A model generated the notes under the pieces. It had not been told where the DNA came from. It saw only the letters and a program-made list of their open reading frames with translations, and made no database searches. Positions 1-55,249 of a DNA stretch of 55,249 nucleotides are shown piece after piece. The DNA is from Prevotella sp. GTDB lineage: Bacteria > Bacteroidota > Bacteroidia > Bacteroidales > Bacteroidaceae. How positions within the stretch are numbered: the first letter of the stretch is position 1; each line of letters begins with the position of its first letter. The stretch is taken from contig JAFWQE010000024.1 in NCBI GenBank assembly GCA_017509155.1, positions 1 to 55,249 of the forward strand, in the 5' to 3' direction. A program made the position numbers and the translations under genes.

Positions 1-253
1 CTTCTGGTCTTTCAGACCGTCTTAGGGTGTTGCCCTGGGCTGTTTGCTTCTGGTCTTTCAGACCGTCTTAGGGTGTTGCCCTGGGCTGTTTGCTTCTGGT
101 CTTTCAGACCGTCTTAGGGTGTTGCCCTGGGCTGTTTGCTTCTGGTCTTTCAGACCGTCTTAGGGTGTTGCCCTGGTCAGGTTGCTTCTGGTCTTTCAGA
201 CTGTCTTAGGGTGTTGCCCTGGTAAGGTTGCTTCTGGTCTTTCAGACCGTCTT
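1..253. repeat. 46-bp tandem repeat array, about 5.5 copies
   Basis: Five full 46-bp units start at 1, 47, 93, 139 and 185, and a partial sixth starts at 231. The first three are identical; units 4 and 5 differ mainly in the last ten bases. Each unit has two short inverted repeats, GGTCT-ttc-AGACC and AGGG-tgttg-CCCT, so the array would transcribe into alternating hairpins. It begins at the window edge and may continue upstream. Nothing in it looks coding. I infer a noncoding palindromic repeat of the kind common between Bacteroidota genes. Confidence 0.9.
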
Positions 254-419
254 CTCTGTTGCGCACGGATGGAGACACATGTCTGGGGAATACGAATCCT
301 CATTCTGCTCATAACGCTGCGGAGGTGTCTGCAGCTTGTTGTTAACTTTGTCTCTTGGCGTTGATGACAGGCGTGGACATGCCGCTTTAACAGAAAAAGA
401 CTTGATTTCTGCTGTTTGT

Positions 420-451
420 CTTGCGGTATTCGTATTTTTTTTGTATTTTTG
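420..451 (+). promoter_or_regulatory. Bacteroidota-type promoter of the C10 protease gene
   Basis: A CTTG at 420-423 lies 20 bp before TATTTTTG at 444-451, matching the Bacteroidota -33/-7 pattern (TTTG, 19-21 bp, TAnnTTTG). The predicted transcript would start near 458, giving a leader of about 22 nt before the ATG at 480. Confidence 0.6.
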
Positions 452-479
452 CAACGTGTTTTATTAACCTCAGCATTTT

Positions 480-2717
480 ATGAAGAGAATTCTTTGGGCT
501 TTGGTGGGACTATTGGTCTCAGCAACCACAATGGGAGCGCCTGTGGGAAAGAGTCAGGCGCAGGCTTTGGCACAGCAGTTCATGCAGTCGCATGGCATGC
601 TGAAACAAGGGGAGCGCCTTACGGCTGTCACGACGCGTCGCGGCATCAGTGCGAATGAAGTGCCACCTTATTATGTCTTTAATTCCGGCGACGACCACGG
701 CTATGTCATCGTGGCCGGTGACGACCGTGCCGACAGCATTCTTGGCTATGCCACGAGCGGTACGTTTGACGAAGAAGCCATGCCCGACAATATGAAGGCG
801 TGGCTCAGCGGCATGGAGATGGAGATGCGCTGGCTGATGAATCATGCCAACGTCAACGGCAGGAGTGCTGCCCCCCATGCGGCAGACAAGCCCGCCATAC
901 CATTCCTGCTCACCTGCCAATGGGATCAGGGAGCACCCTATAACAATCTCTGTCCGAAAGACGGAGGTGTCAACAGTGCCGCCGGATGCGTGGCCACGGC
1001 CATGGCGTCGGTGATGTATTACCACAAATGGCCCTTGTCCACGACAAAGCCCATACCCGGATACACCACCTATTCGCGCAAGCTGAGTCTGGCTGAACTG
1101 CCGGTTGTCGACTTCAGCTGGGACACCATGAAGGACGCCTACCGCCCCTCCGATGACGGCTATGATGTGGCGCAGCTGATGCTCTATGCCGGTCAGGCAG
1201 TCAAGATGGACTACACCGCCGAGGGCTCTGGAGCCAGCGAGTATAATGTGGTTGAGGCGCTGAAGGAATACTTCGACTACGACCAGAACCTCTATCTGGC
1301 CCACCGCGAGCAGTACAGCATCGGTCAGTGGGATGATCTCATCTACAATGAGCTTGCCAATAACCGGCCGGTGTTCTATGTAGGCACTTCCATGAGTGTC
1401 GGTCATGCCTTTGTGTGCGATGGCTACGATGGAAACGGCTTCTATCACATCAACTGGGGATGGGGCGGTTTCTGTGACAACTTTTTCAAGCTGAGTGTGC
1501 TCAACCCGTCGAGTACGTCGGGAATGGGTGCGGGCGACACCCCTGACGGCTTCCCCAATGGTCAGAGTGCCATCATCGGTTTTCAGAAACCCACCGGCGA
1601 CCCCATTAAGCCCATCGTCACGCCTCCGTTGCTGACGGGCCTGCATAGCAGCAAGAACCGCTTCGAGGCAGAGTTTGAAAACCTGACGTACAGAAACATC
1701 AAATACAACGTTGCGCTGGCAACAGAAGACGCGGAAGGCCAGTGGGACGTGTTCGTACAGAAAACCATCTCGTTCAATTACTATTCAGAATCCACGCAGA
1801 AGGTCTCCCTGCCCATCAGCCAGGCCATCACAGCACCAGGCAACTATAAGGTGGTGTCTCTGTGGCGCGAAACAGGTAACGACTCGATATGGTACAGGGC
1901 CGGACAGCCGTACTACTACATCGATGTGAAGGCAGAGCAGCAGGATGACAAGCTGGCGTTTGAGTGCGTAGACCATCCCGTCATCGATGTCAAGGCCGAC
2001 AACATCACTCCGGTGGGAAAGATGAAAGTGGGCTGGAATGAGATCAAGGTGACACTTGTCAACAACGGCGACGAGTACAATGGGGTGATAGCCATCTACT
2101 GCACCGACAAGCCAGATTTCAACAGCTTCCCTCCTGGCGTTACCACCTTGGCACTTCCGGCGAACTCTGTTACCGAAACATCGCTGTTCTTCAACACGAC
2201 CAGTCTGAGCAACTTCGCCATTCGTATCTATATCGATGGAGATGAGCCCATTGAGATTGGACGAAAGGACTTCGCCACCTACGACCTTGACCTTTCAGAC
2301 TATGAGGTGACCTACGATCCGCTCGTGCTCAAGGTGAAGATTCACAACTATTCCAACTACGACTACAACCGCACCTTGCGCGCCCTGCTCTACAACGGAC
2401 AAAAGAAGCAGGTGGGCAAGCTCGACAAGACGCAGCTTATACCAGCCGGCGAAGAGGTGGAATTTGTCTACGACACCTTTAACCTGAAGGTTCCCGACCA
2501 CTACTACATGCGTTTCCAGTTCCAGAAGAGTGAGATTGACCCGACGTTTGTGACCATTGACGGACAGGTGGACATTGATGGCGAGAACGTGGGCATAGAG
2601 GAAGTGGAAGCCGACAATGCCCGCGACGCCAGATGGTTCACACCGACAGGCGTGCGCATCTCTACACCCGAAGGCCGTGGTCTCTTCATCAAGAACGGCA
2701 AGAAGGTGGTGCGGTAG
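480..2717 (+). CDS. Secreted C10-family (streptopain-like) cysteine protease
   Basis: A 745-residue secreted protease. Residues 1-19 form a signal peptide. About 20-125 look like the inhibitory propeptide typical of C10 enzymes, removed on activation. The catalytic domain spans about 130-365: Cys170 (in AAGCVATAMA), His309 (in VGHAFVCDGY) and the Asn325/Trp326/Trp328 cluster (HINWGWGG) match the streptopain active site. About 365-700 are beta-rich, Ig-like. The last 30 residues (WFTPTGVRI... GLFIKNGKKVVR) match the tails of the two LRR proteins and the cohesin-like protein in this window, suggesting a common export or anchoring signal. Monocistronic: its own promoter precedes it and a hairpin follows. 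Catalytic residues are intact, so I expect an active protease; the substrate is unknown. Confidence 0.9.
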   Translation: MKRILWALVGLLVSATTMGAPVGKSQAQALAQQFMQSHGMLKQGERLTAVTTRRGISANEVPPYYVFNSGDDHGYVIVAGDDRADSILGYATSGTFDEEAMPDNMKAWLSGMEMEMRWLMNHANVNGRSAAPHAADKPAIPFLLTCQWDQGAPYNNLCPKDGGVNSAAGCVATAMASVMYYHKWPLSTTKPIPGYTTYSRKLSLAELPVVDFSWDTMKDAYRPSDDGYDVAQLMLYAGQAVKMDYTAEGSGASEYNVVEALKEYFDYDQNLYLAHREQYSIGQWDDLIYNELANNRPVFYVGTSMSVGHAFVCDGYDGNGFYHINWGWGGFCDNFFKLSVLNPSSTSGMGAGDTPDGFPNGQSAIIGFQKPTGDPIKPIVTPPLLTGLHSSKNRFEAEFENLTYRNIKYNVALATEDAEGQWDVFVQKTISFNYYSESTQKVSLPISQAITAPGNYKVVSLWRETGNDSIWYRAGQPYYYIDVKAEQQDDKLAFECVDHPVIDVKADNITPVGKMKVGWNEIKVTLVNNGDEYNGVIAIYCTDKPDFNSFPPGVTTLALPANSVTETSLFFNTTSLSNFAIRIYIDGDEPIEIGRKDFATYDLDLSDYEVTYDPLVLKVKIHNYSNYDYNRTLRALLYNGQKKQVGKLDKTQLIPAGEEVEFVYDTFNLKVPDHYYMRFQFQKSEIDPTFVTIDGQVDIDGENVGIEEVEADNARDARWFTPTGVRISTPEGRGLFIKNGKKVVR

Positions 2718-2745
2718 GACACTCGTTCGCTATCATGATAACGGA

Positions 2746-2790
2746 GACGCAGAGACACCGTGGGGCAATCTCCATGTCTCTGCGTCTTTG
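2746..2790 (+). terminator. Terminator-like hairpin after the C10 gene
   Basis: GACGCAGAGACA (2746-2757) pairs perfectly with TGTCTCTGCGTC (2775-2786), followed by TTTG. The stem is 12 bp and the T-tract short, so termination is likely but not certain. The core is similar to the inverted repeat at 2849-2925, so it may also belong to a repeat family. Confidence 0.55.
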
Positions 2791-2848
2791 TCTTAGAGGT
2801 GATGAAAAGTGATAAGTAATAAGTAGATGAACAAAAATGGTTTATATA

Positions 2849-2925
2849 TTGAACACAGAGACACAGAGTCGCAGAGTTTTTATGTAAAGAGGAAAATCTC
2901 TGTGCCTCTGAGTCTCTGTGTTCAA
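2849..2925. repeat. Imperfect inverted repeat before the GH51 gene
   Basis: Bases 2849-2870 and 2904-2925 are inverted copies with two or three mismatches, built around ACACAGAGAC / GTCTCTGTGT. The element ends 30 bp before the GH51 start codon, so it would form a strong hairpin in that gene's leader if transcribed. No clear TAnnTTTG promoter is visible between it and the start codon. Confidence 0.7.
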
Positions 2926-2954
2926 TTTATCATATAAGTTTATAAGTAGACCCA

Positions 2955-5408
2955 ATGAAAATGAACAAAAGAAAACTAATGATTACTGGCTGCGTGCTCT
3001 CAGTCCTGAGTGTGGGCGCGCAGGTGCATCTGGACGTCGACGTGACTCAGCGTGGGGCCGCAGTGAGTCCGATGCTCTATGGCATCTTCTTTGAAGACAT
3101 CAACCATGCCGCCGACGGCGGACTCTATGCCGAACTCATTGGCAACCGCTCGTTTGAGGACAGCCAGAACAGCATACCTACGTGGAGCACTTATGTGTCG
3201 CCGGGCTCGAAGCTCACCACGAAGCTTGTTGACAAGGGCCTGCTCAACAAAGCACAGGGCAGGGCGCTGCAGATGGACATTGACGCCACGCCAATGGCAC
3301 CCGTCTGTCTGGTCAACGAAGGCTTCTGGGGCATCAATGCCGTGCAGGGACGTAGCTACAAGCTGTCGTTCTGGGCAAAAGGAAAATACAAGGGAAACCT
3401 GACGGCCTGTCTCTCCAATGCCGACGGCAGCAAGATCTTTGCCGAGACAAGGGTGGAGAAACAGATTGGGAAGACTTGGACGAAATACGAAGCCACGCTG
3501 CTCTCAAACGGCAACGACGACAAGGCACAGTTTTCGCTGGTGGCCGATGGAAAGGGTACCATCACCATCGACGTGGTGTCGCTTTTCCCACCCACGTTCA
3601 GAAACCGACCCAACGGCTGCCGTCCAGACCTGGCCGAACTGCTGTTGCAGCTGAAGCCCAAGTTCATGCGCTTCCCGGGCGGATGCTATGTGGAAGGGCA
3701 GGAGAGTCCCGACAATGCCTTCCACTGGGAAAAGACCATCGGTCCCATCGAGGAGCGGCCCGGACATCTGAACCGTAACTGGAACTACCGCACCAGCGAC
3801 GGACTGGGCTTCCACGAGTTTCTCCAGCTGAGCGAAGACCTGGGAGCAAAGCCGCTCTATGTCGTCAATGTCGGCCTGTGGCATGGTGGGCTCACGCCGG
3901 TGGAAGAGCTGCAGCCATGGATTGACGAGTGTCTCAACGCGCTGGAGTATGCCAACGGCGACGTCACCACAAAGTATGGTGCGCTGCGCGCCAGGAACGG
4001 ACACCCGGCGCCCTTCAACATTGAGTACCTGGAAATAGGCAACGAGAACAACCAGCCCGTGCCCGAACAGCAGAGCGACCGCTACTATGAGCGCTACAAG
4101 CTGTTCAAGGATGCCGTGTTGGCCAAATATCCCAACATGCACCTCATTGGCAATGTCGTGGCATGGGGCGACGACAATCCCACATGGGACAGCGACGAGG
4201 CCGTGGAGCTGCTCGACGAGCATTACTACCGCAATCCGGCATGGTTTACCGACAATTTCCACAAATACGACAGCTACAGGCGTGGCGGAGCCGCCGTCTA
4301 TTGCGGCGAGTATGCCGTCACGCAAGGCTTTGGCAGAGTGGGAAACCTGAACGCTGCGCTTGGCGAGGCCGTCTTTATGATGGGCATGGAAAACAATTCC
4401 GATGTGGTCAGCATGGCCAGCTATGCGCCCATCTTCGTCAACGAGAACAACGTGGCATGGCAACCCGACATGATCAGGTTCAACTCTTCACGCGTCATGT
4501 GCACGCCATCTTACTATGTGCAGAAACTCATGGCCCACCACGTCGGTACGCAGATGGTGAAGGTCACGCAGCACAATCCTTACGTCATGGAGCAGGAGTC
4601 TGTCCGCAGGCCAGAGGCCGTTCGTGTGGGACTGGGCTCATGGGCAACGGGTGTTTCCTTCCGTGACGTCAAGGTGACCATGCCGGAAGTAACCGTCGAG
4701 GATGATGGCAAGGACATGGCAACTTTTGAGAACCTCAAGGGAGACTGGACCGTGAAGGATGGCATTATCCGACAGGGCAGCAAGGCCGAAGCCTGTCTGC
4801 TCGTCCACAAGGTTCCCGTTGCTGCGTCGAAATACTCGTTCACCTGCAAGGCCAGAAAGGATGATGGCGCCGAGGGATTCCTTGTCGTCTTCAACTACGT
4901 CAATCAGGATAACTACTGCTGGTTCAACCTCGGCGGATGGGGCAACGGGCAGCATGGTCTGGAGAAGGTAGCCGACGGTGCCAAGGGACAGGTCGCCACG
5001 GCTCCCGGCACCGTAGAGAGCGGACGTTGGTATGACGTGCGTGTGGATGTGGAGGGCGACAGCGTGACCTGCTATCTGGACAATGCCCAGATGTTTGCTA
5101 CGCGTTTCAAGGAGAACGTCAGTGCAGGACTGTTCAGCAACGCTGCCATCGACGAGACCACGGGCGAGCTGATACTGAAGGTTGTCAACACAGCCTCCAA
5201 CAGCACAACAGCCTGTATTGACCTGAATGACTTCGAGGCAAGCAGTGCCCGCATCATCCGTCTTGGCGCCGCCAGCGGTCTGGCCGAGAACACGATAGAT
5301 GCACCCACGACGGTCTATCCCGTGGAGAGCCACCTGTGTGTTGAGGGCAGCAGTCTGACAATCGACGTGCCTGCCTATTCGCTCAGCATCATCAGACTGA
5401 AGCCATGA
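2955..5408 (+). CDS. Secreted GH51 alpha-L-arabinofuranosidase
   Basis: An 817-residue glycoside hydrolase of family 51, which releases arabinofuranose side chains from arabinan or arabinoxylan. Residues 1-22 are a signal peptide. SPMLYGIFFEDINHAADGG marks the start of the mature protein; about 60-215 look like a carbohydrate-binding module of the CBM4/9 type; the TIM barrel follows from about 220. Glu364 (EIGNEN) fits the acid/base and Glu452 (YCGEYAV) the nucleophile. About 570-710 is an inserted beta-sandwich (ATFENLKGDWTVKDGIIRQG) resembling the keto-disaccharide hydrolase/LamG fold, and the C-terminal beta-domain closes the protein. No SusC/SusD genes are adjacent, so it is an isolated hydrolase rather than part of a visible polysaccharide utilisation locus. 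Confidence 0.93.
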   Translation: MKMNKRKLMITGCVLSVLSVGAQVHLDVDVTQRGAAVSPMLYGIFFEDINHAADGGLYAELIGNRSFEDSQNSIPTWSTYVSPGSKLTTKLVDKGLLNKAQGRALQMDIDATPMAPVCLVNEGFWGINAVQGRSYKLSFWAKGKYKGNLTACLSNADGSKIFAETRVEKQIGKTWTKYEATLLSNGNDDKAQFSLVADGKGTITIDVVSLFPPTFRNRPNGCRPDLAELLLQLKPKFMRFPGGCYVEGQESPDNAFHWEKTIGPIEERPGHLNRNWNYRTSDGLGFHEFLQLSEDLGAKPLYVVNVGLWHGGLTPVEELQPWIDECLNALEYANGDVTTKYGALRARNGHPAPFNIEYLEIGNENNQPVPEQQSDRYYERYKLFKDAVLAKYPNMHLIGNVVAWGDDNPTWDSDEAVELLDEHYYRNPAWFTDNFHKYDSYRRGGAAVYCGEYAVTQGFGRVGNLNAALGEAVFMMGMENNSDVVSMASYAPIFVNENNVAWQPDMIRFNSSRVMCTPSYYVQKLMAHHVGTQMVKVTQHNPYVMEQESVRRPEAVRVGLGSWATGVSFRDVKVTMPEVTVEDDGKDMATFENLKGDWTVKDGIIRQGSKAEACLLVHKVPVAASKYSFTCKARKDDGAEGFLVVFNYVNQDNYCWFNLGGWGNGQHGLEKVADGAKGQVATAPGTVESGRWYDVRVDVEGDSVTCYLDNAQMFATRFKENVSAGLFSNAAIDETTGELILKVVNTASNSTTACIDLNDFEASSARIIRLGAASGLAENTIDAPTTVYPVESHLCVEGSSLTIDVPAYSLSIIRLKP

Positions 5409-5416
5409 CTCCATCC

Positions 5417-5448
5417 TGCTTGTGGACTGCTGCGGCTGTCCACAAGCA
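5417..5448. terminator. Hairpin downstream of GH51
   Basis: TGCTTGTGGAC (5417-5427) and GTCCACAAGCA (5438-5448) form a perfect 11-bp stem with a 10-nt loop, 9 bp after the GH51 stop codon. No T-tract follows, so it may protect the mRNA 3' end rather than act as a classical terminator. Confidence 0.5.
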
Positions 5449-5465
5449 GATATGCAACAAAAAGA

Positions 5466-5493
5466 AACGGCCTACACTCTCGTGCGGGCCGTT
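5466..5493 (-). terminator. Intrinsic terminator of the candidate sRNA
   Basis: On the minus strand AACGGCC (5493-5487) pairs with GGCCGTT (5472-5466), followed by TCTTTTTG. Read on the plus strand it could also help end the GH51 transcript. Confidence 0.6.
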
Positions 5494-5559
5494 CTTTACA
5501 AATTAAAACTAAATTAACTCAAGTTTATAGGGATGTGATGCTCTCACGAGCACTTATAT

Positions 5560-5579
5560 AATCTCACAATTGTGAGATT
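5560..5579. promoter_or_regulatory. Perfect 20-bp palindrome
   Basis: AATCTCACAATTGTGAGATT is a perfect dyad without spacer. It lies about 20 nt downstream of the predicted start of the candidate sRNA, a place where a bound repressor would block elongation. It could equally be an RNA hairpin within the transcript. Confidence 0.6.
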
Positions 5580-5603
5580 GATATTCTTGTCTTTTTTACA
5601 CCG

Positions 5604-5635
5604 CAAAAGTACAAAGAAACTTTTGATGCAACAAA
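5604..5635 (-). promoter_or_regulatory. Minus-strand promoter of the candidate sRNA
   Basis: On the minus strand TTTG (5635-5632) is followed after 20 bp by TACTTTTG (5611-5604), a full match to the Bacteroidota promoter pattern. It points away from pnuT and into the gap, with no protein gene downstream on that strand. Confidence 0.6.
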
Positions 5636-5702
5636 TCTTTACCTAAAGAATTTTCGGAAAGTGTCCGGATTTAATTATTTTTTAGAAATAACCGCATGAA
5701 AC

Positions 5703-6326
5703 TTATCCCTTTTGTATCATTTTTAACCATTTCATGTAACCGAAAATTGCTATTACGACATACAGACCATAGAGCAGCGCCTTGAACGGAATGCCTTTGA
5801 CGATGTAGAGATAGCAGCTCACCGCGTCGACGACAATCCAGATGAACCATTGCTCAACATACTTCCTGGCCAGTGCCCATAAGCCGATGAAACTCAGGGC
5901 ATTGGTAAAGGAGTCGGTCATGGGTATGGTGCTGTCGGTGTAGTTGACCAGCACAAAGTAGATGACGGCCCAGATGGCAAGGAAGGCCATTAGGGTGGGC
6001 AGCAATTTCTTCAGGGGGAAATGGGTGATGGAAGAGTGCTCGCTGTTCTTCCCTGAAGCGTCGGAAGCCGGACGCTCCTTGAGCCGCAGCGAACCGAATT
6101 TCCATACCAACAGACCATAGATGGCGGCTGCGGTATAGTAGGCTGCCATGCCGGCATCACCATAGAGCCCGTGGCTCCAGTACAGGTAGATGTCCAGCGC
6201 CGGCATGACGATGCCTACTAACCATAGCCAGATACTCGCACGATACTCGAGTATGATGTAAAGCAGTCCCAGCATCGTTGTGAAGATGTCGAGACCATGA
6301 TCCGCAATAAACTGAGCTAACGCCAT
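5703..6326 (-). CDS. pnuT: PnuC/PnuT-family vitamin transporter, probably thiamin
   Basis: A 207-residue inner-membrane protein with about seven hydrophobic segments and the family features of PnuC (WKFG, then ARKYVEQWFIWIVVD near residue 155-165). PnuC relatives carry unphosphorylated vitamins by facilitated diffusion. It lies 130 bp downstream of a TonB receptor preceded by a TPP riboswitch. That arrangement (outer-membrane receptor plus PnuT) is the established thiamin uptake pair of Bacteroidota, so thiamin rather than nicotinamide riboside is the likely cargo. The thiamin pyrophosphokinase gene often found third in such operons is absent here. Confidence 0.85.
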   Translation of the reverse strand: MALAQFIADHGLDIFTTMLGLLYIILEYRASIWLWLVGIVMPALDIYLYWSHGLYGDAGMAAYYTAAAIYGLLVWKFGSLRLKERPASDASGKNSEHSSITHFPLKKLLPTLMAFLAIWAVIYFVLVNYTDSTIPMTDSFTNALSFIGLWALARKYVEQWFIWIVVDAVSCYLYIVKGIPFKALLYGLYVVIAIFGYMKWLKMIQKG

Positions 6327-6456
6327 TGTTCTTTCCGTGAATGGTCAGACGTGTCATCAATGAGGATTCGTCTTTCTTTCATAACGAATTCCTTACTCTT
6401 CATTGGCACGCTTCACTTGACGATTCTTTGTCTTTCACTGTTCGCTCTTTCTTCAG

Positions 6457-8949
6457 TCAGAACCTCAGCGTCAGGCTGCCCATGGCGGTGAAGCCTGCCA
6501 TCGGGATGAAGCCTATCTGGTAGTAGCGGTTGTCGGGCGTGTGGCCGTAGCTTTCGGCAATGGCCGAGTACACCCATCCGCTGCTGGCGTAGTGAGCGTC
6601 GAAGATGTTGTTCAGATTCAGGCCGAACACGGCTTCCTTCACGCCCATCTTCTTCAGTGGCAGCGTATAGCTCAGGCTGACATTTGTGGTGGAGTAGGAG
6701 GGCAGCGAACGGTCCTTGTTCTCGGTGTTGTCCAGATACTGCCGACTCACATAGCCCGTGTGCCACACGGCCTGCAAGCCTTTGTAGTGCACGTTGACGA
6801 AACCGTTGAGAATGGCCGATGGCGAGAACGCCAGCGTGGAGTTGTCGTAGTGGAACTGGCGCAGCTCGTCGCCGTTGCCGTCGCAGTGATATTTAGCGGC
6901 ATCTGCATTTCCTTCCCAGTCGTCCCAGTCCTCCACAAACTCGTCGAAGTCTCTGATCTTGTTCTGGCTCAGCGCAGCGTTGCCTTCCAGCGTCAGCCAT
7001 GGCGTCAGGTCCCAGCCGGCAGTCAGTTCCACGCCCATGCGGTAGGAGTCCTTGATGTTGGTGGTCAGGTTCTCGCCGATGTCGCTCTGCTGGCCCGTCT
7101 GAACAAACTGGTCGTTGTAGTCCATGTAGTAGAGATTCACGCCGGCGCGGAACGTCTGCGACGAGTAGTTGTAGCCAAGTTCGAAGTCCATCAGCTCTTC
7201 GGCCACTGGTGCAGGATAGTTGCCGTTGTCGGTGAAGTTGTTGCGCTCGGGCTCCCTGTGGCTCAGTGCCACCGAGGCAAAGGCGTGGTGGCCGCCCTGG
7301 TGGAAGCTGAAGCCGGCCTTCGGGTTCAGGAAGTCATACTTCTTGTCTATGTCGAGCATGTGTTTCTCGTAGAGCCAGGTCTGCGTGTTGTAGACGAACT
7401 TGTCGTTGTATCCGTCGGTCTTGTAGCCCACGTGGCGATACTGCATGTCGGCGAAGGCATCCCACTGCTCGTTGATGTGGAACGTGGCTTTCACGAATGC
7501 ACTTCCGTCCAGTTTCCTTGCGTCGCTGTCGTAGTACTGGTAGTCGCCGTCTTTCATGAGCAGGCTGCGCAGCTGGTCGTTGCTCAGGTAGGTGGCGTAG
7601 CCGAAGTGTCTGCCGTCGAACTGCTGCACCGACAGTCCGCCCACGATGTTCCAGTCCTCGTCGTCGTAGCTCAGGTTCCAAATCAGTCCGTAGACATCCT
7701 GGCTCAGCCCTTTCTTGCGCACCCAGTCGGTTCGCTTCACTCCGTCGAGCGCGTCGCCGTTCACGTCGGCATTGGGCAGGCCCAGCTTCTTGATCTTGTT
7801 CTGTGGGCGGAATTCATTGTAGTAGCCGTAGCCGTGGGTGTAGTGCAGCGTTGCGGTGGTGCTCCAGCGTTCGCTCAGGTTCCATGCACCGGTCAGGATG
7901 TTGTGGTTCTGCCAGAAGTTGTCGGTGGCTTTGGGCCAGTAGGAGCCGTCGTTCATCGTGTATCGCTGTGTCTGGTAGTTTCCGCTGGCGTCCTTCACGA
8001 AGTTGCCGTCGGCATCGGTGGCCAGCTGTTCGTAGAGCGAGTTGTAGCGCCCGAGTCCCACCTTGTAGAGGTCTGCGTAGGTCTTGATGCCGGTCTTTCC
8101 GCCGTATGTGCCGTCCATCAGGCTCAGGTCGTCGTTGCCGGCCGTCACGCCGTTCCATGCCTGTCCCGTCTTCTCGAAGTTGCCGATGTGCTTGAATCGT
8201 ATGCTGAAGTTGTCGCCGATCCACGACAGTCCGCCATAATAGCTGCCCGAGCGTCCGCTTGTGCCGTGTATATATCCGTCGGTGTTGGTCTCATGATAGG
8301 CGCCGTCGATGATGAAATGGTTCCACAGGAGTCCCGTGGAGAACGACCCTCCCGCGTTGAACGTGTTGTATGAGCCATATGAGAAGCTCACCTCGCCGCC
8401 CGCCTTTGTCGATGGCGCTTTCGACGAGAGCGAGATGGTTCCGCCAAAGGCACCGTCGCCGTTGGTCGATGTTCCCACGCCGCGCTGTATCTGTGCGCCG
8501 CCCAGCAGCGAGCCATACGAGTTCATGTTAGCCCAGAACACGGTCTGGTCCTCGGGTGAGTTCAAGGGCACGCCGTCAAGCGTCACGTTGATGCGTGATC
8601 CTGCTGCACCGCGAATGCGCATGTAGGTGGTTCCCGTGCCCACGCCGTTCTCGCTCCAGGCCAGCACGCCGGGAGTCTGCGCGAACAGGAAGGGCAGCTC
8701 CTGACCCGTCTTCGAGAAGGTGGCCAGCTCCTCTTTCTTCAGGTTGGCCACCGCAAAGGGAGCATTCTTTGGCGCCCAAACGCCACGAACCACCACCTCC
8801 TGCATCTGTTCCAGACGCAGCGAGTCGTCGGGTTCACCCGCGGTGGCGCACTGTCCTTCCATCGGCAACATGGCCGCCATGCCTATGGCAACCACTGAAA
8901 ACATTCTTTTTACTTTCTTTTCCACAATACTTGAATTTGAGTAATACAT
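6457..8949 (-). CDS. TonB-dependent outer-membrane receptor, thiamin-regulated
   Basis: An 830-residue TonB-dependent receptor. A signal peptide runs to about residue 36, with basic residues KKVKR before the hydrophobic stretch, which favours the start at 8949 over the internal Met at 8904. The plug domain (about 45-175) has EVVVRGVW, the RIRGAAGSRINVTLDGVPLN motif and the QRGVGTSTNGDGAFGGT segment. The rest is a beta-barrel ending in GSLTLRF with the terminal Phe required for outer-membrane insertion. No carboxypeptidase-like N-terminal extension is present, unlike SusC. It follows a TPP riboswitch and precedes pnuT, so import of thiamin or a precursor across the outer membrane is the inferred role. 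Confidence 0.9.
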   Translation of the reverse strand: MYYSNSSIVEKKVKRMFSVVAIGMAAMLPMEGQCATAGEPDDSLRLEQMQEVVVRGVWAPKNAPFAVANLKKEELATFSKTGQELPFLFAQTPGVLAWSENGVGTGTTYMRIRGAAGSRINVTLDGVPLNSPEDQTVFWANMNSYGSLLGGAQIQRGVGTSTNGDGAFGGTISLSSKAPSTKAGGEVSFSYGSYNTFNAGGSFSTGLLWNHFIIDGAYHETNTDGYIHGTSGRSGSYYGGLSWIGDNFSIRFKHIGNFEKTGQAWNGVTAGNDDLSLMDGTYGGKTGIKTYADLYKVGLGRYNSLYEQLATDADGNFVKDASGNYQTQRYTMNDGSYWPKATDNFWQNHNILTGAWNLSERWSTTATLHYTHGYGYYNEFRPQNKIKKLGLPNADVNGDALDGVKRTDWVRKKGLSQDVYGLIWNLSYDDEDWNIVGGLSVQQFDGRHFGYATYLSNDQLRSLLMKDGDYQYYDSDARKLDGSAFVKATFHINEQWDAFADMQYRHVGYKTDGYNDKFVYNTQTWLYEKHMLDIDKKYDFLNPKAGFSFHQGGHHAFASVALSHREPERNNFTDNGNYPAPVAEELMDFELGYNYSSQTFRAGVNLYYMDYNDQFVQTGQQSDIGENLTTNIKDSYRMGVELTAGWDLTPWLTLEGNAALSQNKIRDFDEFVEDWDDWEGNADAAKYHCDGNGDELRQFHYDNSTLAFSPSAILNGFVNVHYKGLQAVWHTGYVSRQYLDNTENKDRSLPSYSTTNVSLSYTLPLKKMGVKEAVFGLNLNNIFDAHYASSGWVYSAIAESYGHTPDNRYYQIGFIPMAGFTAMGSLTLRF

Positions 8950-8977
8950 AAGGGGAAAACCATTATGCTTAAACCGC

Positions 8978-8999
8978 CGGCTCGCAAAAAGTTGAGCCG
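8978..8999 (-). promoter_or_regulatory. Expression-platform hairpin of the TPP riboswitch
   Basis: On the minus strand CGGCTC and GAGCCG form a 6-bp stem around AACTTTTTGC just after the aptamer. There is no T-tract behind it, so I infer control of translation or RNA accessibility rather than a simple terminator. Confidence 0.45.
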
Positions 9000-9001
9000 A
9001 A

Positions 9002-9073
9002 ATCCCTACGCCGGCATTACCCGGATCAGGTTCGAGGGTCTAATCTCAGCCTGCCCACGGCAGACACCCCTTA
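9002..9073 (-). promoter_or_regulatory. TPP (THI-element) riboswitch
   Basis: The minus strand carries the conserved THI-box blocks in order: GGGGTGTC, CTGAGATTAGACCCTCGAAC, CTGATCCGGGTAATGCCGGC and GTAGGGA. These are the aptamer segments that bind thiamin pyrophosphate. It lies about 50 nt upstream of the TonB receptor start, so high TPP is expected to shut down the receptor and pnuT. Confidence 0.95.
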
Positions 9074-9096
9074 ACTTACCGTTTGTAAGTCGGGTG

Positions 9097-9127
9097 CAAA
9101 ATTACGGCTTTTTCCCGAAAATACAAA
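9097..9127 (-). promoter_or_regulatory. Promoter of the thiamin uptake operon
   Basis: Minus-strand TTTG (9127-9124), 19 bp, TAATTTTG (9104-9097). The predicted start, near 9090, is just ahead of the riboswitch aptamer, as expected. Confidence 0.75.
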
Positions 9128-9345
9128 GAAAAACGACATAAACTTGCTTTTTGGAGATGGTTTTGCGCCTGGCCGGTCTTGTTGATGCCTATGCCAGATA
9201 CCGCAATCCTGTTGATGCCATCTGCCGCGCCTTTTGTTGAATGCGCCATATAGAAAGGAATCGGAAGAGGTGTTCTCTTGCCTCTCACCACCAAGAGATG
9301 AGCGATGAAGAGACGGCCAGTAAGGCCAAGAACTGCCAGAAATGA

Positions 9346-9540
9346 ACGGCGAAAACGACGTTAGGGAGCAATAAAAGCGGCAGAATGGCGAGACAAATCC
9401 AATGGATTTGTTGAACGAATCCATTGAAATTGTTGAACGAAATCAATGGAATCGTTGAACGAAATCAATGGATTTGTTTCTTGAAAACAGCGGTTCTGTT
9501 TGCTGAAACTGTCAAACTGACGAGTCAAAAACAGCAGAAT
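9346..9540. repeat. Dispersed element with four 22-bp units (copy A)
   Basis: Four consecutive 22-bp units begin at 9396, 9418, 9440 and 9462, each with a CCAATGG-like palindrome and a GTTGAAC block. The flanks (GAACGGCGAAAACGACGTTW before; GAAACTGTCAWAC after) match copy C at 51768-51975. Copy B is at 31674-31761. The rest of the gap (9128-9345 and 9541-9705) shows no credible gene. Confidence 0.85.
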
Positions 9541-9705
9541 ACACTCTTAGGCTTTGGTGTGACTGCAGAGAAATCCTGAAATCTGAATAGAACATTTCGT
9601 CTCATTCGTTGACAAAAAACGTGACAATATAGCAGTTGGCACCTCCGCAACGTCTTGAGAGGAATGAAGATTTGCATTCAGTTACAAATGTATGTTTCCA
9701 TCTGT

Positions 9706-9826
9706 GCGCAGCCATTCCCCTCCCATCTTAGGGGAGGGGTGCAGGGTGGGGTAAAATCTTTCGAGGGCAAGGTCTACGCTCACCCCACCTCTACCCCTCC
9801 CATGAGATGGGAGGGAGTGGCTGCGC
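9706..9826. repeat. About 120-bp GC-rich palindromic element
   Basis: GCGCAGCCATTCCCCTCCCA at 9706 is mirrored by TGGGAGGGAGTGGCTGCGC ending at 9826. Each arm also has its own hairpin (CCCTCCC...GGGAGGGG) followed or preceded by GGGTGGGG/CCCCACC. The same building block recurs at 12119-12228, 29564-29612 and 54979-55017, so it is a dispersed REP-like family. Confidence 0.8.
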
Positions 9827-9896
9827 CAGAAAACAGGTAGACGGTTAACGAGTACAAACGTCGGGCTTATACGATGCCTTCTGATGTATTATTGCC

Positions 9897-9930
9897 AAAA
9901 AAAAAGCGGGACACGTTGTCGTGCCCCGCC
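9897..9930 (-). terminator. Intrinsic terminator of the outer-membrane protein gene
   Basis: On the minus strand GCGGGGCACG-acaa-CGTGTCCCGC forms a 10-bp stem with one mismatch, followed by nine T residues. It lies 27 bp after the stop codon of the gene ending at 9956. Confidence 0.9.
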
Positions 9931-9955
9931 TTTAAGCTGTTATGAACTCCGCTGA

Positions 9956-10504
9956 TTAGAAGTTGTAGTACAGTCCGAATGTCAGGTTGTTGCCATCGAG
10001 GTCGACGCCAACATTGGTGCTGTTGTCGATGCCGTCCTGCTTCGGGCTGAACGAGTCGAAGCCGATGAAGCCGAAGTGAGCCACAAAGCTCAGCTTTTCG
10101 TTCAGGTTCACGGCCACACCGGGCTTCAGACCGAGCTGGAACTCAGTGCCATAGTCCTTAAAGCTGCCAAGACCCACGGTGCCGTCGATGAAGACATTCA
10201 CATACTTGTTCTTTACGCAGGTGTAGCGGGCATACGGGTTCACCTGCAGCAGCTCTGTCTCGACATCCTGTCCGAAACTACCGTGGAGCAGGTCGCAAGC
10301 ACCCTTCTGGTAACCCACGGCAACACCAATCGACCAGTCGTCGTTGAGCGTGTAACCGAAGTCGGGCACGAACTTATAGACGGTCTCTGCGTCAGCATTG
10401 CCGTTCTTCACGCTGGCCACACCAACGCTACCACCAAGATACCACTGTGCATTTGCTGTGATTGCGCTCAGGGCAATCACCATTGTCATCAGAATCTTTT
10501 TCAT
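9956..10504 (-). CDS. Small outer-membrane beta-barrel protein
   Basis: A 182-residue protein with a clear signal peptide (MKKILMTMVIALSAITANAQ). The mature part has alternating amphipathic strands (WYLGGSVGVASVK, DWSIGVAVGYQKG, YVNVFIDGTVGLGSF) and ends in LTFGLYYNF, typical of the OmpA-like/porin-like barrels of Bacteroidota with about eight strands. Function beyond outer-membrane placement cannot be read from the sequence. Monocistronic: TACTTTTG on the minus strand upstream and a strong terminator downstream. Confidence 0.85.
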   Translation of the reverse strand: MKKILMTMVIALSAITANAQWYLGGSVGVASVKNGNADAETVYKFVPDFGYTLNDDWSIGVAVGYQKGACDLLHGSFGQDVETELLQVNPYARYTCVKNKYVNVFIDGTVGLGSFKDYGTEFQLGLKPGVAVNLNEKLSFVAHFGFIGFDSFSPKQDGIDNSTNVGVDLDGNNLTFGLYYNF

Positions 10505-10580
10505 CTTTCTTCTGTTTTTTTATTTGTTAAACATTACACCTTATTATATATAAACAGGTGTGTTATCCTTAAATCGCTGG

Positions 10581-10588
10581 CAAAAGTA
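10581..10588 (-). promoter_or_regulatory. -7 element upstream of the outer-membrane protein gene
   Basis: Minus-strand TACTTTTG, a match to TAnnTTTG, giving a leader of about 70 nt. No good -33 TTTG is visible at the usual distance. Confidence 0.5.
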
Positions 10589-10754
10589 CAAATAAAACCA
10601 TTCTCGGTAAGTGTTTTTCCTTGAAAAAGATGCTTTGGCGGCGTCTGTTTGATGTAGGTCAATTTGTTGGTAATGCAATGGCAGCTCGACAATATCCACT
10701 CTTTCTTCCTGATAAAGAGATTCTTCGTTGGTGACACAATAAAACGGCAGCCTG

Positions 10755-11444
10755 ATGTTGGTGGTGTTCATAGCCACAGTCTTGGTGTGCACATCTTGTC
10801 GCGATGACGATGACGATGAAAACACTCCTCCTGTTCCCGTTTCTGCTAATTCCTCTTGTCCCGATGTGAACCACCCACACATGATCGACCTTGGACTGCC
10901 CAGCAACACCAAGTGGTCTTGCTGCAATGTGGGTGCCACGGCTCCCGAACTCGCTGGCAGCTACTATGCCTGGGGCGAGACCGTTGAGAAGGATGTCTAT
11001 GCGGATGCCAACTATATCGATTACGACAAGACGACGAAACAGTTTATCACAAAAACTTCCGATATTGCTGGCGAATGGAATGATGCCGCCACAGCTAACT
11101 GGGGCGAACCGTGGCGGATGCCTACGCGTTCACAATGTCAGGAACTGATTGATAAATGCACGTCAGAGTGGGTCGTTGAGAACTCCGTGTACGGTCGCAA
11201 GTTTACTGGGAGTAACGGCAATTCAATCTTCTTTCCTGCCGCAGGATGGCGCGATTTTAGTGGTCTGATTGGTACTTCGCGCGGTGGTTACTTATCATCG
11301 ACACTCGAAAGTTACCAAGGTGTATGGGGCTTGTACATCAGTAAACAGTGGGCACAAATGGGCGGCAACTGGCGCTCCTACGGCTATACCATTCGTCCCG
11401 TCGCAACACCGTCCAATGGGGTAGTGGAATATACTTGGTTCTAA
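10755..11444 (+). CDS. Lipoprotein with FISUMP-like domain
   Basis: A 229-residue protein. The N-terminus (MLVVFIATVLVCTSC) ends in a lipobox-like TSC but lacks the usual basic residues; an in-frame TAA at 10740 rules out a longer start, so the signal may be weak or its original start lost. Residues about 40-225 follow the Bacteroidota/Fibrobacter paralogous pattern: IDLGLPSNTKWSCCNVGATA, YYAWGE, WGEPWRMPTRSQCQELI, FFPAAGWRD, GYLSST, YTIRPV. Such proteins are surface lipoproteins of unknown function, often present as many paralogues. No clear promoter was found. Confidence 0.8.
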   Translation: MLVVFIATVLVCTSCRDDDDDENTPPVPVSANSSCPDVNHPHMIDLGLPSNTKWSCCNVGATAPELAGSYYAWGETVEKDVYADANYIDYDKTTKQFITKTSDIAGEWNDAATANWGEPWRMPTRSQCQELIDKCTSEWVVENSVYGRKFTGSNGNSIFFPAAGWRDFSGLIGTSRGGYLSSTLESYQGVWGLYISKQWAQMGGNWRSYGYTIRPVATPSNGVVEYTWF

Positions 11445-11479
11445 CGCGGGTGTCAGGAAGGCATTCAAGAATACTCTTA

Positions 11480-11558
11480 TCACGAATTTGAGAATTATAG
11501 AATTTGTCTGTGCATGAAATACCCTCGCGAGCCAATTCTATAATTCTCAAATTCGTGA
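11480..11558. repeat. Long perfect hairpin, copy 1
   Basis: Bases 11480-11504 and 11534-11558 are perfect 25-bp inverted copies with a 29-nt loop. The loop shares TGCATGAAATACCCTC with the neighbouring copy at 11611-11691. Confidence 0.95.
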
Positions 11559-11610
11559 AGGATAAAACCACAAATCCGTGATTTGTTCTTATCAGCCGTG
11601 ATTGTGACTT

Positions 11611-11691
11611 ATCACGAATTAGAGAATTAAAGAATTGGTCCTTGCATGAAATACCCTCTCAAGCCAATTCTTTAATTCTCAAATTCGTGAT
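11611..11691. repeat. Long hairpin, copy 2
   Basis: Bases 11611-11638 and 11664-11691 pair over 28 bp with one mismatch around a 25-nt loop. Stem ends (ATCACGAATT...) and the loop motif TGCATGAAATACCCTC match copy 1; the middle of the stem has changed on both sides together (ATTATAG versus ATTAAAG), so pairing is kept. The element sits between the convergent 10755 and 11715 genes and could end both transcripts. Confidence 0.95.
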
Positions 11692-11714
11692 AATCAAAAA
11701 CCGCAAGTCCGTGA

Positions 11715-12062
11715 TTATTCCTTGCAGTCGTCTCCTCCTTTGCAGCCGGCATCGTGCTTCTTCTCCTTGCCGGGTTCGGGCTTCATCTTCCCGGCGGTGA
11801 AGCCGATGGCCACGATGGCGCGCTGGATGTCCTTCTTCGATGTCAGTTTCGTGTCGAACGTCACCACCATCTCCTTCGATACTTCGTCCCACTGAGCCGT
11901 CTGCACGCCCTGCACGCCTTTGGCGGCAGCCTCGATGCGCTGACCACAACGGGCGCAGCGACCATTCACGTTGAACTTTGCAGTCTTCACCTTCGCCATC
12001 GTCGGCAGGGCCATCGTGGCCAGCAACAGTCCGGCCACAGCGATTTTCATGTTTCTCTTCAT
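11715..12062 (-). CDS. Periplasmic heavy-metal-associated (HMA/MerP-like) protein
   Basis: A 115-residue protein with signal peptide (1-23) and one HMA domain (about 26-95). Cys36 and Cys39 (GRCARCGQRIE) form the CxxC metal site, followed by the usual betaalphabeta pattern (VTFDTKLTSKKDIQRAIVAIGF). The tail is Lys/Glu-rich with two more cysteines (Cys107, Cys113) that could add a metal site. Such proteins bind Cu(I) or Hg(II); no metal pump or regulator is adjacent, so the metal is unknown. Confidence 0.85.
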   Translation of the reverse strand: MKRNMKIAVAGLLLATMALPTMAKVKTAKFNVNGRCARCGQRIEAAAKGVQGVQTAQWDEVSKEMVVTFDTKLTSKKDIQRAIVAIGFTAGKMKPEPGKEKKHDAGCKGGDDCKE

Positions 12063-12118
12063 TTTTGCTTACGTTTTGGATGTTAAATGATAAGGTCTTC
12101 TAAATAACTAAGTTACAG

Positions 12119-12228
12119 CCCTCAACCCCAGTACCATTCCCTTGAAGAGAGGAAATCGCCCTGCGGCTTGGTTTTCCGGCGGTAGCCACTCCCCTCCCTT
12201 CAAGGGGAGGGGTCAGGGGTGGGGTCTG
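12119..12228. repeat. GC-rich palindromic element (REP-like)
   Basis: CTCCCCTCCCTTCAAGGGGA and the following GGGGTGGGGT (12188-12225) match the element at 9706-9826. The preceding CTCAACCCCAGTACCATTCC (12121-12140) is a decayed inverted partner. It lies upstream of the HMA gene, between it and its likely promoter at 12277-12284 (minus-strand TAACTTTG), so it would be in that leader. Confidence 0.7.
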
Positions 12229-12276
12229 TATCTGTTACTATTCATGTTTGCTTGCGCAATGACGAATAGTCGGATG

Positions 12277-12284
12277 CAAAGTTA
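12277..12284 (-). promoter_or_regulatory. -7 element of the HMA protein gene
   Basis: Minus-strand TAACTTTG, with a TTTG 17 bp further upstream (12305-12302), slightly short of the usual spacing. The leader would be about 210 nt and contains the REP-like element. Confidence 0.45.
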
Positions 12285-12458
12285 CGAAGTTTTCTCCACA
12301 ACAAAGAAAAACTCCGCCGTTTTTAAGAAAAAACCTCTTGAGTTGGTTGTTTTTTTTCTTTAAAGAACGAGAAATGTCGATGATTCCATGTGTTTTTGCA
12401 TCCCGCGTGTCTCGAAACAAATGCCTTCTGATGACGGGACATTTTTTTGTTCTTTTCC

Positions 12459-12489
12459 TTTGTCATTTCAAGAATAATCACTATCTTTG
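12459..12489 (+). promoter_or_regulatory. Promoter of the structured leader RNA
   Basis: TTTG (12459-12462), 19 bp, TATCTTTG (12482-12489): a full match to the Bacteroidota pattern. Predicted start near 12496, 350 nt before the first credible gene. Confidence 0.75.
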
Positions 12490-12495
12490 CACCGA

Positions 12496-12800
12496 CTCGA
12501 TGTAGCCCAGTGGGGCTCGCAGGTCAGTTTTCGTTGGAAAAAGGACGTTACGAACGTTATCTTTTGTGTGTGAATCTCGCAAATTCAATGTACCGAAAGA
12601 GACGCAACCGAACGTCCGCGTTGGGATTATTATACCCCGTCAACACCTTATTTATATAATAGGTGTGGCCATTAATGTATAATAATATTGGCGTGGGCTA
12701 ACTCGAGTTGCTTATCCTGGTACAAGGCAATGCGAGAGCCCACACACGGGATAAGCGAGTAGTAGAGACTCCCACGTCTTTCGCGTTTATACAGCCGCGA
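12496..12800 (+). ncRNA. Candidate structured RNA with H-type pseudoknot
   Basis: About 300 nt without a credible ORF after a strong promoter. Visible pairings: AGCCC/GGGCT (12504-12517); GGACGTT (12543-12549) with AACGTCC (12611-12617); ATTATTATAC (12626-12635) with GTATAATAAT (12677-12686), enclosing CACCT/AGGTG (12644-12665); GTGGGCT (12693-12699) with AGCCCAC (12737-12743). GCTTATCC (12710-12717), inside that last loop, pairs with GGATAAGC (12749-12756) outside it, extended by ACTC/GAGT. CGTGGG can instead pair with CCCACG (12771-12776). No terminator follows, so it may be a cis-acting leader of the 12850 operon or a processed RNA. I do not recognise the family. The rest of the gap (12229-12458) shows nothing beyond the HMA promoter. 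Confidence 0.5.
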
Positions 12801-12849
12801 CCTTATTACTAACCGCCGACTCCGGGTGTCTATAGGCATAAATTCCTTT

Positions 12850-13254
12850 ATGCGTATGTTATATGAACGTGAAAAGTCAGAACCTGAACAAAATCCTCTG
12901 TTCACAAAGGATAAGGAGGGTATCAAAAGATTGATTCAAACCAAGCTTAGCACTCTTATCTCTGAAGACAACTGTAACTGCATAAATGGGGCAGATATCG
13001 TTAAGGACAATGTTGGCGAAAAGGATTATCATATTGTCATAGATAGCATTGTTATTTCTGAGATTTTAGACCTTCAGCAGGAGGGAGAAAAGTGCATCGC
13101 GACAGGTACTCTTAAGGCAGATTACAAGAACGAAGATGGTAATGTTTTTCTGGAAAAAACCAGAAGATACTCGGCTGACATCATCATAGAAGAAAATGAG
13201 AATCATGAGGCAGAGATATCGAAAATAGTCAAATTCGTAATATTCTCATCGTGA
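12850..13254 (+). CDS. Small protein of unknown function
   Basis: A 134-residue soluble, acidic protein if it starts at the ATG at 12850; another ATG at 12856 is possible, and a GTG at 12826 would add eight residues. No signal peptide or membrane segment. It has a helical, charged N-terminus and beta-rich segments (YHIVIDSIVISEILDLQQ, CIATGTLKADYKN). It resembles no family I know. It is markedly more AT-rich than the window's housekeeping genes, which fits horizontal gain. It is followed after 31 bp by another small gene and then two secreted proteins; the spacing suggests one operon under the promoter at 12459. Confidence 0.6.
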   Translation: MRMLYEREKSEPEQNPLFTKDKEGIKRLIQTKLSTLISEDNCNCINGADIVKDNVGEKDYHIVIDSIVISEILDLQQEGEKCIATGTLKADYKNEDGNVFLEKTRRYSADIIIEENENHEAEISKIVKFVIFSS

Positions 13255-13285
13255 TAGAGTTTCATAATTAAATAGTTTAGTAGAG

Positions 13286-13549
13286 ATGGAAAACAACAAC
13301 TATCCAATAGTAGAATTTCAAATTGGTGATATTCATGCCGCTATTGAATATCCAAGAGAATTTAGTAATAATCTAATGGGAGAAGAAGATCCGTTAGCGT
13401 ATTATTTAAATTGTATTCTATCAGATACGGCGAAGAAGCAGCTAAAGAACATTAAAGTCTTCAATAAAAAAGGGGAACTTCTTTGTGAAACAAACGATAT
13501 AAAAACAATAGGTAGTCTCCTTGAACCTTCTAAGAATCATAAGTTATGA
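13286..13549 (+). CDS. Small protein translationally coupled to the dockerin protein
   Basis: An 87-residue cytosolic protein (MENNNYPIVEFQIGDIHAAI...) with no recognised domain. Its stop codon overlaps the start of the next gene as ATGA (13546-13549), strong evidence for translational coupling. A cytosolic protein coupled to an exported LRR/dockerin protein is unusual and could suggest a chaperone or regulator, but nothing in the sequence proves this. AT-rich like its upstream neighbour. Confidence 0.65.
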   Translation: MENNNYPIVEFQIGDIHAAIEYPREFSNNLMGEEDPLAYYLNCILSDTAKKQLKNIKVFNKKGELLCETNDIKTIGSLLEPSKNHKL

Positions 13550-16272
13550 AATACTTGCATTTAAGAACAATCTTTTTCATACTTTCCCTATGTTTAAGTA
13601 TGAACGCGATGGCCGACACCGAGATAACCGTAAACGGTGTGAAATACTCTCTTTACGGAAAAGAGGCGAGCGTTACGGGATACGATGCAGCAACACTGCC
13701 TGCCAATGTTACGATACCCAACACAGTGTACTATAATGGGCAGTTGTTTAATGTGACAAAGATAACTAACGAAGCTTTTAAAGACTGCTCAATCATTCAA
13801 TCGTTAGTGACATCAGAGAATTTAAAACTTTTAGATAATCGTTGTTTTGAAAACTGTTCAAATTTACAGACAATTACTCTGAAGGGCGTTACCCTGATCT
13901 ACAACGAGTGTTTTTATAGATGTGTATCATTATCCACAGCAAACCTTGGTAATAATGTGGAAATTATAGCTGACTATGCATTCTATGGCTCTGCACTAAA
14001 ATACATTGTAATCCCAGCGACCTGTACTACTTTAAATTCTTTCACTTTTATAGGATGCAGCATGCTCCAGTCTATCATTTATTTGGGAACTGGCGATGTT
14101 GAATGTGGATCCCATGTTAACATCTATAGCCCTTCGAACATGGTGACTTGGAGCAACAACAATTTCACGTATAATGGGAAAAGGCCAACGGTGTCATATA
14201 CTAACAACCTACCCAATGGTTTCTATGTGTCTTCCTATACCACACCAATACTTGAAAAGGATGCAGGAGAGTACACAAAGAATGTGCCGTTTACGTTCCG
14301 CAACAACGACATGTCATTCACGGTTGACATTCCCTACAACTATGTCATCAACAAGGTTCCGCTGACGGTGACAGTGTTGAACTGTCAACGCAGCTATGGT
14401 GACAGCAATCCGCAGTTCACAGCCGCTTATACGGGATTCGTGAACAATGAGAGTACCAGCGTACTCACATCAACGGGAACCTACAGCTGTTCGGCTACCG
14501 AGAAAAGCAACGTGGGCACCTATCCGATCACGCTGTCAGGGGTGGATGCCAAGAACTACACTATAACCATAACCCCCGGAACGCTAACCGTCAACAAAGC
14601 CTCCCTGTCTGCCAGGCCCAATGATGCCGAACGAACCTACGGCGCAAACAATCCGTCGTTCACAATCAGTTATACTGGTCTGAAGAATAATGAAAGTGTA
14701 CCTGTCTGGCTTTCGACTCCTTCCGTAGAAACGAACGCCACGAAGTACAGCGAAGTGGGAGAATACCCCATTACCATAGTTGGCGGCGAACCGAAGAACT
14801 ACACGATGACTACTTCGCAAGGAGTGCTGACCATTAACAAGGCTGAGCTGACCATTACGGCGAATAACCAGACACGCTTGTACTTTGAGGACAATCCTAC
14901 GTTAACCTATCAATGCAGCGGCTTCGTGAATGGCGAAACAGAAAGCGAACTGACAGTTTTGCCTACCGTAACAACAAACGCCACAAAGGAGAGCGATGCT
15001 GGTTCTTACACTATTACTGCAAAGAACGCTTCTGCAAAAAATTATCGCATCAGCTACATGAGCGGAATGCTGACCATTGGAAAACGGACATTGACCGTCT
15101 CAACCGACAATTACACCCGCACCTACAAAGAAGTTAACCCCTCGTTTATACTTCACTATTCGGGATTTGTGAACGATGAAAACGAAAGTGTACTACTCAT
15201 TAAGCCCACTGCTAATACAACAGCAACAATCGATTCAAATGTAGGAACATATAACATTACGGTGAGTGGTGGTGCCGCAACTAACTACGACTTTCGCTAC
15301 TATGGTGGAACATTGACCATTGAGAAAGCCTATCAGACTATTTCGTGGGATCAAGACTTCACCGACATCGAACGTTATGAACAGGTTGAGCTCACGGCCA
15401 CCGCTTCGTCGGGACTGGCAGTAAGCTATGTCGTAGGAAACACGTCTATCTGCTCTGTTGTCAGCGTGGGAAACAAACGCTATCTGGACTGCTTTGGCGA
15501 AGGAGAGACTACCATCTATGCCATACAAAACGGAAACAGCAACTATTGGCCAACAACTAAGGTTTATAAGGCTGTGAAGATTAAGTCAAGTTCTCCCATC
15601 TACGACCCCTATAACCAGCTCACCATGACGACAGACATGAAACTGGCAAACGGAGGACGCGTGTGGGTTCCCATTGGTATGAAAAATGAAAAGACGATTG
15701 TTTCACTGCAATTTGAGTTGGAACTGCCCGATGGCATTTCGGTGGCCACCGACTCGCAAGGCAACTATCAAGCAAGGATGACCGGTCGAGCCAATGGCCA
15801 TACGGTGTCAGTGTCGAAGTTGATAAACGGTAACTATCAGTTCGTTATCATGGCTATTCCTACGGCTCCTCTTAGTGGTAATGAAGGTGCTGTAATGGAG
15901 GTGTTGCTTACTGCAAGTAAAACAATCGCAGCCAATACCTACGAACTTTGGTTGAAGAACATAGAATTTACTGCACAAGACGGCAATAGTCTAAATGCGG
16001 TGAAACCTGCTGATTTTAAATCTGAAATGACTGTCATTACCGTCACATTGGGCGATGTGAATGGCGATGGATACATCACCGTGACCGATGCAACGGCAGT
16101 AGTGAGTCACATCTTACAAGAGACTCCAGTGGAGTTTATCGAACAAGCTGCCGACGTGAACCATGACGGGAAAATTAGCGTTACGGATGCTGCCGCCATT
16201 GTGAGGATAATCCTTGACGGAGGCCAGCAGGGCGCAAAACATAGTTCATCGGATTGGCTTGATCCTCAATAA
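13546..16272 (+). CDS. Secreted BspA-like LRR / MBG repeat protein with dockerin
   Basis: A 908-residue secreted protein. Signal peptide 1-23. Residues about 25-200 are BspA-type leucine-rich repeats (ITNEAFKDCSIIQSL, LLDNRCFENCSNLQTI). About 265-600 are four MBG-like repeats of about 80 residues, each with RxYxxxNPxFTxxYxGFVNxE and a closing GxLTI. A linker domain follows (about 600-690), then a beta-sandwich about 690-825 (VWVPIGMKNEKTIVSLQFEL) resembling cohesin-like folds. The last 75 residues hold a type I dockerin-like pair: DVNGDGYITVTD (837-848) and DVNHDGKISVTD (870-881), both with Ca2+ ligand spacing. It lacks the C-terminal tail shared by other secreted proteins here. Likely a surface adhesin or part of a protein complex. 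Confidence 0.85.
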   Translation: MKYLHLRTIFFILSLCLSMNAMADTEITVNGVKYSLYGKEASVTGYDAATLPANVTIPNTVYYNGQLFNVTKITNEAFKDCSIIQSLVTSENLKLLDNRCFENCSNLQTITLKGVTLIYNECFYRCVSLSTANLGNNVEIIADYAFYGSALKYIVIPATCTTLNSFTFIGCSMLQSIIYLGTGDVECGSHVNIYSPSNMVTWSNNNFTYNGKRPTVSYTNNLPNGFYVSSYTTPILEKDAGEYTKNVPFTFRNNDMSFTVDIPYNYVINKVPLTVTVLNCQRSYGDSNPQFTAAYTGFVNNESTSVLTSTGTYSCSATEKSNVGTYPITLSGVDAKNYTITITPGTLTVNKASLSARPNDAERTYGANNPSFTISYTGLKNNESVPVWLSTPSVETNATKYSEVGEYPITIVGGEPKNYTMTTSQGVLTINKAELTITANNQTRLYFEDNPTLTYQCSGFVNGETESELTVLPTVTTNATKESDAGSYTITAKNASAKNYRISYMSGMLTIGKRTLTVSTDNYTRTYKEVNPSFILHYSGFVNDENESVLLIKPTANTTATIDSNVGTYNITVSGGAATNYDFRYYGGTLTIEKAYQTISWDQDFTDIERYEQVELTATASSGLAVSYVVGNTSICSVVSVGNKRYLDCFGEGETTIYAIQNGNSNYWPTTKVYKAVKIKSSSPIYDPYNQLTMTTDMKLANGGRVWVPIGMKNEKTIVSLQFELELPDGISVATDSQGNYQARMTGRANGHTVSVSKLINGNYQFVIMAIPTAPLSGNEGAVMEVLLTASKTIAANTYELWLKNIEFTAQDGNSLNAVKPADFKSEMTVITVTLGDVNGDGYITVTDATAVVSHILQETPVEFIEQAADVNHDGKISVTDAAAIVRIILDGGQQGAKHSSSDWLDPQ

Positions 16273-16316
16273 GAGACAGCAAACACTTATTTCTCACGCA
16301 TAAAATAGAAAAAGAT

Positions 16317-17531
16317 ATGAAAAAGATAATTCTAATGCTGGCTGTATTATGCTGCGCTATCGACATGTCTGCCGTAGAGAGTTTTGATGTTGATGACATC
16401 TGTATCGTGCCTGAAAAGAGGACAACACTTGAGATTTCTCTCTATGACATTGTGAATGAGTTCATTGGCTTTGAGTTCAAAATGGTTCTGCCATCTGGAC
16501 TTCGCGTCGTTGAAGGTTCAGCCAAGTTGGGAAGCCGTTTTGCTGGAAAAGATCACGTACTCGGCATGAAACAGCTGACAGAAGGTGAAGATGTTGGCGC
16601 ATATCAGTTCGTTTGCCTGTCGTATGCAGGTACGCCCATTCCAGACATTAATGGCCCCATTGTCACCGTTGAACTCGAAGCTGACGCTTCGTTGACTATC
16701 GGTTCAACTCTCCAAGGGTTGGTAAAAGGAATCGAATTCCCAACAGAAGATGCTGGTCAGGTGTTTTTCAATGATGTGGCCTTCGATGTAGATATTGTTA
16801 AATATAGTGATGGAAGAATTCATTTGGAGGAAACATCTATTGTTCCGCCTGTAGCCAAACAGAATGTCGACGTGACTGTACAGCGATCTTTTATAGCAAA
16901 TGAATGGAGTACTATCGTACTCCCCTTTGCAATGAATGGTAGTCAGATTGTGTGGGCTTTCGGTGAAGATGTGCAAGTGGCTGAGTTTACAGGATATGAA
17001 GTAGATGAAAGTGGCAATGACATTAGCGCGATTCGCGTTCTTGGTGACATCATTGACATCAGTAACGGCATGCTGGCTAATCATCCGTATCTCATTAAGG
17101 TATCAAGAGACATTTCTGAGTTTTTCGTTGATGGCGTGAACATTGTTCCATCCGATAACCTTACAATTAACTTAGGAACGAAATGGAAACCTAAAAGTTT
17201 CATAGGAACATACGTTACAGATACAAAGGTGGAAGATGGAGGTTTGTTCTTGTGTAACAATGCCTTCTTCTATTCAACAGGTGAAACAACCATTAAGGCA
17301 TTTAGAGGGTATTTTTTCTTTATCGACGTTCCTTCAGACTATGACTCAGGAACTGCTGGTCAAAAAGTATCTTTGGTAATTAATAGTCCAAATGGTTCGC
17401 CGACAGAGATATATACAGTGTTGTCAAAGACAGGTAGTAAGAATTGGTATGGTTTGGATGGCAAGAAGATAATTAGACCCAGAAAGAAAGGACTATATAT
17501 AAATGGAAAGAAGAAAGTGGTAGTAGAGTAA
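16317..17531 (+). CDS. Secreted protein with cohesin-like domain and C-terminal tag
   Basis: A 404-residue secreted protein, 44 bp after the dockerin gene. Signal peptide 1-19. About 20-165 form a beta-domain (FIGFEFKMVLPSGLRVVEGS, GPIVTVELEAD) of the pattern seen in cohesin-like folds. About 175-370 is a second beta-rich region (STIVLPFAMNGSQI, GYFFFIDVPSDYDSG) seen in Prevotella secreted proteins. It ends NWYGLDGKKIIRPRKKGLYI then NGKKKVVVE, matching the tails of the C10 protease and LRR proteins. Assignment to cohesin is by pattern only. If right, it could capture the dockerin of the gene before it and carry the export or anchoring tag on its behalf. Confidence 0.7.
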   Translation: MKKIILMLAVLCCAIDMSAVESFDVDDICIVPEKRTTLEISLYDIVNEFIGFEFKMVLPSGLRVVEGSAKLGSRFAGKDHVLGMKQLTEGEDVGAYQFVCLSYAGTPIPDINGPIVTVELEADASLTIGSTLQGLVKGIEFPTEDAGQVFFNDVAFDVDIVKYSDGRIHLEETSIVPPVAKQNVDVTVQRSFIANEWSTIVLPFAMNGSQIVWAFGEDVQVAEFTGYEVDESGNDISAIRVLGDIIDISNGMLANHPYLIKVSRDISEFFVDGVNIVPSDNLTINLGTKWKPKSFIGTYVTDTKVEDGGLFLCNNAFFYSTGETTIKAFRGYFFFIDVPSDYDSGTAGQKVSLVINSPNGSPTEIYTVLSKTGSKNWYGLDGKKIIRPRKKGLYINGKKKVVVE

Positions 17532-17632
17532 GAACTGTTGTGAATCAGCGATGAGCTGTATTCAAAGGGGTATTTTTTTGTGTAATTAATTATCGCTTTT
17601 TTGTGGATATTAATTGTCTGGCAGATACGCAA

Positions 17633-17678
17633 ATCCGCCCCTGCTACGTTGCCGTCGTGTGGCGGGGTAGGGGCGGAT
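17633..17678. repeat. ATCCGCCCC inverted repeat element
   Basis: ATCCGCCCCT (17633-17642) and AGGGGCGGAT (17669-17678) are perfect inverted copies. The same core occurs at 23814-23888 and 52041-52064. The hairpin at 19408-19448 sits in the equivalent place beside the intact DUF1186-like gene. The remaining gap (17878-18234) has direct repeats of TTCGGTGATTTGTRGT at about 17889 and 17935 and no credible gene. Confidence 0.75.
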
Positions 17679-17721
17679 GGATGTGTGTGAACGATGCCGA
17701 TTGCGGATGTGTAAGAGACGA

Positions 17722-17877
17722 TCAGTGGTCGAAGTGGCGGCGCATGTCTTCAAAACGTTCGTGGATGTCGAGAATACTGTCGCCGGGACGGGCTGCAAAG
17801 TGGGGATTGCTGAGGTCGAGCATGACGGAAACAGGCCGACTGCAGCGACGAGATCAACGTGGTCGGAATCTATGAGC
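17722..17877 (-). pseudogene. Remnant of a DUF1186-like gene, 3' end only
   Basis: The minus strand ends in SILDIHERFEDMRRHFDH and a stop, closely matching CILDIHKRFDDMRRRFVH at the end of the 19473-20966 protein. Upstream, VMLDLSNPHFAARPGD matches VMRDLSDPLHAAQLND. Further upstream LIDSDHVDLV matches LFDTDLVDQF but in another frame, so a frameshift separates the parts. Homology fades beyond 17877. It is a decayed paralogue reduced to its last 50 codons, on the far side of the Rpn gene from the intact copy. Confidence 0.85.
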
Positions 17878-18234
17878 TTTAGCCGGTTTTCGGTGATTTG
17901 TAGTGTTTTTATTCGGCTGTTTATAGAAATCTTATTCGGTGATTTGTGGTATTTTTGTTCGGTGAATTATAGAAGATGTTTGATTGTTGCTTCTTTCTGC
18001 CTGCGGAACGGATGAAGAATATTAGCAGCAAAAAGTACAAGACAGACCGCATAGAAAGCTTGTTGTCTCTTGTAGAACTCACTGAACGAGAAACGAAACT
18101 TGTACAGCAAAGCAAGACTCAATAAGTAGAAATCTTGCCCGGCCAAATAGTGGCTGATAACACCGAGTTTGCAAGTGGGATGACGGAAACAGGCGTTGTT
18201 AAAGCGTTGAGGAACAAAAGTTTCGCCGCTTTTC

Positions 18235-18265
18235 TTGCAAGAGTCAATAATTAGTTTTATATTTG
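18235..18265 (+). promoter_or_regulatory. Promoter of the Rpn-family gene
   Basis: TTG (18235-18237), 20 bp, TATATTTG (18258-18265). Predicted start near 18272, leaving a 13-nt leader before the ATG at 18285. Confidence 0.65.
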
Positions 18266-18284
18266 CACTCAAAAAGCAATCAGT

Positions 18285-19343
18285 ATGGTGACAGTAGCAA
18301 ATCCTATATACGACATCGTGTTCAAGTACCTGATGGAAGACGAGCGCATTGCTCGCACGATTCTGTCAGCTCTACTGAAGAAGGACATCACAAAAGTGGA
18401 GGTGCGTCCTCACGAGTATGCCAACGACAAGCGTGAGACGCTGTCGGTGTTCCGCATCGACTTCGGCGCCACGGTGCGCGAGCCTGACGGTAGCGAGCAC
18501 CTCATCTTGATAGAACTGCAGAAGACCTGGCTTGAGACGGAGACACTGCGTTTCCGCCAGTACCTTGGTGTGCAGTATCAGAATCCGAAGAACATCATAG
18601 CGGAGAGCCGCGACCGTCATGCCCTTCCCATGGTGGCGGTCTACTTGTTGGGCCATAAGGTGGGCGACATAGAGGAGCCTGTTCTCTATGTGCACCGCGA
18701 CTCATTTGACTATAACGGCCAGTTGGTGACGAAAGGTATTCCCAATGCCTTTGTGGACAGCCTGACACACGACAGCATTATCGTGCAGATACCTCGCCTA
18801 CACGGCCAGATAAACACGCGTCTGGACAAGGTGCTGAGCATCTTCGACCAAACACGCAAGGACGTGGATAACCAACAGGTGCTGAATCTCGACGACACGC
18901 TCTACAGCGGTGACTCCGACATGGAGCACATCGTGCGGCGTCTGCTGATGGCTGCAACGAATGCAGACATGCGTATGGACATGAATGTAGAGGATGAGTA
19001 CTACTCGGCCATAGAAATGCGAGACACGGAAATCATGATGCGCGACCGTGAACTGGCAGAGCAGAAGGTTCAGTTGAATGAGCAGAAGGTTCAGTTGAAT
19101 GAGCAGAAGGTTCAGTTGAATGAGCAGAAGGTTCAGTTGAATGAGCAGAAGGTTCAGCTGAATGAGCAGAAGGTCCAGCTGAATGAGCAGAAGGTTCAAC
19201 TGAATGAGCAGAAGGTTCAACTTGAACAGAAAAATGCTCAACTGCGGTCTTCTTTGAAGATGCTTTTGGAAGCAGGACTTACGTTGCAGGCCATTGCTAA
19301 TTCTTGGAACATGGACGAGGAAGAACTCCGCCGTTTGCTTTGA
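18285..19343 (+). CDS. Rpn-family PD-(D/E)XK nuclease with variable coiled coil
   Basis: A 352-residue protein of the recombination-promoting nuclease/putative transposase family. The N-terminus (YDIVFKYLMEDERIARTILS) and the nuclease core FRIDFGATV...LILIELQKTW supply the D...E-x-Q pattern of PD-(D/E)XK enzymes (about residues 50-85). Residues 259-314 are eight heptads of the type EQKVQLN, giving a long coiled coil, followed by a short helical tail (MLLEAGLTLQAIANSWNMDE). Related proteins cleave DNA and have been linked to recombination and phage defence. The 21-bp DNA repeat under the heptads can gain or lose units without a frameshift. It stands alone with its own promoter, between a broken and an intact copy of a DUF1186-like 3' end. 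Confidence 0.85.
   Translation: MVTVANPIYDIVFKYLMEDERIARTILSALLKKDITKVEVRPHEYANDKRETLSVFRIDFGATVREPDGSEHLILIELQKTWLETETLRFRQYLGVQYQNPKNIIAESRDRHALPMVAVYLLGHKVGDIEEPVLYVHRDSFDYNGQLVTKGIPNAFVDSLTHDSIIVQIPRLHGQINTRLDKVLSIFDQTRKDVDNQQVLNLDDTLYSGDSDMEHIVRRLLMAATNADMRMDMNVEDEYYSAIEMRDTEIMMRDRELAEQKVQLNEQKVQLNEQKVQLNEQKVQLNEQKVQLNEQKVQLNEQKVQLNEQKVQLEQKNAQLRSSLKMLLEAGLTLQAIANSWNMDEEELRRLL
19059..19226 (+). repeat. Eight 21-bp in-frame repeats inside the Rpn gene
   Basis: Unit GAGCAGAAGGTTCAGTTGAA+T, eight copies from 19059; the first four are identical and later ones differ by silent changes (GTC for GTT, CTG or CAA CTG for CAG TTG). The repeat encodes the heptad EQKVQLN. Confidence 0.95.
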
Positions 19344-19407
19344 ATGCAGATAATCTCATTTCATGTTACGTTGTTTCAAGGTGCTAACGTAGTGAGGCAT
19401 TTTTGAA

Positions 19408-19448
19408 ATATGTTTGCGGGTGGACAAGAGGTCCATCCGCAAACATAT
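19408..19448. terminator. Hairpin between convergent Rpn and DUF1186-like genes
   Basis: ATATGTTTGCGGGTGGAC and GTCCATCCGCAAACATAT form an 18-bp stem with one mismatch and a 5-nt loop. There is no T-tract; it lies 65 bp after the Rpn stop and 25 bp after the stop of the convergent gene, so it could serve both transcripts. Confidence 0.6.
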
Positions 19449-19472
19449 ATAGTGGTTATCACAAATGCGTGG

Positions 19473-20966
19473 TTAGTGTACGAAGCGGCGGCGCATGTCG
19501 TCGAAACGCTTGTGGATGTCAAGGATGCAATCGTTGAGTTGTGCTGCATGGAGGGGATCGCTGAGGTCGCGCATGACGGAAGAGAGACGGCCACAACAGA
19601 ATTGGTCTACGAGGTCGGTGTCGAAGAGGGCCTGTAGTTCTGGTTTCAATTCTGTGGCCTGTAGGTCTATGACATCACAGACGAGCAGTCCGTTCAGGCC
19701 GCTGTCGAAGGTTTTGTTTTCTTTAACATGAGTAGCGGAGAAACGCAGAACCTCGCGGAACCACTCGATGATTTCAGGCCGGCGTTCTGGCTGTCGCAAT
19801 GCGATTTGGACCGCAACGGGGAATATCTGGCATTTGAAGAAGATGTATAACCCTTCTTCCTTAACGAAGTTCATCAGCAGGTCGAGGCTGTTTTGCCCCA
19901 ATTTATAAAGTGTGGGGACGAGTGCTTCATGAGCTGCATCGGAAAAATGGTAATCAAGGAAGTTGGACGACTGCCGCATCACTTCGAGAATCAGCGGCAG
20001 ACTGCTTTCGGTTGTACCGACCTCGCCCAGCAATATAATGGACGAGCAAAGACTGCCGTCGAAATGGTCTTTGTCGTAGTCGTCGGGAATGCCGTCACAG
20101 GTCTTTTTGAGGATGTCCAGGACTATTTGCTCTAAGTCGTGTCGCAACTCGTCGTGCGGTAGGGCGAGTAGACGGTCCGTGAGTTCGTCTCTTAGGTAGA
20201 TGCAGTTTTCTTCCTTGGACAGTTCCTCGCGTACCCATGGATGGAAGAGTGGTTCCGGCGTAGGATAGTCAGGATGCTTGTATGTGTATTCTATTTTAGT
20301 ACCGTAAAAAGCAGTCCACGGGTTTATTCCCTCGTCCTCATCTTCATCCTCGTAATCGTCATCATCTCCGTATTCATCCTCGTCTTCGTATTCGTCGGAG
20401 AAACCGCGGTCGCCAATGATGACATCGTAGTTCCCTTCGCCCAGGTTTTTCTCAAGCAGTGGCAGGTATTTGCTGGCTTCCAGATTGCTGTGGGCGACGA
20501 GCGTGTGCTTTCCGTCCTTTCCGAATTCGTATTCAATGAGAGGAATGTCTTCGGTGTCTTCTTCCAACATGTATTTCGTCAGGTTGAACGATTTGTGTGG
20601 CGCAATGCCAGCCTCCTCGGCAAAGTCGATGGCACCATACACCCAGTTGTGCGCCTCTTCGTAGGAACACTCGTTGAGGCCTGGTACGCGGTCGAGCATA
20701 TCGTCCAATTCAAACTCAGACATACGGAGTTTGTAGAACGAGTCTTTCACACCAACACAATAGGCATCGATGAGGAAGAAAGCCGCACTGACGTTTCCGC
20801 CAGTGTGCTTACGCGTGACGATGGCATACCCCTCTCCGCTATCCTTGAGCGATTCCGTAGTGTAGCACGTTCCGATTTCCAGGCTTCTCGCCCTTTGTTT
20901 CAGAAATTGTTCGGGCGAGAGAAATTGCTGTCCGCCCTTGTTCTTTTGTTTCTTCTTTTTGGACAT
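19473..20966 (-). CDS. DUF1186-like protein with acidic linker
   Basis: A 497-residue cytosolic protein. I place the start at 20966 (MSKKKKQKNKGGQQFLS): a longer frame exists but overlaps the upstream gene. The N-terminal domain (about 15-170: IGTCYTTESLKDSGEGYAIV, GGNVSAAFFLIDAYCVGVKD) is unknown to me. About 210-245 is a run of Asp/Glu/Tyr. About 290-450 resembles DUF1186 (LLALPHDELRHDLEQIVLDI, DAAHEALVPTLYKLGQ), helical repeats. It ends CILDIHKRFDDMRRRFVH. The upstream lipoprotein gene ends only 10 bp before it, so they form an operon. No catalytic motif is visible. A remnant of a paralogue lies at 17722-17877. Confidence 0.7.
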   Translation of the reverse strand: MSKKKKQKNKGGQQFLSPEQFLKQRARSLEIGTCYTTESLKDSGEGYAIVTRKHTGGNVSAAFFLIDAYCVGVKDSFYKLRMSEFELDDMLDRVPGLNECSYEEAHNWVYGAIDFAEEAGIAPHKSFNLTKYMLEEDTEDIPLIEYEFGKDGKHTLVAHSNLEASKYLPLLEKNLGEGNYDVIIGDRGFSDEYEDEDEYGDDDDYEDEDEDEGINPWTAFYGTKIEYTYKHPDYPTPEPLFHPWVREELSKEENCIYLRDELTDRLLALPHDELRHDLEQIVLDILKKTCDGIPDDYDKDHFDGSLCSSIILLGEVGTTESSLPLILEVMRQSSNFLDYHFSDAAHEALVPTLYKLGQNSLDLLMNFVKEEGLYIFFKCQIFPVAVQIALRQPERRPEIIEWFREVLRFSATHVKENKTFDSGLNGLLVCDVIDLQATELKPELQALFDTDLVDQFCCGRLSSVMRDLSDPLHAAQLNDCILDIHKRFDDMRRRFVH

Positions 20967-20976
20967 GTTTTTTTGT

Positions 20977-21849
20977 TTAAGGGAGTAGTTGCAGCCCTTC
21001 TTCGTTGAGGAATTGACGAGCTTGGTCGTAGGGAATGACGAAAGTAGGCATCCCTGCTGCGTAGGATGAGATTTCATAAATAGAGTAGACAAAGCAGACG
21101 CCATCTTTTGTGAAATAAGGATCGCATGCAGGCAAAGGAATGTCGTTGACGTCACTACCCATAAGGCAATCCTTCAGTTCGCTGTCGCTGCTTACCTCGA
21201 AATATTTCTTCAGACCGCTTTTCACGTATGGGTTCATGGCTTTTAAGTTCTTGAACATGTCCCATGTCACGGACTGTGCATTGGCTTTGCTGAAGGTGCG
21301 TCCCTCGCAGAATGACATTCCGTGTGCTCCACCCTCATAAATGTAGCATTCAAAAAACATGGTGACGAACTTGTCGGTTTCATGTTCCTTTGTCACTTGC
21401 TTGGCCAACACGAAATCGCCAAATGGATTGCTATCACCTAAATCCTCGACGCTCCGTTTTAGATAGTTAGCTGACAGATTGAAATAGTAGTTGAACACCT
21501 TCTGGCCATCGTTCATGTCTCCTTGAAAGGCTCCCAAGGGGTTACCGTCATCATTGAAGGTGTTGGCACTGTCCAGGATGTATGTGCGCAGGGAATCAAC
21601 CAACGTAGCGTCGCCTCCCATGGGGTAGTCAATGATCAGTTTTGCTTCGTAGCCCTTGCCTTTTTGCTCGTTTTCAAAGTGCTTGAAGGTGAGTTTTTCT
21701 TCCTGTTGCGCCGTCTCGCTGGTAGCTACCGTCTCTGTCTTTGCTGACAGGTCGGCGCCTTCTTGCGGCGCCTTTTTATGATAATTGCAACTGCACATGG
21801 CGGTGGTCGCCATGGCAGTTGCAAACAGTGTGCATATCGTTTTCTTCAT
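20977..21849 (-). CDS. Lipoprotein with DUF4163/DUF3298-type domain
   Basis: A 290-residue lipoprotein: signal peptide ending in the lipobox TAMCSC with Cys21. After a Thr/Glu-rich linker (about 25-50), about 50-285 match the RsiV-like DUF4163 plus DUF3298 arrangement: FVTMFFECYIYEGGAHGMSF, TWDMFKNL, DPYFTKDGVCFVYSIYEI, SYAAGMPTFVIPYDQ. In RsiV such domains bind lysozyme; here there is no sigma factor next door, so the role is open. It is followed at 10 bp by the DUF1186-like gene. Confidence 0.8.
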   Translation of the reverse strand: MKKTICTLFATAMATTAMCSCNYHKKAPQEGADLSAKTETVATSETAQQEEKLTFKHFENEQKGKGYEAKLIIDYPMGGDATLVDSLRTYILDSANTFNDDGNPLGAFQGDMNDGQKVFNYYFNLSANYLKRSVEDLGDSNPFGDFVLAKQVTKEHETDKFVTMFFECYIYEGGAHGMSFCEGRTFSKANAQSVTWDMFKNLKAMNPYVKSGLKKYFEVSSDSELKDCLMGSDVNDIPLPACDPYFTKDGVCFVYSIYEISSYAAGMPTFVIPYDQARQFLNEEGLQLLP

Positions 21850-21891
21850 AATTCATGTTTTTGGAAGTTCTCTGCAATCTGAGCAACCAGG

Positions 21892-21980
21892 CAGACGTTA
21901 GCTTTATTAGCTCCATTTATAGAATCGCGCTAAGAGTATCGTCTGTAACTCCTGTAACTCCTGAACTCCTGAACTCCCTT
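21892..21980. repeat. About 90-bp dispersed element, copy 1
   Basis: Shares CAGAC-TTAG, GCTCCATTTA-AGAATCGC, CTAA-AGTATCGTC and several ACTCCTGTA/ACTCCTGAA units with 46311-46399 on the opposite strand. It lies between fumarase and the downstream lipoprotein gene. Confidence 0.85.
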
Positions 21981-21988
21981 AAGTTCAA

Positions 21989-23632
21989 TCAGCAGGTGGC
22001 TGGCCAGGGCTTCAGCTGTTTGAAGAAGTCGTTGCCCTTGTCGTCGACGAGGATGAAGGCGGGGAAGTCTTCCACCTCAATCTTCCAGATGGCCTCCATG
22101 CCGAGTTCCGGATACTCCACGCATTCTATCGACTTGATGCTCGACTGCGAGAGCACTGCTGCCACGCCGCCGATGCTGCCCAGATAGAAGCCGCCGTGCT
22201 TCTTGCATGCGTCAGTGACGACCTGCGAGCGGTTGCCCTTGGCAATCATCACGAGCGAAGCGCCGTGGTCCTGGAACTCATCTACATACGGGTCCATGCG
22301 GTTGGCTGTGGTCGGTCCCATCGAGCCGCAGGGATAGCCTTCGGGCGTCTTGGCGGGTCCGGCGTAGAGCACGGGATGATCCTTGAAATACTGTGGCATT
22401 TCCTCGCCTGCGTCCAGACGAGCCTTCAGCTTGGCATGCGCAATATCGCGGGCCACGATGATGGTGCCCTTCAGGTTGACGCGTGTCGAAACGGGATACT
22501 TGGTCAGCTCGGCGCGCACGGCATCGATGCCCTTGTCCAGGTCGATGACAATCTGGTTGGCGCCTTCGCCAGCCTTGGCGTACTCGGCAGGAATGAGTTC
22601 CGACGGATTGTTGTCCATCTTCTCGAGCCATACACCGTCGCGGTTGATCTTTGCCTTGATGTTGCGGTCGGCCGAACAGCTCACGCCCATGCCGATGGGA
22701 CAACTTGCACCATGACGCGGCAGACGAATCACGCGGATGTCGTGAGCCATGTACTTACCGCCGAACTGGGCGCCGAGTCCAATCTTATGGGCCTCCAGAA
22801 GGAGTTTCTTCTCCAGGTCGATGTCGCGGAATGCGCGGCCGGTCTCGTCGCCTGTGGTGGGCAGGTTGTCGTAGTATTTGATGCTGGCCAGCTTCACCGT
22901 CAGCAGGTTCTTCTCGGCGCTGGTTCCACCGATGACGAAGGCGATGTGGTAGGGCGGGCAGGCAGCCGTGCCGAGGCTCTTCATCTTCTCCACGAGGAAT
23001 GGGATGAGCGTGCCTTCGTTCTGGATGGTAGCCTTGGTCATGGGGTAGAAGTAGGTCTTGTTGGCCGAGCCGCCGCCCTTAGCCACCATTACGAAGCGGT
23101 ATTCAGCACCTTCCGTTGCCTCGATGTCAATCTGCGCGGGCAGGTTGCAGCGGGTGTTCACCTCGTCGTACATGGTCAGCGGTGCATTCTGCGAATAGCG
23201 CAGGTTCTCCTGTGTGAACGTGTTGAACACGCCGAGGCTCAGCGCCTCTTCGTCCTCGAAGCCTGTCCACACCTGCTGTCCTTTCTCACCGTGGATAATC
23301 GCGGTGCCGGTGTCCTGACAGAAAGGCAGGATGCCCTTGCAGGCCACCTCGGCATTGCGCAGGAACTGCAGTGCTACGTATTTGTCGTTTTCAGAAGCCT
23401 CGGGGTCGGTGAGCACCTGTGCCACCTGCTCGTTGTGCTCGCGGCGCAGCATGAACTCCACGTCGTGGAAAGCCTCCTGTGCCAGCAGCGTGAGCGCCTC
23501 GGGCGATACCTTCACGATTTCCTTGCCCTCAAACTCTCCGAGGGTCACTCCTTCCTTTGTCAAAAGGCGGTACTCCGTCTTGTCCTCGCCAAGCTGGAAC
23601 ATCGGAGCATACTTGAATGTTACGTTTGCCAT
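21989..23632 (-). CDS. fum: Class I fumarate hydratase (4Fe-4S)
   Basis: A 547-residue oxygen-sensitive fumarase, interconverting fumarate and malate in the reductive branch of the TCA pathway, which anaerobic Bacteroidota use to make succinate. Cys105 ([10 protein letters not shown]), Cys225 ([12 protein letters not shown]) and Cys319 (GVSCSADRN) have the spacing of the three ligands of the catalytic 4Fe-4S cluster. [15 protein letters not shown] and the C-terminal beta-domain motif [20 protein letters not shown] are also typical. Length fits the fused one-chain type. A near-consensus -7 element (minus TAACTTCG, about 23686) precedes it. Confidence 0.96.
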
Positions 23633-23813
23633 AATGATATGCGATATTAGACTAATTATACGAATACCTTGAATGGGTTTCTTTCGGCTGCGAAGTTACG
23701 AAAAAAAACTCATACTGCAAAAAGAAACGTGATAAATTCTCCTTTCTGAAGTCGAGGGGTTCTCTGCAGGTAGAGTAACCAAAGACCGAGCGCCTTGATG
23801 TCGTCTTTTGCAG

Positions 23814-23888
23814 GGGCGAATCAGCATGTCCGCCCGCAATGATATATATTATTAAGATGTACGAAAGGGCGGATACGCCGATCCGCCC
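23814..23888. repeat. Paired GGGCGGAT hairpins
   Basis: GGGCGGAT-acgccg-ATCCGCCC (23867-23888) is a perfect 8-bp stem and GGGCGAAT...GTCCGCCC (23814-23834) a decayed copy, separated by about 32 bp of AT-rich sequence. Read on the minus strand the first hairpin is followed by TTT and may terminate the LRR gene ending at 23933. The rest of the 300-bp gap has no gene. Confidence 0.75.
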
Positions 23889-23932
23889 CAACAAAGAACT
23901 ATCTCTGAGCTAGTTGACAGATGAGACGGTTG

Positions 23933-26776
23933 CTACTTCACCACTTTCTTTTTCCCGTTGACGATGACTACGCCCTTGTAGTCGCGGCCTACGCGCTGTC
24001 CGCTCATGTTGTAGCGCGGTGCGTCGCCGTCGTTGTCGGTTTCCGCCGTGCTGATAGCGGTGGGAACGCCGGAGCCGGAGTACGGAGCCCATTCCCAGTT
24101 CCAATTATAACTCAAAACAATCCAATTCTTACTTTTGGCATCTTTTACATTTTGCCAAGTGCAGACATTATTATCACCATATACTTCGTATATCAAATAG
24201 AGGTTTCCCTGCGACAATTCTTTCCTGTCGGGCAGGCTACCTATCAAGACGTCCATAAAGGTCCCATCCAGTAAGTTACCATAACATTTTATTATATTGA
24301 GGGTAGTGTTCTCTTGCGGCAGAATGAGTGAGGAGATGTTGTTGTTGTAGCAAGTCAGGAGCTCTAAGGCGTTGCAACCCCTTAAGTCGAGTGAAGTCAG
24401 TTGATTGTCTTCACAATCCAAAATCTGCAAATATGTGAAGTCTCTCACATTCAGCGAGTAAAGCTTATTGCCGGAGCATTCCAGAAAATAGAGTTTTCTG
24501 TTATTGCTCAAATCGAGAGTGGTTAATTGGTTCTTTTGACAAAGCAACCGTGACAAATCTGTGCAGACTTCAACATTGAGAGTTGTTAATTGGTTTAAAC
24601 CACAATTTAAAAGCGAAAGTTGGCTGCAAGAGCTTAAGTCGATGGTGGTCAATTGATTGTTATTAACATCTAAGAATTTCAGCTTGGTGCACCCCTTGAC
24701 ATTGAGCGATGACAATGGTCTTACCGTGTTGCCCACATCACGGTAGTTGAAAAGAGCAGTTAGATTTGAATTGTAGCTGCAATCAAGCGTTGTCAATCTG
24801 AGGTTATCCCAAGCAATGCTCGTGAGGTTGCAATATGAGCAGTTCACTTCGCGCAGATTGGGAAAAGTACTCGCGGTCAAATCCAGGCTTGTCAGCGGAT
24901 TGTTTGAGCAATTCAGCGTCTCGAGGTTGGAAACGCCTAACAGGTTGAGTGTGGTCAGCTGATTGCTGGAGCAACGGAGGCTCTTCAATGAGCCGAAGTC
25001 CGACAAATCAAGTCTCGTGAACTTGTTGCCAATGATGTTGAGTTCCTGCAGTGCCGATTGGCAACTGTTCAGATGGGCGATGCTTGTCAGTTGGTTGCCT
25101 TGGCAGACCAGCGTATGCAGCGACGAGCAGCCGTACACGTCGAGCGTCGTCAGTTCGTTGTTGCTACAGTTGAGCGATTCTAGTTTTGAACATCCGGACA
25201 ACTTCACTGTTGTCAGCGAGCTAAGGTTGCAGGAAAGCGATTTCAGCGCGTTCATGTTTTCGCAGGTCAGCTCTTTCAGTTTGGTGCAAACAGAGAGAGA
25301 CAGGCTGCTGAAACCCGTGCCTGAGCAGTCGAATTTCTCCAAGGCTGGCAAATAGCCGATGTCCACGCCCATGCTGGTCAAGTTCGGGTTGTCGGCGCAA
25401 TAAATCTCCTTCAGGTTGGAGTATGTATTGTTGATGAAAAGGCAGTGGGTCAGATTGTTGCCATTGCACGAAAGTCCTTGCAGATTGCTGCAGGGGACGT
25501 TGAGCGATGTCAGTTGGTTGTTGTCGCAAGTCACCCAGGTGAGCTGCGAGTTGCTGCCCAAGTTGAGGATGGACAGACGGTTGTCGTCACATTCCAATTG
25601 GGTGAGATTAGAGTTTCTGTTCAAGTTGAGTTGCGTCAGCTGGTTAGAGACACATTCCAGCCGGGTGAGTTTGGTGTTGTTGCTCAAGTCGAGTTGTGTC
25701 AGCCGGTTGTTATAGAGTTGGAGAACCTTCAGTTCAGTGAAGTACTTGATGCCCGTGAGGTCGGCGATGTTCTTGTTTATCAAATTCAGCGTAGTTGTGT
25801 TGTTCATCTGGCTTGGCGAGATGAATGTTCCGAAAGAATTCTTAAGGTAGTTGCGGAAGTTGGTATCTGGGAAGTATTTGTCATTCACCACCGCCGCATA
25901 ATTCTCGTTGACATCGATGTCGCTTGTATAGATGGGGTTGCCATAGGCGTCGCAGACGCTCTTTTTCGATGAATTAAAGTCGGCGCTCGCAGGGTATGTC
26001 ACGATGGCATAATGAATCTCCTGTTCTTGTGGCGTGATGTTCGATTTTGTTCCGTAAAAATTGCCCACGTTTTTTACACAGGGATAATTGCTGTTGCCGG
26101 TTTTTTCAAGTGTCACGTCGCAGCCATGCGTCCAAGTAGTAGTTGAAGAATAACGGTATTGTCCCTGAAAAGACGCAGAGTACAAGTTGACCAAGTCTCC
26201 TCTTTTCCCCTCAACGTCGATGTTTTTCCCATAAAAAAGAACTTGTCCGCTGGAGGAGCTCACCCCTTCTATGGCCGGGCATTGGTAGCCGGTGATGTAA
26301 AGTTTCGCGAGGCAAAACAGCGAGCACAACGTTTTGTTGATGTACACGGCCCTTGAGTTGTCGCTCTCAATCCATGTGGTGCCGTCTTGTATAAACACTT
26401 TGGTCTCTACGTCGCACTGCAGCCCGGCGTTGTCTTCGGAGTAAATGCTGGTCTGGCCATAGCAATATATTCTCAAACCCTCAATGCCTTTGTTATAGAT
26501 GCCTTGATTGTTGCTGTAGTTATCAGAGCAGTCGATGGAGACATCTTTAAGCTTCAGGATTTTATTGGTGGCATCGTAAGTTACGGATCCTGTCGCTCCG
26601 TCGATAGTCGAGTAGGTGATGTTGTTGGCATTGCCGCTTGTCACTCGCTTGCCGCCGACCCATAGGTCGTAGTCGGTGGCTTGCACACTCATGGTTCCTG
26701 CCATCCAAAGGAGGACGGTCAGCAGGAAGACGATTCCCTTGCCTTCCTGTAGTTTTGTTGACTTGTTCGTTTTCAT
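23933..26776 (-). CDS. Secreted leucine-rich-repeat protein, paralogue 1
   Basis: A 947-residue secreted protein. The signal peptide lies at about 10-33 after a basic start. About 34-300 is an N-terminal module (DYDLWVGGKRVTS, GSVTYDATNKILKLKDVSID) that is also present in the neighbouring paralogue. About 325-845 are some 22-residue LRRs of the form LxxLxCSxNQLTxLDLSxC, of the internalin/BspA-like class used in adhesion. About 850-920 is a short linker, and the end (YNMSGQRVGRDYKGVVIVNG + KKKVVK) is the shared C-terminal tag. Base use is more AT-rich than the metabolic genes here. Likely a surface adhesin or glycan-binding protein. It lies 137 bp downstream of paralogue 2 on the same strand. 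Confidence 0.85.
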   Translation of the reverse strand: MKTNKSTKLQEGKGIVFLLTVLLWMAGTMSVQATDYDLWVGGKRVTSGNANNITYSTIDGATGSVTYDATNKILKLKDVSIDCSDNYSNNQGIYNKGIEGLRIYCYGQTSIYSEDNAGLQCDVETKVFIQDGTTWIESDNSRAVYINKTLCSLFCLAKLYITGYQCPAIEGVSSSSGQVLFYGKNIDVEGKRGDLVNLYSASFQGQYRYSSTTTWTHGCDVTLEKTGNSNYPCVKNVGNFYGTKSNITPQEQEIHYAIVTYPASADFNSSKKSVCDAYGNPIYTSDIDVNENYAAVVNDKYFPDTNFRNYLKNSFGTFISPSQMNNTTTLNLINKNIADLTGIKYFTELKVLQLYNNRLTQLDLSNNTKLTRLECVSNQLTQLNLNRNSNLTQLECDDNRLSILNLGSNSQLTWVTCDNNQLTSLNVPCSNLQGLSCNGNNLTHCLFINNTYSNLKEIYCADNPNLTSMGVDIGYLPALEKFDCSGTGFSSLSLSVCTKLKELTCENMNALKSLSCNLSSLTTVKLSGCSKLESLNCSNNELTTLDVYGCSSLHTLVCQGNQLTSIAHLNSCQSALQELNIIGNKFTRLDLSDFGSLKSLRCSSNQLTTLNLLGVSNLETLNCSNNPLTSLDLTASTFPNLREVNCSYCNLTSIAWDNLRLTTLDCSYNSNLTALFNYRDVGNTVRPLSSLNVKGCTKLKFLDVNNNQLTTIDLSSCSQLSLLNCGLNQLTTLNVEVCTDLSRLLCQKNQLTTLDLSNNRKLYFLECSGNKLYSLNVRDFTYLQILDCEDNQLTSLDLRGCNALELLTCYNNNISSLILPQENTTLNIIKCYGNLLDGTFMDVLIGSLPDRKELSQGNLYLIYEVYGDNNVCTWQNVKDAKSKNWIVLSYNWNWEWAPYSGSGVPTAISTAETDNDGDAPRYNMSGQRVGRDYKGVVIVNGKKKVVK

Positions 26777-26913
26777 ATCTTTATCTTTTTAATGGTTCAT
26801 ACAATTTTCTCATGTTTTAGAGGTGAGAGGTTAGAGGTGAGAGGTAAGGGGTGAGAGGTTAGAGGTGCGCCAATAATTCTTCACTTATCACTTGTCACTT
26901 ATCACTTGTCCTG
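26777..26913. repeat. Purine-rich direct repeats between the LRR genes
   Basis: GAGGTTAGAGGTGAGAGGT-type units (26820-26865) followed by CACTTATCACTTGTCACTTA units (26881-26908). A related GAGAGGTAAGATGTAAGAGG tract is at 29494-29540 upstream of paralogue 2. No promoter consensus is evident in this gap. Confidence 0.7.
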
Positions 26914-29445
26914 TCACTGCTTCACCACCTTTTTCTTCCCGTTGACGATGACCACGCCCTTGTAGTCGCGGCCTACGCGCTGTCCGCTCATGTTATAGCG
27001 CTGTGCGTCGTCTTCGTTGTCTGCTTCGATGGTGCTGATGTCGGTGGGAACACCACCTGCATACAGCGTCCAATTATTACCGTTTGACGTCTGGTACGTG
27101 TTCCAGTTCTTTGCTCTGGCCTTGTCGACATGCGTTGTCAGGCAGACGTTTCCTTCCTCATAGTAAGTACCTGTGTATAAAACCTTGAACGAACCGGCTG
27201 TTGAATTCGCCCTGTTCGGAAGGGCTGCCACGAGCGCATCCATTGCGTTTCCGGAAATACGGTTCGCCTGGCAGGAAATGCTTTGCAGCGATGGGCAGCT
27301 TGACGGAAGGGTGATGGACGTAAGCTGGTTAATGCTACAGTCGATTTCCGTCAGCGCATAGCAGCCGGTCAGGTTGAGCGACGAAAGCTGGTTCTGACCG
27401 CAGGACAGTTTCTTCAATGCGCTGCACCCATTAACGCTCAGCGAGGTCAGTTTGTGGTTCGTCTGGTTTTGGCAATACAGTTCTTCCAGCGCTGTGCGGT
27501 TGGACAAGTAAATAGATGAAAACCCACAACCACTGATATCAAGAATCTTCAATGCGTTACAACCACCTATTGAGATATCCGACAAATTGCTGTTGCCAGG
27601 AATAATGAGTGAAGTGAGGTATGAATTGTTGGAGATGTCAAAGTTGGTGAGGTACCCAGCCCAGGTAAAAGTGGTGAACTTGTTGTTACTACAGTTAATC
27701 TTGGAAATACTTGGCGGCAGCACGATGCTCGTCAGTTGGTTGTTGCTACAGTTAAGATCGTACACGTTGGTGTCCCACAAGTTAAGGGTCGTCAGTGTGT
27801 TATTAGAAACATTCACAGTCTTAAGATTGTCACAATACAGGGAGATGCTCGACATCCGTCCATTATTGGTACATGTCAGTGTTTCTAATGACGGCACAGA
27901 AGACAGACCAAGAGAAGTCATATTGCTGTTTCCACTACATGTCATTGTTTTCAAGCTCGCGCAGTTCGACACGCTGAGGCTGGTCAGTGCTGGGTTGTAG
28001 CTACATGAAAGCGTTTGGAGCGAGGGATTGTTTGAACACCTGAAATCCTTGAGCTTGCTGAAATTGCTTACCTGAAGACTGGTGAAAGAGTTGTTTTCAC
28101 AATAGATGTATTGCAAGGTGCTACTTACAGAGCTGAAATCATTGAGAGTGGTGAGTTTGTTATTGGAGCAGTAGAGGTCGGTCAGCCCTGTATTCTTGAA
28201 ATTAATGGCTTTCAGATAATTGTCGGAGCAATAAAGCTGTTTCATGTTCCCCAAGTCACTCACAGAGATTGAGGTCAGCTGGTTGTTGCCACAATAAAGC
28301 TTTTCCAAACGGTTGCAAGTATAGCCTAATTGCGTCAGCTGATTATTCCGACAATCGAGATAGGTGAGTTTTCCTAAACTGACATTGCTGAGATAATTCA
28401 GATTGTTGTTATTGCAATACAGTGTCTGCAGCTCTGTGAAGTAGTTGATACCATCGAGCGAACTGATGCCTAAGCCCGACACGTCCATTGAGGTGCAGTT
28501 GTTGATAGTGCTCTGCCAAAGAACAACATAACCAAACCTGTTCATTAAGTAGTTACGGAAAGCTGTATTGGGAAAATAACGGCTATTTATGGGAACTACA
28601 TATTCGTTGCTGACGTAGATGTTGTCTGCATATATAAAATTCCCGGAACTGTCACAGATTCCGGCTTTGGTTGACATATATTCGGCCTTGAAAGGCGACA
28701 CGATGATGGGATCCCCCTTAGATGCAGAGGAGTAGTTGACGTCAGGCATACTAAGCACGTAACTCACAATGGGAAAACTGCTGTTGCCAGTGGATTGCAT
28801 CGTCACGTCGCAAATGCCGCCATAGCTCCAGAATTCCACCTCATGCAGATTCCGCAAGCTTCCCTTATCTGCATTGATATAGATATTGTCGCCTCCTATG
28901 TCCAAGTCGGGATAGGTTGTAGAGTTTTTAGGAGGATAGCCTAGTATGCCATAGCCTTTTGCTTCTATCCAAAACTCTGCGCCGATTTCCGAACAGATTC
29001 TGTATGGGTGAGCCCCCATGAGGTAAAAGCATTGTTTGTTCGCATCATAACCGCTGATGCGTGTAAAACCAGTCTTCACAATAAACTCAGATTGTGTCTC
29101 ACACCACACTGCCACGTCGTTATGTGCGTAGAGGTTGTTGGTTCCATAGAAATGCACTTTCAGTCCGTAACAACTCTCATTGTGGATGACATCACCGCCA
29201 GACCCTTTTGCATTGATGTGGACATTAGTTAGTGTCAGGATGTTGGTGTTGGGGTCGTACTTCACCGTGCCGCTCTCGATGTTTCCGCCTTTGATGTCGT
29301 TGTAGTTGCTGCTGGTCACTTTTACGCTGCCGACCCAGAAACCGTAGTCTTTGGCATGCAAACTCATGGCTCCTGCCATCCAAAGGATAAAGGTCATCAA
29401 GGGGAGAAGATACTTACCCCTTGCACAATCGTTATTTGTTTTCAT
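26914..29445 (-). CDS. Secreted leucine-rich-repeat protein, paralogue 2
   Basis: An 843-residue protein with the same plan as paralogue 1: signal peptide (about 12-31), N-terminal module (DYGFWVGSVKVTSSNYNDIK, GTVKYDPNTNILTLTNVHI), LRRs about 315-745 (LYCSNNKLTTL, LSCGQNQLSSLNLTGCYALT), a linker and the tag YNMSGQRVGRDYKGVVIVNG + KKKVVKQ. The last 30 residues are nearly identical to paralogue 1 at the DNA level while the LRRs are far apart. This suggests either strong constraint on the tag or recent gene conversion. Function is inferred as adhesion or ligand binding at the surface. Confidence 0.85.
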   Translation of the reverse strand: MKTNNDCARGKYLLPLMTFILWMAGAMSLHAKDYGFWVGSVKVTSSNYNDIKGGNIESGTVKYDPNTNILTLTNVHINAKGSGGDVIHNESCYGLKVHFYGTNNLYAHNDVAVWCETQSEFIVKTGFTRISGYDANKQCFYLMGAHPYRICSEIGAEFWIEAKGYGILGYPPKNSTTYPDLDIGGDNIYINADKGSLRNLHEVEFWSYGGICDVTMQSTGNSSFPIVSYVLSMPDVNYSSASKGDPIIVSPFKAEYMSTKAGICDSSGNFIYADNIYVSNEYVVPINSRYFPNTAFRNYLMNRFGYVVLWQSTINNCTSMDVSGLGISSLDGINYFTELQTLYCNNNNLNYLSNVSLGKLTYLDCRNNQLTQLGYTCNRLEKLYCGNNQLTSISVSDLGNMKQLYCSDNYLKAINFKNTGLTDLYCSNNKLTTLNDFSSVSSTLQYIYCENNSFTSLQVSNFSKLKDFRCSNNPSLQTLSCSYNPALTSLSVSNCASLKTMTCSGNSNMTSLGLSSVPSLETLTCTNNGRMSSISLYCDNLKTVNVSNNTLTTLNLWDTNVYDLNCSNNQLTSIVLPPSISKINCSNNKFTTFTWAGYLTNFDISNNSYLTSLIIPGNSNLSDISIGGCNALKILDISGCGFSSIYLSNRTALEELYCQNQTNHKLTSLSVNGCSALKKLSCGQNQLSSLNLTGCYALTEIDCSINQLTSITLPSSCPSLQSISCQANRISGNAMDALVAALPNRANSTAGSFKVLYTGTYYEEGNVCLTTHVDKARAKNWNTYQTSNGNNWTLYAGGVPTDISTIEADNEDDAQRYNMSGQRVGRDYKGVVIVNGKKKVVKQ

Positions 29446-29563
29446 GTTTTTGTCAATTTAATGTTAGTAGTTTTTTTAGAGTTTAGAGTTTAGATGTGAG
29501 AGGTAAGATGTAAGAGGTGAGATGTAAGATGTAAGAGTACACCTATTCCGCATCCTTTTCTCA

Positions 29564-29612
29564 CCTCTCTGCGCTCCCTCCCTGAACAGGGAGGGTTGGG
29601 GAGGGTCTCCTT
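29564..29612. repeat. GC-rich REP-like element
   Basis: CTCCCTCCCTGAACAGGGAG followed by GGTTGGGGAGGGTCTCC. Same family as 9706-9826, one half only. It begins just past the end of the 29616 gene on its 3' side, where it could form a terminator-like hairpin. Confidence 0.7.
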
Positions 29613-29615
29613 CCT

Positions 29616-30824
29616 TCAGAACGCGTAGATCCAGTAGTCCACCATCATTTCCATCCACACCGTCCCCATTTCGCGCAGGATGTAGTACTGCACGCTCTCG
29701 CCACCAAAGAGACGGATGTAGAGTTCCAGTCCCTCGTCGGTGGCAACGGCGCAATGGATTTCGGGCGCATGCTCCATGAAGCTACCCTCGTCGTCGACAA
29801 ACCAGATGGACTGTCCCGATTCGTAGCTGCCGTCGACGGTGCCCTGGAATTCCCATGAGGAAACCACCTCGCCCTCGGCAATGCACACCATCGCGGCAAG
29901 GGCCTCGGTGCCGGTAATGGCAAACTGTACGGCATAGAACGAGCGCTCGGCCGTCTCAATGCTCGCCAGCCATCTCGAGTCGACGATTTCGCGACCGCCA
30001 TAATAGTCGCTGATCATCCGGCACACGTCTCGGCTTGCTTTCTTCACAGGCTCGCCTTGTTTCCATCTGCTGTATTGCAGCAGACTGTGATTCTTGAAAA
30101 AGCTGCTCTTCACCACCCAGGGGCAGGCCTCCTCGTCGTCGTAGCCTCGGAACATCTTTGTCACGATGGCGGGATCGTTCAGCTTGAACGTGTACTCCAT
30201 TTCGTCCGTTACGACCGTTCCGTCTTCGTCTTTCTGCAGGTCGCGTTCCTGTTTGCTCAGTCGCACGGCGTTCTGATGCGGCTTGAAAATCATCTGGTTG
30301 TAAGCACCGATGTCGGCAATTTTCTCCTCGCCTTCCACAACCACACTGAAGATGTTCTTGGTCTTGTTCATGGCTCGAACCGGCAACGGACGTTCGCGAA
30401 GGGTGATGTCCTTGCTGTGCGTTTTTCGCTGTCCGAGCTGGGAGATGCTCTCCCAGTAGACGGAGTCGGGCACCATGCTCTTGCTCACTCGCTTCGCTTT
30501 CACGGTGTTGCCGTTGGGCGTCAGCATCACCATTTCGCTCTTGTCGGTGGTAGAAACCACCATGGCAAAGTCCAGCGGACTGGCCTGCTGGGTGCGCAGC
30601 AGGCAGTATTTCTGCGGATGCTTGCTGGCGTTGGAACGGGTGCTTTCAAACTGTTCGATGACGCTGCTGCAATGGTCAGCATACCACTTTTCATTCTCTA
30701 TGAGCAAGTCGTAATCGTCTTGTGCGTGAACCATGTCGGCAGAGAGGGTCAGCATGGCAACCGCTGCTATGAAGCGGAACGCATGGGTTAAGCGATGGAG
30801 GGTTGTTTTTGTCTTCATATTCAT
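29616..30824 (-). CDS. Secreted protein of unknown function
   Basis: A 402-residue protein with signal peptide (about 1-34, cleaved after VHA). No membrane anchor, lipobox or C-terminal tag. The mature part mixes a charged N-terminal half with a beta-rich C-terminal half (SIWFVDDEGSFMEHAPEIHC, LELYIRLFGGESVQYYILRE). I do not recognise a domain. It lies 170 bp upstream of LRR paralogue 2 on the same strand, with its own -7 element (minus TACCTTTG at 30862-30855), so co-transcription with the LRR genes is possible but not shown. Confidence 0.75.
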   Translation of the reverse strand: MNMKTKTTLHRLTHAFRFIAAVAMLTLSADMVHAQDDYDLLIENEKWYADHCSSVIEQFESTRSNASKHPQKYCLLRTQQASPLDFAMVVSTTDKSEMVMLTPNGNTVKAKRVSKSMVPDSVYWESISQLGQRKTHSKDITLRERPLPVRAMNKTKNIFSVVVEGEEKIADIGAYNQMIFKPHQNAVRLSKQERDLQKDEDGTVVTDEMEYTFKLNDPAIVTKMFRGYDDEEACPWVVKSSFFKNHSLLQYSRWKQGEPVKKASRDVCRMISDYYGGREIVDSRWLASIETAERSFYAVQFAITGTEALAAMVCIAEGEVVSSWEFQGTVDGSYESGQSIWFVDDEGSFMEHAPEIHCAVATDEGLELYIRLFGGESVQYYILREMGTVWMEMMVDYWIYAF

Positions 30825-30854
30825 TCGTTTTGACTAATTCAGTATTACTGCCTA

Positions 30855-30862
30855 CAAAGGTA
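30855..30862 (-). promoter_or_regulatory. -7 element of the 29616-30824 gene
   Basis: Minus-strand TACCTTTG, with TTTG 18 bp upstream (30884-30881). Leader of about 25 nt. Confidence 0.55.
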
Positions 30863-30974
30863 CGAATAAACGAGCAAAACACAAAAGAAAAGTTCGCATT
30901 TCTTTTTGTTTTCGAGTTGATATGGGAGTTGAGGAGTCTGGGAGTTCCTTGCAAGCAAAGCAGCCAAAGGTAGA

Positions 30975-31310
30975 GCGCAACAGATTAATGATTGATTTAC
31001 GACGATTGACGTTTAAGTCGTAGAACGTAAATCTACATGAATATCACATAAATACTGCGCGCAACAGATTAATGATTGATTTACGACGATTGACGTTTAA
31101 GTCGTAGAACGTAAATCGGCATAAATATCACATGAATGCTGCGCAAAAGATTAATGATAAATTCACGACGATTGACGTTTAAGTCGTAGAACGTAAATCT
31201 ACATGAATATCACATAAATACTGCGCGCAAAAAGATTAATGATAAATTTACGACGATTTATGTTAAACCACATAGAACGAAAACCTCATGAATCTGGCTT
31301 AAATGAATTA
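30975..31310. repeat. Four direct repeats of about 84 bp
   Basis: Units start with GCGCAA at 30975, 31059, 31141 and 31225. The first three are nearly identical; the fourth decays after its midpoint. Each has an inverted repeat, ATTTACGACGA...TCGT-agaa-CGTAAAT. There are no variable spacers, so it is not a CRISPR array, and no ORF runs through it. Confidence 0.9.
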
Positions 31311-31320
31311 GTAATTCGTA

Positions 31321-31578
31321 TTATTCGTCCAATTCGTTGTCGTCAGAACTACGATATCCGTTGAATCTGAGTCATCCGTGTTCGTTTGTTTTTATGAACA
31401 CAGATAGCACGGATTGACCGGATTTTTTTGTTTCTAAGGAAAAGCAGTTCGTTTTATTCGTCAAATTCGTTGTCGAACCACGATATCCGCTGAATCCGAG
31501 TCATCCGTGTTCGTTTGTTTTATGAACACAGATTGCACGGATACACCGGATTTTTCTGTTTCTAAGGATAAGCAGTTC
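31321..31578. repeat. Two direct repeats of about 130 bp
   Basis: 31321-31450 and 31454-31578 are about 90% alike. Each contains ATCCGTGTTCGTTTGTTTT and GAACACAGAT...CACGGAT, which pair into an imperfect hairpin. They follow the 84-bp array directly. Confidence 0.9.
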
Positions 31579-31605
31579 CTTTTTCGTTCTCTGTGGTTTG
31601 TCTCA

Positions 31606-31669
31606 GTTTATTTGGCAAATAAACACAAAAAAACTGGCAGATAAAACGAGTTTATCTGCCAGTTTTTTT
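31606..31669. repeat. GTTTATTTGGCAAATAAAC palindrome plus CTGGCAGATAAA hairpin
   Basis: A 19-nt palindrome (31606-31624) is followed by AAACTGGCAGATAAA and its inverted copy TTTATCTGCCAGTTT with a T-run, which looks like an intrinsic terminator on the plus strand. The same two motifs occur together at 50768-50827. Confidence 0.8.
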
Positions 31670-31673
31670 GAAC

Positions 31674-31761
31674 AATATCAATGGTTTCGTTCAACAATCC
31701 CATTGATTTCGTTCAACGATTCCATTGGTTTTGTTGAACAATTCCATTGGATTCGTTCCAC
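31674..31761. repeat. Dispersed 22-bp-unit element (copy B)
   Basis: Four 22-bp units at 31674, 31696, 31718 and 31740, each with CAATGG/CCATTG and GTTCAAC or GTTGAAC. Here the flanks do not match copies A and C clearly. The rest of the gap to 32078 contains GGAGTTTAGGAGTTTGG and CTCCTAAGCTCCTAGAC (inverted arms around 31938-32000) and no gene. Confidence 0.85.
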
Positions 31762-32078
31762 GATTTCGTCAGAATGGCGGCGACAAAGCGCCAAAGAACC
31801 CAGCGAAATCTGGCGTTTCTAAACTCTCGGACTCCAATTCACCGGAATCATCTTCAGCAGTTGAACCGTCCTATATTGAGCAGCCTCAGTTTTTTTTGCA
31901 AGCAGCGCCACCAAGGTCGGGAACGGCCTGTCCTTTGGAGTTTAGGAGTTTGGAAGTAGCTTCAGCGGCCGAATGCCGCGAAAGCTCCTAAGCTCCTAGA
32001 CTGCATAGACAGGCGGAGCCTGGATCCTACACTCTTAACGCCGTGAGCCGTCCGTGCCTCGGCAACCTCCCCCGGCGA

Positions 32079-35000
32079 CTACCCGGAAATCATTTTGAGC
32101 AGGTCGCTGGCCGTCAGCTTGTGGCTTTGGCTGGTGCCTTGCAGCATGGCGTCGGCCAGGTTCTTCTTCGTGGCGTGCAGACGCAGTATTTTTTCCTCGA
32201 TGGTGTGCTGGGCAATGAGATGGTAGACCGTCACTTTCTGCTGCTGGCCTATGCGGTGGGCGCGGTCGGTGGCCTGTTGTTCGATGGCAGGATTCCACCA
32301 GGGGTCGAGGTGTATGACGTAGTTGGCTGCCGTGAGGTTGAGCCCGAGTCCGCCAGCCTTCAGGCTGATGATAAACACGGAGTGCTGCCCGTGCTGGAAC
32401 TCGCTGACCAGTCGCTCGCGCTTCTTTATCGGTGTGGAGCCGTCAAGATAGGCATAGCTGATGTTCATCTTGTCGAACGTTTCGCGCACCAATGCAAGGA
32501 ACGACGTGAACTGACTGAAGACGAGCACGTTGTTGCCGCCCTCGACGATGTTCGACACGATGTCCACGAGGGTGTTGATTTTGGAACATTCGCCCGTCCA
32601 TCCTTTCTCTGCCAGTTGCGCTGCGCAGGCCGCTTGTCTGAGTCGTGTGATTTCTGCCAGCGTGTTGACGCTGACCGCTCCCGACGCTTCCTCTTCGAGC
32701 ATCTTCTTGGCGCGGCGGCGTATGACCTCGTAGATGGCCATTTCGTCGTCCGACAGCTCTATGGGCATGTTGATTTCTGTCTTTTCGGGCAGTTCCTCCA
32801 TCACTTCCTGCTTGGTGCGCCTCAGCATGAAGGGGGCAACGATGCGCTTCAGCTGTCGCGACCGCTCCTTGTTGGCATTCTGCTCAATGGGAATGATGTA
32901 TTTCGACATGAACTGCTCGTGGCTGCCCAGTAGTCCGGGATTGATGAACTGGAAGAGGTTCCACAGTTCTCCCAGATGGTTCTGCAGAGGCGTTCCGGTG
33001 AGGATGATGCGGTTCTTGGCCTGCAGCTTCATGGCCGATGCCGAGGTCTTTGTCTCGCGGTTCTTGATGACATGTGCCTCGTCGAGACATACCGTCTGCC
33101 ATTGCTTGCTGAGCAGAGCCTCGCTCTCGGTGACGAAGAGTCCGTAGGAGGTGAGCAGCACGTCGTATTTTCCTGCCTTTTTAATGACCGTGCTTCGGTC
33201 GGGCACGGTGTTGAGCACCTCTACGCTGAGCGTCGGCGCGAAACGTTGCAGCTCGTGTTTCCAGTTGGGCACCACCGATGCCGGGGCAGCTACGAGCGCT
33301 GGTCCTTTGCTGGCATTGTGGAGCATGAAGGCAATGGCCTGCACGGTCTTGCCCAAGCCCATGTCGTCGGCCAGACAGACGCCGGCTCCCCATCCGGTCA
33401 TTCTGACCATCCATGCGAAGCCCTCGTGCTGATAGTCGCGCAGTTCGGCTTTCAGCTGCATGGGGTCGCGAGGTCGCTGAGCCATGCTTCTCTTGATTTT
33501 CTCCTGAAGCTGGTCAAGGCGCTTGTCGTGCTTGATGCAGACTTCACCGTTGAGCGCATTGCCCAACAGTGAGGCATGAAACTCGGAAATCTGAAGGTGG
33601 TCGCGGTTTCTCACAGCCAGGCTCTCGATGCGCGACAACTGTCTGCGCAGCTTCTCGCTGATGGCCAGGAAGTCGGTGTCGTTCAGCCGGATGAAGCCTT
33701 TCATGGGTGATTCGGCAATGAGCTGCAAAAGCTGTGAAACCGAAAGAACTGTGTCTTCGTCGACAGGAATGTCGCCCTCCACCTCAAACCATCCGCTATT
33801 CGACTTCAGGGCGATGTTCCATTGTCCTGGCTGCGAAAACTTCAGGTTGATGTTTCCGCCTTCGGGCCATTCCATGTAGAACTGTTCGGTGTGCTGCTGT
33901 ATGAATTCCATGAGCATGAGCAGCGATTCGGCCGACATGGTGATAGCCGACGAGAAGTCGGTGACGCTGTTGTTTGCGTTGAGGTCATTGTCTTCTATGA
34001 ATGTCCTGAGCAGTTCCAGATTGCTTCGTTCGCCCTTGATGTCGCGCTTTACCTGATAGCGCGCACCGTTGGCCTCTGCCACGCAGGGGTTGAGTCCCTT
34101 GGCAGGTTGCAGCAGTGTTGCGCCGTCGGCAAGGGGACGTGCCAGACAAGTGGCGTTGAACAGGTTGCGCAAGCCGGGCGCCGGCAACACCTGAATGCAT
34201 AGCTGCGACGAGCCGTCGCGCTGAGGAAGTGTGGAGCCACCTTCCACCAGGTCGCTGTGCACTTCCACCGTGTCACATATCTTCGGTATGAACTCGCGCA
34301 GTTTCTGCTCAGCGCTGAGTGGGAAGGCCCCCACGCCGAGCAGCTTCTGGTAGTAGGTGCGCTGTATGTCGCTAATTTTGATGACAGTGTAGTGCGTGTC
34401 GCTGTCCTTCCGGTAGACGCACTCGTTCTTCCATTTCGCGTTGCCGATGTTTGACTTGATGGTGAATGCCGTGGCTGTTCGCTCAATGATGAGGTAGGGC
34501 TTTTCCTCCACGATGGTGACCGGAGCGTAGGGCGGATAACGACCTACATAGGTTCTGTTGCTGCCGACGAGTAGCGGCAGGGCTTTCTGCATCTCTATTT
34601 CGTATGTGTACCATCCCGTCAGCGATGCCGCTATCTTGCGGTCGGTGTCGTCCATGAAGGGCGTGCCTTTCCTGAATGTCTCGTATGACATTTGTTTGCC
34701 GGCTCCCCATTCGCCTGTCTTCAGACGCGACTGCTCCTTGATGGTGATGCTATCGTTGTTGATGAGGTAGCAGACGCGTTTTTCCTTCATCTGCCTTTTG
34801 TCGTCTTCGCCGAGTGTCAGTTCTTCGAGGATCAGTTCCCACTCCTGCTTGAACTGCAGACGCGAAATGAGCGGGCTGTAGTCGTGGGCGTTGTGTGCTT
34901 GGTCCTGGGTGTTGGCGGGCAGGTACGCGGATAGCTCCTGTCGGAAAATGAACAGGTTGGGAGAGGGTAGGTCTTTCATTGGAGAAGCATTCTCCAAGCC

Positions 35001-36053
35001 GAAAAAGCGGACGACGAGAAATGCCATGTACTGGCTGGCAGGACCAGTTGTTTTGCTCAGAGAATTCTTTATGTGATATTTAGTCGGGGCTTCTCCATCG
35101 GAAAGATAAACGGCAAGAAGACGAACGGCCTCATATTCTGATTGTCTGGCAAAACCATCTTTCTTTTTGAGGGCGTTGAGCTTTGTACCACAGTCGGGTT
35201 TATGGAGATAGTAGGCCATGACAAGCAGATAGTTGATCAGGGCGGTGCTGAAATAGCCTTTTTTGAATGGTGCCACGTCCTTGTTGTGTTCCCTGATGGC
35301 CTTACTGAACTGTTTGAACGCGGTTTCATATTCGCCGTGGTAGAGTGCGTTGGTGCCGGAAAGCAGATGGGCGTAGATGTTGTTGTAGGAGGCGCAGGCA
35401 GCATCGTAGTGGCCACTGTTGAAGAAGCTGGACAGAGCCACCAAGGATTGTAGCGTCTTCCTTTGTTCGTCTGAAACCAAAGAGTATATCCGTTCGGCTA
35501 TTCTGCTCATGTTTTGCTGTGGGTCGGCCATGTCGTATTCAAGCTGATATGACAAGGCTCTTGTCATGAAGTCGAAGACGTCTCCGGCACGAATAGCATG
35601 AATGAGAGGCAGGAAGCAGGGATAAGTGGCAAGGGGAACGAGCATGTCTTGCAACCGGTCGCTTGAGATGCCTTTTGTCGTGATGTCGGTTTTTCTGTCG
35701 ATGCACTTTTGCAAATCCTGAATCATTGTAACAGATTCGGGGTCCTGCTGTTGTCGGAAAAACTTCTCGAAGTGATCCAGCCATTGCCGATTCTCGCAAA
35801 TCATAAAGAGAAGCAGCGGCAGCCTGTGGCGTTCTTGCAGCTCATACTCTTCTCTGTAGGAATAGAGGGTGGGAGTAAGGAAACGCCAGAGCGTGGAGAC
35901 GGTCGTCCGGACGCTTTTGTAAGACACGTCTTCCTTTTTAGCATAGACGGAAAGAACAGACTTGCTGGTGCTGAGACCGGTGAAAGCAAGAAAGCAGAGC
36001 AGCTTGCGCTGCCCTGCTGTGAGTGATTCGTATTCTTTGAATAACTGTTTCAT
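32079..36053 (-). CDS. SNF2-family DEAD/DEAH helicase-like ATPase
   Basis: A 1324-residue protein. The C-terminal 450 residues are a complete Swi2/Snf2 motor: DDMGLGKT (Walker A, about 897-904), DEAH (about 991-994), LTGTPLQN, FINPGLLGSHEQF, APFMLRRTKQEVMEELP, and the second RecA lobe with FSQFTSFLALVRE, LKAGGLGLNLTAANYVIHLD and TDRAHRIGQ. Such motors move along double-stranded DNA to remodel protein-DNA complexes or recycle RNA polymerase. The N-terminal 850 residues are unusually long, begin with a helix-turn-helix-like region, and contain helical repeats (about 100-330) and a beta-rich zone, with no nuclease motif I recognise. It is probably the last gene of the operon running down from 43570. 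Confidence 0.9.
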   Translation of the reverse strand: MKQLFKEYESLTAGQRKLLCFLAFTGLSTSKSVLSVYAKKEDVSYKSVRTTVSTLWRFLTPTLYSYREEYELQERHRLPLLLFMICENRQWLDHFEKFFRQQQDPESVTMIQDLQKCIDRKTDITTKGISSDRLQDMLVPLATYPCFLPLIHAIRAGDVFDFMTRALSYQLEYDMADPQQNMSRIAERIYSLVSDEQRKTLQSLVALSSFFNSGHYDAACASYNNIYAHLLSGTNALYHGEYETAFKQFSKAIREHNKDVAPFKKGYFSTALINYLLVMAYYLHKPDCGTKLNALKKKDGFARQSEYEAVRLLAVYLSDGEAPTKYHIKNSLSKTTGPASQYMAFLVVRFFGLENASPMKDLPSPNLFIFRQELSAYLPANTQDQAHNAHDYSPLISRLQFKQEWELILEELTLGEDDKRQMKEKRVCYLINNDSITIKEQSRLKTGEWGAGKQMSYETFRKGTPFMDDTDRKIAASLTGWYTYEIEMQKALPLLVGSNRTYVGRYPPYAPVTIVEEKPYLIIERTATAFTIKSNIGNAKWKNECVYRKDSDTHYTVIKISDIQRTYYQKLLGVGAFPLSAEQKLREFIPKICDTVEVHSDLVEGGSTLPQRDGSSQLCIQVLPAPGLRNLFNATCLARPLADGATLLQPAKGLNPCVAEANGARYQVKRDIKGERSNLELLRTFIEDNDLNANNSVTDFSSAITMSAESLLMLMEFIQQHTEQFYMEWPEGGNINLKFSQPGQWNIALKSNSGWFEVEGDIPVDEDTVLSVSQLLQLIAESPMKGFIRLNDTDFLAISEKLRRQLSRIESLAVRNRDHLQISEFHASLLGNALNGEVCIKHDKRLDQLQEKIKRSMAQRPRDPMQLKAELRDYQHEGFAWMVRMTGWGAGVCLADDMGLGKTVQAIAFMLHNASKGPALVAAPASVVPNWKHELQRFAPTLSVEVLNTVPDRSTVIKKAGKYDVLLTSYGLFVTESEALLSKQWQTVCLDEAHVIKNRETKTSASAMKLQAKNRIILTGTPLQNHLGELWNLFQFINPGLLGSHEQFMSKYIIPIEQNANKERSRQLKRIVAPFMLRRTKQEVMEELPEKTEINMPIELSDDEMAIYEVIRRRAKKMLEEEASGAVSVNTLAEITRLRQAACAAQLAEKGWTGECSKINTLVDIVSNIVEGGNNVLVFSQFTSFLALVRETFDKMNISYAYLDGSTPIKKRERLVSEFQHGQHSVFIISLKAGGLGLNLTAANYVIHLDPWWNPAIEQQATDRAHRIGQQQKVTVYHLIAQHTIEEKILRLHATKKNLADAMLQGTSQSHKLTASDLLKMISG

Positions 36054-36109
36054 TCAATTTTTGGAAATGGTGAAGCTCTCTGCAGGCAGAGACGCTTCAT
36101 TTCTGTCGG

Positions 36110-39010
36110 TTAGTAACCGAATATTTCCTCGGTAGTGAGGCGGCGTATGGGTCCTATCTTCTGAAGCGCTTCGATGTCGAGCTCCTTCTCGTCGCCCAGA
36201 ATGACGTAGCGGTAGGGCTTATGGGCCATCTGCTGCTGCTCGAAGTTGACGATGTCCTTCAGTGTCAGGCCAGGCAGTGCGTTGTAGATGCGCTCGTCCT
36301 CGTCGTAGTCGATGCCGAGGCGCTGTGCGCTGAGCCAAGCGTTGATGAGGCTGAACTTGGTGGTGCGCTCAGTGGCCAGTCGCTTGGTGAGGGCGTCCTT
36401 GGCAATGCGGAAGGCCGTCTCGCTCTGCGGAATGGTGTCGAGGATGTTGTGGAACTGATGGATGCAGTCCATCATCTTGTCGTTCTGCGTGATGATGTGC
36501 GTGAAGAAGTATTCGGGATTCTCCTTGTAGCCTGGTTCCACGTAGGCTGCATAGGCATTGTAGGCCAGTCCGCGAGCCTCGCGCAGTTCCTGGAAGACGA
36601 TGGTGTTCATGCCTCCGCCGTAGTACTCGTTGAAGAGTGCCTTGACGGCAGTTTCCTGCGGTTGCCATGGGCGTTGCTCGTTGTGAATCATGCGCATATA
36701 GATGTTCTTGGCATCGTAGGGAGCAATGAGCACCTCGTTCTGTGGCGTGGCCTGCAGGGCGTAGTGGCGTCCCTGGGGCACGGGGAGGAAGCGCTTGCCC
36801 GTCTTGTGCTGCTTGGTGACGACGTCGGCCAGCTGCTTCTCGCTCATGGGACCATAATATAATAAGGTGTGCTCATACTTCGACAGGTCCTTCAGGAGGT
36901 TAAGCAGTTCCTGCGGATCCTGCTGGCGCAGCTGGTCGGCTGTCAGGTTGTTGCGGTAGGGGTTGTAGGGCCCGTAGATGCCATAGTTCACCAGTGCGCT
37001 GAAGTTTGAGTTCTGGTTGAGCTTGGCGTCGGCGCGCGACTTCTCGAGCAGCTGTATGTACTGCTCCCAGGCGTCGCGGTCCACCTTGGCGTTCTTCATG
37101 ACATTCTCCATGAGAGCCAGTGCCTGCGGCATGTTCTCGCTGAGTCCGCTCAGGGTGACATAGATGGTGCGGCTGCCCACGTTGATGCTGTAGTCGCATG
37201 CCAGTTTGTAGAACTGCTGCTTGATTTGCTGGTTGGTGAGCTTGTCGGTGCCAAGATACTCCAGGTAGCTCGGTGCGTAGCTGTACTTCAGGTTCGCTTC
37301 CTCGCCGAACTTATACTCGAACGCCATGGTGAAACGGCCATTCTCCACGTTCTTTACGTAGATATAGGGAATGTTCTTCTTGGTCTTTCCGAAGGTGAGG
37401 TCGCGCTTGAAGTCGACGAAACGTGGCTGGATGGGCTCCACCTTCGAGTTCTGCACGTCCTTCACGAACTGGCTCATCAGGTCGCGGTTGGTAGGAATGG
37501 CTGTGATGGCCGGCTTGTCAATCTTCTTCAGGTTCTTGTCTTCGCCCTGTCGCTTGTACACCACGACATAGTTGTCGCGGAAGTGGCGGGCTACGAAGTC
37601 CATGATCTGCTGTTTGGTCATCTTTGAGATGCGGTCCAGATAGCCAACCTCCTGTTCCCACGGCACCTCGTTGATGTAGGTGTTGACAAAGCTGTTGGCG
37701 CGGAAGTAGTTGCTTTCCAGTGAGTTGTAGTAGTCGAGCTTGGCATTGTTGATGACCGACGGCAGCAGGTCGTCGGAGAAGTCGCCTCGCTTCAGCTTGT
37801 CGATTTCGGCCAACAAGAGCGTTTTCACCTCGTCGAGCGTCTGTCCTTCCTTGGGCGTGCCGCCGAGGATGAATGCAGAATAGTCGCGCAGGGTTTCTGC
37901 GCCGCCCCATGCACCGAGCATCTTCATCTGCTGGTTGATGTTGAGGTCGATGAGGCCGGCCGTGCCGTTGCTCAGCATGTCCTCGATGACCTGCAGGGTG
38001 TCTGTCTGAAGCGAGTTTCCTCGTTCGAAGCGCCATCCCATCCACATGGTCTCAGCCTCCAGTCCGTAGACGGTGGTGTCGCGCGGTGCCGTGATGGGGG
38101 CCAGGGCGGGGAACTCAGGCTGACGGACATCGGCTCCGGGCTGCCATGAACCGAAATACCGGTCGATGGTGGCGATGACCTTGTCGGGGTCGAAGTCGCC
38201 TGCCATGCAGATGGCCACGTTGTTGGGGCGATACCACTTGTTGAAGTAGTTCTTGATGTTTGTAATCGACGGGTTCTTCAGGTGTTCCTGTGTTCCGATG
38301 GTGGTCTGGGTTCCGTAGGGGTGGGTGGGGAAGAGCATGCGGCTCATCGACTCCCACAGTTTGCGCGAGTCCTTGGCAATGCCGATGTTGTACTCCTCGT
38401 AGACGGCCTCGAGCTCCGTGTGGAAGCCGCGGATTACCATGTTCTGGAAACGGTCGGCCTGAATCTTGGCCCAGTTCTCCACCTCGTTGGACGGAATGTC
38501 CTCGGTGTAACAGGTCACGTCGTTGGAGGTGTAGGCGTTGGTGCCTTCGGCTCCGATGGCCGACATGAGCTTGTCGTATTCATTGGGGATGAAGTATTGG
38601 GCTGCCAGCTGCGACACACTGTCGATCTCGTGGTACTTCTGGCGACGCAGCTCGGGGTCGGTGAGCAGACGGTATTCCTCGTAGCGCTGCTGTATGTCGT
38701 CGAGGAAAGGCTTCTCGGCCACAGGGTCTGTCACGCCGTACTTATCTGTGCCCTTGAACATCAGGTGCTCCAGATAGTGGGCAAGGCCCGTGGTCTCGGC
38801 TGGGTCGTTCTTCGAACCTGTGCGCACGGCGATGTAGGTCTGGATGCGCGGTTTCTCGTTGTTGACAGAAAGATACACTTTCAGTCCGTTCTGAAGCGTG
38901 TAGATGCGTGTGTGCATCATGTCGCCGGGAACGGTCTGATAGGTGTAGTCCTTGGCTTGCACTGATGAAAAAGCCAGTGCAAGCAGCAATGATACAAAAA
39001 GTTTTCTCAT
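36110..39010 (-). CDS. Secreted/periplasmic M16 zinc peptidase (pitrilysin family)
   Basis: A 966-residue peptidase. I place the start at 39010 (MRKLFVSLLLALAFSSVQAK, a signal peptide); the longer open frame overlaps the upstream gene. The inverted zinc motif H78-x-x-E81-H82 (AHYLEHLMFKGT) is intact, with the distal Glu in ELEAVYEEYN. The usual four-lobed fold is present with inactive C-terminal halves. M16 enzymes degrade peptides enclosed in a clam-shell chamber. It is 35 bp downstream of the DUF4954 gene and 56 bp upstream of the SNF2 gene. Confidence 0.92.
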   Translation of the reverse strand: MRKLFVSLLLALAFSSVQAKDYTYQTVPGDMMHTRIYTLQNGLKVYLSVNNEKPRIQTYIAVRTGSKNDPAETTGLAHYLEHLMFKGTDKYGVTDPVAEKPFLDDIQQRYEEYRLLTDPELRRQKYHEIDSVSQLAAQYFIPNEYDKLMSAIGAEGTNAYTSNDVTCYTEDIPSNEVENWAKIQADRFQNMVIRGFHTELEAVYEEYNIGIAKDSRKLWESMSRMLFPTHPYGTQTTIGTQEHLKNPSITNIKNYFNKWYRPNNVAICMAGDFDPDKVIATIDRYFGSWQPGADVRQPEFPALAPITAPRDTTVYGLEAETMWMGWRFERGNSLQTDTLQVIEDMLSNGTAGLIDLNINQQMKMLGAWGGAETLRDYSAFILGGTPKEGQTLDEVKTLLLAEIDKLKRGDFSDDLLPSVINNAKLDYYNSLESNYFRANSFVNTYINEVPWEQEVGYLDRISKMTKQQIMDFVARHFRDNYVVVYKRQGEDKNLKKIDKPAITAIPTNRDLMSQFVKDVQNSKVEPIQPRFVDFKRDLTFGKTKKNIPYIYVKNVENGRFTMAFEYKFGEEANLKYSYAPSYLEYLGTDKLTNQQIKQQFYKLACDYSINVGSRTIYVTLSGLSENMPQALALMENVMKNAKVDRDAWEQYIQLLEKSRADAKLNQNSNFSALVNYGIYGPYNPYRNNLTADQLRQQDPQELLNLLKDLSKYEHTLLYYGPMSEKQLADVVTKQHKTGKRFLPVPQGRHYALQATPQNEVLIAPYDAKNIYMRMIHNEQRPWQPQETAVKALFNEYYGGGMNTIVFQELREARGLAYNAYAAYVEPGYKENPEYFFTHIITQNDKMMDCIHQFHNILDTIPQSETAFRIAKDALTKRLATERTTKFSLINAWLSAQRLGIDYDEDERIYNALPGLTLKDIVNFEQQQMAHKPYRYVILGDEKELDIEALQKIGPIRRLTTEEIFGY

Positions 39011-39045
39011 ATTATACATAAATTGGTTTGAATCTTCTTGAGGCA

Positions 39046-40917
39046 TCAGGCCATGTCCTCGTAGTCGATTTCGTGGTCGAGCTTGTTGATGAAGTCGTGG
39101 AATACCTCTTCCTCCACGTCGCCCATGGCATATTCCTTCTCGGCATCCTTCCTGATTTCTCCGATCCATGTGCGGCGAGCCTTGATGTAGTCCTCGCGAA
39201 TGCGCTGGGCATCTTCCTCGGTAATCTCGGTCAGATTGTAGTAGTCGAGAATCATCTGATACGTCCATGCCCACTGGTACTTGCGGTAGTTCTCGTCGAT
39301 TTCCACGAAGCGGTCGATGACAGCCTGTATGGTCTTAAGCGTTCCGTTCTTGATGTCGCTGATGAGCTTGGCTTCCTCGCTCTCGGGCAGCAGCAGTCCG
39401 CTCAGGTCGATCCAGTTGCCCTTGCCCGTTTCCGTCGTGGGCTTGGCAAAGTAGTTGTGCTTCTTGGCCCGCTTGAGCACGGCACCCATATAGAGGCGCA
39501 GGGCGATGTCGTAGTACTTGATGCCTTTGTTGAGTGACGAGGCGTTGATGACATATTCGTGATAGTTGTATTTCGACTGCAGGTCGCCCGATGCGGCCTT
39601 CAGGTTCTCCAGAATCTTCTTTCCCCTGAGAATCTCACCCACGGTGAAGGGCGAGAGCCAGTCGAAGTTGACGATGCTCTTCTGGCTTCCGCTGAGTCGC
39701 TTGTCGCGCTTCGGCCATTTCTTGATGTCGCGATAGAGGCCCACGGTGGTGATGTTGCGGCCAGGCACCAGGTACATATCGTCGTTGTAGGAGATGAGAT
39801 AGGAGAACGGCACGTCGCGTGTGTCGGGATGGTGCATCAACTTTCCCATACAGACAGAGAAAGCGCCAATCTTTGCCGGCATCAGCACATAGCTTCCGCT
39901 GGCGGTCTTTGTGCCTCGCTCCAGTGTGCCGTAGTGGATGGGCCCCATCTTGTAGGCATGGTTGGAGAAGTTGGTGTTTGAGCCTGCATTGTAGAACGAG
40001 AACTGTCCGCCGATGAGCAGGCTCGATTTGTGGTGGCTGGCAGAGAACGGTCCGCAGAAAGCGGCGCAGGCCTCGCCGTTGGACATGTAGCTATTGGCAA
40101 AGAACACGCTCTGCGAGGCAGTGAAGCCGTTGGCGATGTGACAGGCCTCGCCCACAAAGCAGTCCTGTATCTTCACACTGTTGATGATGCTCGAACCGTT
40201 GCAGATGATGGAGTTCTCACAGATGACTCCCGTGCCGATGTAGACAGAGTCGTTGGGACCGTTGAGGATGGAGCAGTCGCTGAGACGCGAGGCACCGTTG
40301 ATCTCGCAGTTGTCGTTGACCACCGTGTTGGTGATTTCCTTGGTGCCGATAATCTTCACGTTGTTGCCGATGATGCCTCGTTCGGGCATGTTGCGCTCAA
40401 TGTCCTCGTTGATGAGACGACGTATCTCGTCCTTGATGTTCTTATCGGTGAAGTGCTTCACCATGAAGGCTGCGAACTGGCTGTTCAGGTTGCCGAAGAT
40501 GATGGCGTTTCCGTCGCCGGCTTCATTGAGCACGCTGATGAGGTTCCCCTCTCCGTAGGTGGCGCCTTCCGTCGTCTCTATGACGCTGACGTTGGCAATG
40601 TAGCAGTCGTCGCCAATCGTATAGTTGTTGATATAGCAGCCCACGTTCTCTATGAGGCAGTTGTCGCCGATGGTGACGTCGCGCAGCGTGGCGCGGTTGA
40701 TGCCGGTATGCTTGATGAAGCCTTTGGTGATTTCCACGTTCTTCTCGAACACACCAAGATTGATCTCGCCATAGAAACTGGTGTTTCTTACGTGGTTGGG
40801 CTGAAAGTCTTCAGCTACGTTCACGGCAGTCCAATCCTCGGCCGTACATCCATTGTTCTCCAGAATGATGATTTCATCTTCTGTCAGTAATCTGTAATTC
40901 TCCATAATCTGATTCAT
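39046..40917 (-). CDS. DUF4954 protein with left-handed beta-helix
   Basis: A 623-residue cytosolic protein; MENYRLL at 40905 is an alternative start. About 60-330 is a left-handed parallel beta-helix of hexapeptide-like repeats (IGDNCLIENVGCYINNYTIG, DDCYIANVSVIETT, IIGNNVKIIGTK), the fold of nucleotidyl- and acyltransferases acting on sugars. The rest is mostly helical (NYRKYQWAWTYQMILDYYNL). DUF4954 proteins are found in Bacteroidota and spirochaetes and have no proven activity; a sugar-nucleotide role is only a guess from the fold. Confidence 0.85.
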   Translation of the reverse strand: MNQIMENYRLLTEDEIIILENNGCTAEDWTAVNVAEDFQPNHVRNTSFYGEINLGVFEKNVEITKGFIKHTGINRATLRDVTIGDNCLIENVGCYINNYTIGDDCYIANVSVIETTEGATYGEGNLISVLNEAGDGNAIIFGNLNSQFAAFMVKHFTDKNIKDEIRRLINEDIERNMPERGIIGNNVKIIGTKEITNTVVNDNCEINGASRLSDCSILNGPNDSVYIGTGVICENSIICNGSSIINSVKIQDCFVGEACHIANGFTASQSVFFANSYMSNGEACAAFCGPFSASHHKSSLLIGGQFSFYNAGSNTNFSNHAYKMGPIHYGTLERGTKTASGSYVLMPAKIGAFSVCMGKLMHHPDTRDVPFSYLISYNDDMYLVPGRNITTVGLYRDIKKWPKRDKRLSGSQKSIVNFDWLSPFTVGEILRGKKILENLKAASGDLQSKYNYHEYVINASSLNKGIKYYDIALRLYMGAVLKRAKKHNYFAKPTTETGKGNWIDLSGLLLPESEEAKLISDIKNGTLKTIQAVIDRFVEIDENYRKYQWAWTYQMILDYYNLTEITEEDAQRIREDYIKARRTWIGEIRKDAEKEYAMGDVEEEVFHDFINKLDHEIDYEDMA

Positions 40918-40987
40918 TTATGTTTGTTGTTGTTATCATCTTTTGGGGGTTACCGTGAACGGCAACATACTAGACGATGTTTGTTGA

Positions 40988-42250
40988 TTATTGTTCTTCT
41001 TCGTCCTCTTCCACGTTGTAGAGGAAGTCGTTGTAAGGGTATTTCTGCACATGCAGCTCGCGCACTTTCTTGTAAAGCGTATCGCGCAGCTGGTCGATGT
41101 TCAGCTTTTCGCGTGCCGAGATGAAGAGCGTGTCTTCGCCAAGCCGGGCCATCCACGTCTTCTGCAGCTCTTCGAGCGAGATGTTCTCTTTCTTCATGGG
41201 TGTCAGGTCGTCGGCTTCTTTCTCCACCCATGTGTAGGCATCAATCTTGTTGAACAGCATGAGCATGGGCTTGTCGGCAGCTCCGAGTTCCTTCAGCGTG
41301 TTGTTCACCACTTGTATCTGCTCTTCAAAGTCGGGATGGGAAATGTCTACGACGTGAACGAGGAGGTCGGCTTCTCGCACCTCGTCGAGGGTTGACTTGA
41401 ACGAGTCAACCAGATCGGTGGGCAGTTTGCGGATGAATCCCACGGTGTCGGCGAGCAGGAAGGGCAGGTTTCCCACCACCACCTTGCGGACGGTGGTGTC
41501 GAGTGTAGCGAAGAGCTTGTTCTCTGCAAACACCTCACTTTTCGAAAGTAGTGTCATGAGGGTCGACTTTCCCACGTTGGTGTAGCCCACAAGCGCTACG
41601 CGAATCAGTCGCCCACGGTTCTTTCGCTGCGTTGTCTTCTGCCTGTCAATCTCCACGAGCCGCTGTTTCAGCAGGGTGATGCGCTGCAGGATGATGCGGC
41701 GGTCCATTTCGAGCTGCGTCTCACCAGGTCCGCGCAGTCCTACGCTTCCCTTTCCGCCTCCGCTGCCAGAACCGCCGCCTTGTCGTTCCAGGTGGGTCCA
41801 AAGACGCTGCAGTCGAGGCAGCATGTAGCGATACTGCGCCAGCTCCACCTGCGTCTTTGCGTTGGCTGTCTGCGCACGCATGGCAAAGATATCGAGAATA
41901 AGACTCGTGCGGTCAAGTATCTTCACCTTCAGTTCGGCCTCAATGTTGCGTATCTGTTTGGCAGACAGCTCATCGTCGAAGATAACCATGCCCACCTCGC
42001 GCTCCATGTCTTCCTCCTGTTTGATGAATTGCTTGATCTCTTCGAGCTTTCCCTTGCCGACGTAGGTCACCTGACTCGGTCCGCCTACGCGCTGGGTGAA
42101 CCTTTTCACGCATACGGCGCCGGCCGTCTCGGCCAGGAACTCCAGCTCGTCAAGATATTCTTTTGTCTTGGCCTCGTCCTGCTGTTGCGTGATGAGTCCC
42201 ACCAGTACGGCGGTCTCGGCCTTGACCTCGGATATTACGAATTCTTTCAT
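40988..42250 (-). CDS. hflX: GTPase HflX
   Basis: A 420-residue ribosome-associated GTPase that splits stalled or stressed 70S ribosomes. The N-terminal HflX domain (about 10-155) ends in the Gly/Ser-rich loop (158-167) and GLRGPGETQLEMDRR. G-domain motifs: G1 GYTNVGKST (222-230), G3 DTVGF (268-272), G4 NKID, G5 SAR. Length matches the family. It sits between the DUF4954 and YARHG genes with gaps of 70 and 45 bp. Confidence 0.96.
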   Translation of the reverse strand: MKEFVISEVKAETAVLVGLITQQQDEAKTKEYLDELEFLAETAGAVCVKRFTQRVGGPSQVTYVGKGKLEEIKQFIKQEEDMEREVGMVIFDDELSAKQIRNIEAELKVKILDRTSLILDIFAMRAQTANAKTQVELAQYRYMLPRLQRLWTHLERQGGGSGSGGGKGSVGLRGPGETQLEMDRRIILQRITLLKQRLVEIDRQKTTQRKNRGRLIRVALVGYTNVGKSTLMTLLSKSEVFAENKLFATLDTTVRKVVVGNLPFLLADTVGFIRKLPTDLVDSFKSTLDEVREADLLVHVVDISHPDFEEQIQVVNNTLKELGAADKPMLMLFNKIDAYTWVEKEADDLTPMKKENISLEELQKTWMARLGEDTLFISAREKLNIDQLRDTLYKKVRELHVQKYPYNDFLYNVEEDEEEQ

Positions 42251-42295
42251 TATTGCTTTCTGATGATTGTAAACAAAGCCCGGACAGGTGACTTG

Positions 42296-43570
42296 CTATT
42301 CGTCGTCATCGCCGAAATTGTCGCTTTGCTGAATGAGTTCCTGCTCGTGCTGGCTGAAACTGTCGGCCGTCGGCTTCCAGTTTTCATCGGGCATGTACCA
42401 CCACATCGACTCAAAGATTCTTTTCAGTTCGGGGTCCTTGAACACATAACCACGATGGGCGTATGGAAGGTTGCGGCGCAGACGCGCAGCGAAAGCCTGC
42501 TTCTGTTTCTCGTTGTCGGGGCCGGTATACAGGTCGTCGAACGTCTTCCACCAGCCGCCCCACAGGTTGAAGGTCGCCCCGCTGTCGTAGTAGAGACAGA
42601 AAGGTGCGGAGTCCTGAGCGACGATATACTCCAGCTGATCTGCCGATGCAATGTCCATATTGGCGACGGGTTTGAAGTTCAGGCTGTGCCATTCCACCAT
42701 GCCATTGCGCAGCACCACTTCCGTGACGGGGACTTCTTTCTCTTCCTCATCAGCCCAGTGCTTGACGGTCAGTTTCCGTGTCTTGCCCCTGCCTTCCTTC
42801 ACGACGAACCCTTCGCTGTTGAGTATTGGACAGTCCACGAAGAAGTGTTTGGTGCATTGATCGGCCCGGATGCGCAGCGTGAAGTCGTCAATCTGGTGGT
42901 TGGCCCATCGCATAGCCGGGGTAAGCCAGTAGCTGATGGTGAAGGTGTTGCCTGCACCATACGACATGCGGTAGCGGTAGGTGTGGTGAACACGATTGAT
43001 GCCTTCGCCGAAGGGTGCCTCAAAGTAGTAGACATACGAATAGTTGGCTTCTTCGCCCGTCTGCTTGTTCTTGAGCATCTGTGCGTCGCCATCCTGTTCC
43101 TCCCAGCGACTGAAGTCCACCGGCACATACGTCATCGTATCCTTGCGCAAAGCCTGCACTTCCTTCGGATAGTTGCCCTCATAGTCGGCAGCAAACACCA
43201 CGTTGTTGCTGTACGTGAGCTGTTTTCCGTTCAGTGACACGGTGAAATCCATGATGTGCGGATGGCCGCCATGTTTGTTGATGGAGTTTTCGATGATGTC
43301 GTTGTAGGGCGCTTCGGCCTCGAATCCCATGGTGATGGTCTTGGCCTTTCCCTTATTCATGAACTCGTAGTCTACGTCGACGTAGGCGAAACCGTCTTCA
43401 CCGATCGTGATGGTGAGTACTTCCTTCTTCACCGAAATGTCTGTTTCCTGCAGGGGCTGCAGCTGGTTGCCGTTCACAAAGTACACGGCGTCGTTGGCCT
43501 CGGCATGCTGAAAAGCCATGAGTAGCAGCGACAATACGACTGCCATGCGGAGAATGATGTTTCTTCTCAT
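42296..43570 (-). CDS. Secreted YARHG-domain protein
   Basis: A 424-residue exported protein: signal peptide 1-25. About 26-330 is beta-rich (TITIGEDGFAYVDVDYEFMN, FTISYWLTPAMRWANHQIDD) in the style of DUF4424. About 360-400 is a YARHG domain (RRNLPYAHRGYVFKDPELKR...WWYMP), a short extracellular module of Bacteroidota and Firmicutes of unknown role. The tail is acidic (FGDDDE). First gene of the likely operon; minus-strand TATCTTTG at 43641-43634 is its -7 element. Confidence 0.8.
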   Translation of the reverse strand: MRRNIILRMAVVLSLLLMAFQHAEANDAVYFVNGNQLQPLQETDISVKKEVLTITIGEDGFAYVDVDYEFMNKGKAKTITMGFEAEAPYNDIIENSINKHGGHPHIMDFTVSLNGKQLTYSNNVVFAADYEGNYPKEVQALRKDTMTYVPVDFSRWEEQDGDAQMLKNKQTGEEANYSYVYYFEAPFGEGINRVHHTYRYRMSYGAGNTFTISYWLTPAMRWANHQIDDFTLRIRADQCTKHFFVDCPILNSEGFVVKEGRGKTRKLTVKHWADEEEKEVPVTEVVLRNGMVEWHSLNFKPVANMDIASADQLEYIVAQDSAPFCLYYDSGATFNLWGGWWKTFDDLYTGPDNEKQKQAFAARLRRNLPYAHRGYVFKDPELKRIFESMWWYMPDENWKPTADSFSQHEQELIQQSDNFGDDDE

Positions 43571-43633
43571 GAGTGTTTCCTTTTGACAATAATGTTTTTT
43601 ACCTTTATATATAATAAGGTGTTAGAATGGATG

Positions 43634-43641
43634 CAAAGATA
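43634..43641 (-). promoter_or_regulatory. -7 element of the YARHG-hflX-SNF2 operon
   Basis: Minus-strand TATCTTTG, 64 bp upstream of the YARHG start. A TTTG lies 23 bp further up (43668-43665), a little wide. All five downstream genes (to 32079) have gaps of 35-70 bp and no obvious terminators between them. Confidence 0.5.
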
Positions 43642-43821
43642 CGACAAAAAACTGAAATGACACGCAAAACATGCGTTTTTTTTCTTTTCATCTTCACAGA
43701 TGCCCTTTTTGCTACCTTTGTAAACGTTATCATTAGACGCATCAATTGTAACATTTTTGTTTTGTTGATGTTACTTTTCGTAAACGTTTTCGTAACTTTT
43801 TTGAAAAAACATACAGTATTA

Positions 43822-43853
43822 TTGACCTAAATCAAGGAAAAGCCGTACCTTTG
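43822..43853 (+). promoter_or_regulatory. Promoter of candidate sRNA upstream of nagB
   Basis: TTG (43822-43824), 21 bp, TACCTTTG (43846-43853). Predicted start near 43860. Confidence 0.6.
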
Positions 43854-43859
43854 CAATGT

Positions 43860-43961
43860 CAAAAGAAATAAGGATTTTCAGAAATACATGCTACATAATA
43901 CTAACTGCTAAGACATTCAAAAAGGTAGAAACAGCTCCGACGTGATGTCGGAGCTTTTTTT
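43860..43961 (+). ncRNA. Candidate small RNA of about 100 nt
   Basis: Promoter, about 70 nt without an ORF, then a textbook intrinsic terminator: AGCTCCGAC-gtgat-GTCGGAGCT with seven T residues (43933-43961). It is a free-standing unit, ending 100 bp before nagB, which has a separate -7 element (TACTTTTG, 44016-44023). The alternative is a leader with attenuation for nagB. Confidence 0.6.
43933..43961 (+). terminator. Intrinsic terminator of the 43860 sRNA
   Basis: Perfect 9-bp stem, 5-nt loop, run of seven T. Confidence 0.92.
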
Positions 43962-44015
43962 ATGTTAAAATCAAAAAAAAAGCGCCGCTTATATTACGTT
44001 TTGATACTTTTTTAT

Positions 44016-44023
44016 TACTTTTG
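44016..44023 (+). promoter_or_regulatory. -7 element of nagB
   Basis: TACTTTTG, predicted start near 44030 and leader of about 30 nt. A TTTG at 44000-44003 is too close to be the -33 element. Confidence 0.5.
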
Positions 44024-44059
44024 CAGCCGAAAAAATCTTTTTTAATAACAACATAGACC

Positions 44060-44845
44060 ATGAGATTAATTATTGAAAAGAATTATGACGCCATGTCGCA
44101 GTGGGCGGCTGAGCATGTCATTGAGAAAATCAACGCCTTCAAACCGACCGCTGAGAAGCCCTTCGTACTGGGATTGCCCACCGGTTCTTCACCCGAAGGC
44201 ATGTATGCCTGCCTGGTGAAGGCAGTCAAGGAAGGACGCGTAAGTTTCAAGAACGTCCTTACTTTCAACATGGATGAATACGTCGGTTTGCCCGAAGAGC
44301 ACCCAGAAAGCTATCACTCTTTCATGGCTCGCAACCTGTTCGACCACATCGACTGCCCCAAGGAGAACATCCACATCCTCAACGGCAACGCTCCCGACCT
44401 CGTTGCAGAGTGCGCCCACTATGAGGAAATGATCAAGGAGGCCGGCGGCATCGACCTCTTTATCGGCGGCATCGGCCCCGATGGCCACATTGCCTTCAAC
44501 GAACCCTTCTCGTCGCTCACCAGCCGCACGCGCCAGAAGACCCTCACCACCGACACCATCATTGCCAACTCGCGTTTCTTCGACAACGACGTGAACAAGG
44601 TGCCCAAGTCTGCTCTCACCGTGGGTGTGGGAACTGTGATGGATGCTCGCGAGGTGATGATTCTCGTGAACGGACACCACAAGGCTCGCGCTCTGCACGC
44701 TGCCGTGGAGGGATGCGTCAGCCACGAGTGGACCATCTCGGCCCTCCAGATGCACCAGCATGGCATCATCGTCTGCGACGAACCCGCCACCGACGAACTG
44801 AAGGTGAGCACCTACAAATACTTCAAGGACATCGAGGGCAAGTAA
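44060..44845 (+). CDS. nagB: Glucosamine-6-phosphate deaminase
   Basis: A 261-residue cytosolic enzyme turning glucosamine-6-phosphate into fructose-6-phosphate and ammonia, the last step of amino sugar use. Motifs: [18 protein letters not shown] (phosphate-binding), [10 protein letters not shown] with the catalytic Asp, [13 protein letters not shown] with the ring-opening His, and SRTRQKTL. Length fits the family, and no gene for GlcNAc-6-phosphate deacetylase is adjacent. It is monocistronic, with its own promoter and strong terminator. Confidence 0.97.
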
Positions 44846-44873
44846 CTCTGCGTCCCTTGCACAGCTAACGAAA

Positions 44874-44914
44874 AAAGCAGCCTCGCGACAAATGCGGTCG
44901 CGAGGCTGCTTTTC
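44874..44914. terminator. Bidirectional terminator between nagB and the esterase gene
   Basis: AAAGCAGCCTCGCGAC and GTCGCGAGGCTGCTTT form a perfect 16-bp stem with a 7-nt loop. T-runs follow on both strands (TTTT on plus; TTTTTT on minus), so it can end both convergent transcripts. Confidence 0.92.
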
Positions 44915-44968
44915 TGCTTTTATGGACATGGCGTGATGAATGAACGGAGCCATTCATCCGTCACGGCT

Positions 44969-46075
44969 TCATCGCTCAGCACGCTTGGTGACCTTCGTGC
45001 CGTTATAGTCCTCAACGATGAAGATGAGTGTTGGGTCGGTAATCTTCTTCAGGTTGATTTTCATGGTGTGGGTGGGAGCACCGACGCGCTCTATGAATCC
45101 CACCTTGTAGCCACTGTAGCTGACTATCTCTACGCGCTTGATGGGGACAGACGCCTTGATGGTTGCCTTGTTCTTGCGGAACGTGACGTCAACATCGAAC
45201 TTCTTTTCGTTGTCTGCCGTTGTGGCTTGCTCGGCAGGCTGGTCGGCCACCTGTATGCCCAGCACCTTGAGGGCTTCGATGGCGTAGCGGCGGCCCAGCT
45301 TGCGGTAGCCTTCCGACGAGAAGTGCACATTGTCGTCGAGTGGGGCACAGCCTTCGGCCGACACCACATGAGCGGTGGGTATCCACTCAGGCAGACGGCG
45401 TATGGTGGGCAGGGCATGAGCGCAGACGCCATTGTATTCCTCCCTCACCGTCTCACCGGCAATCAGTGGGCAGTCTTCAGCTTTCAGGTTGAGTTCGCTG
45501 AGCAGATTCTCATAGAGCTCCTTCACCATGCGCAGCCAACGCTCGTCGTAGGCATCGGTCTCGCCCTGATGAAGCAGTACGCCCTTGATGACGCCATCGT
45601 TTTGTGCCTTTTCAGCCAATGTGAGCAGACGATGCAGAGGCAGTCCTCCGTAGCAGTTCACCTCGGCACGCTGCCAGTCGGGCAAGTCACCGGCAATCCA
45701 CTGCGAACAGCTGTCGGGATGGAACAAGCGGATGGAACAGCCGTCCACGGCCACCATGATGGTGCCCACGCGCACGTTTTCCGGCAGGTTCTCCACCATG
45801 GTACGGCCGAAATAGTCCGCCGGACAGAGTTTCGTCCACTGACGGCAGAGGGGCGGAATGGCCTTGCGCCACTGGCCCATGGGGTGCGTGTCGCAGTCGG
45901 AGGCCGTGAGGTTGAGGAAACGGTCGCTGACGATGGAGTCTTCGGCCGCTATGGGACCTTGTCCCACCATGTTGGACTGTCCGATGCACAGGTAGATGTA
46001 GAAATTGGGGTCCTGCGCGTGGCTGACGGCGGCGCACAGGCAGAGCATTGCTGCTAGGAGGATTGTTTTTTTCAT
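44969..46075 (-). CDS. Secreted SGNH-type acetylesterase (sialate O-acetylesterase-like)
   Basis: A 368-residue secreted esterase; the start is the ATG at 46075 (MKKTILLAAMLCLCAAVSHA, a signal peptide), since upstream codons are not part of any signal. Ser34 in IGQSNMVGQG is the predicted nucleophile; LLHQGETDAYDERW is the block III motif; DDNVHFSSEGYRKLGRRYA supplies the Asp/His pair. This is the SASA/DUF303 (CE6-like) family, which removes acetyl groups from xylan or sialic acid. About 280-368 is an added beta-domain (VDVTFRKNKATIKASVPIKR). Promoter: minus TACTTTTG at 46116-46109. Confidence 0.87.
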   Translation of the reverse strand: MKKTILLAAMLCLCAAVSHAQDPNFYIYLCIGQSNMVGQGPIAAEDSIVSDRFLNLTASDCDTHPMGQWRKAIPPLCRQWTKLCPADYFGRTMVENLPENVRVGTIMVAVDGCSIRLFHPDSCSQWIAGDLPDWQRAEVNCYGGLPLHRLLTLAEKAQNDGVIKGVLLHQGETDAYDERWLRMVKELYENLLSELNLKAEDCPLIAGETVREEYNGVCAHALPTIRRLPEWIPTAHVVSAEGCAPLDDNVHFSSEGYRKLGRRYAIEALKVLGIQVADQPAEQATTADNEKKFDVDVTFRKNKATIKASVPIKRVEIVSYSGYKVGFIERVGAPTHTMKINLKKITDPTLIFIVEDYNGTKVTKRAER

Positions 46076-46108
46076 TTTCAGTTTCTCTTTGCTTTCTTTT
46101 GTCTGTCG

Positions 46109-46116
46109 CAAAAGTA
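46109..46116 (-). promoter_or_regulatory. -7 element of the esterase gene
   Basis: Minus-strand TACTTTTG, giving a leader of about 25-30 nt. Confidence 0.5.
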
Positions 46117-46310
46117 CGCATTTTCTATCACATACGGCAACTTTTGCGCTTTTTTCTGCTGTTTTTCCTCTGCTTTTTCGTGATGGGAGGGTGTTGCTGT
46201 GGCACAGCAACATACTGGACGAAGGCGATTTCTTTAGGTTCTTTCTTGGGGTGGGGGAGCGGAAAACGATGGAGGAAGAATGTGTGCAAAAAACTAATAT
46301 GATTCAACTT

Positions 46311-46399
46311 CGGGAGTTCAGGAGTTACAGGAGTTACAGGAGTTGCGGACGATACTTTTAGTGCGATTCTTTAAATGGAGCAAATCAAACTAATGTCTG
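46311..46399. repeat. About 90-bp dispersed element, copy 2 (opposite strand)
   Basis: The reverse complement matches 21892-21980, including GCTCCATTTA-AGAATCGC and ACTCCTGTAACTCCTG. A second, inverted ACTCC tract (46399-46428) lies beside it, so the two can pair. 46456-46478 holds a GCTCTGCTTGCAGAGAGC hairpin related to 23758, 30946 and 36071. No gene in the rest of the gap (46117-46583). Confidence 0.85.
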
Positions 46400-46583
46400 T
46401 AACTCCAGTAGCTCCTGAACTCCTGCGCTCTGCCAAGGTCATCAGGCCTTGGACGCTCTGCTTGCAGAGAGCTCCATGAACATGCGAAAGTTGAGTGATA
46501 CGAGGAAGAAAGAGACGATAAATGTAAAGATTCTCGACAATTATGTAAGATATTCCGATATTTAACAAATTTTAAACGATGCT

Positions 46584-46616
46584 TTTGTGGCGATATCATA
46601 AAAATATCTATCTTTG
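46584..46616 (+). promoter_or_regulatory. Promoter of second candidate sRNA
   Basis: TTTG (46584-46587), 21 bp, TATCTTTG (46609-46616). Predicted start near 46623. Confidence 0.6.
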
Positions 46617-46622
46617 CAACGC

Positions 46623-46710
46623 AAAAAGCTTTAAGTGAAAGAGAATTAGTTTTTGTTGATTTAGTGAGTAGAAAGCCCGTTCTGCAAAGCGTTGCAGAAG
46701 GGCTTTTTTT
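46623..46710 (+). ncRNA. Candidate small RNA of about 90 nt
   Basis: A promoter and an intrinsic terminator (46673-46710) enclose about 50 nt without a plausible ORF. It has the same architecture as the 43860 unit; both have GTAGAAA just before the terminator stem. It faces the 3' end of the symporter gene, and the hairpin could also terminate that transcript. Confidence 0.6.
46673..46710 (+). terminator. Intrinsic terminator of the 46623 sRNA
   Basis: AAGCCC-g-TTCTGCAA pairs with TTGCAGAA-GGGCTT around AGCG, with one bulged G, followed by a run of seven T. Confidence 0.92.
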
Positions 46711-46728
46711 CTATTTATGCGTTTTCTT

Positions 46729-48087
46729 TCATTCTTCGTCCATGTCCTGGTCGAGCATCTTCTGCCACAAATAGGTGCGCGTTTCCTTCACCAAAACACC
46801 GCTGAGGAAAAGCAGGCAGAGCAGGTTGGGTATGGCCATGAGCGCGTTCATGCAGTCGGAAAGGTTCCACACAAGGCCCAGGTTCATGATGCTGCCCACG
46901 AAGATGGCCACGACATAGAGTATGCGGTAGTAGCGAGTCCACTTCTTTCCCTTCAGGTATTCCACGGCGCGTTCGCCATAGATCTCCCACCCGAGGATGG
47001 TGGAGAAGGCAAAGGTGAGCAGGCCGAACGTAAGAAGTGGTGCGCCGATATACGGTATCTTGCTGAAAGCCATCTTGGTGAGCGTGGCTCCGTTTTCGTA
47101 TGTGATGTCGGGGTAGGCCATGACAGAGCTGACAATGACCAGACCCGTGAGAGCGCAGATGACCACCGTGTCCCAGAATGTTCCGCTCGACGAGACGAGC
47201 GCCTGGCGTACCGGGTTGCGCGTCTGTGCTGAAGCGGCCACGATGGGTGCAGAGCCCATGCCCGACTCGTTGCTGAACAGTCCTCGCGCAATGCCGTAGC
47301 GTGCTGCCAGCATGATGGTGGAACCAGCGAAGCCGCCTCCCGCTGCCTGCGGCGAGAACGCGCTCGAGCAGATGAGTTTCAGGGCGGGCCACACATAGGA
47401 GCCGTTCATGAAGAGGATGATGATGCAGCCAATGATATAGAACAGCGCCATGAAGGGCACCAGCGCCGTGCATACCCGGGCAATGCTCTTGATGCCGCCC
47501 AGCACCACAGCTCCCGCCAGCAGGGCCACGACGGCGCCTGTGATGTAGGGTGAAAGACTGTAGGTCTCGTTGGTCAGCGTCGCGATGGCATTGGCCTGAA
47601 CGGTGTTGCCGATGCCGAAAGAGGCAATGGCGGTGAACAGGGCAAACAGAACGCCCATCGTCTTCCATCCCAGACCGCGCTCCAGGGCGTACATGGGACC
47701 GCCCACCATTCGTCCGTCGGCGGTCTTCGTGCGGTATTTCACTGCCAGCAAGCCCTCGGCATACTTCGTGGAGATGCCAAAGAAACCGGTGAGCCAGCAC
47801 CAGAGCACGGCTCCCGGACCTCCCAGGGCCACGGCCGTTGCCACACCGATGATGTTGCCTGTTCCGATGGTGGCGGCCAGTGCCGTTGCCAGGGCCCCGA
47901 ACTGGCTCACGTCGCCTTGCGACTGCCTGTCGTGGCTGATGCTCAGGCGGATGGCCGTGAAGATGTGGCGCTGGGGGAAATGCAGCCGGATGGTGAGGAA
48001 AAGATGCGTGCCCAGTAGCAGGATGATCATGGGCCATCCCCAAAGAAAACCGCTCAGGTCGGTGAGAAGGTTGTTGAGTGTATCCAT
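46729..48087 (-). CDS. Sodium:alanine symporter (AGCS family)
   Basis: A 452-residue inner-membrane transporter with about ten to eleven transmembrane segments that imports alanine or glycine with Na+. Family motifs: ALATALAATIGTGNIIGVAT, GGPGAVLWCWLTGFFG, KYAEGLLAVKYR, GGPMYALERGLGWK and SNESGMGSAPIVAASA. Length is normal. No adjacent alanine dehydrogenase or racemase. Confidence 0.95.
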   Translation of the reverse strand: MDTLNNLLTDLSGFLWGWPMIILLLGTHLFLTIRLHFPQRHIFTAIRLSISHDRQSQGDVSQFGALATALAATIGTGNIIGVATAVALGGPGAVLWCWLTGFFGISTKYAEGLLAVKYRTKTADGRMVGGPMYALERGLGWKTMGVLFALFTAIASFGIGNTVQANAIATLTNETYSLSPYITGAVVALLAGAVVLGGIKSIARVCTALVPFMALFYIIGCIIILFMNGSYVWPALKLICSSAFSPQAAGGGFAGSTIMLAARYGIARGLFSNESGMGSAPIVAASAQTRNPVRQALVSSSGTFWDTVVICALTGLVIVSSVMAYPDITYENGATLTKMAFSKIPYIGAPLLTFGLLTFAFSTILGWEIYGERAVEYLKGKKWTRYYRILYVVAIFVGSIMNLGLVWNLSDCMNALMAIPNLLCLLFLSGVLVKETRTYLWQKMLDQDMDEE

Positions 48088-48166
48088 TGTAGAGTTGAAG
48101 TGGAGAGTGGAGAACTGGTTGTTGGAAGTGTGGATGCTGACGAGTGAGGCAATGGCGCCAGTAGCG

Positions 48167-48877
48167 TCATTGCTTTTTTCGTTCTTGCGGTGTTTGGGCG
48201 AATCTTACCTTCACGTGCTCGAATCCCATGGAGCGCATCATCTGATAGAACTGTCGCGAGGCGTTCTGCTCGGCGCTCTCCATGTTCGACTTGCTCAGGC
48301 CTCGCACCATCATGCGCTGGCGAGCCCGCTGATACATGGCTTCCCTGTCGGCATCGCTCCAGCTGCCGCTTTCAAAGAACGACTTCGTGCGCGCCTCGTC
48401 GATGAAGCGGTCGTCGAGGAGACGGATGGGCGGCAGTGTCACCTCGATGGTGTCGTTGTCGTGGCTGATCCAGCTCTCGTTGGCGTCGCTCATGTCAATG
48501 CCCAGCCGCATGGTGCCGTAGTAGAAGCGTATCAGTTCGTCGTCGGAGAAGAAGCCGGGTCGCAATGTGTCCACCAGTTCCTCGTCGCTCACGGAGAGAA
48601 ACTCCCATTGGCCAATCTGCTTCATGGCCGTAATCTGCGTGGGGGTCACGTCAATGCGCTGGTCCACCTCGGTGGTGGCGCTGTTTTCGCTGACCCTGTT
48701 GAGCAGGTAGGCTCCCACGCCCAGCACCAGCAGCGCGAGCACAAGGATGGTGATGAACGCCCATTTGCCGCCCTTGCCGATGAGTTTCAGCAGGAAATCC
48801 AGAATCACCTCTATGCCGCTCGGCTGCTCCTTCGGCTTGCTGGCGGCTATCTTCTTGCGTGTCTTCTTCTTGGTCAT
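48167..48877 (-). CDS. Membrane-anchored DUF4230 protein
   Basis: A 236-residue protein with a basic N-terminus (MTKKKTRKKIAASKPK), one transmembrane helix (about 40-60) and a periplasmic DUF4230 domain (about 65-225): an immunoglobulin-like/alpha mix with IEVTLPPIRLLDDRFIDE. Its start overlaps the stop of the upstream DUF4230 gene by 4 bp (ATGA), so the two are coupled and probably act together. Function of the family is unknown. Confidence 0.85.
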   Translation of the reverse strand: MTKKKTRKKIAASKPKEQPSGIEVILDFLLKLIGKGGKWAFITILVLALLVLGVGAYLLNRVSENSATTEVDQRIDVTPTQITAMKQIGQWEFLSVSDEELVDTLRPGFFSDDELIRFYYGTMRLGIDMSDANESWISHDNDTIEVTLPPIRLLDDRFIDEARTKSFFESGSWSDADREAMYQRARQRMMVRGLSKSNMESAEQNASRQFYQMMRSMGFEHVKVRFAQTPQERKKQ

Positions 48878-49542
48878 CGTGCTAATGATTTGGTGTCGAG
48901 CAACTTTGGCAGGTCGCTGTTGGAGAATTGCTTACGGAAGGTTATCGTGATGTCGGCCTCCTGGAAGCCCATGTTGACAAGCATGGGAATCAGTGTGTTG
49001 GCCGCATTGGCGCGTGCCATCTCGATGATGCCGAGCTTTGGCACGTCGTTCAGTATGGCGGCGCGCCCCTGTTTCTCGTAGTTGGCCATCTCAGCATCGC
49101 TGAACGAAGTCCTGAGCAGCGACACCTGCTTCTTGATTTCCGCATGGTTGATCTTGCTGCTGGTGAGTTCCACCTTCGGGTCGGGCAGCGTGATCTCAAT
49201 CTTCTTTCCACGGCGGTGCACGTTCTTGTCGCTGAATGTGCTGAAGTCCACGTATGCCTTCAGCGTGGCGTCCATGGGAATGGCAATCTTGCGGTCGCCC
49301 AGCGGCAGGGTGATATTGAACTCTTTTGCCATGAACGAACCGCGCAGCTTCATCTGGTCTTCGTGCGTGACAATCTTGTGAAGCTGGTATTCGGCGGAGT
49401 AGAGTCGGGCACATTTCTTTATCTGTGTCACCAGCATGGGGATGGTGTCAACCTGTTCTGGCGCCGGCGGTGCGGTGCTTCCGTCGGAGCACGACGCCAG
49501 TGTGGCCAGGAGCAGAAGCAGTGCAATTGCAAGGTTCTTCAT
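48874..49542 (-). CDS. DUF4230 lipoprotein
   Basis: A 222-residue lipoprotein: lipobox LATLASC with Cys18. The DUF4230 domain (about 35-210) has IKKCARLYSAEYQLHKIVTH, KIEITLPDPKVELTSSKINH and NTLIPMLVNMGFQEADITIT. Partner of the overlapping membrane-anchored DUF4230 gene. The two differ in anchoring: lipid here, a transmembrane helix in the other. Minus-strand TATCTTTG (49594-49587) is the likely -7 element. Confidence 0.85.
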   Translation of the reverse strand: MKNLAIALLLLLATLASCSDGSTAPPAPEQVDTIPMLVTQIKKCARLYSAEYQLHKIVTHEDQMKLRGSFMAKEFNITLPLGDRKIAIPMDATLKAYVDFSTFSDKNVHRRGKKIEITLPDPKVELTSSKINHAEIKKQVSLLRTSFSDAEMANYEKQGRAAILNDVPKLGIIEMARANAANTLIPMLVNMGFQEADITITFRKQFSNSDLPKLLDTKSLAR

Positions 49543-49586
49543 ATCGGATGGTTTGTTTGATGGTGCAGAAAGACACCAATTTCTTG

Positions 49587-49594
49587 CAAAGATA
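49587..49594 (-). promoter_or_regulatory. -7 element of the DUF4230 pair
   Basis: Minus-strand TATCTTTG, 45 bp upstream of the first DUF4230 gene. No clear -33 element. A divergent near-consensus TACTTTCG (49680-49687) serves the DUF4738 gene. Confidence 0.5.
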
Positions 49595-49720
49595 CATAAT
49601 AATTCTCTTTATCTCGACATTTTGCATTGTTTTTTCACTTTTTTGTGTTATTTGTTGTCGTTGTTAGCAATATTTTTTGTACTTTCGCAGACAATTAGAA
49701 GAAAAAACACTGTTTACAAC

Positions 49721-50320
49721 ATGGCATACATGAGAAAACTGATGCTGGCCTTGATGCCTGTCTGCGTGGCGGGCGCAATGGTGGCATGCAGCGGTGAGAA
49801 GAAAGAGAGTACGGTAATCATTGCGCCCAAGCCCGAGCCTGTGGCCACGTCGGACACACCCACCAGGATGGATGTCGTGGAGCACGAGGACACAGTGAAA
49901 TGGCTGGGCAAGGTGTATAAGCTGTTTGTCAAAAGGGCACCTGCCGACAGCGCGTCTGTGGTGACCGACGAGCAGGGACATAAGTATTTTGACAATCTGA
50001 TACGGGTGCGCGTGGTGCGGCCCGACGGTTCCGAGTTCTTCAACCGTGTGTTCAGCAAGTCCGATTTCAGCGACCTGCTCGACGAGAACACCCGCAAGAC
50101 GGGTGTCCTGCTGGGCGTTGTCAAAGACCGTGCAGAAGGTGAACAGCTGCGACTCGCCGCAAGCGTGGGCGCTGCCGATGTGCTGAGCGACGAATACATA
50201 CCATTGCTCATCACCGTGACCAGCCACGGCGACGTAAGCTTCCAGAAAGACACGAAGCTCGACGTGGTGAATGTGAATCCCGTGGGCCGCGTGGCTGAAG
50301 AGGAAGACGAAGGGGTTTGA
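49721..50320 (+). CDS. DUF4738 lipoprotein
   Basis: A 199-residue lipoprotein; starts at 49721 or 49730 (MAYMRKL). The lipobox is AMVACS with Cys24. The rest follows DUF4738: VKWLGKVYKLFVKRAPADSA, GHKYFDNLIRVRVVRPDGSE, FNRVFSKSDFSDLLDENTRK, LAASVGAADVLSDEYIPLL. A Bacteroidota-only family of unknown function. The stop codon lies in the terminator stem that follows. Confidence 0.88.
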   Translation: MAYMRKLMLALMPVCVAGAMVACSGEKKESTVIIAPKPEPVATSDTPTRMDVVEHEDTVKWLGKVYKLFVKRAPADSASVVTDEQGHKYFDNLIRVRVVRPDGSEFFNRVFSKSDFSDLLDENTRKTGVLLGVVKDRAEGEQLRLAASVGAADVLSDEYIPLLITVTSHGDVSFQKDTKLDVVNVNPVGRVAEEEDEGV

Positions 50321-50338
50321 TGCGTCAAACCCCTTTTT
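50312..50338 (+). terminator. Intrinsic terminator overlapping the DUF4738 stop codon
   Basis: GGGGTTTGA (50312-50320) pairs with TCAAACCCC (50325-50333), followed by TTTTT. The TGA stop is the base of the loop side of the stem. Confidence 0.92.
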
Positions 50339-50344
50339 CGGGAG

Positions 50345-50731
50345 TCATCGTCCCCTTGTCAGTTTCAGGTAGCTCTGCTCGTATTCTGCAGGGTGCTTGC
50401 CCAGGAAGATGACGTTGATGAGGCAGTTGGCCACGATTTCCTCCTCCGTCAGGTCCACGCCTTTGTCCTTCTTCACCTCCTTGCCCAGCAGAACGTCCCA
50501 TGTGGAGCGGAAGTTCTGGTCGTTGGCTCCGAAGTAGCTGTCGCCCATAACCTCATCCTTGATGAGGGTGTAGCGTATGTTCTTGTTTGAAGGGGTGGGG
50601 CGCATGTCCACCAGCAGGTCGTAGGCATGGCGGAACTCCTGCTTGTGGCGGCGGGCATTGGGGTACATCTGCACCACGCTGGGGAAAAAGTCGTCGAACT
50701 CGAACGATTCCAACAGGTATTTCAGTTTCAT
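50345..50731 (-). CDS. Conserved small protein of unknown function
   Basis: A 128-residue cytosolic protein (MKLKYLLESFEFDDFFPSVV...), rich in helix, with no signal peptide or known motif. The segment EEEIVANCLINVIFLGKHPA suggests an amphipathic helix. It converges on the DUF4738 gene, whose terminator lies 7 bp beyond its stop. No function can be given. Confidence 0.7.
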   Translation of the reverse strand: MKLKYLLESFEFDDFFPSVVQMYPNARRHKQEFRHAYDLLVDMRPTPSNKNIRYTLIKDEVMGDSYFGANDQNFRSTWDVLLGKEVKKDKGVDLTEEEIVANCLINVIFLGKHPAEYEQSYLKLTRGR

Positions 50732-50767
50732 ATCTTGCTTTTTTAAGGTGTTATCTTGTTGCGGTTT

Positions 50768-50827
50768 TTCTGGCAGATAAATGCGTTTTATTTGGCAAAT
50801 AAACTACTTTTTTCTGGCAGATAAATG
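50768..50827. repeat. CTGGCAGATAAATG repeats around a TTTATTTGGCAAATAAA palindrome
   Basis: CTGGCAGATAAATG occurs at 50770 and 50814, flanking the palindrome at about 50788-50804. Both motifs also occur together at 31606-31669. Confidence 0.8.
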
Positions 50828-50875
50828 AGCGTAACTCACTGTACGCGATAGCTTCCGAAACTTCCATCAACTGCT

Positions 50876-51628
50876 TTATTTCAGCAGAAGCTCCACGGGA
50901 CAGTGGTCGCTTCCGAATATCTCGTTGTGAATCTTGGCGTCGGCCAGCCGTTGCTGCAGACGGTCGGACACCACGAAATAGTCTATGCGCCACCCTGCAT
51001 TCTTCTCGCGGGCGCGGAAACGGTAGCTCCACCAGGAGTAGGCGTCGGTCAGGTCGGGGTAGAAGAAACGGAACGTATCGGTGAAACCGCTGTCGAGCAA
51101 TGTGGTGAACTTCTCGCGCTCCTCGTCGGTGAAGCCGGCGTTCCGGCGGTTGGTCTTGGGGTTCTTCAGGTCTATTTCCTTGTGGGCCACGTTCATGTCG
51201 CCACACACGATGACCGGCTTCTGCTTGTCGAGCTGACCAAGAAAGGCGCGGAAATCGTCTTCCCAGCGCATGCGGTAGTCAAGCCTGCGCAAACCGTCCT
51301 GAGAGTTGGGCGTGTAGACCGTTACGAGGTAGAAGTCGTCCATCTCCAGAGTGATGACGCGACCCTCGTGGTCGTGCTCGTCGATGCCCATGCCATAGCT
51401 GACGCTGAGCGGCTCATGTCGCGTGAAGATGGCGGTGCCCGAGTAGCCTTTCTTCTCGGCATAGTTCCAGTACGACTGGTATCCTTCGAACGCCAGGTCG
51501 AGCTGTCCCGCCTGCATTTTCGTCTCCTGCAGGCAGAAGAAGTCGGCGTCGAGCGCCTTGAAACTCTCGCTGAAGCCCTTTCCCTCGCAGGCCCTCAGTC
51601 CGTTCACATTCCAACTGATTAGTTTCAT
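50876..51628 (-). CDS. xth: Exodeoxyribonuclease III
   Basis: A 250-residue base-excision repair enzyme with AP endonuclease and 3'-5' exonuclease activity. The start at 51628 ([12 protein letters not shown]) gives exactly the family length; a longer frame lacks support. Catalytic residues: Asn7, Glu35 (CLQETK), the GDMNVAH Asp/Asn pair, and Asp241/His242 in GSDHCP. Tyr and Asn in VYTPNSQ also fit. Promoter -7 element: minus TATCTTTG at 51667-51660. Confidence 0.96.
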
Positions 51629-51659
51629 ATATGTACTCCGATTGTTTTTTATTGATGTG

Positions 51660-51667
51660 CAAAGATA
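51660..51667 (-). promoter_or_regulatory. -7 element of xth
   Basis: Minus-strand TATCTTTG, leader of about 25 nt. Confidence 0.55.
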
Positions 51668-51767
51668 ACTGTTTTCCGCGAGAGAACAACAGGAAAAGGA
51701 AAGTTTTTTGCTCATTTTCTTCTAAGGTAGCAGCAACCAGATTCCGTTTTCGGAATCCAAAACTGTA

Positions 51768-51975
51768 AAAAACGAACGGCGAAAACGACGTTTGGGAGCA
51801 ACAAAAGCGCCCGTTTTCCGAAACAATTCCAATGGAATCGTTGAACAAAACCAATGAAATCGTTCAACGAAACCAATGGAATTGTTGAACAAAACCAATG
51901 GTTTCGTTCCTTGAAAGCGACAAATTGGCATGCAGAAACTGTCATACAGTCGACGATAAAACGGCAGAACGCATG
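51768..51975. repeat. Dispersed 22-bp-unit element (copy C)
   Basis: Four 22-bp units at 51825, 51847, 51869 and 51891. Flanks match copy A over about 60 bp on the left (GAACGGCGAAAACGACGTTT) and about 70 bp on the right (GAAACTGTCATACAG). Confidence 0.88.
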
Positions 51976-52040
51976 ATTCAGCTTCCATAGATTCCGCAAG
52001 CAATTCGACCAAGATAGGTAGTCACAATCTATGCTTCTGT

Positions 52041-52064
52041 AGGGGCGGATCAGCGTATCCGCCC
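52041..52064. repeat. GGGCGGAT hairpin element
   Basis: GGGCGGAT-cagcgt-ATCCGCCC, a perfect 8-bp stem; same family as 17633-17678 and 23814-23888. Confidence 0.75.
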
Positions 52065-52104
52065 GCATAGCTCCCAGGAATAGACTCCGGATAGAGGCCG
52101 GATA

Positions 52105-52134
52105 AACAAAAGAGCGGCAGAAAAATCTGCCGCT
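52105..52134 (-). terminator. Intrinsic terminator of the TPR-ribH operon
   Basis: On the minus strand AGCGGCAGA pairs with TCTGCCGCT across a TTTT loop, followed by CTTTTGTTT. It lies about 50 bp after the ribH stop. Confidence 0.88.
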
Positions 52135-52181
52135 TCAACTAACCAACCTGAATACTCTTTTGAAAAAGAATACTTTATTGT

Positions 52182-52658
52182 TCAGAACTTTGCCATCTTG
52201 ATGGCTACGATGGCGCACTCGTCGCCTTTGTTTCCCAGTCGTCCTCCGGCGCGGTCCTTGGCCTGCTGCAGGTCGTTGGTGGTGAGCAGTCCGTAGATGA
52301 CGGGTATGTCGCTCTTGATGTTGAGCTCGGCAATGCCTTGTGTGACGCCCTGACAAATGTAGTCGAAGTGGGGCGTCTCGCCACGGATGACGCTTCCCAG
52401 AATGATGATGGCGTCGTAGCCGTCGTTGCGTGTCATCTGGTGGGCTCCGTAGATGAGCTCAAACGAACCAGGCACGGTCTTCACGTGGATGTTCTCGGGC
52501 AGTGCGCCGTGCTTCTCCAGTGTGGAGACGGCACCCTGCAGCAGTGCTCCTGTGATTTCGGGGTTCCACTCGGCAACGACGATACCGAAGCACATGTTAC
52601 TGGCATCGGGCACCTTGTCGGCGTCGTAGCTGGAAAGGTTGTGGAGTGCGGTGGCCAT
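52182..52658 (-). CDS. ribH: 6,7-dimethyl-8-ribityllumazine synthase
   Basis: A 158-residue riboflavin pathway enzyme joining the ribityl-uracil intermediate to dihydroxybutanone phosphate. Motifs: [37 protein letters not shown], and [20 protein letters not shown] with the catalytic His. It starts 3 bp after the upstream TPR gene, so they are co-transcribed; other rib genes are not in this window. Confidence 0.97.
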
Positions 52659-52661
52659 GGT

Positions 52662-53363
52662 TTACTGTGCGAGTCGGAGGATGTATTTTTCAACCTCTAC
52701 GCTCACGGCAGAGTTCACGTATTTTGTCTTGATGTCCTGATAGATCTTCAGGGCCTCGTCCTTCTTGTTCTGAGCTTCGAGAATCTCGCCAGCCTGGAGC
52801 AGGAAGTAGGGCGTCTCGGCCATGCTGAGGCCGTTGGGAGCCTTGGCGTCGGCCATGGAGGCAGCCTTCTTGAGGCAGTCTACGGCCTTGTCGTAGTTCT
52901 TCAGGTGGGCATAGACATTGCCGAGGGCGGCCATGGCAGCGGGGCTTACCATCTGGTCGTCGCCAGAAGAGTAGTTCTCGATGGAGGTGGCTGCCTCCTG
53001 CCACTTCTGCAGGTTAGCATAGCAGAGTCCGGCATAGAGGTTGGCCAGATTGCCGGCCTTGGTGCTGCCGTACTCTGAGGCCACTTTCAGGAATCCGGGC
53101 ACGCCGTTCTTGTTTCCATTGAGTGCGTCGGCATACTGCTCGTTGGCAAAAAGCTCCTGACACTTGGCGAGCTCGGTGCTGGCGGTGTCTTCGCGGGGCT
53201 GGAGATAGAGGTTCTTCAAAAGTGCATAGCCGCCGATGATGACCACCAGGGCTGCCACTGCAATGATGATGGCCTTCTTGTACTTCAGGAAGAAGGCCTC
53301 TTTGCTGTTGAGTGTCTCAACGTTCTGTTCTTTTACGTTCTTGACGGTTTTCTTGTTTGCCAT
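52662..53363 (-). CDS. Membrane-anchored TPR protein
   Basis: A 233-residue protein; start at 53363 (MANKKTVKNVKEQNVE). One transmembrane helix (about 33-53: AIIIAVAALVVIIGGYALLK), then tetratricopeptide-like helical repeats (about 65-225: ANLYAGLCYANLQKWQEAAT, AALGNVYAHLKNYDKAVDCL). Similar to YfgM-type TPR proteins that bind partners at the membrane. Cotranscribed with ribH. Promoter: minus TAATTTTG at 53456-53449. Confidence 0.85.
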   Translation of the reverse strand: MANKKTVKNVKEQNVETLNSKEAFFLKYKKAIIIAVAALVVIIGGYALLKNLYLQPREDTASTELAKCQELFANEQYADALNGNKNGVPGFLKVASEYGSTKAGNLANLYAGLCYANLQKWQEAATSIENYSSGDDQMVSPAAMAALGNVYAHLKNYDKAVDCLKKAASMADAKAPNGLSMAETPYFLLQAGEILEAQNKKDEALKIYQDIKTKYVNSAVSVEVEKYILRLAQ

Positions 53364-53448
53364 TTTTCTATACTTGTTTTTTGTTTTTATTCTCCGTTTG
53401 AAGGCACTCTGCGAGGGCGGTATGAGAGCCGAATCCACAGAGCGGTTG

Positions 53449-53456
53449 CAAAATTA
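53449..53456 (-). promoter_or_regulatory. -7 element of the TPR-ribH operon
   Basis: Minus-strand TAATTTTG; no good -33 partner seen. Confidence 0.5.
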
Positions 53457-53520
53457 CGGAATTTAATCCACATACTGAAATTTATTGTTGACTTTTTTCG
53501 TTTTTAAGCAATAAAAGGCT

Positions 53521-53528
53521 TAACTTTG
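53521..53528 (+). promoter_or_regulatory. -7 element of recF
   Basis: TAACTTTG, with TTCG about 20 bp upstream instead of TTTG. Leader of about 10 nt. Confidence 0.5.
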
Positions 53529-53544
53529 CAGAAAAATACGGCAG

Positions 53545-54693
53545 ATGCTACTGAAAAAAATCTCTATTTTGAACTATAAGAACATCCGCGAGGCATCGTT
53601 GGCGTTGTCGCCGAAGATGAATTGCTTTGTGGGTCACAACGGTGCCGGAAAGACCAATCTGCTGGATGCGGTCTACTATCTGTCGTTCTGCCATAGCGCA
53701 TTCACCAACCAGGACTCGCAGGTGATCAGTCACGACGAGCCCTTCTTCGTGATTGAAGGCGAATATGATAGCGGAGAAGTGAAAGTAGAGGACCCGTCTG
53801 GGGCGGCAGACACGAAGTTGTCTGTTTCCTGTAGCATGAAGCGCGGCACGAAGAAGCACTTCAGGCGCGACAAGAAGGAATACAAGCGGCTGTCGCAGCA
53901 CATCGGACTGATTCCGCTGGTCATGGTGTCGCCCTCTGATGCCTATCTCATTGACGGTGGCAGCGAAGAACGGCGGCGGCTGATGGATGTGGTGGTGTCG
54001 CAATATGACAAGACCTATATCGATGCGCTCAACCGATATAACAAGGCGTTGCAGCAGCGCAATGTGTTGCTGAAGATGGAGGAGGAACCCGACGAGGCAC
54101 TGCTTTCCATTCTGGAGGAGCAGATGGCTGTGGAAGGCGAAGCCATCTACGAGCGCAGGCGGCAGTTCGTAGACGAGCTGATACCGGTGTTCCAGCAGAT
54201 GTATGGCCGCATTGCCGGAGGGCGCGAGCAGGTGTCGCTTGAATATGTGTCGCATTGCCAACGGGGAGCGCTCTTGGACGTGATTCGTCGTGACAGGATG
54301 AAGGATAGGGCTGTGGGCTATTCGCTGCATGGCATTCACAAAGACGACCTTGTGATGACGCTCGGAGACTATCCCATGAAACGCGAGGGAAGCCAGGGGC
54401 AGAACAAGACTTTCGTGACGGCGCTGAAACTGGCGCAGTTCGTTTTCCTGAAAAAGGCCGGAAACGGCACGACGCCTCTGTTGCTGCTCGACGATATGTT
54501 TGACAAACTCGACGCCCAAAGGGTGGAACAGATTGTTAAACTGGTGGCAAGCGATGAGTTCGGACAGATATTCATCACCGACACCAACCGCGAGCACCTT
54601 GACCGCATCCTCAGCAATGCGGCCTTGGACTACAAGATTTTCTCGGTTGACAACGGAATAATCAAAGAAAGGGAAGGAGAGAGCGATGTTTAG
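53545..54693 (+). CDS. recF: DNA replication and repair protein RecF
   Basis: A 382-residue SMC-like ATPase that loads RecA at gapped DNA with RecO and RecR. Walker A GHNGAGKT (30-37), the Leu-rich Walker B LLLLDDMFDKLD, the KREGSQGQNKTFVTALKLAQ signature and the D-loop are all present. Starts with MLLKKISILNYKNI, as usual. It overlaps the next gene by 8 bp. Confidence 0.96.
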   Translation: MLLKKISILNYKNIREASLALSPKMNCFVGHNGAGKTNLLDAVYYLSFCHSAFTNQDSQVISHDEPFFVIEGEYDSGEVKVEDPSGAADTKLSVSCSMKRGTKKHFRRDKKEYKRLSQHIGLIPLVMVSPSDAYLIDGGSEERRRLMDVVVSQYDKTYIDALNRYNKALQQRNVLLKMEEEPDEALLSILEEQMAVEGEAIYERRRQFVDELIPVFQQMYGRIAGGREQVSLEYVSHCQRGALLDVIRRDRMKDRAVGYSLHGIHKDDLVMTLGDYPMKREGSQGQNKTFVTALKLAQFVFLKKAGNGTTPLLLLDDMFDKLDAQRVEQIVKLVASDEFGQIFITDTNREHLDRILSNAALDYKIFSVDNGIIKEREGESDV

Positions 54694-54976
54694 GAGAAAG
54701 GTGAAACAAATAGACGACATCGTGATGGCTTGCCTGCGCGAAAACGGGCTCGAGACGCCTTTGATGCAGGTGCGCATGCTCGATGCCTGGGAACGCGTGG
54801 CGGGGAGTGTGGTCGCCCGCTATACGGAAGAGAAGTTCATACGCAACCAGACGCTGTTTGTGAAGATAACGAGTCCTGCCTTGCGCGCCGACCTTTCCAT
54901 GCGGCGCAGTGAGCTGAAGGATAGATTAAACAAGGAAGTGGGAAGTCATCTGATTGCGGAGATAAGGATTTACTGA
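54686..54976 (+). CDS. DUF721 / DciA-like protein
   Basis: A 96-residue protein (MFRRKVKQIDDIVMACLREN). The DUF721 core is WERVAGSVVARYTEEKFIRN...LFVKITSPALRADLSM, a KH-like fold used by DciA to load the replicative helicase. It overlaps recF by 8 bp, an arrangement common in bacteria where it lies beside recF and dnaN. Because Bacteroidota lack DnaC, a helicase-loader role is plausible but inferred. Confidence 0.88.
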   Translation: MFRRKVKQIDDIVMACLRENGLETPLMQVRMLDAWERVAGSVVARYTEEKFIRNQTLFVKITSPALRADLSMRRSELKDRLNKEVGSHLIAEIRIY

Positions 54977-54978
54977 GA

Positions 54979-55017
54979 CCTCCCCCGACCCCTCCGAAGG
55001 AGGGGAGGGCCTGACGG
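54979..55017. repeat. GC-rich REP-like element
   Basis: CTCCCCCGACCCCTCCGAAG followed by GAGGGGAGGGCCTGACGGG. Same family as 9706-9826; it lies just after the DUF721 gene and may act as its terminator. Confidence 0.65.
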
Positions 55018-55128
55018 GCAGACAACCCTTTTATCAATCTTTGGGGACAACTGTTTCTGAAACACCATTGTTAGTTGGTTCCCTGACTACCAAACCCTCT
55101 TCCTCTTTCAGAGAGAATGGGGGAAGGC

Positions 55129-55249
55129 TTAAATCACCTCATCCATTGCCTGGTCGTTTGCGTCGGTCGGAATGCCGGGCAAACGCTGGAAGTCGAAGCA
55201 TACACCTATTTTATATATATGCGCGAGCTGAGGTAGAAGGCGGTCGTAG
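55129..55249 (-). CDS. 5-formyltetrahydrofolate cyclo-ligase, C-terminal part
   Basis: The minus strand is open from the window edge to a stop at 55131-55129. It encodes YDRLLPQLAHIYKIGVCFDF, QRLPGIPTDANDQAMDEVI. The YDR (from the GYYDR motif), KIGVCFDFQ and the closing MDEVI are typical of the end of 5-formyl-THF cyclo-ligase (MTHFS), which salvages 5-formyl-THF to 5,10-methenyl-THF. The start lies outside the window. Confidence 0.8.
   Translation of the reverse strand, partial: YDRLLPQLAHIYKIGVCFDFQRLPGIPTDANDQAMDEVI

What the first reader, a model, noticed from the sequence alone, without database searches (positions are those of the whole stretch)
12459..12850. Long leader RNA with predicted H-type pseudoknot
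A perfect promoter is followed by about 350 nt without a gene. Nested stems enclose a hairpin, and then two interleaved stems of 7 and 8 (+4) bp form an H-type pseudoknot; one arm has an alternative partner downstream (CGTGGG with CCCACG). Mutually exclusive pairings are typical of riboswitches. It leads into two unknown small genes and a secreted pair. I do not recognise it as a known RNA family.
Basis: partly seen in the sequence, partly recalled or inferred. Interest (0 to 1): 0.75.

Follow-up and report, generated by a model that had tools for sequence, protein, structure and literature searches.

The report
Two-fold switch RNA of Bacteroidales
The stretch is one copy of a large, unnamed regulatory RNA that sits at the start of many different messenger RNAs in gut and rumen bacteria, often those for exported proteins, and its sequence has been kept able to fold in two competing ways, like a switch whose signal is unknown.

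Summary
Window 12459-12850 is a promoter plus a ~355-nt leader that folds better than shuffles (z -5.7) and matches no Rfam 15 family. A covariance model finds relatives in 203 of 301 genomes of the family and 54 of 344 of the order, but only the own genome in a phylum-level sample of 345; up to 7 matches per genome. The RNA lies behind a promoter and shortly before varied operons, often for exported proteins (72 of 90 long downstream ORFs against 62 of 168 controls). Covariation supports two interleaved helix sets: fold A, two hairpin domains ending in helix Pc, usually followed by a U-tract, and fold B, one long duplex between them. V/P3', ALT/Pc and W/Pc exclude each other. Best reading: a riboswitch-like bistable leader acting by transcription attenuation and/or start-site pairing. 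The switch is inferred, the ligand unknown. No description appeared among the papers listed in seven searches.

The parts
12459..12489 (+). Bacteroidota-type promoter (consensus recalled), TTTG-N19-TATCTTTG
   Evidence: a TAnnTTTG box lies 20-130 nt before the core in 76 of 86 family loci and 36 of 40 order-level loci, against 6 of 85 control windows further upstream
12494..12525 (+). P1, promoter-proximal hairpin GACTC..AGCCC/GGGCT..GTC; sequence variable, hairpin usual in close relatives (by eye)
   Evidence: alignments; no pair count was made
12543..12617 (+). P3 (12543-12549 with 12611-12617), closing helix of the 5' domain; fold A
   Evidence: covariation: helix 1; swap z 7.6
12550..12610 (+). 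Highly conserved internal loop between P3 and P4 (12550-12559 and 12601-12610); candidate sensor site (inference)
   Evidence: invariant and near-invariant columns
12560..12600 (+). P4 (12560-12565 with 12595-12600) carrying hairpin c (12572-12574 with 12584-12586); fold A
   Evidence: swap z 15.2 for P4
12566..12747 (+). Helix X (12566-12571 with 12742-12747), long-range; fold B
   Evidence: top covariation in sequences not used for the model; swap z 39.7; 77.4% of cells paired order-wide for its four contiguous pairs
12575..12737 (+). Helix Z (12575-12581 TCTCGCA with 12731-12737 TGCGAGA): apical loop of the 5' hairpin with the loop of the 3' domain
   Evidence: 99.5% of cells paired, changes on both sides in four of seven pairs; swap z 13.7
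12590..12723 (+). Helix Y (12590-12594 with 12719-12723), long-range; fold B
   Evidence: swap z 35.7; 75.3% of cells paired order-wide
12604..12711 (+). Helix V (12604-12608 GCAAC with 12707-12711 GTTGC); fold B; shares 12708-12711 with P3'
   Evidence: 96.2% of cells paired; swap z 8.6
12616..12696 (+). Helix ALT (12616-12620 with 12692-12696); fold B; shares its 3' arm with Pc and two bases with P3
   Evidence: 91.6% of cells paired; swap z 6.6
12621..12689 (+). Hairpin of variable length and sequence inside ALT
   Evidence: alignment; fold
12690..12778 (+). Helix Pc (12690-12697 GGCGTGGG with 12771-12778 CCCACGTC); fold A; closes the 3' domain
   Evidence: 98.1% of cells paired, changes on both sides in six of eight pairs; swap z 8.8
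12708..12758 (+).
   Evidence: 96.3% of cells paired, all 11 pairs with changes on both sides; swap z 12.0
12779..12786 (+). Place of the U-tract after Pc; only TTT in this copy, a run of 5 or more T in most relatives
   Evidence: 97 of 127 loci against 9 of 635 control windows
12767..12830 (+). Helix W (12767-12773 GACTCCC with 12824-12830 GGGTGTC; one mismatch in the window); shares CCC with Pc
   Evidence: own 16.05 against swapped 12.93, sd 0.27, 87 loci; own 15.26 against 13.02, sd 0.33, 40 loci; in the window itself the best unbroken helix of this test was only 4 bp
12815..12837 (+). Terminal hairpin S (GCC..GGC) whose loop holds the 3' arm of W, just before the start codon
   Evidence: own 10.97 against swapped 9.71, sd 0.21, in the 91 of 127 loci where W could be placed
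12850..13254 (+). First gene of the operon, 134 aa, no Pfam match
13286..13549 (+). Second gene, 87 aa, no Pfam match
13546..16272 (+). Third gene, 908 aa: signal-peptide-like start (by eye), BspA-type LRR, four MBG stretches, dockerin
16317..17531 (+). Fourth gene, 404 aa, signal-peptide-like start (by eye), no Pfam match; end of the operon not determined

Best explanation
It is a cis-acting, riboswitch-like leader RNA of a family spread through the Bacteroidales and not in Rfam 15. SHOWN by comparison: the RNA begins just behind a promoter and ends shortly before the first gene; two interleaved sets of helices are kept by compensatory change. Fold A is two local hairpin domains (P3-P4-c and Pc-P3'). 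Fold B is a long duplex between these domains (X, Z, Y, V, ALT). V excludes the base of P3', ALT excludes Pc, and a start-proximal helix W excludes the CCC end of Pc. INFERRED: the domains fold first; contact starts through Z, the loop-loop helix with the most constrained sequence, and the nascent 3' strand then zips up fold B unless a signal bound to the conserved P3/P4 internal loop holds fold A. In fold A, Pc followed by the U-tract acts like an intrinsic terminator (OFF); in fold B the 5' arm of Pc is taken up, RNA polymerase reads on, and the freed CUCCC arm can pair with the loop before the start codon (W), adding control of translation. Which state is ON, the relative weight of transcription and translation, and the ligand (small molecule, protein or none) are not known.
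Against: No ligand, probing, RNA-seq or termination data could be obtained. X, Z and Y do not share bases with P4 and P3' in close relatives (they abut like a four-way junction), so part of A and B could coexist as one pseudoknotted fold. A2, A5 and A6 were fitted to fold A, which flatters those helices; the MAFFT alignment A1 supports P4, c and P3' more modestly and left Pc nearly invariant. Order-wide, X and Y pair in only 77.4% and 75.3% of cells. Forced fold A is computed more stable than forced fold B in 11 of 85 sequences, the second copy of the own genome among them. The window's own U-tract is weak (TTTCG) and its W has a mismatch. A U-tract after a stem that encloses about 70 nt is not a classical terminator. 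W, ALT and V covary less than X, Y and Z; on V+ALT the numbers of pairs and of pair types with changes on both sides are reached by 33 and 32 of 500 shuffles. No control models the phylogeny fully; R-scape was not available.
Confidence: 0.6

Rival explanations
1. Metabolite- or ion-binding riboswitch in the strict sense: the conserved P3/P4 internal loop binds one small molecule or ion, and the regulon is whatever that signal concerns (for example envelope or nutrient status).
For: Large, highly conserved internal loop; mutually exclusive helices at the 3' end and before the start codon; one architecture before unrelated genes.
Against: Downstream genes show no common enzyme or transporter: the commonest Pfam family is BspA-type LRR, in 6 of 71 first and 7 of 58 second ORFs.
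Confidence: 0.35
2. Protein- or polymerase-directed leader: the RNA is a recruiting site for an RNA-binding protein, a NusG paralogue or RNA polymerase itself and makes transcription of long operons resistant to termination, as the EAR (epsC) RNA, put RNA or LoaP leaders do (recalled).
Against: NusG is not among the 25 commonest Pfam families listed for the first and second ORFs (lists capped, of 74 and 54), and none was recognised by eye in the order-level loci, which were not scanned. W and S lie close to the start codon, which points to local control.
Confidence: 0.25
3. One static pseudoknotted RNA: fold A plus X, Z and Y exist together as a four-way-junction embrace of two hairpins, working as a stabilising 5' end or a translation platform, not a switch.
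Against: V/P3', ALT/Pc and W/Pc do share bases and each covaries; in one other-family member read by eye (L285) X and Y reach into the bases of P4.
Confidence: 0.25
4. Trans-acting small RNA released from the leader, with the gene behind it incidental.
For: The core ends in a helix and a U-tract as stand-alone RNAs do.
Against: Similar spacing to the next ORF in most loci and covariation of W and S between the core and the start region tie it to the gene downstream.
Confidence: 0.08

Closest known systems
Transcription-attenuating riboswitches (general; recalled)
   Same: 5' leader, conserved core, mutually exclusive helices, stem plus U-tract, varied genes behind one architecture
   Different: No known ligand or gene theme; core of 213-293 nt in two domains that are complementary to each other; no match to any Rfam riboswitch at the RNA
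epsC / EAR RNA (RF01735) and put RNAs (mechanism recalled)
   Same: Promoter-proximal structured leader independent of a metabolite theme
   Different: No Rfam match; different taxa; a NusG-like gene close behind recognised in only two of the loci examined
Bacteroidales-1, Bacteroides-1, Bacteroid-trp (RF01693, RF01694, RF01692; Table 1 of PMC2864571, seen as passages)
   Same: Candidate structured RNAs of Bacteroidales or Bacteroidetes
   Different: No match of the window region at E up to 10. Bacteroides-2 and GUCCY-hairpin of the same table carry no Rfam number there and could not be tested
HMP2_1881, a 108-bp candidate RNA of Bacteroidetes near radical SAM domains, expressed 13 of 13 times (PMC8040213, passages only)
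   Same: Taxon; some of our loci precede CXXX-repeat peptides and radical SAM maturases
   Different: Identity not testable: its alignment was not available here; by its length it would be at most a fragment
UpxY-dependent leaders of Bacteroides capsule operons (recalled)
   Same: Untranslated leader before a NusG-like gene in two loci
   Different: No NusG family among the commonest families of the scanned downstream ORFs (capped lists)

Membership tests
Any Rfam 15 family | Covariance-model match at the gathering score | tested here: not met
   Window: only a TPP riboswitch elsewhere; 12300-13300 at E up to 10: two miRNA-model hits lying upstream of the promoter, far below their gathering scores; 20 divergent loci: four matches, none at the RNA
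Riboswitch | 5' leader in cis with the regulated gene | tested here: met
   Position only; regulation not tested
Riboswitch | Conserved aptamer-like core with covariation | tested here: met
Riboswitch | Mutually exclusive helices reaching a terminator or the start region | tested here: met
   ALT/Pc, V/P3', W/Pc; U-tract. Formation in cells not tested
Riboswitch | Specific ligand binding that changes expression | not testable with these tools
   Needs binding and reporter experiments
Intrinsic terminator / attenuator | GC-rich stem followed by a U-tract | tested here: inconclusive
   Present in 97 of 127 loci; the stem encloses a large structured loop, and the window copy has only TTT
   GTGGGCT/AGCCCAC swap z 0.5; P3', which holds TTATCC/GGGATAA, z 12.0
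EAR/put-like processive antitermination RNA | Suppresses distant terminators | not testable with these tools
   Needs transcription assays
Protein-coding region | Conserved open frame | tested here: not met
   Stop-free frame in 16 of 87 and 3 of 40 cores; length residues 0/1/2 mod 3 in 37/45/45

The most novel reading that the evidence does not exclude
An order-wide regulon of gut and rumen Bacteroidales, rich in exported proteins, is run by one unrecognised bistable RNA, present in up to seven matches per genome, that switches between two hairpin domains and an intramolecular extended duplex started by a loop-loop contact, with a so far unknown common signal.
Probability: 0.4. Interest if true: 0.9.

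Novelty: new variant of a known kind. Interest (0 to 1): 0.76.

Why it matters
Bacteroidales are among the main bacteria of gut and rumen, yet few of their RNA switches are known (recalled). A single leader type before many exported proteins, LRR surface proteins and peptide operons would mean a shared signal that sets what these bacteria show to host and neighbours. The comparative data are rich enough to design compensatory mutants at once, and the architecture, two complementary hairpins with two covarying folds, is a clean case for studying switching while RNA is being made.

Tried and rejected
Known family: rejected by Rfam. Chance fold: rejected. Coding region: rejected. Phage or plasmid element: no blastn match at E up to 1; one IMG/VR contig held the sequence pattern, but that locus (L248) gave no match to the model at E up to 0.001. 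A common downstream gene: none found. NusG/UpxY association: followed after L301/L312, not seen to be general. Stand-alone RNA: first suspected from loci read in the wrong orientation, dropped after orientation was corrected. A second, wider covariance model was wanted but not made.

Rows left out: one search had 90 rows; the duplicates L071 (of L030) and L080 (of L034) and a weak second match in L123 were dropped from later counts (87 kept, the window's own copy among them). L076, a duplicate of L026, was fetched but not searched. For protein families 8 loci with doubtful first ORFs were skipped and two more (L074, L102) had first ORFs under 45 aa; 71 of the 77 listed first and 58 of the 61 listed second ORFs were given. 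The order-level downstream ORFs were read by eye only. In one search a weak antisense match in L271 was dropped (40 kept). In one search, 85 loci were chosen to avoid near-duplicates: 38 of the 40 order-level loci (L268 and L290 left out), 34 of the family loci and 13 of the 30 used for R1. The S test used 91 of 127 loci, those where W scored 14 or more. One search was given 42 of the 80 genome loci listed plus L248; 42 of 42 genome loci matched and L248 did not. Six of the 54 positive genomes have a best E above 1e-6 and may be chance or fragments.

Full report
What is there. The window lies in a contig of a genome of 3.44 Mb in 229 contigs, 82% complete with 6% contamination. No tool named it; it is placed in the Bacteroidaceae and Bacteroidales because a genome of its family (G080) has a contig of the same length, 3,116,102, as the Phocaeicola massiliensis record found (taxonomy recalled). 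At 12459-12489 stands a promoter of the Bacteroidota type (consensus recalled), and the first plausible start codon is at 12850. The ~355 nt between fold well: -102.8 kcal/mol for 12493-12780, z -5.68, 0 of 200 shuffles as good; the longer stretch to 12850 gives z -4.06. Rfam 15 finds a TPP riboswitch elsewhere in the window and nothing in the leader, even at E up to 10; 20 divergent relatives give no match at the RNA either.

Relatives. Blastn with the leader hit 99 of 301 genomes of the family at E up to 0.001. Thirty core sequences (window and 29 loci) were aligned without structure (A1) and made into a covariance model, R1. R1 finds the RNA in 203 of 301 family genomes and 24 of 30 genera (E up to 0.01), and in 54 of 344 genomes and 34 of 194 genera at order level, most of them in other families (E up to 0.001; six of the 54 only above 1e-6). 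In a phylum-level sample of 345 genomes only the own genome matched. With deeper scoring seven genomes had 3, 7, 3, 7, 5, 3 and 2 matches, some weak. Named carriers confirmed with R1 include Phocaeicola massiliensis, Bacteroides bouchesdurhonensis, Xylanibacter rarus and assemblies labelled Prevotella, Bacteroidaceae, Muribaculaceae or Parabacteroides; three confirmed assemblies are labelled Clostridia, Pseudobutyrivibrio and Lachnospiraceae (L154, L157, L158), which may be misbinned contigs but was not tested. Phage and plasmid collections gave no match.

Place in the gene. In 76 of 86 family loci and 36 of 40 order-level loci a TAnnTTTG box stands 20-130 nt before the core (control 6 of 85), and the predicted first ORF begins 40-100 nt after it in 69 of 87 and 32 of 40. 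The genes behind it share no family: BspA-type LRR in 6 of 71 first and 7 of 58 second ORFs, CXXX-repeat peptide precursors in 6 of 71 first ORFs, matching radical SAM maturases in 2 of 58 second ORFs, and scattered others. By a simple signal-peptide rule of my own, 40 of 71 first and 41 of 58 second ORFs look exported; among ORFs of 150 aa or more it is 72 of 90 against 62 of 168 control ORFs. In the window the operon holds two small proteins without Pfam match, a 908-aa LRR/MBG/dockerin protein and a 404-aa protein.

Competition. V shares 12708-12711 with P3'. ALT shares the 5' arm of Pc and two bases of P3. A further helix, W, joins the strand before and within the 3' arm of Pc (GACUCCC) with the loop of a small hairpin S before the start codon (own 16.05 against swapped 12.93, sd 0.27, in 87 loci; 15.26 against 13.02, sd 0.33, in 40) and shares CCC with Pc. 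S itself is supported (10.97 against 9.71, sd 0.21, in the 91 loci where W could be placed). The unconstrained minimum-energy fold of the core has more than half of the fold-B pairs in 81 of 85 sequences and more than half of the fold-A pairs in 1 of 85; forced folds average -76.6 (A) and -88.9 (B) against -96.3 kcal/mol unconstrained, and A beats B in 11 of 85. So helices that covary are absent from the most stable computed structure, as expected if A is a metastable or ligand-held state. After Pc a run of 5 or more T follows in 97 of 127 loci (control 9 of 635), which makes Pc resemble a terminator; the window's own run is weak.

Reading. The evidence shows an RNA family, a leader position and two conserved competing helix sets. 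It does not show switching in cells, a terminator, or a ligand. I commit to a bistable regulatory leader at 0.6, in which A ends transcription or otherwise silences and B lets the gene be expressed, with W adding control at the start codon. A static pseudoknot, a strict metabolite riboswitch and a polymerase- or protein-directed leader remain open. These readings overlap in part, so their scores need not sum to one. Two loci precede a NusG/UpxY-like gene (Pfam NusG, E 5.7e-8 for a 70-aa piece of one of them), a hint for the last of these but not a rule.

Literature. Seven searches of the held library listed no paper whose title or abstract start describes this RNA; only 3 to 30 titles of 3 to 822 matching papers were shown per search. 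Passages were seen in PMC8040213, PMC7366714, PMC7160235, PMC2864571 and PMC10994844; a term search of PMC11109978 and PMC8632094 found none of the four taxon terms tried. PMC8040213 mentions HMP2_1881, 108 bp, Bacteroidetes, near radical SAM domains and expressed; it may be a fragment of this RNA and could not be compared. Most subscription papers and all preprints were out of reach, so prior description elsewhere is not excluded.

Noticed in passing
window 8986-9081, strand -: TPP riboswitch (RF00059, 62.8 bits) upstream of an 830-aa ORF on the - strand (6457-8949) that looks like a TonB-dependent receptor (by eye).
   Followed up: no
L069, L127 and L314 (G000:C143:4969-5233 - and 9912-10112 +): The own genome carries one clear further copy of the RNA (66.8 bits) and one weak one (25.9 bits) about 5 kb apart on opposite strands of one contig.
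   Followed up: partly
L301 and L312 (genomes G249 and G293): Here the RNA lies 235-241 nt before a NusG/UpxY-like gene, the usual first gene of Bacteroides capsule operons (recalled).
   Followed up: partly
L154, L157, L158: Three assemblies labelled Clostridia, Pseudobutyrivibrio and Lachnospiraceae carry the RNA (190.9, 107.5, 144.8 bits): misbinned Bacteroidales contigs or a spread beyond the order.
   Followed up: no
window 18285-19343, strand +: A 352-aa ORF with seven exact in-frame repeats of the heptad LNEQKVQ, a possible length-variable coiled coil.
   Followed up: no
window 12190-12212, strand +: G/C-rich palindromic stretch CCCTCCCTTCAAGGGGAGGGG between the divergent gene and the promoter, of the look of a dispersed repeat; no second site in the window within 3 mismatches of its right part.
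   Followed up: partly
L285, strand -: In this member of another family the X and Y arms reach into the bases of P4, so P4 and X/Y compete directly; seen by eye only.
   Followed up: partly
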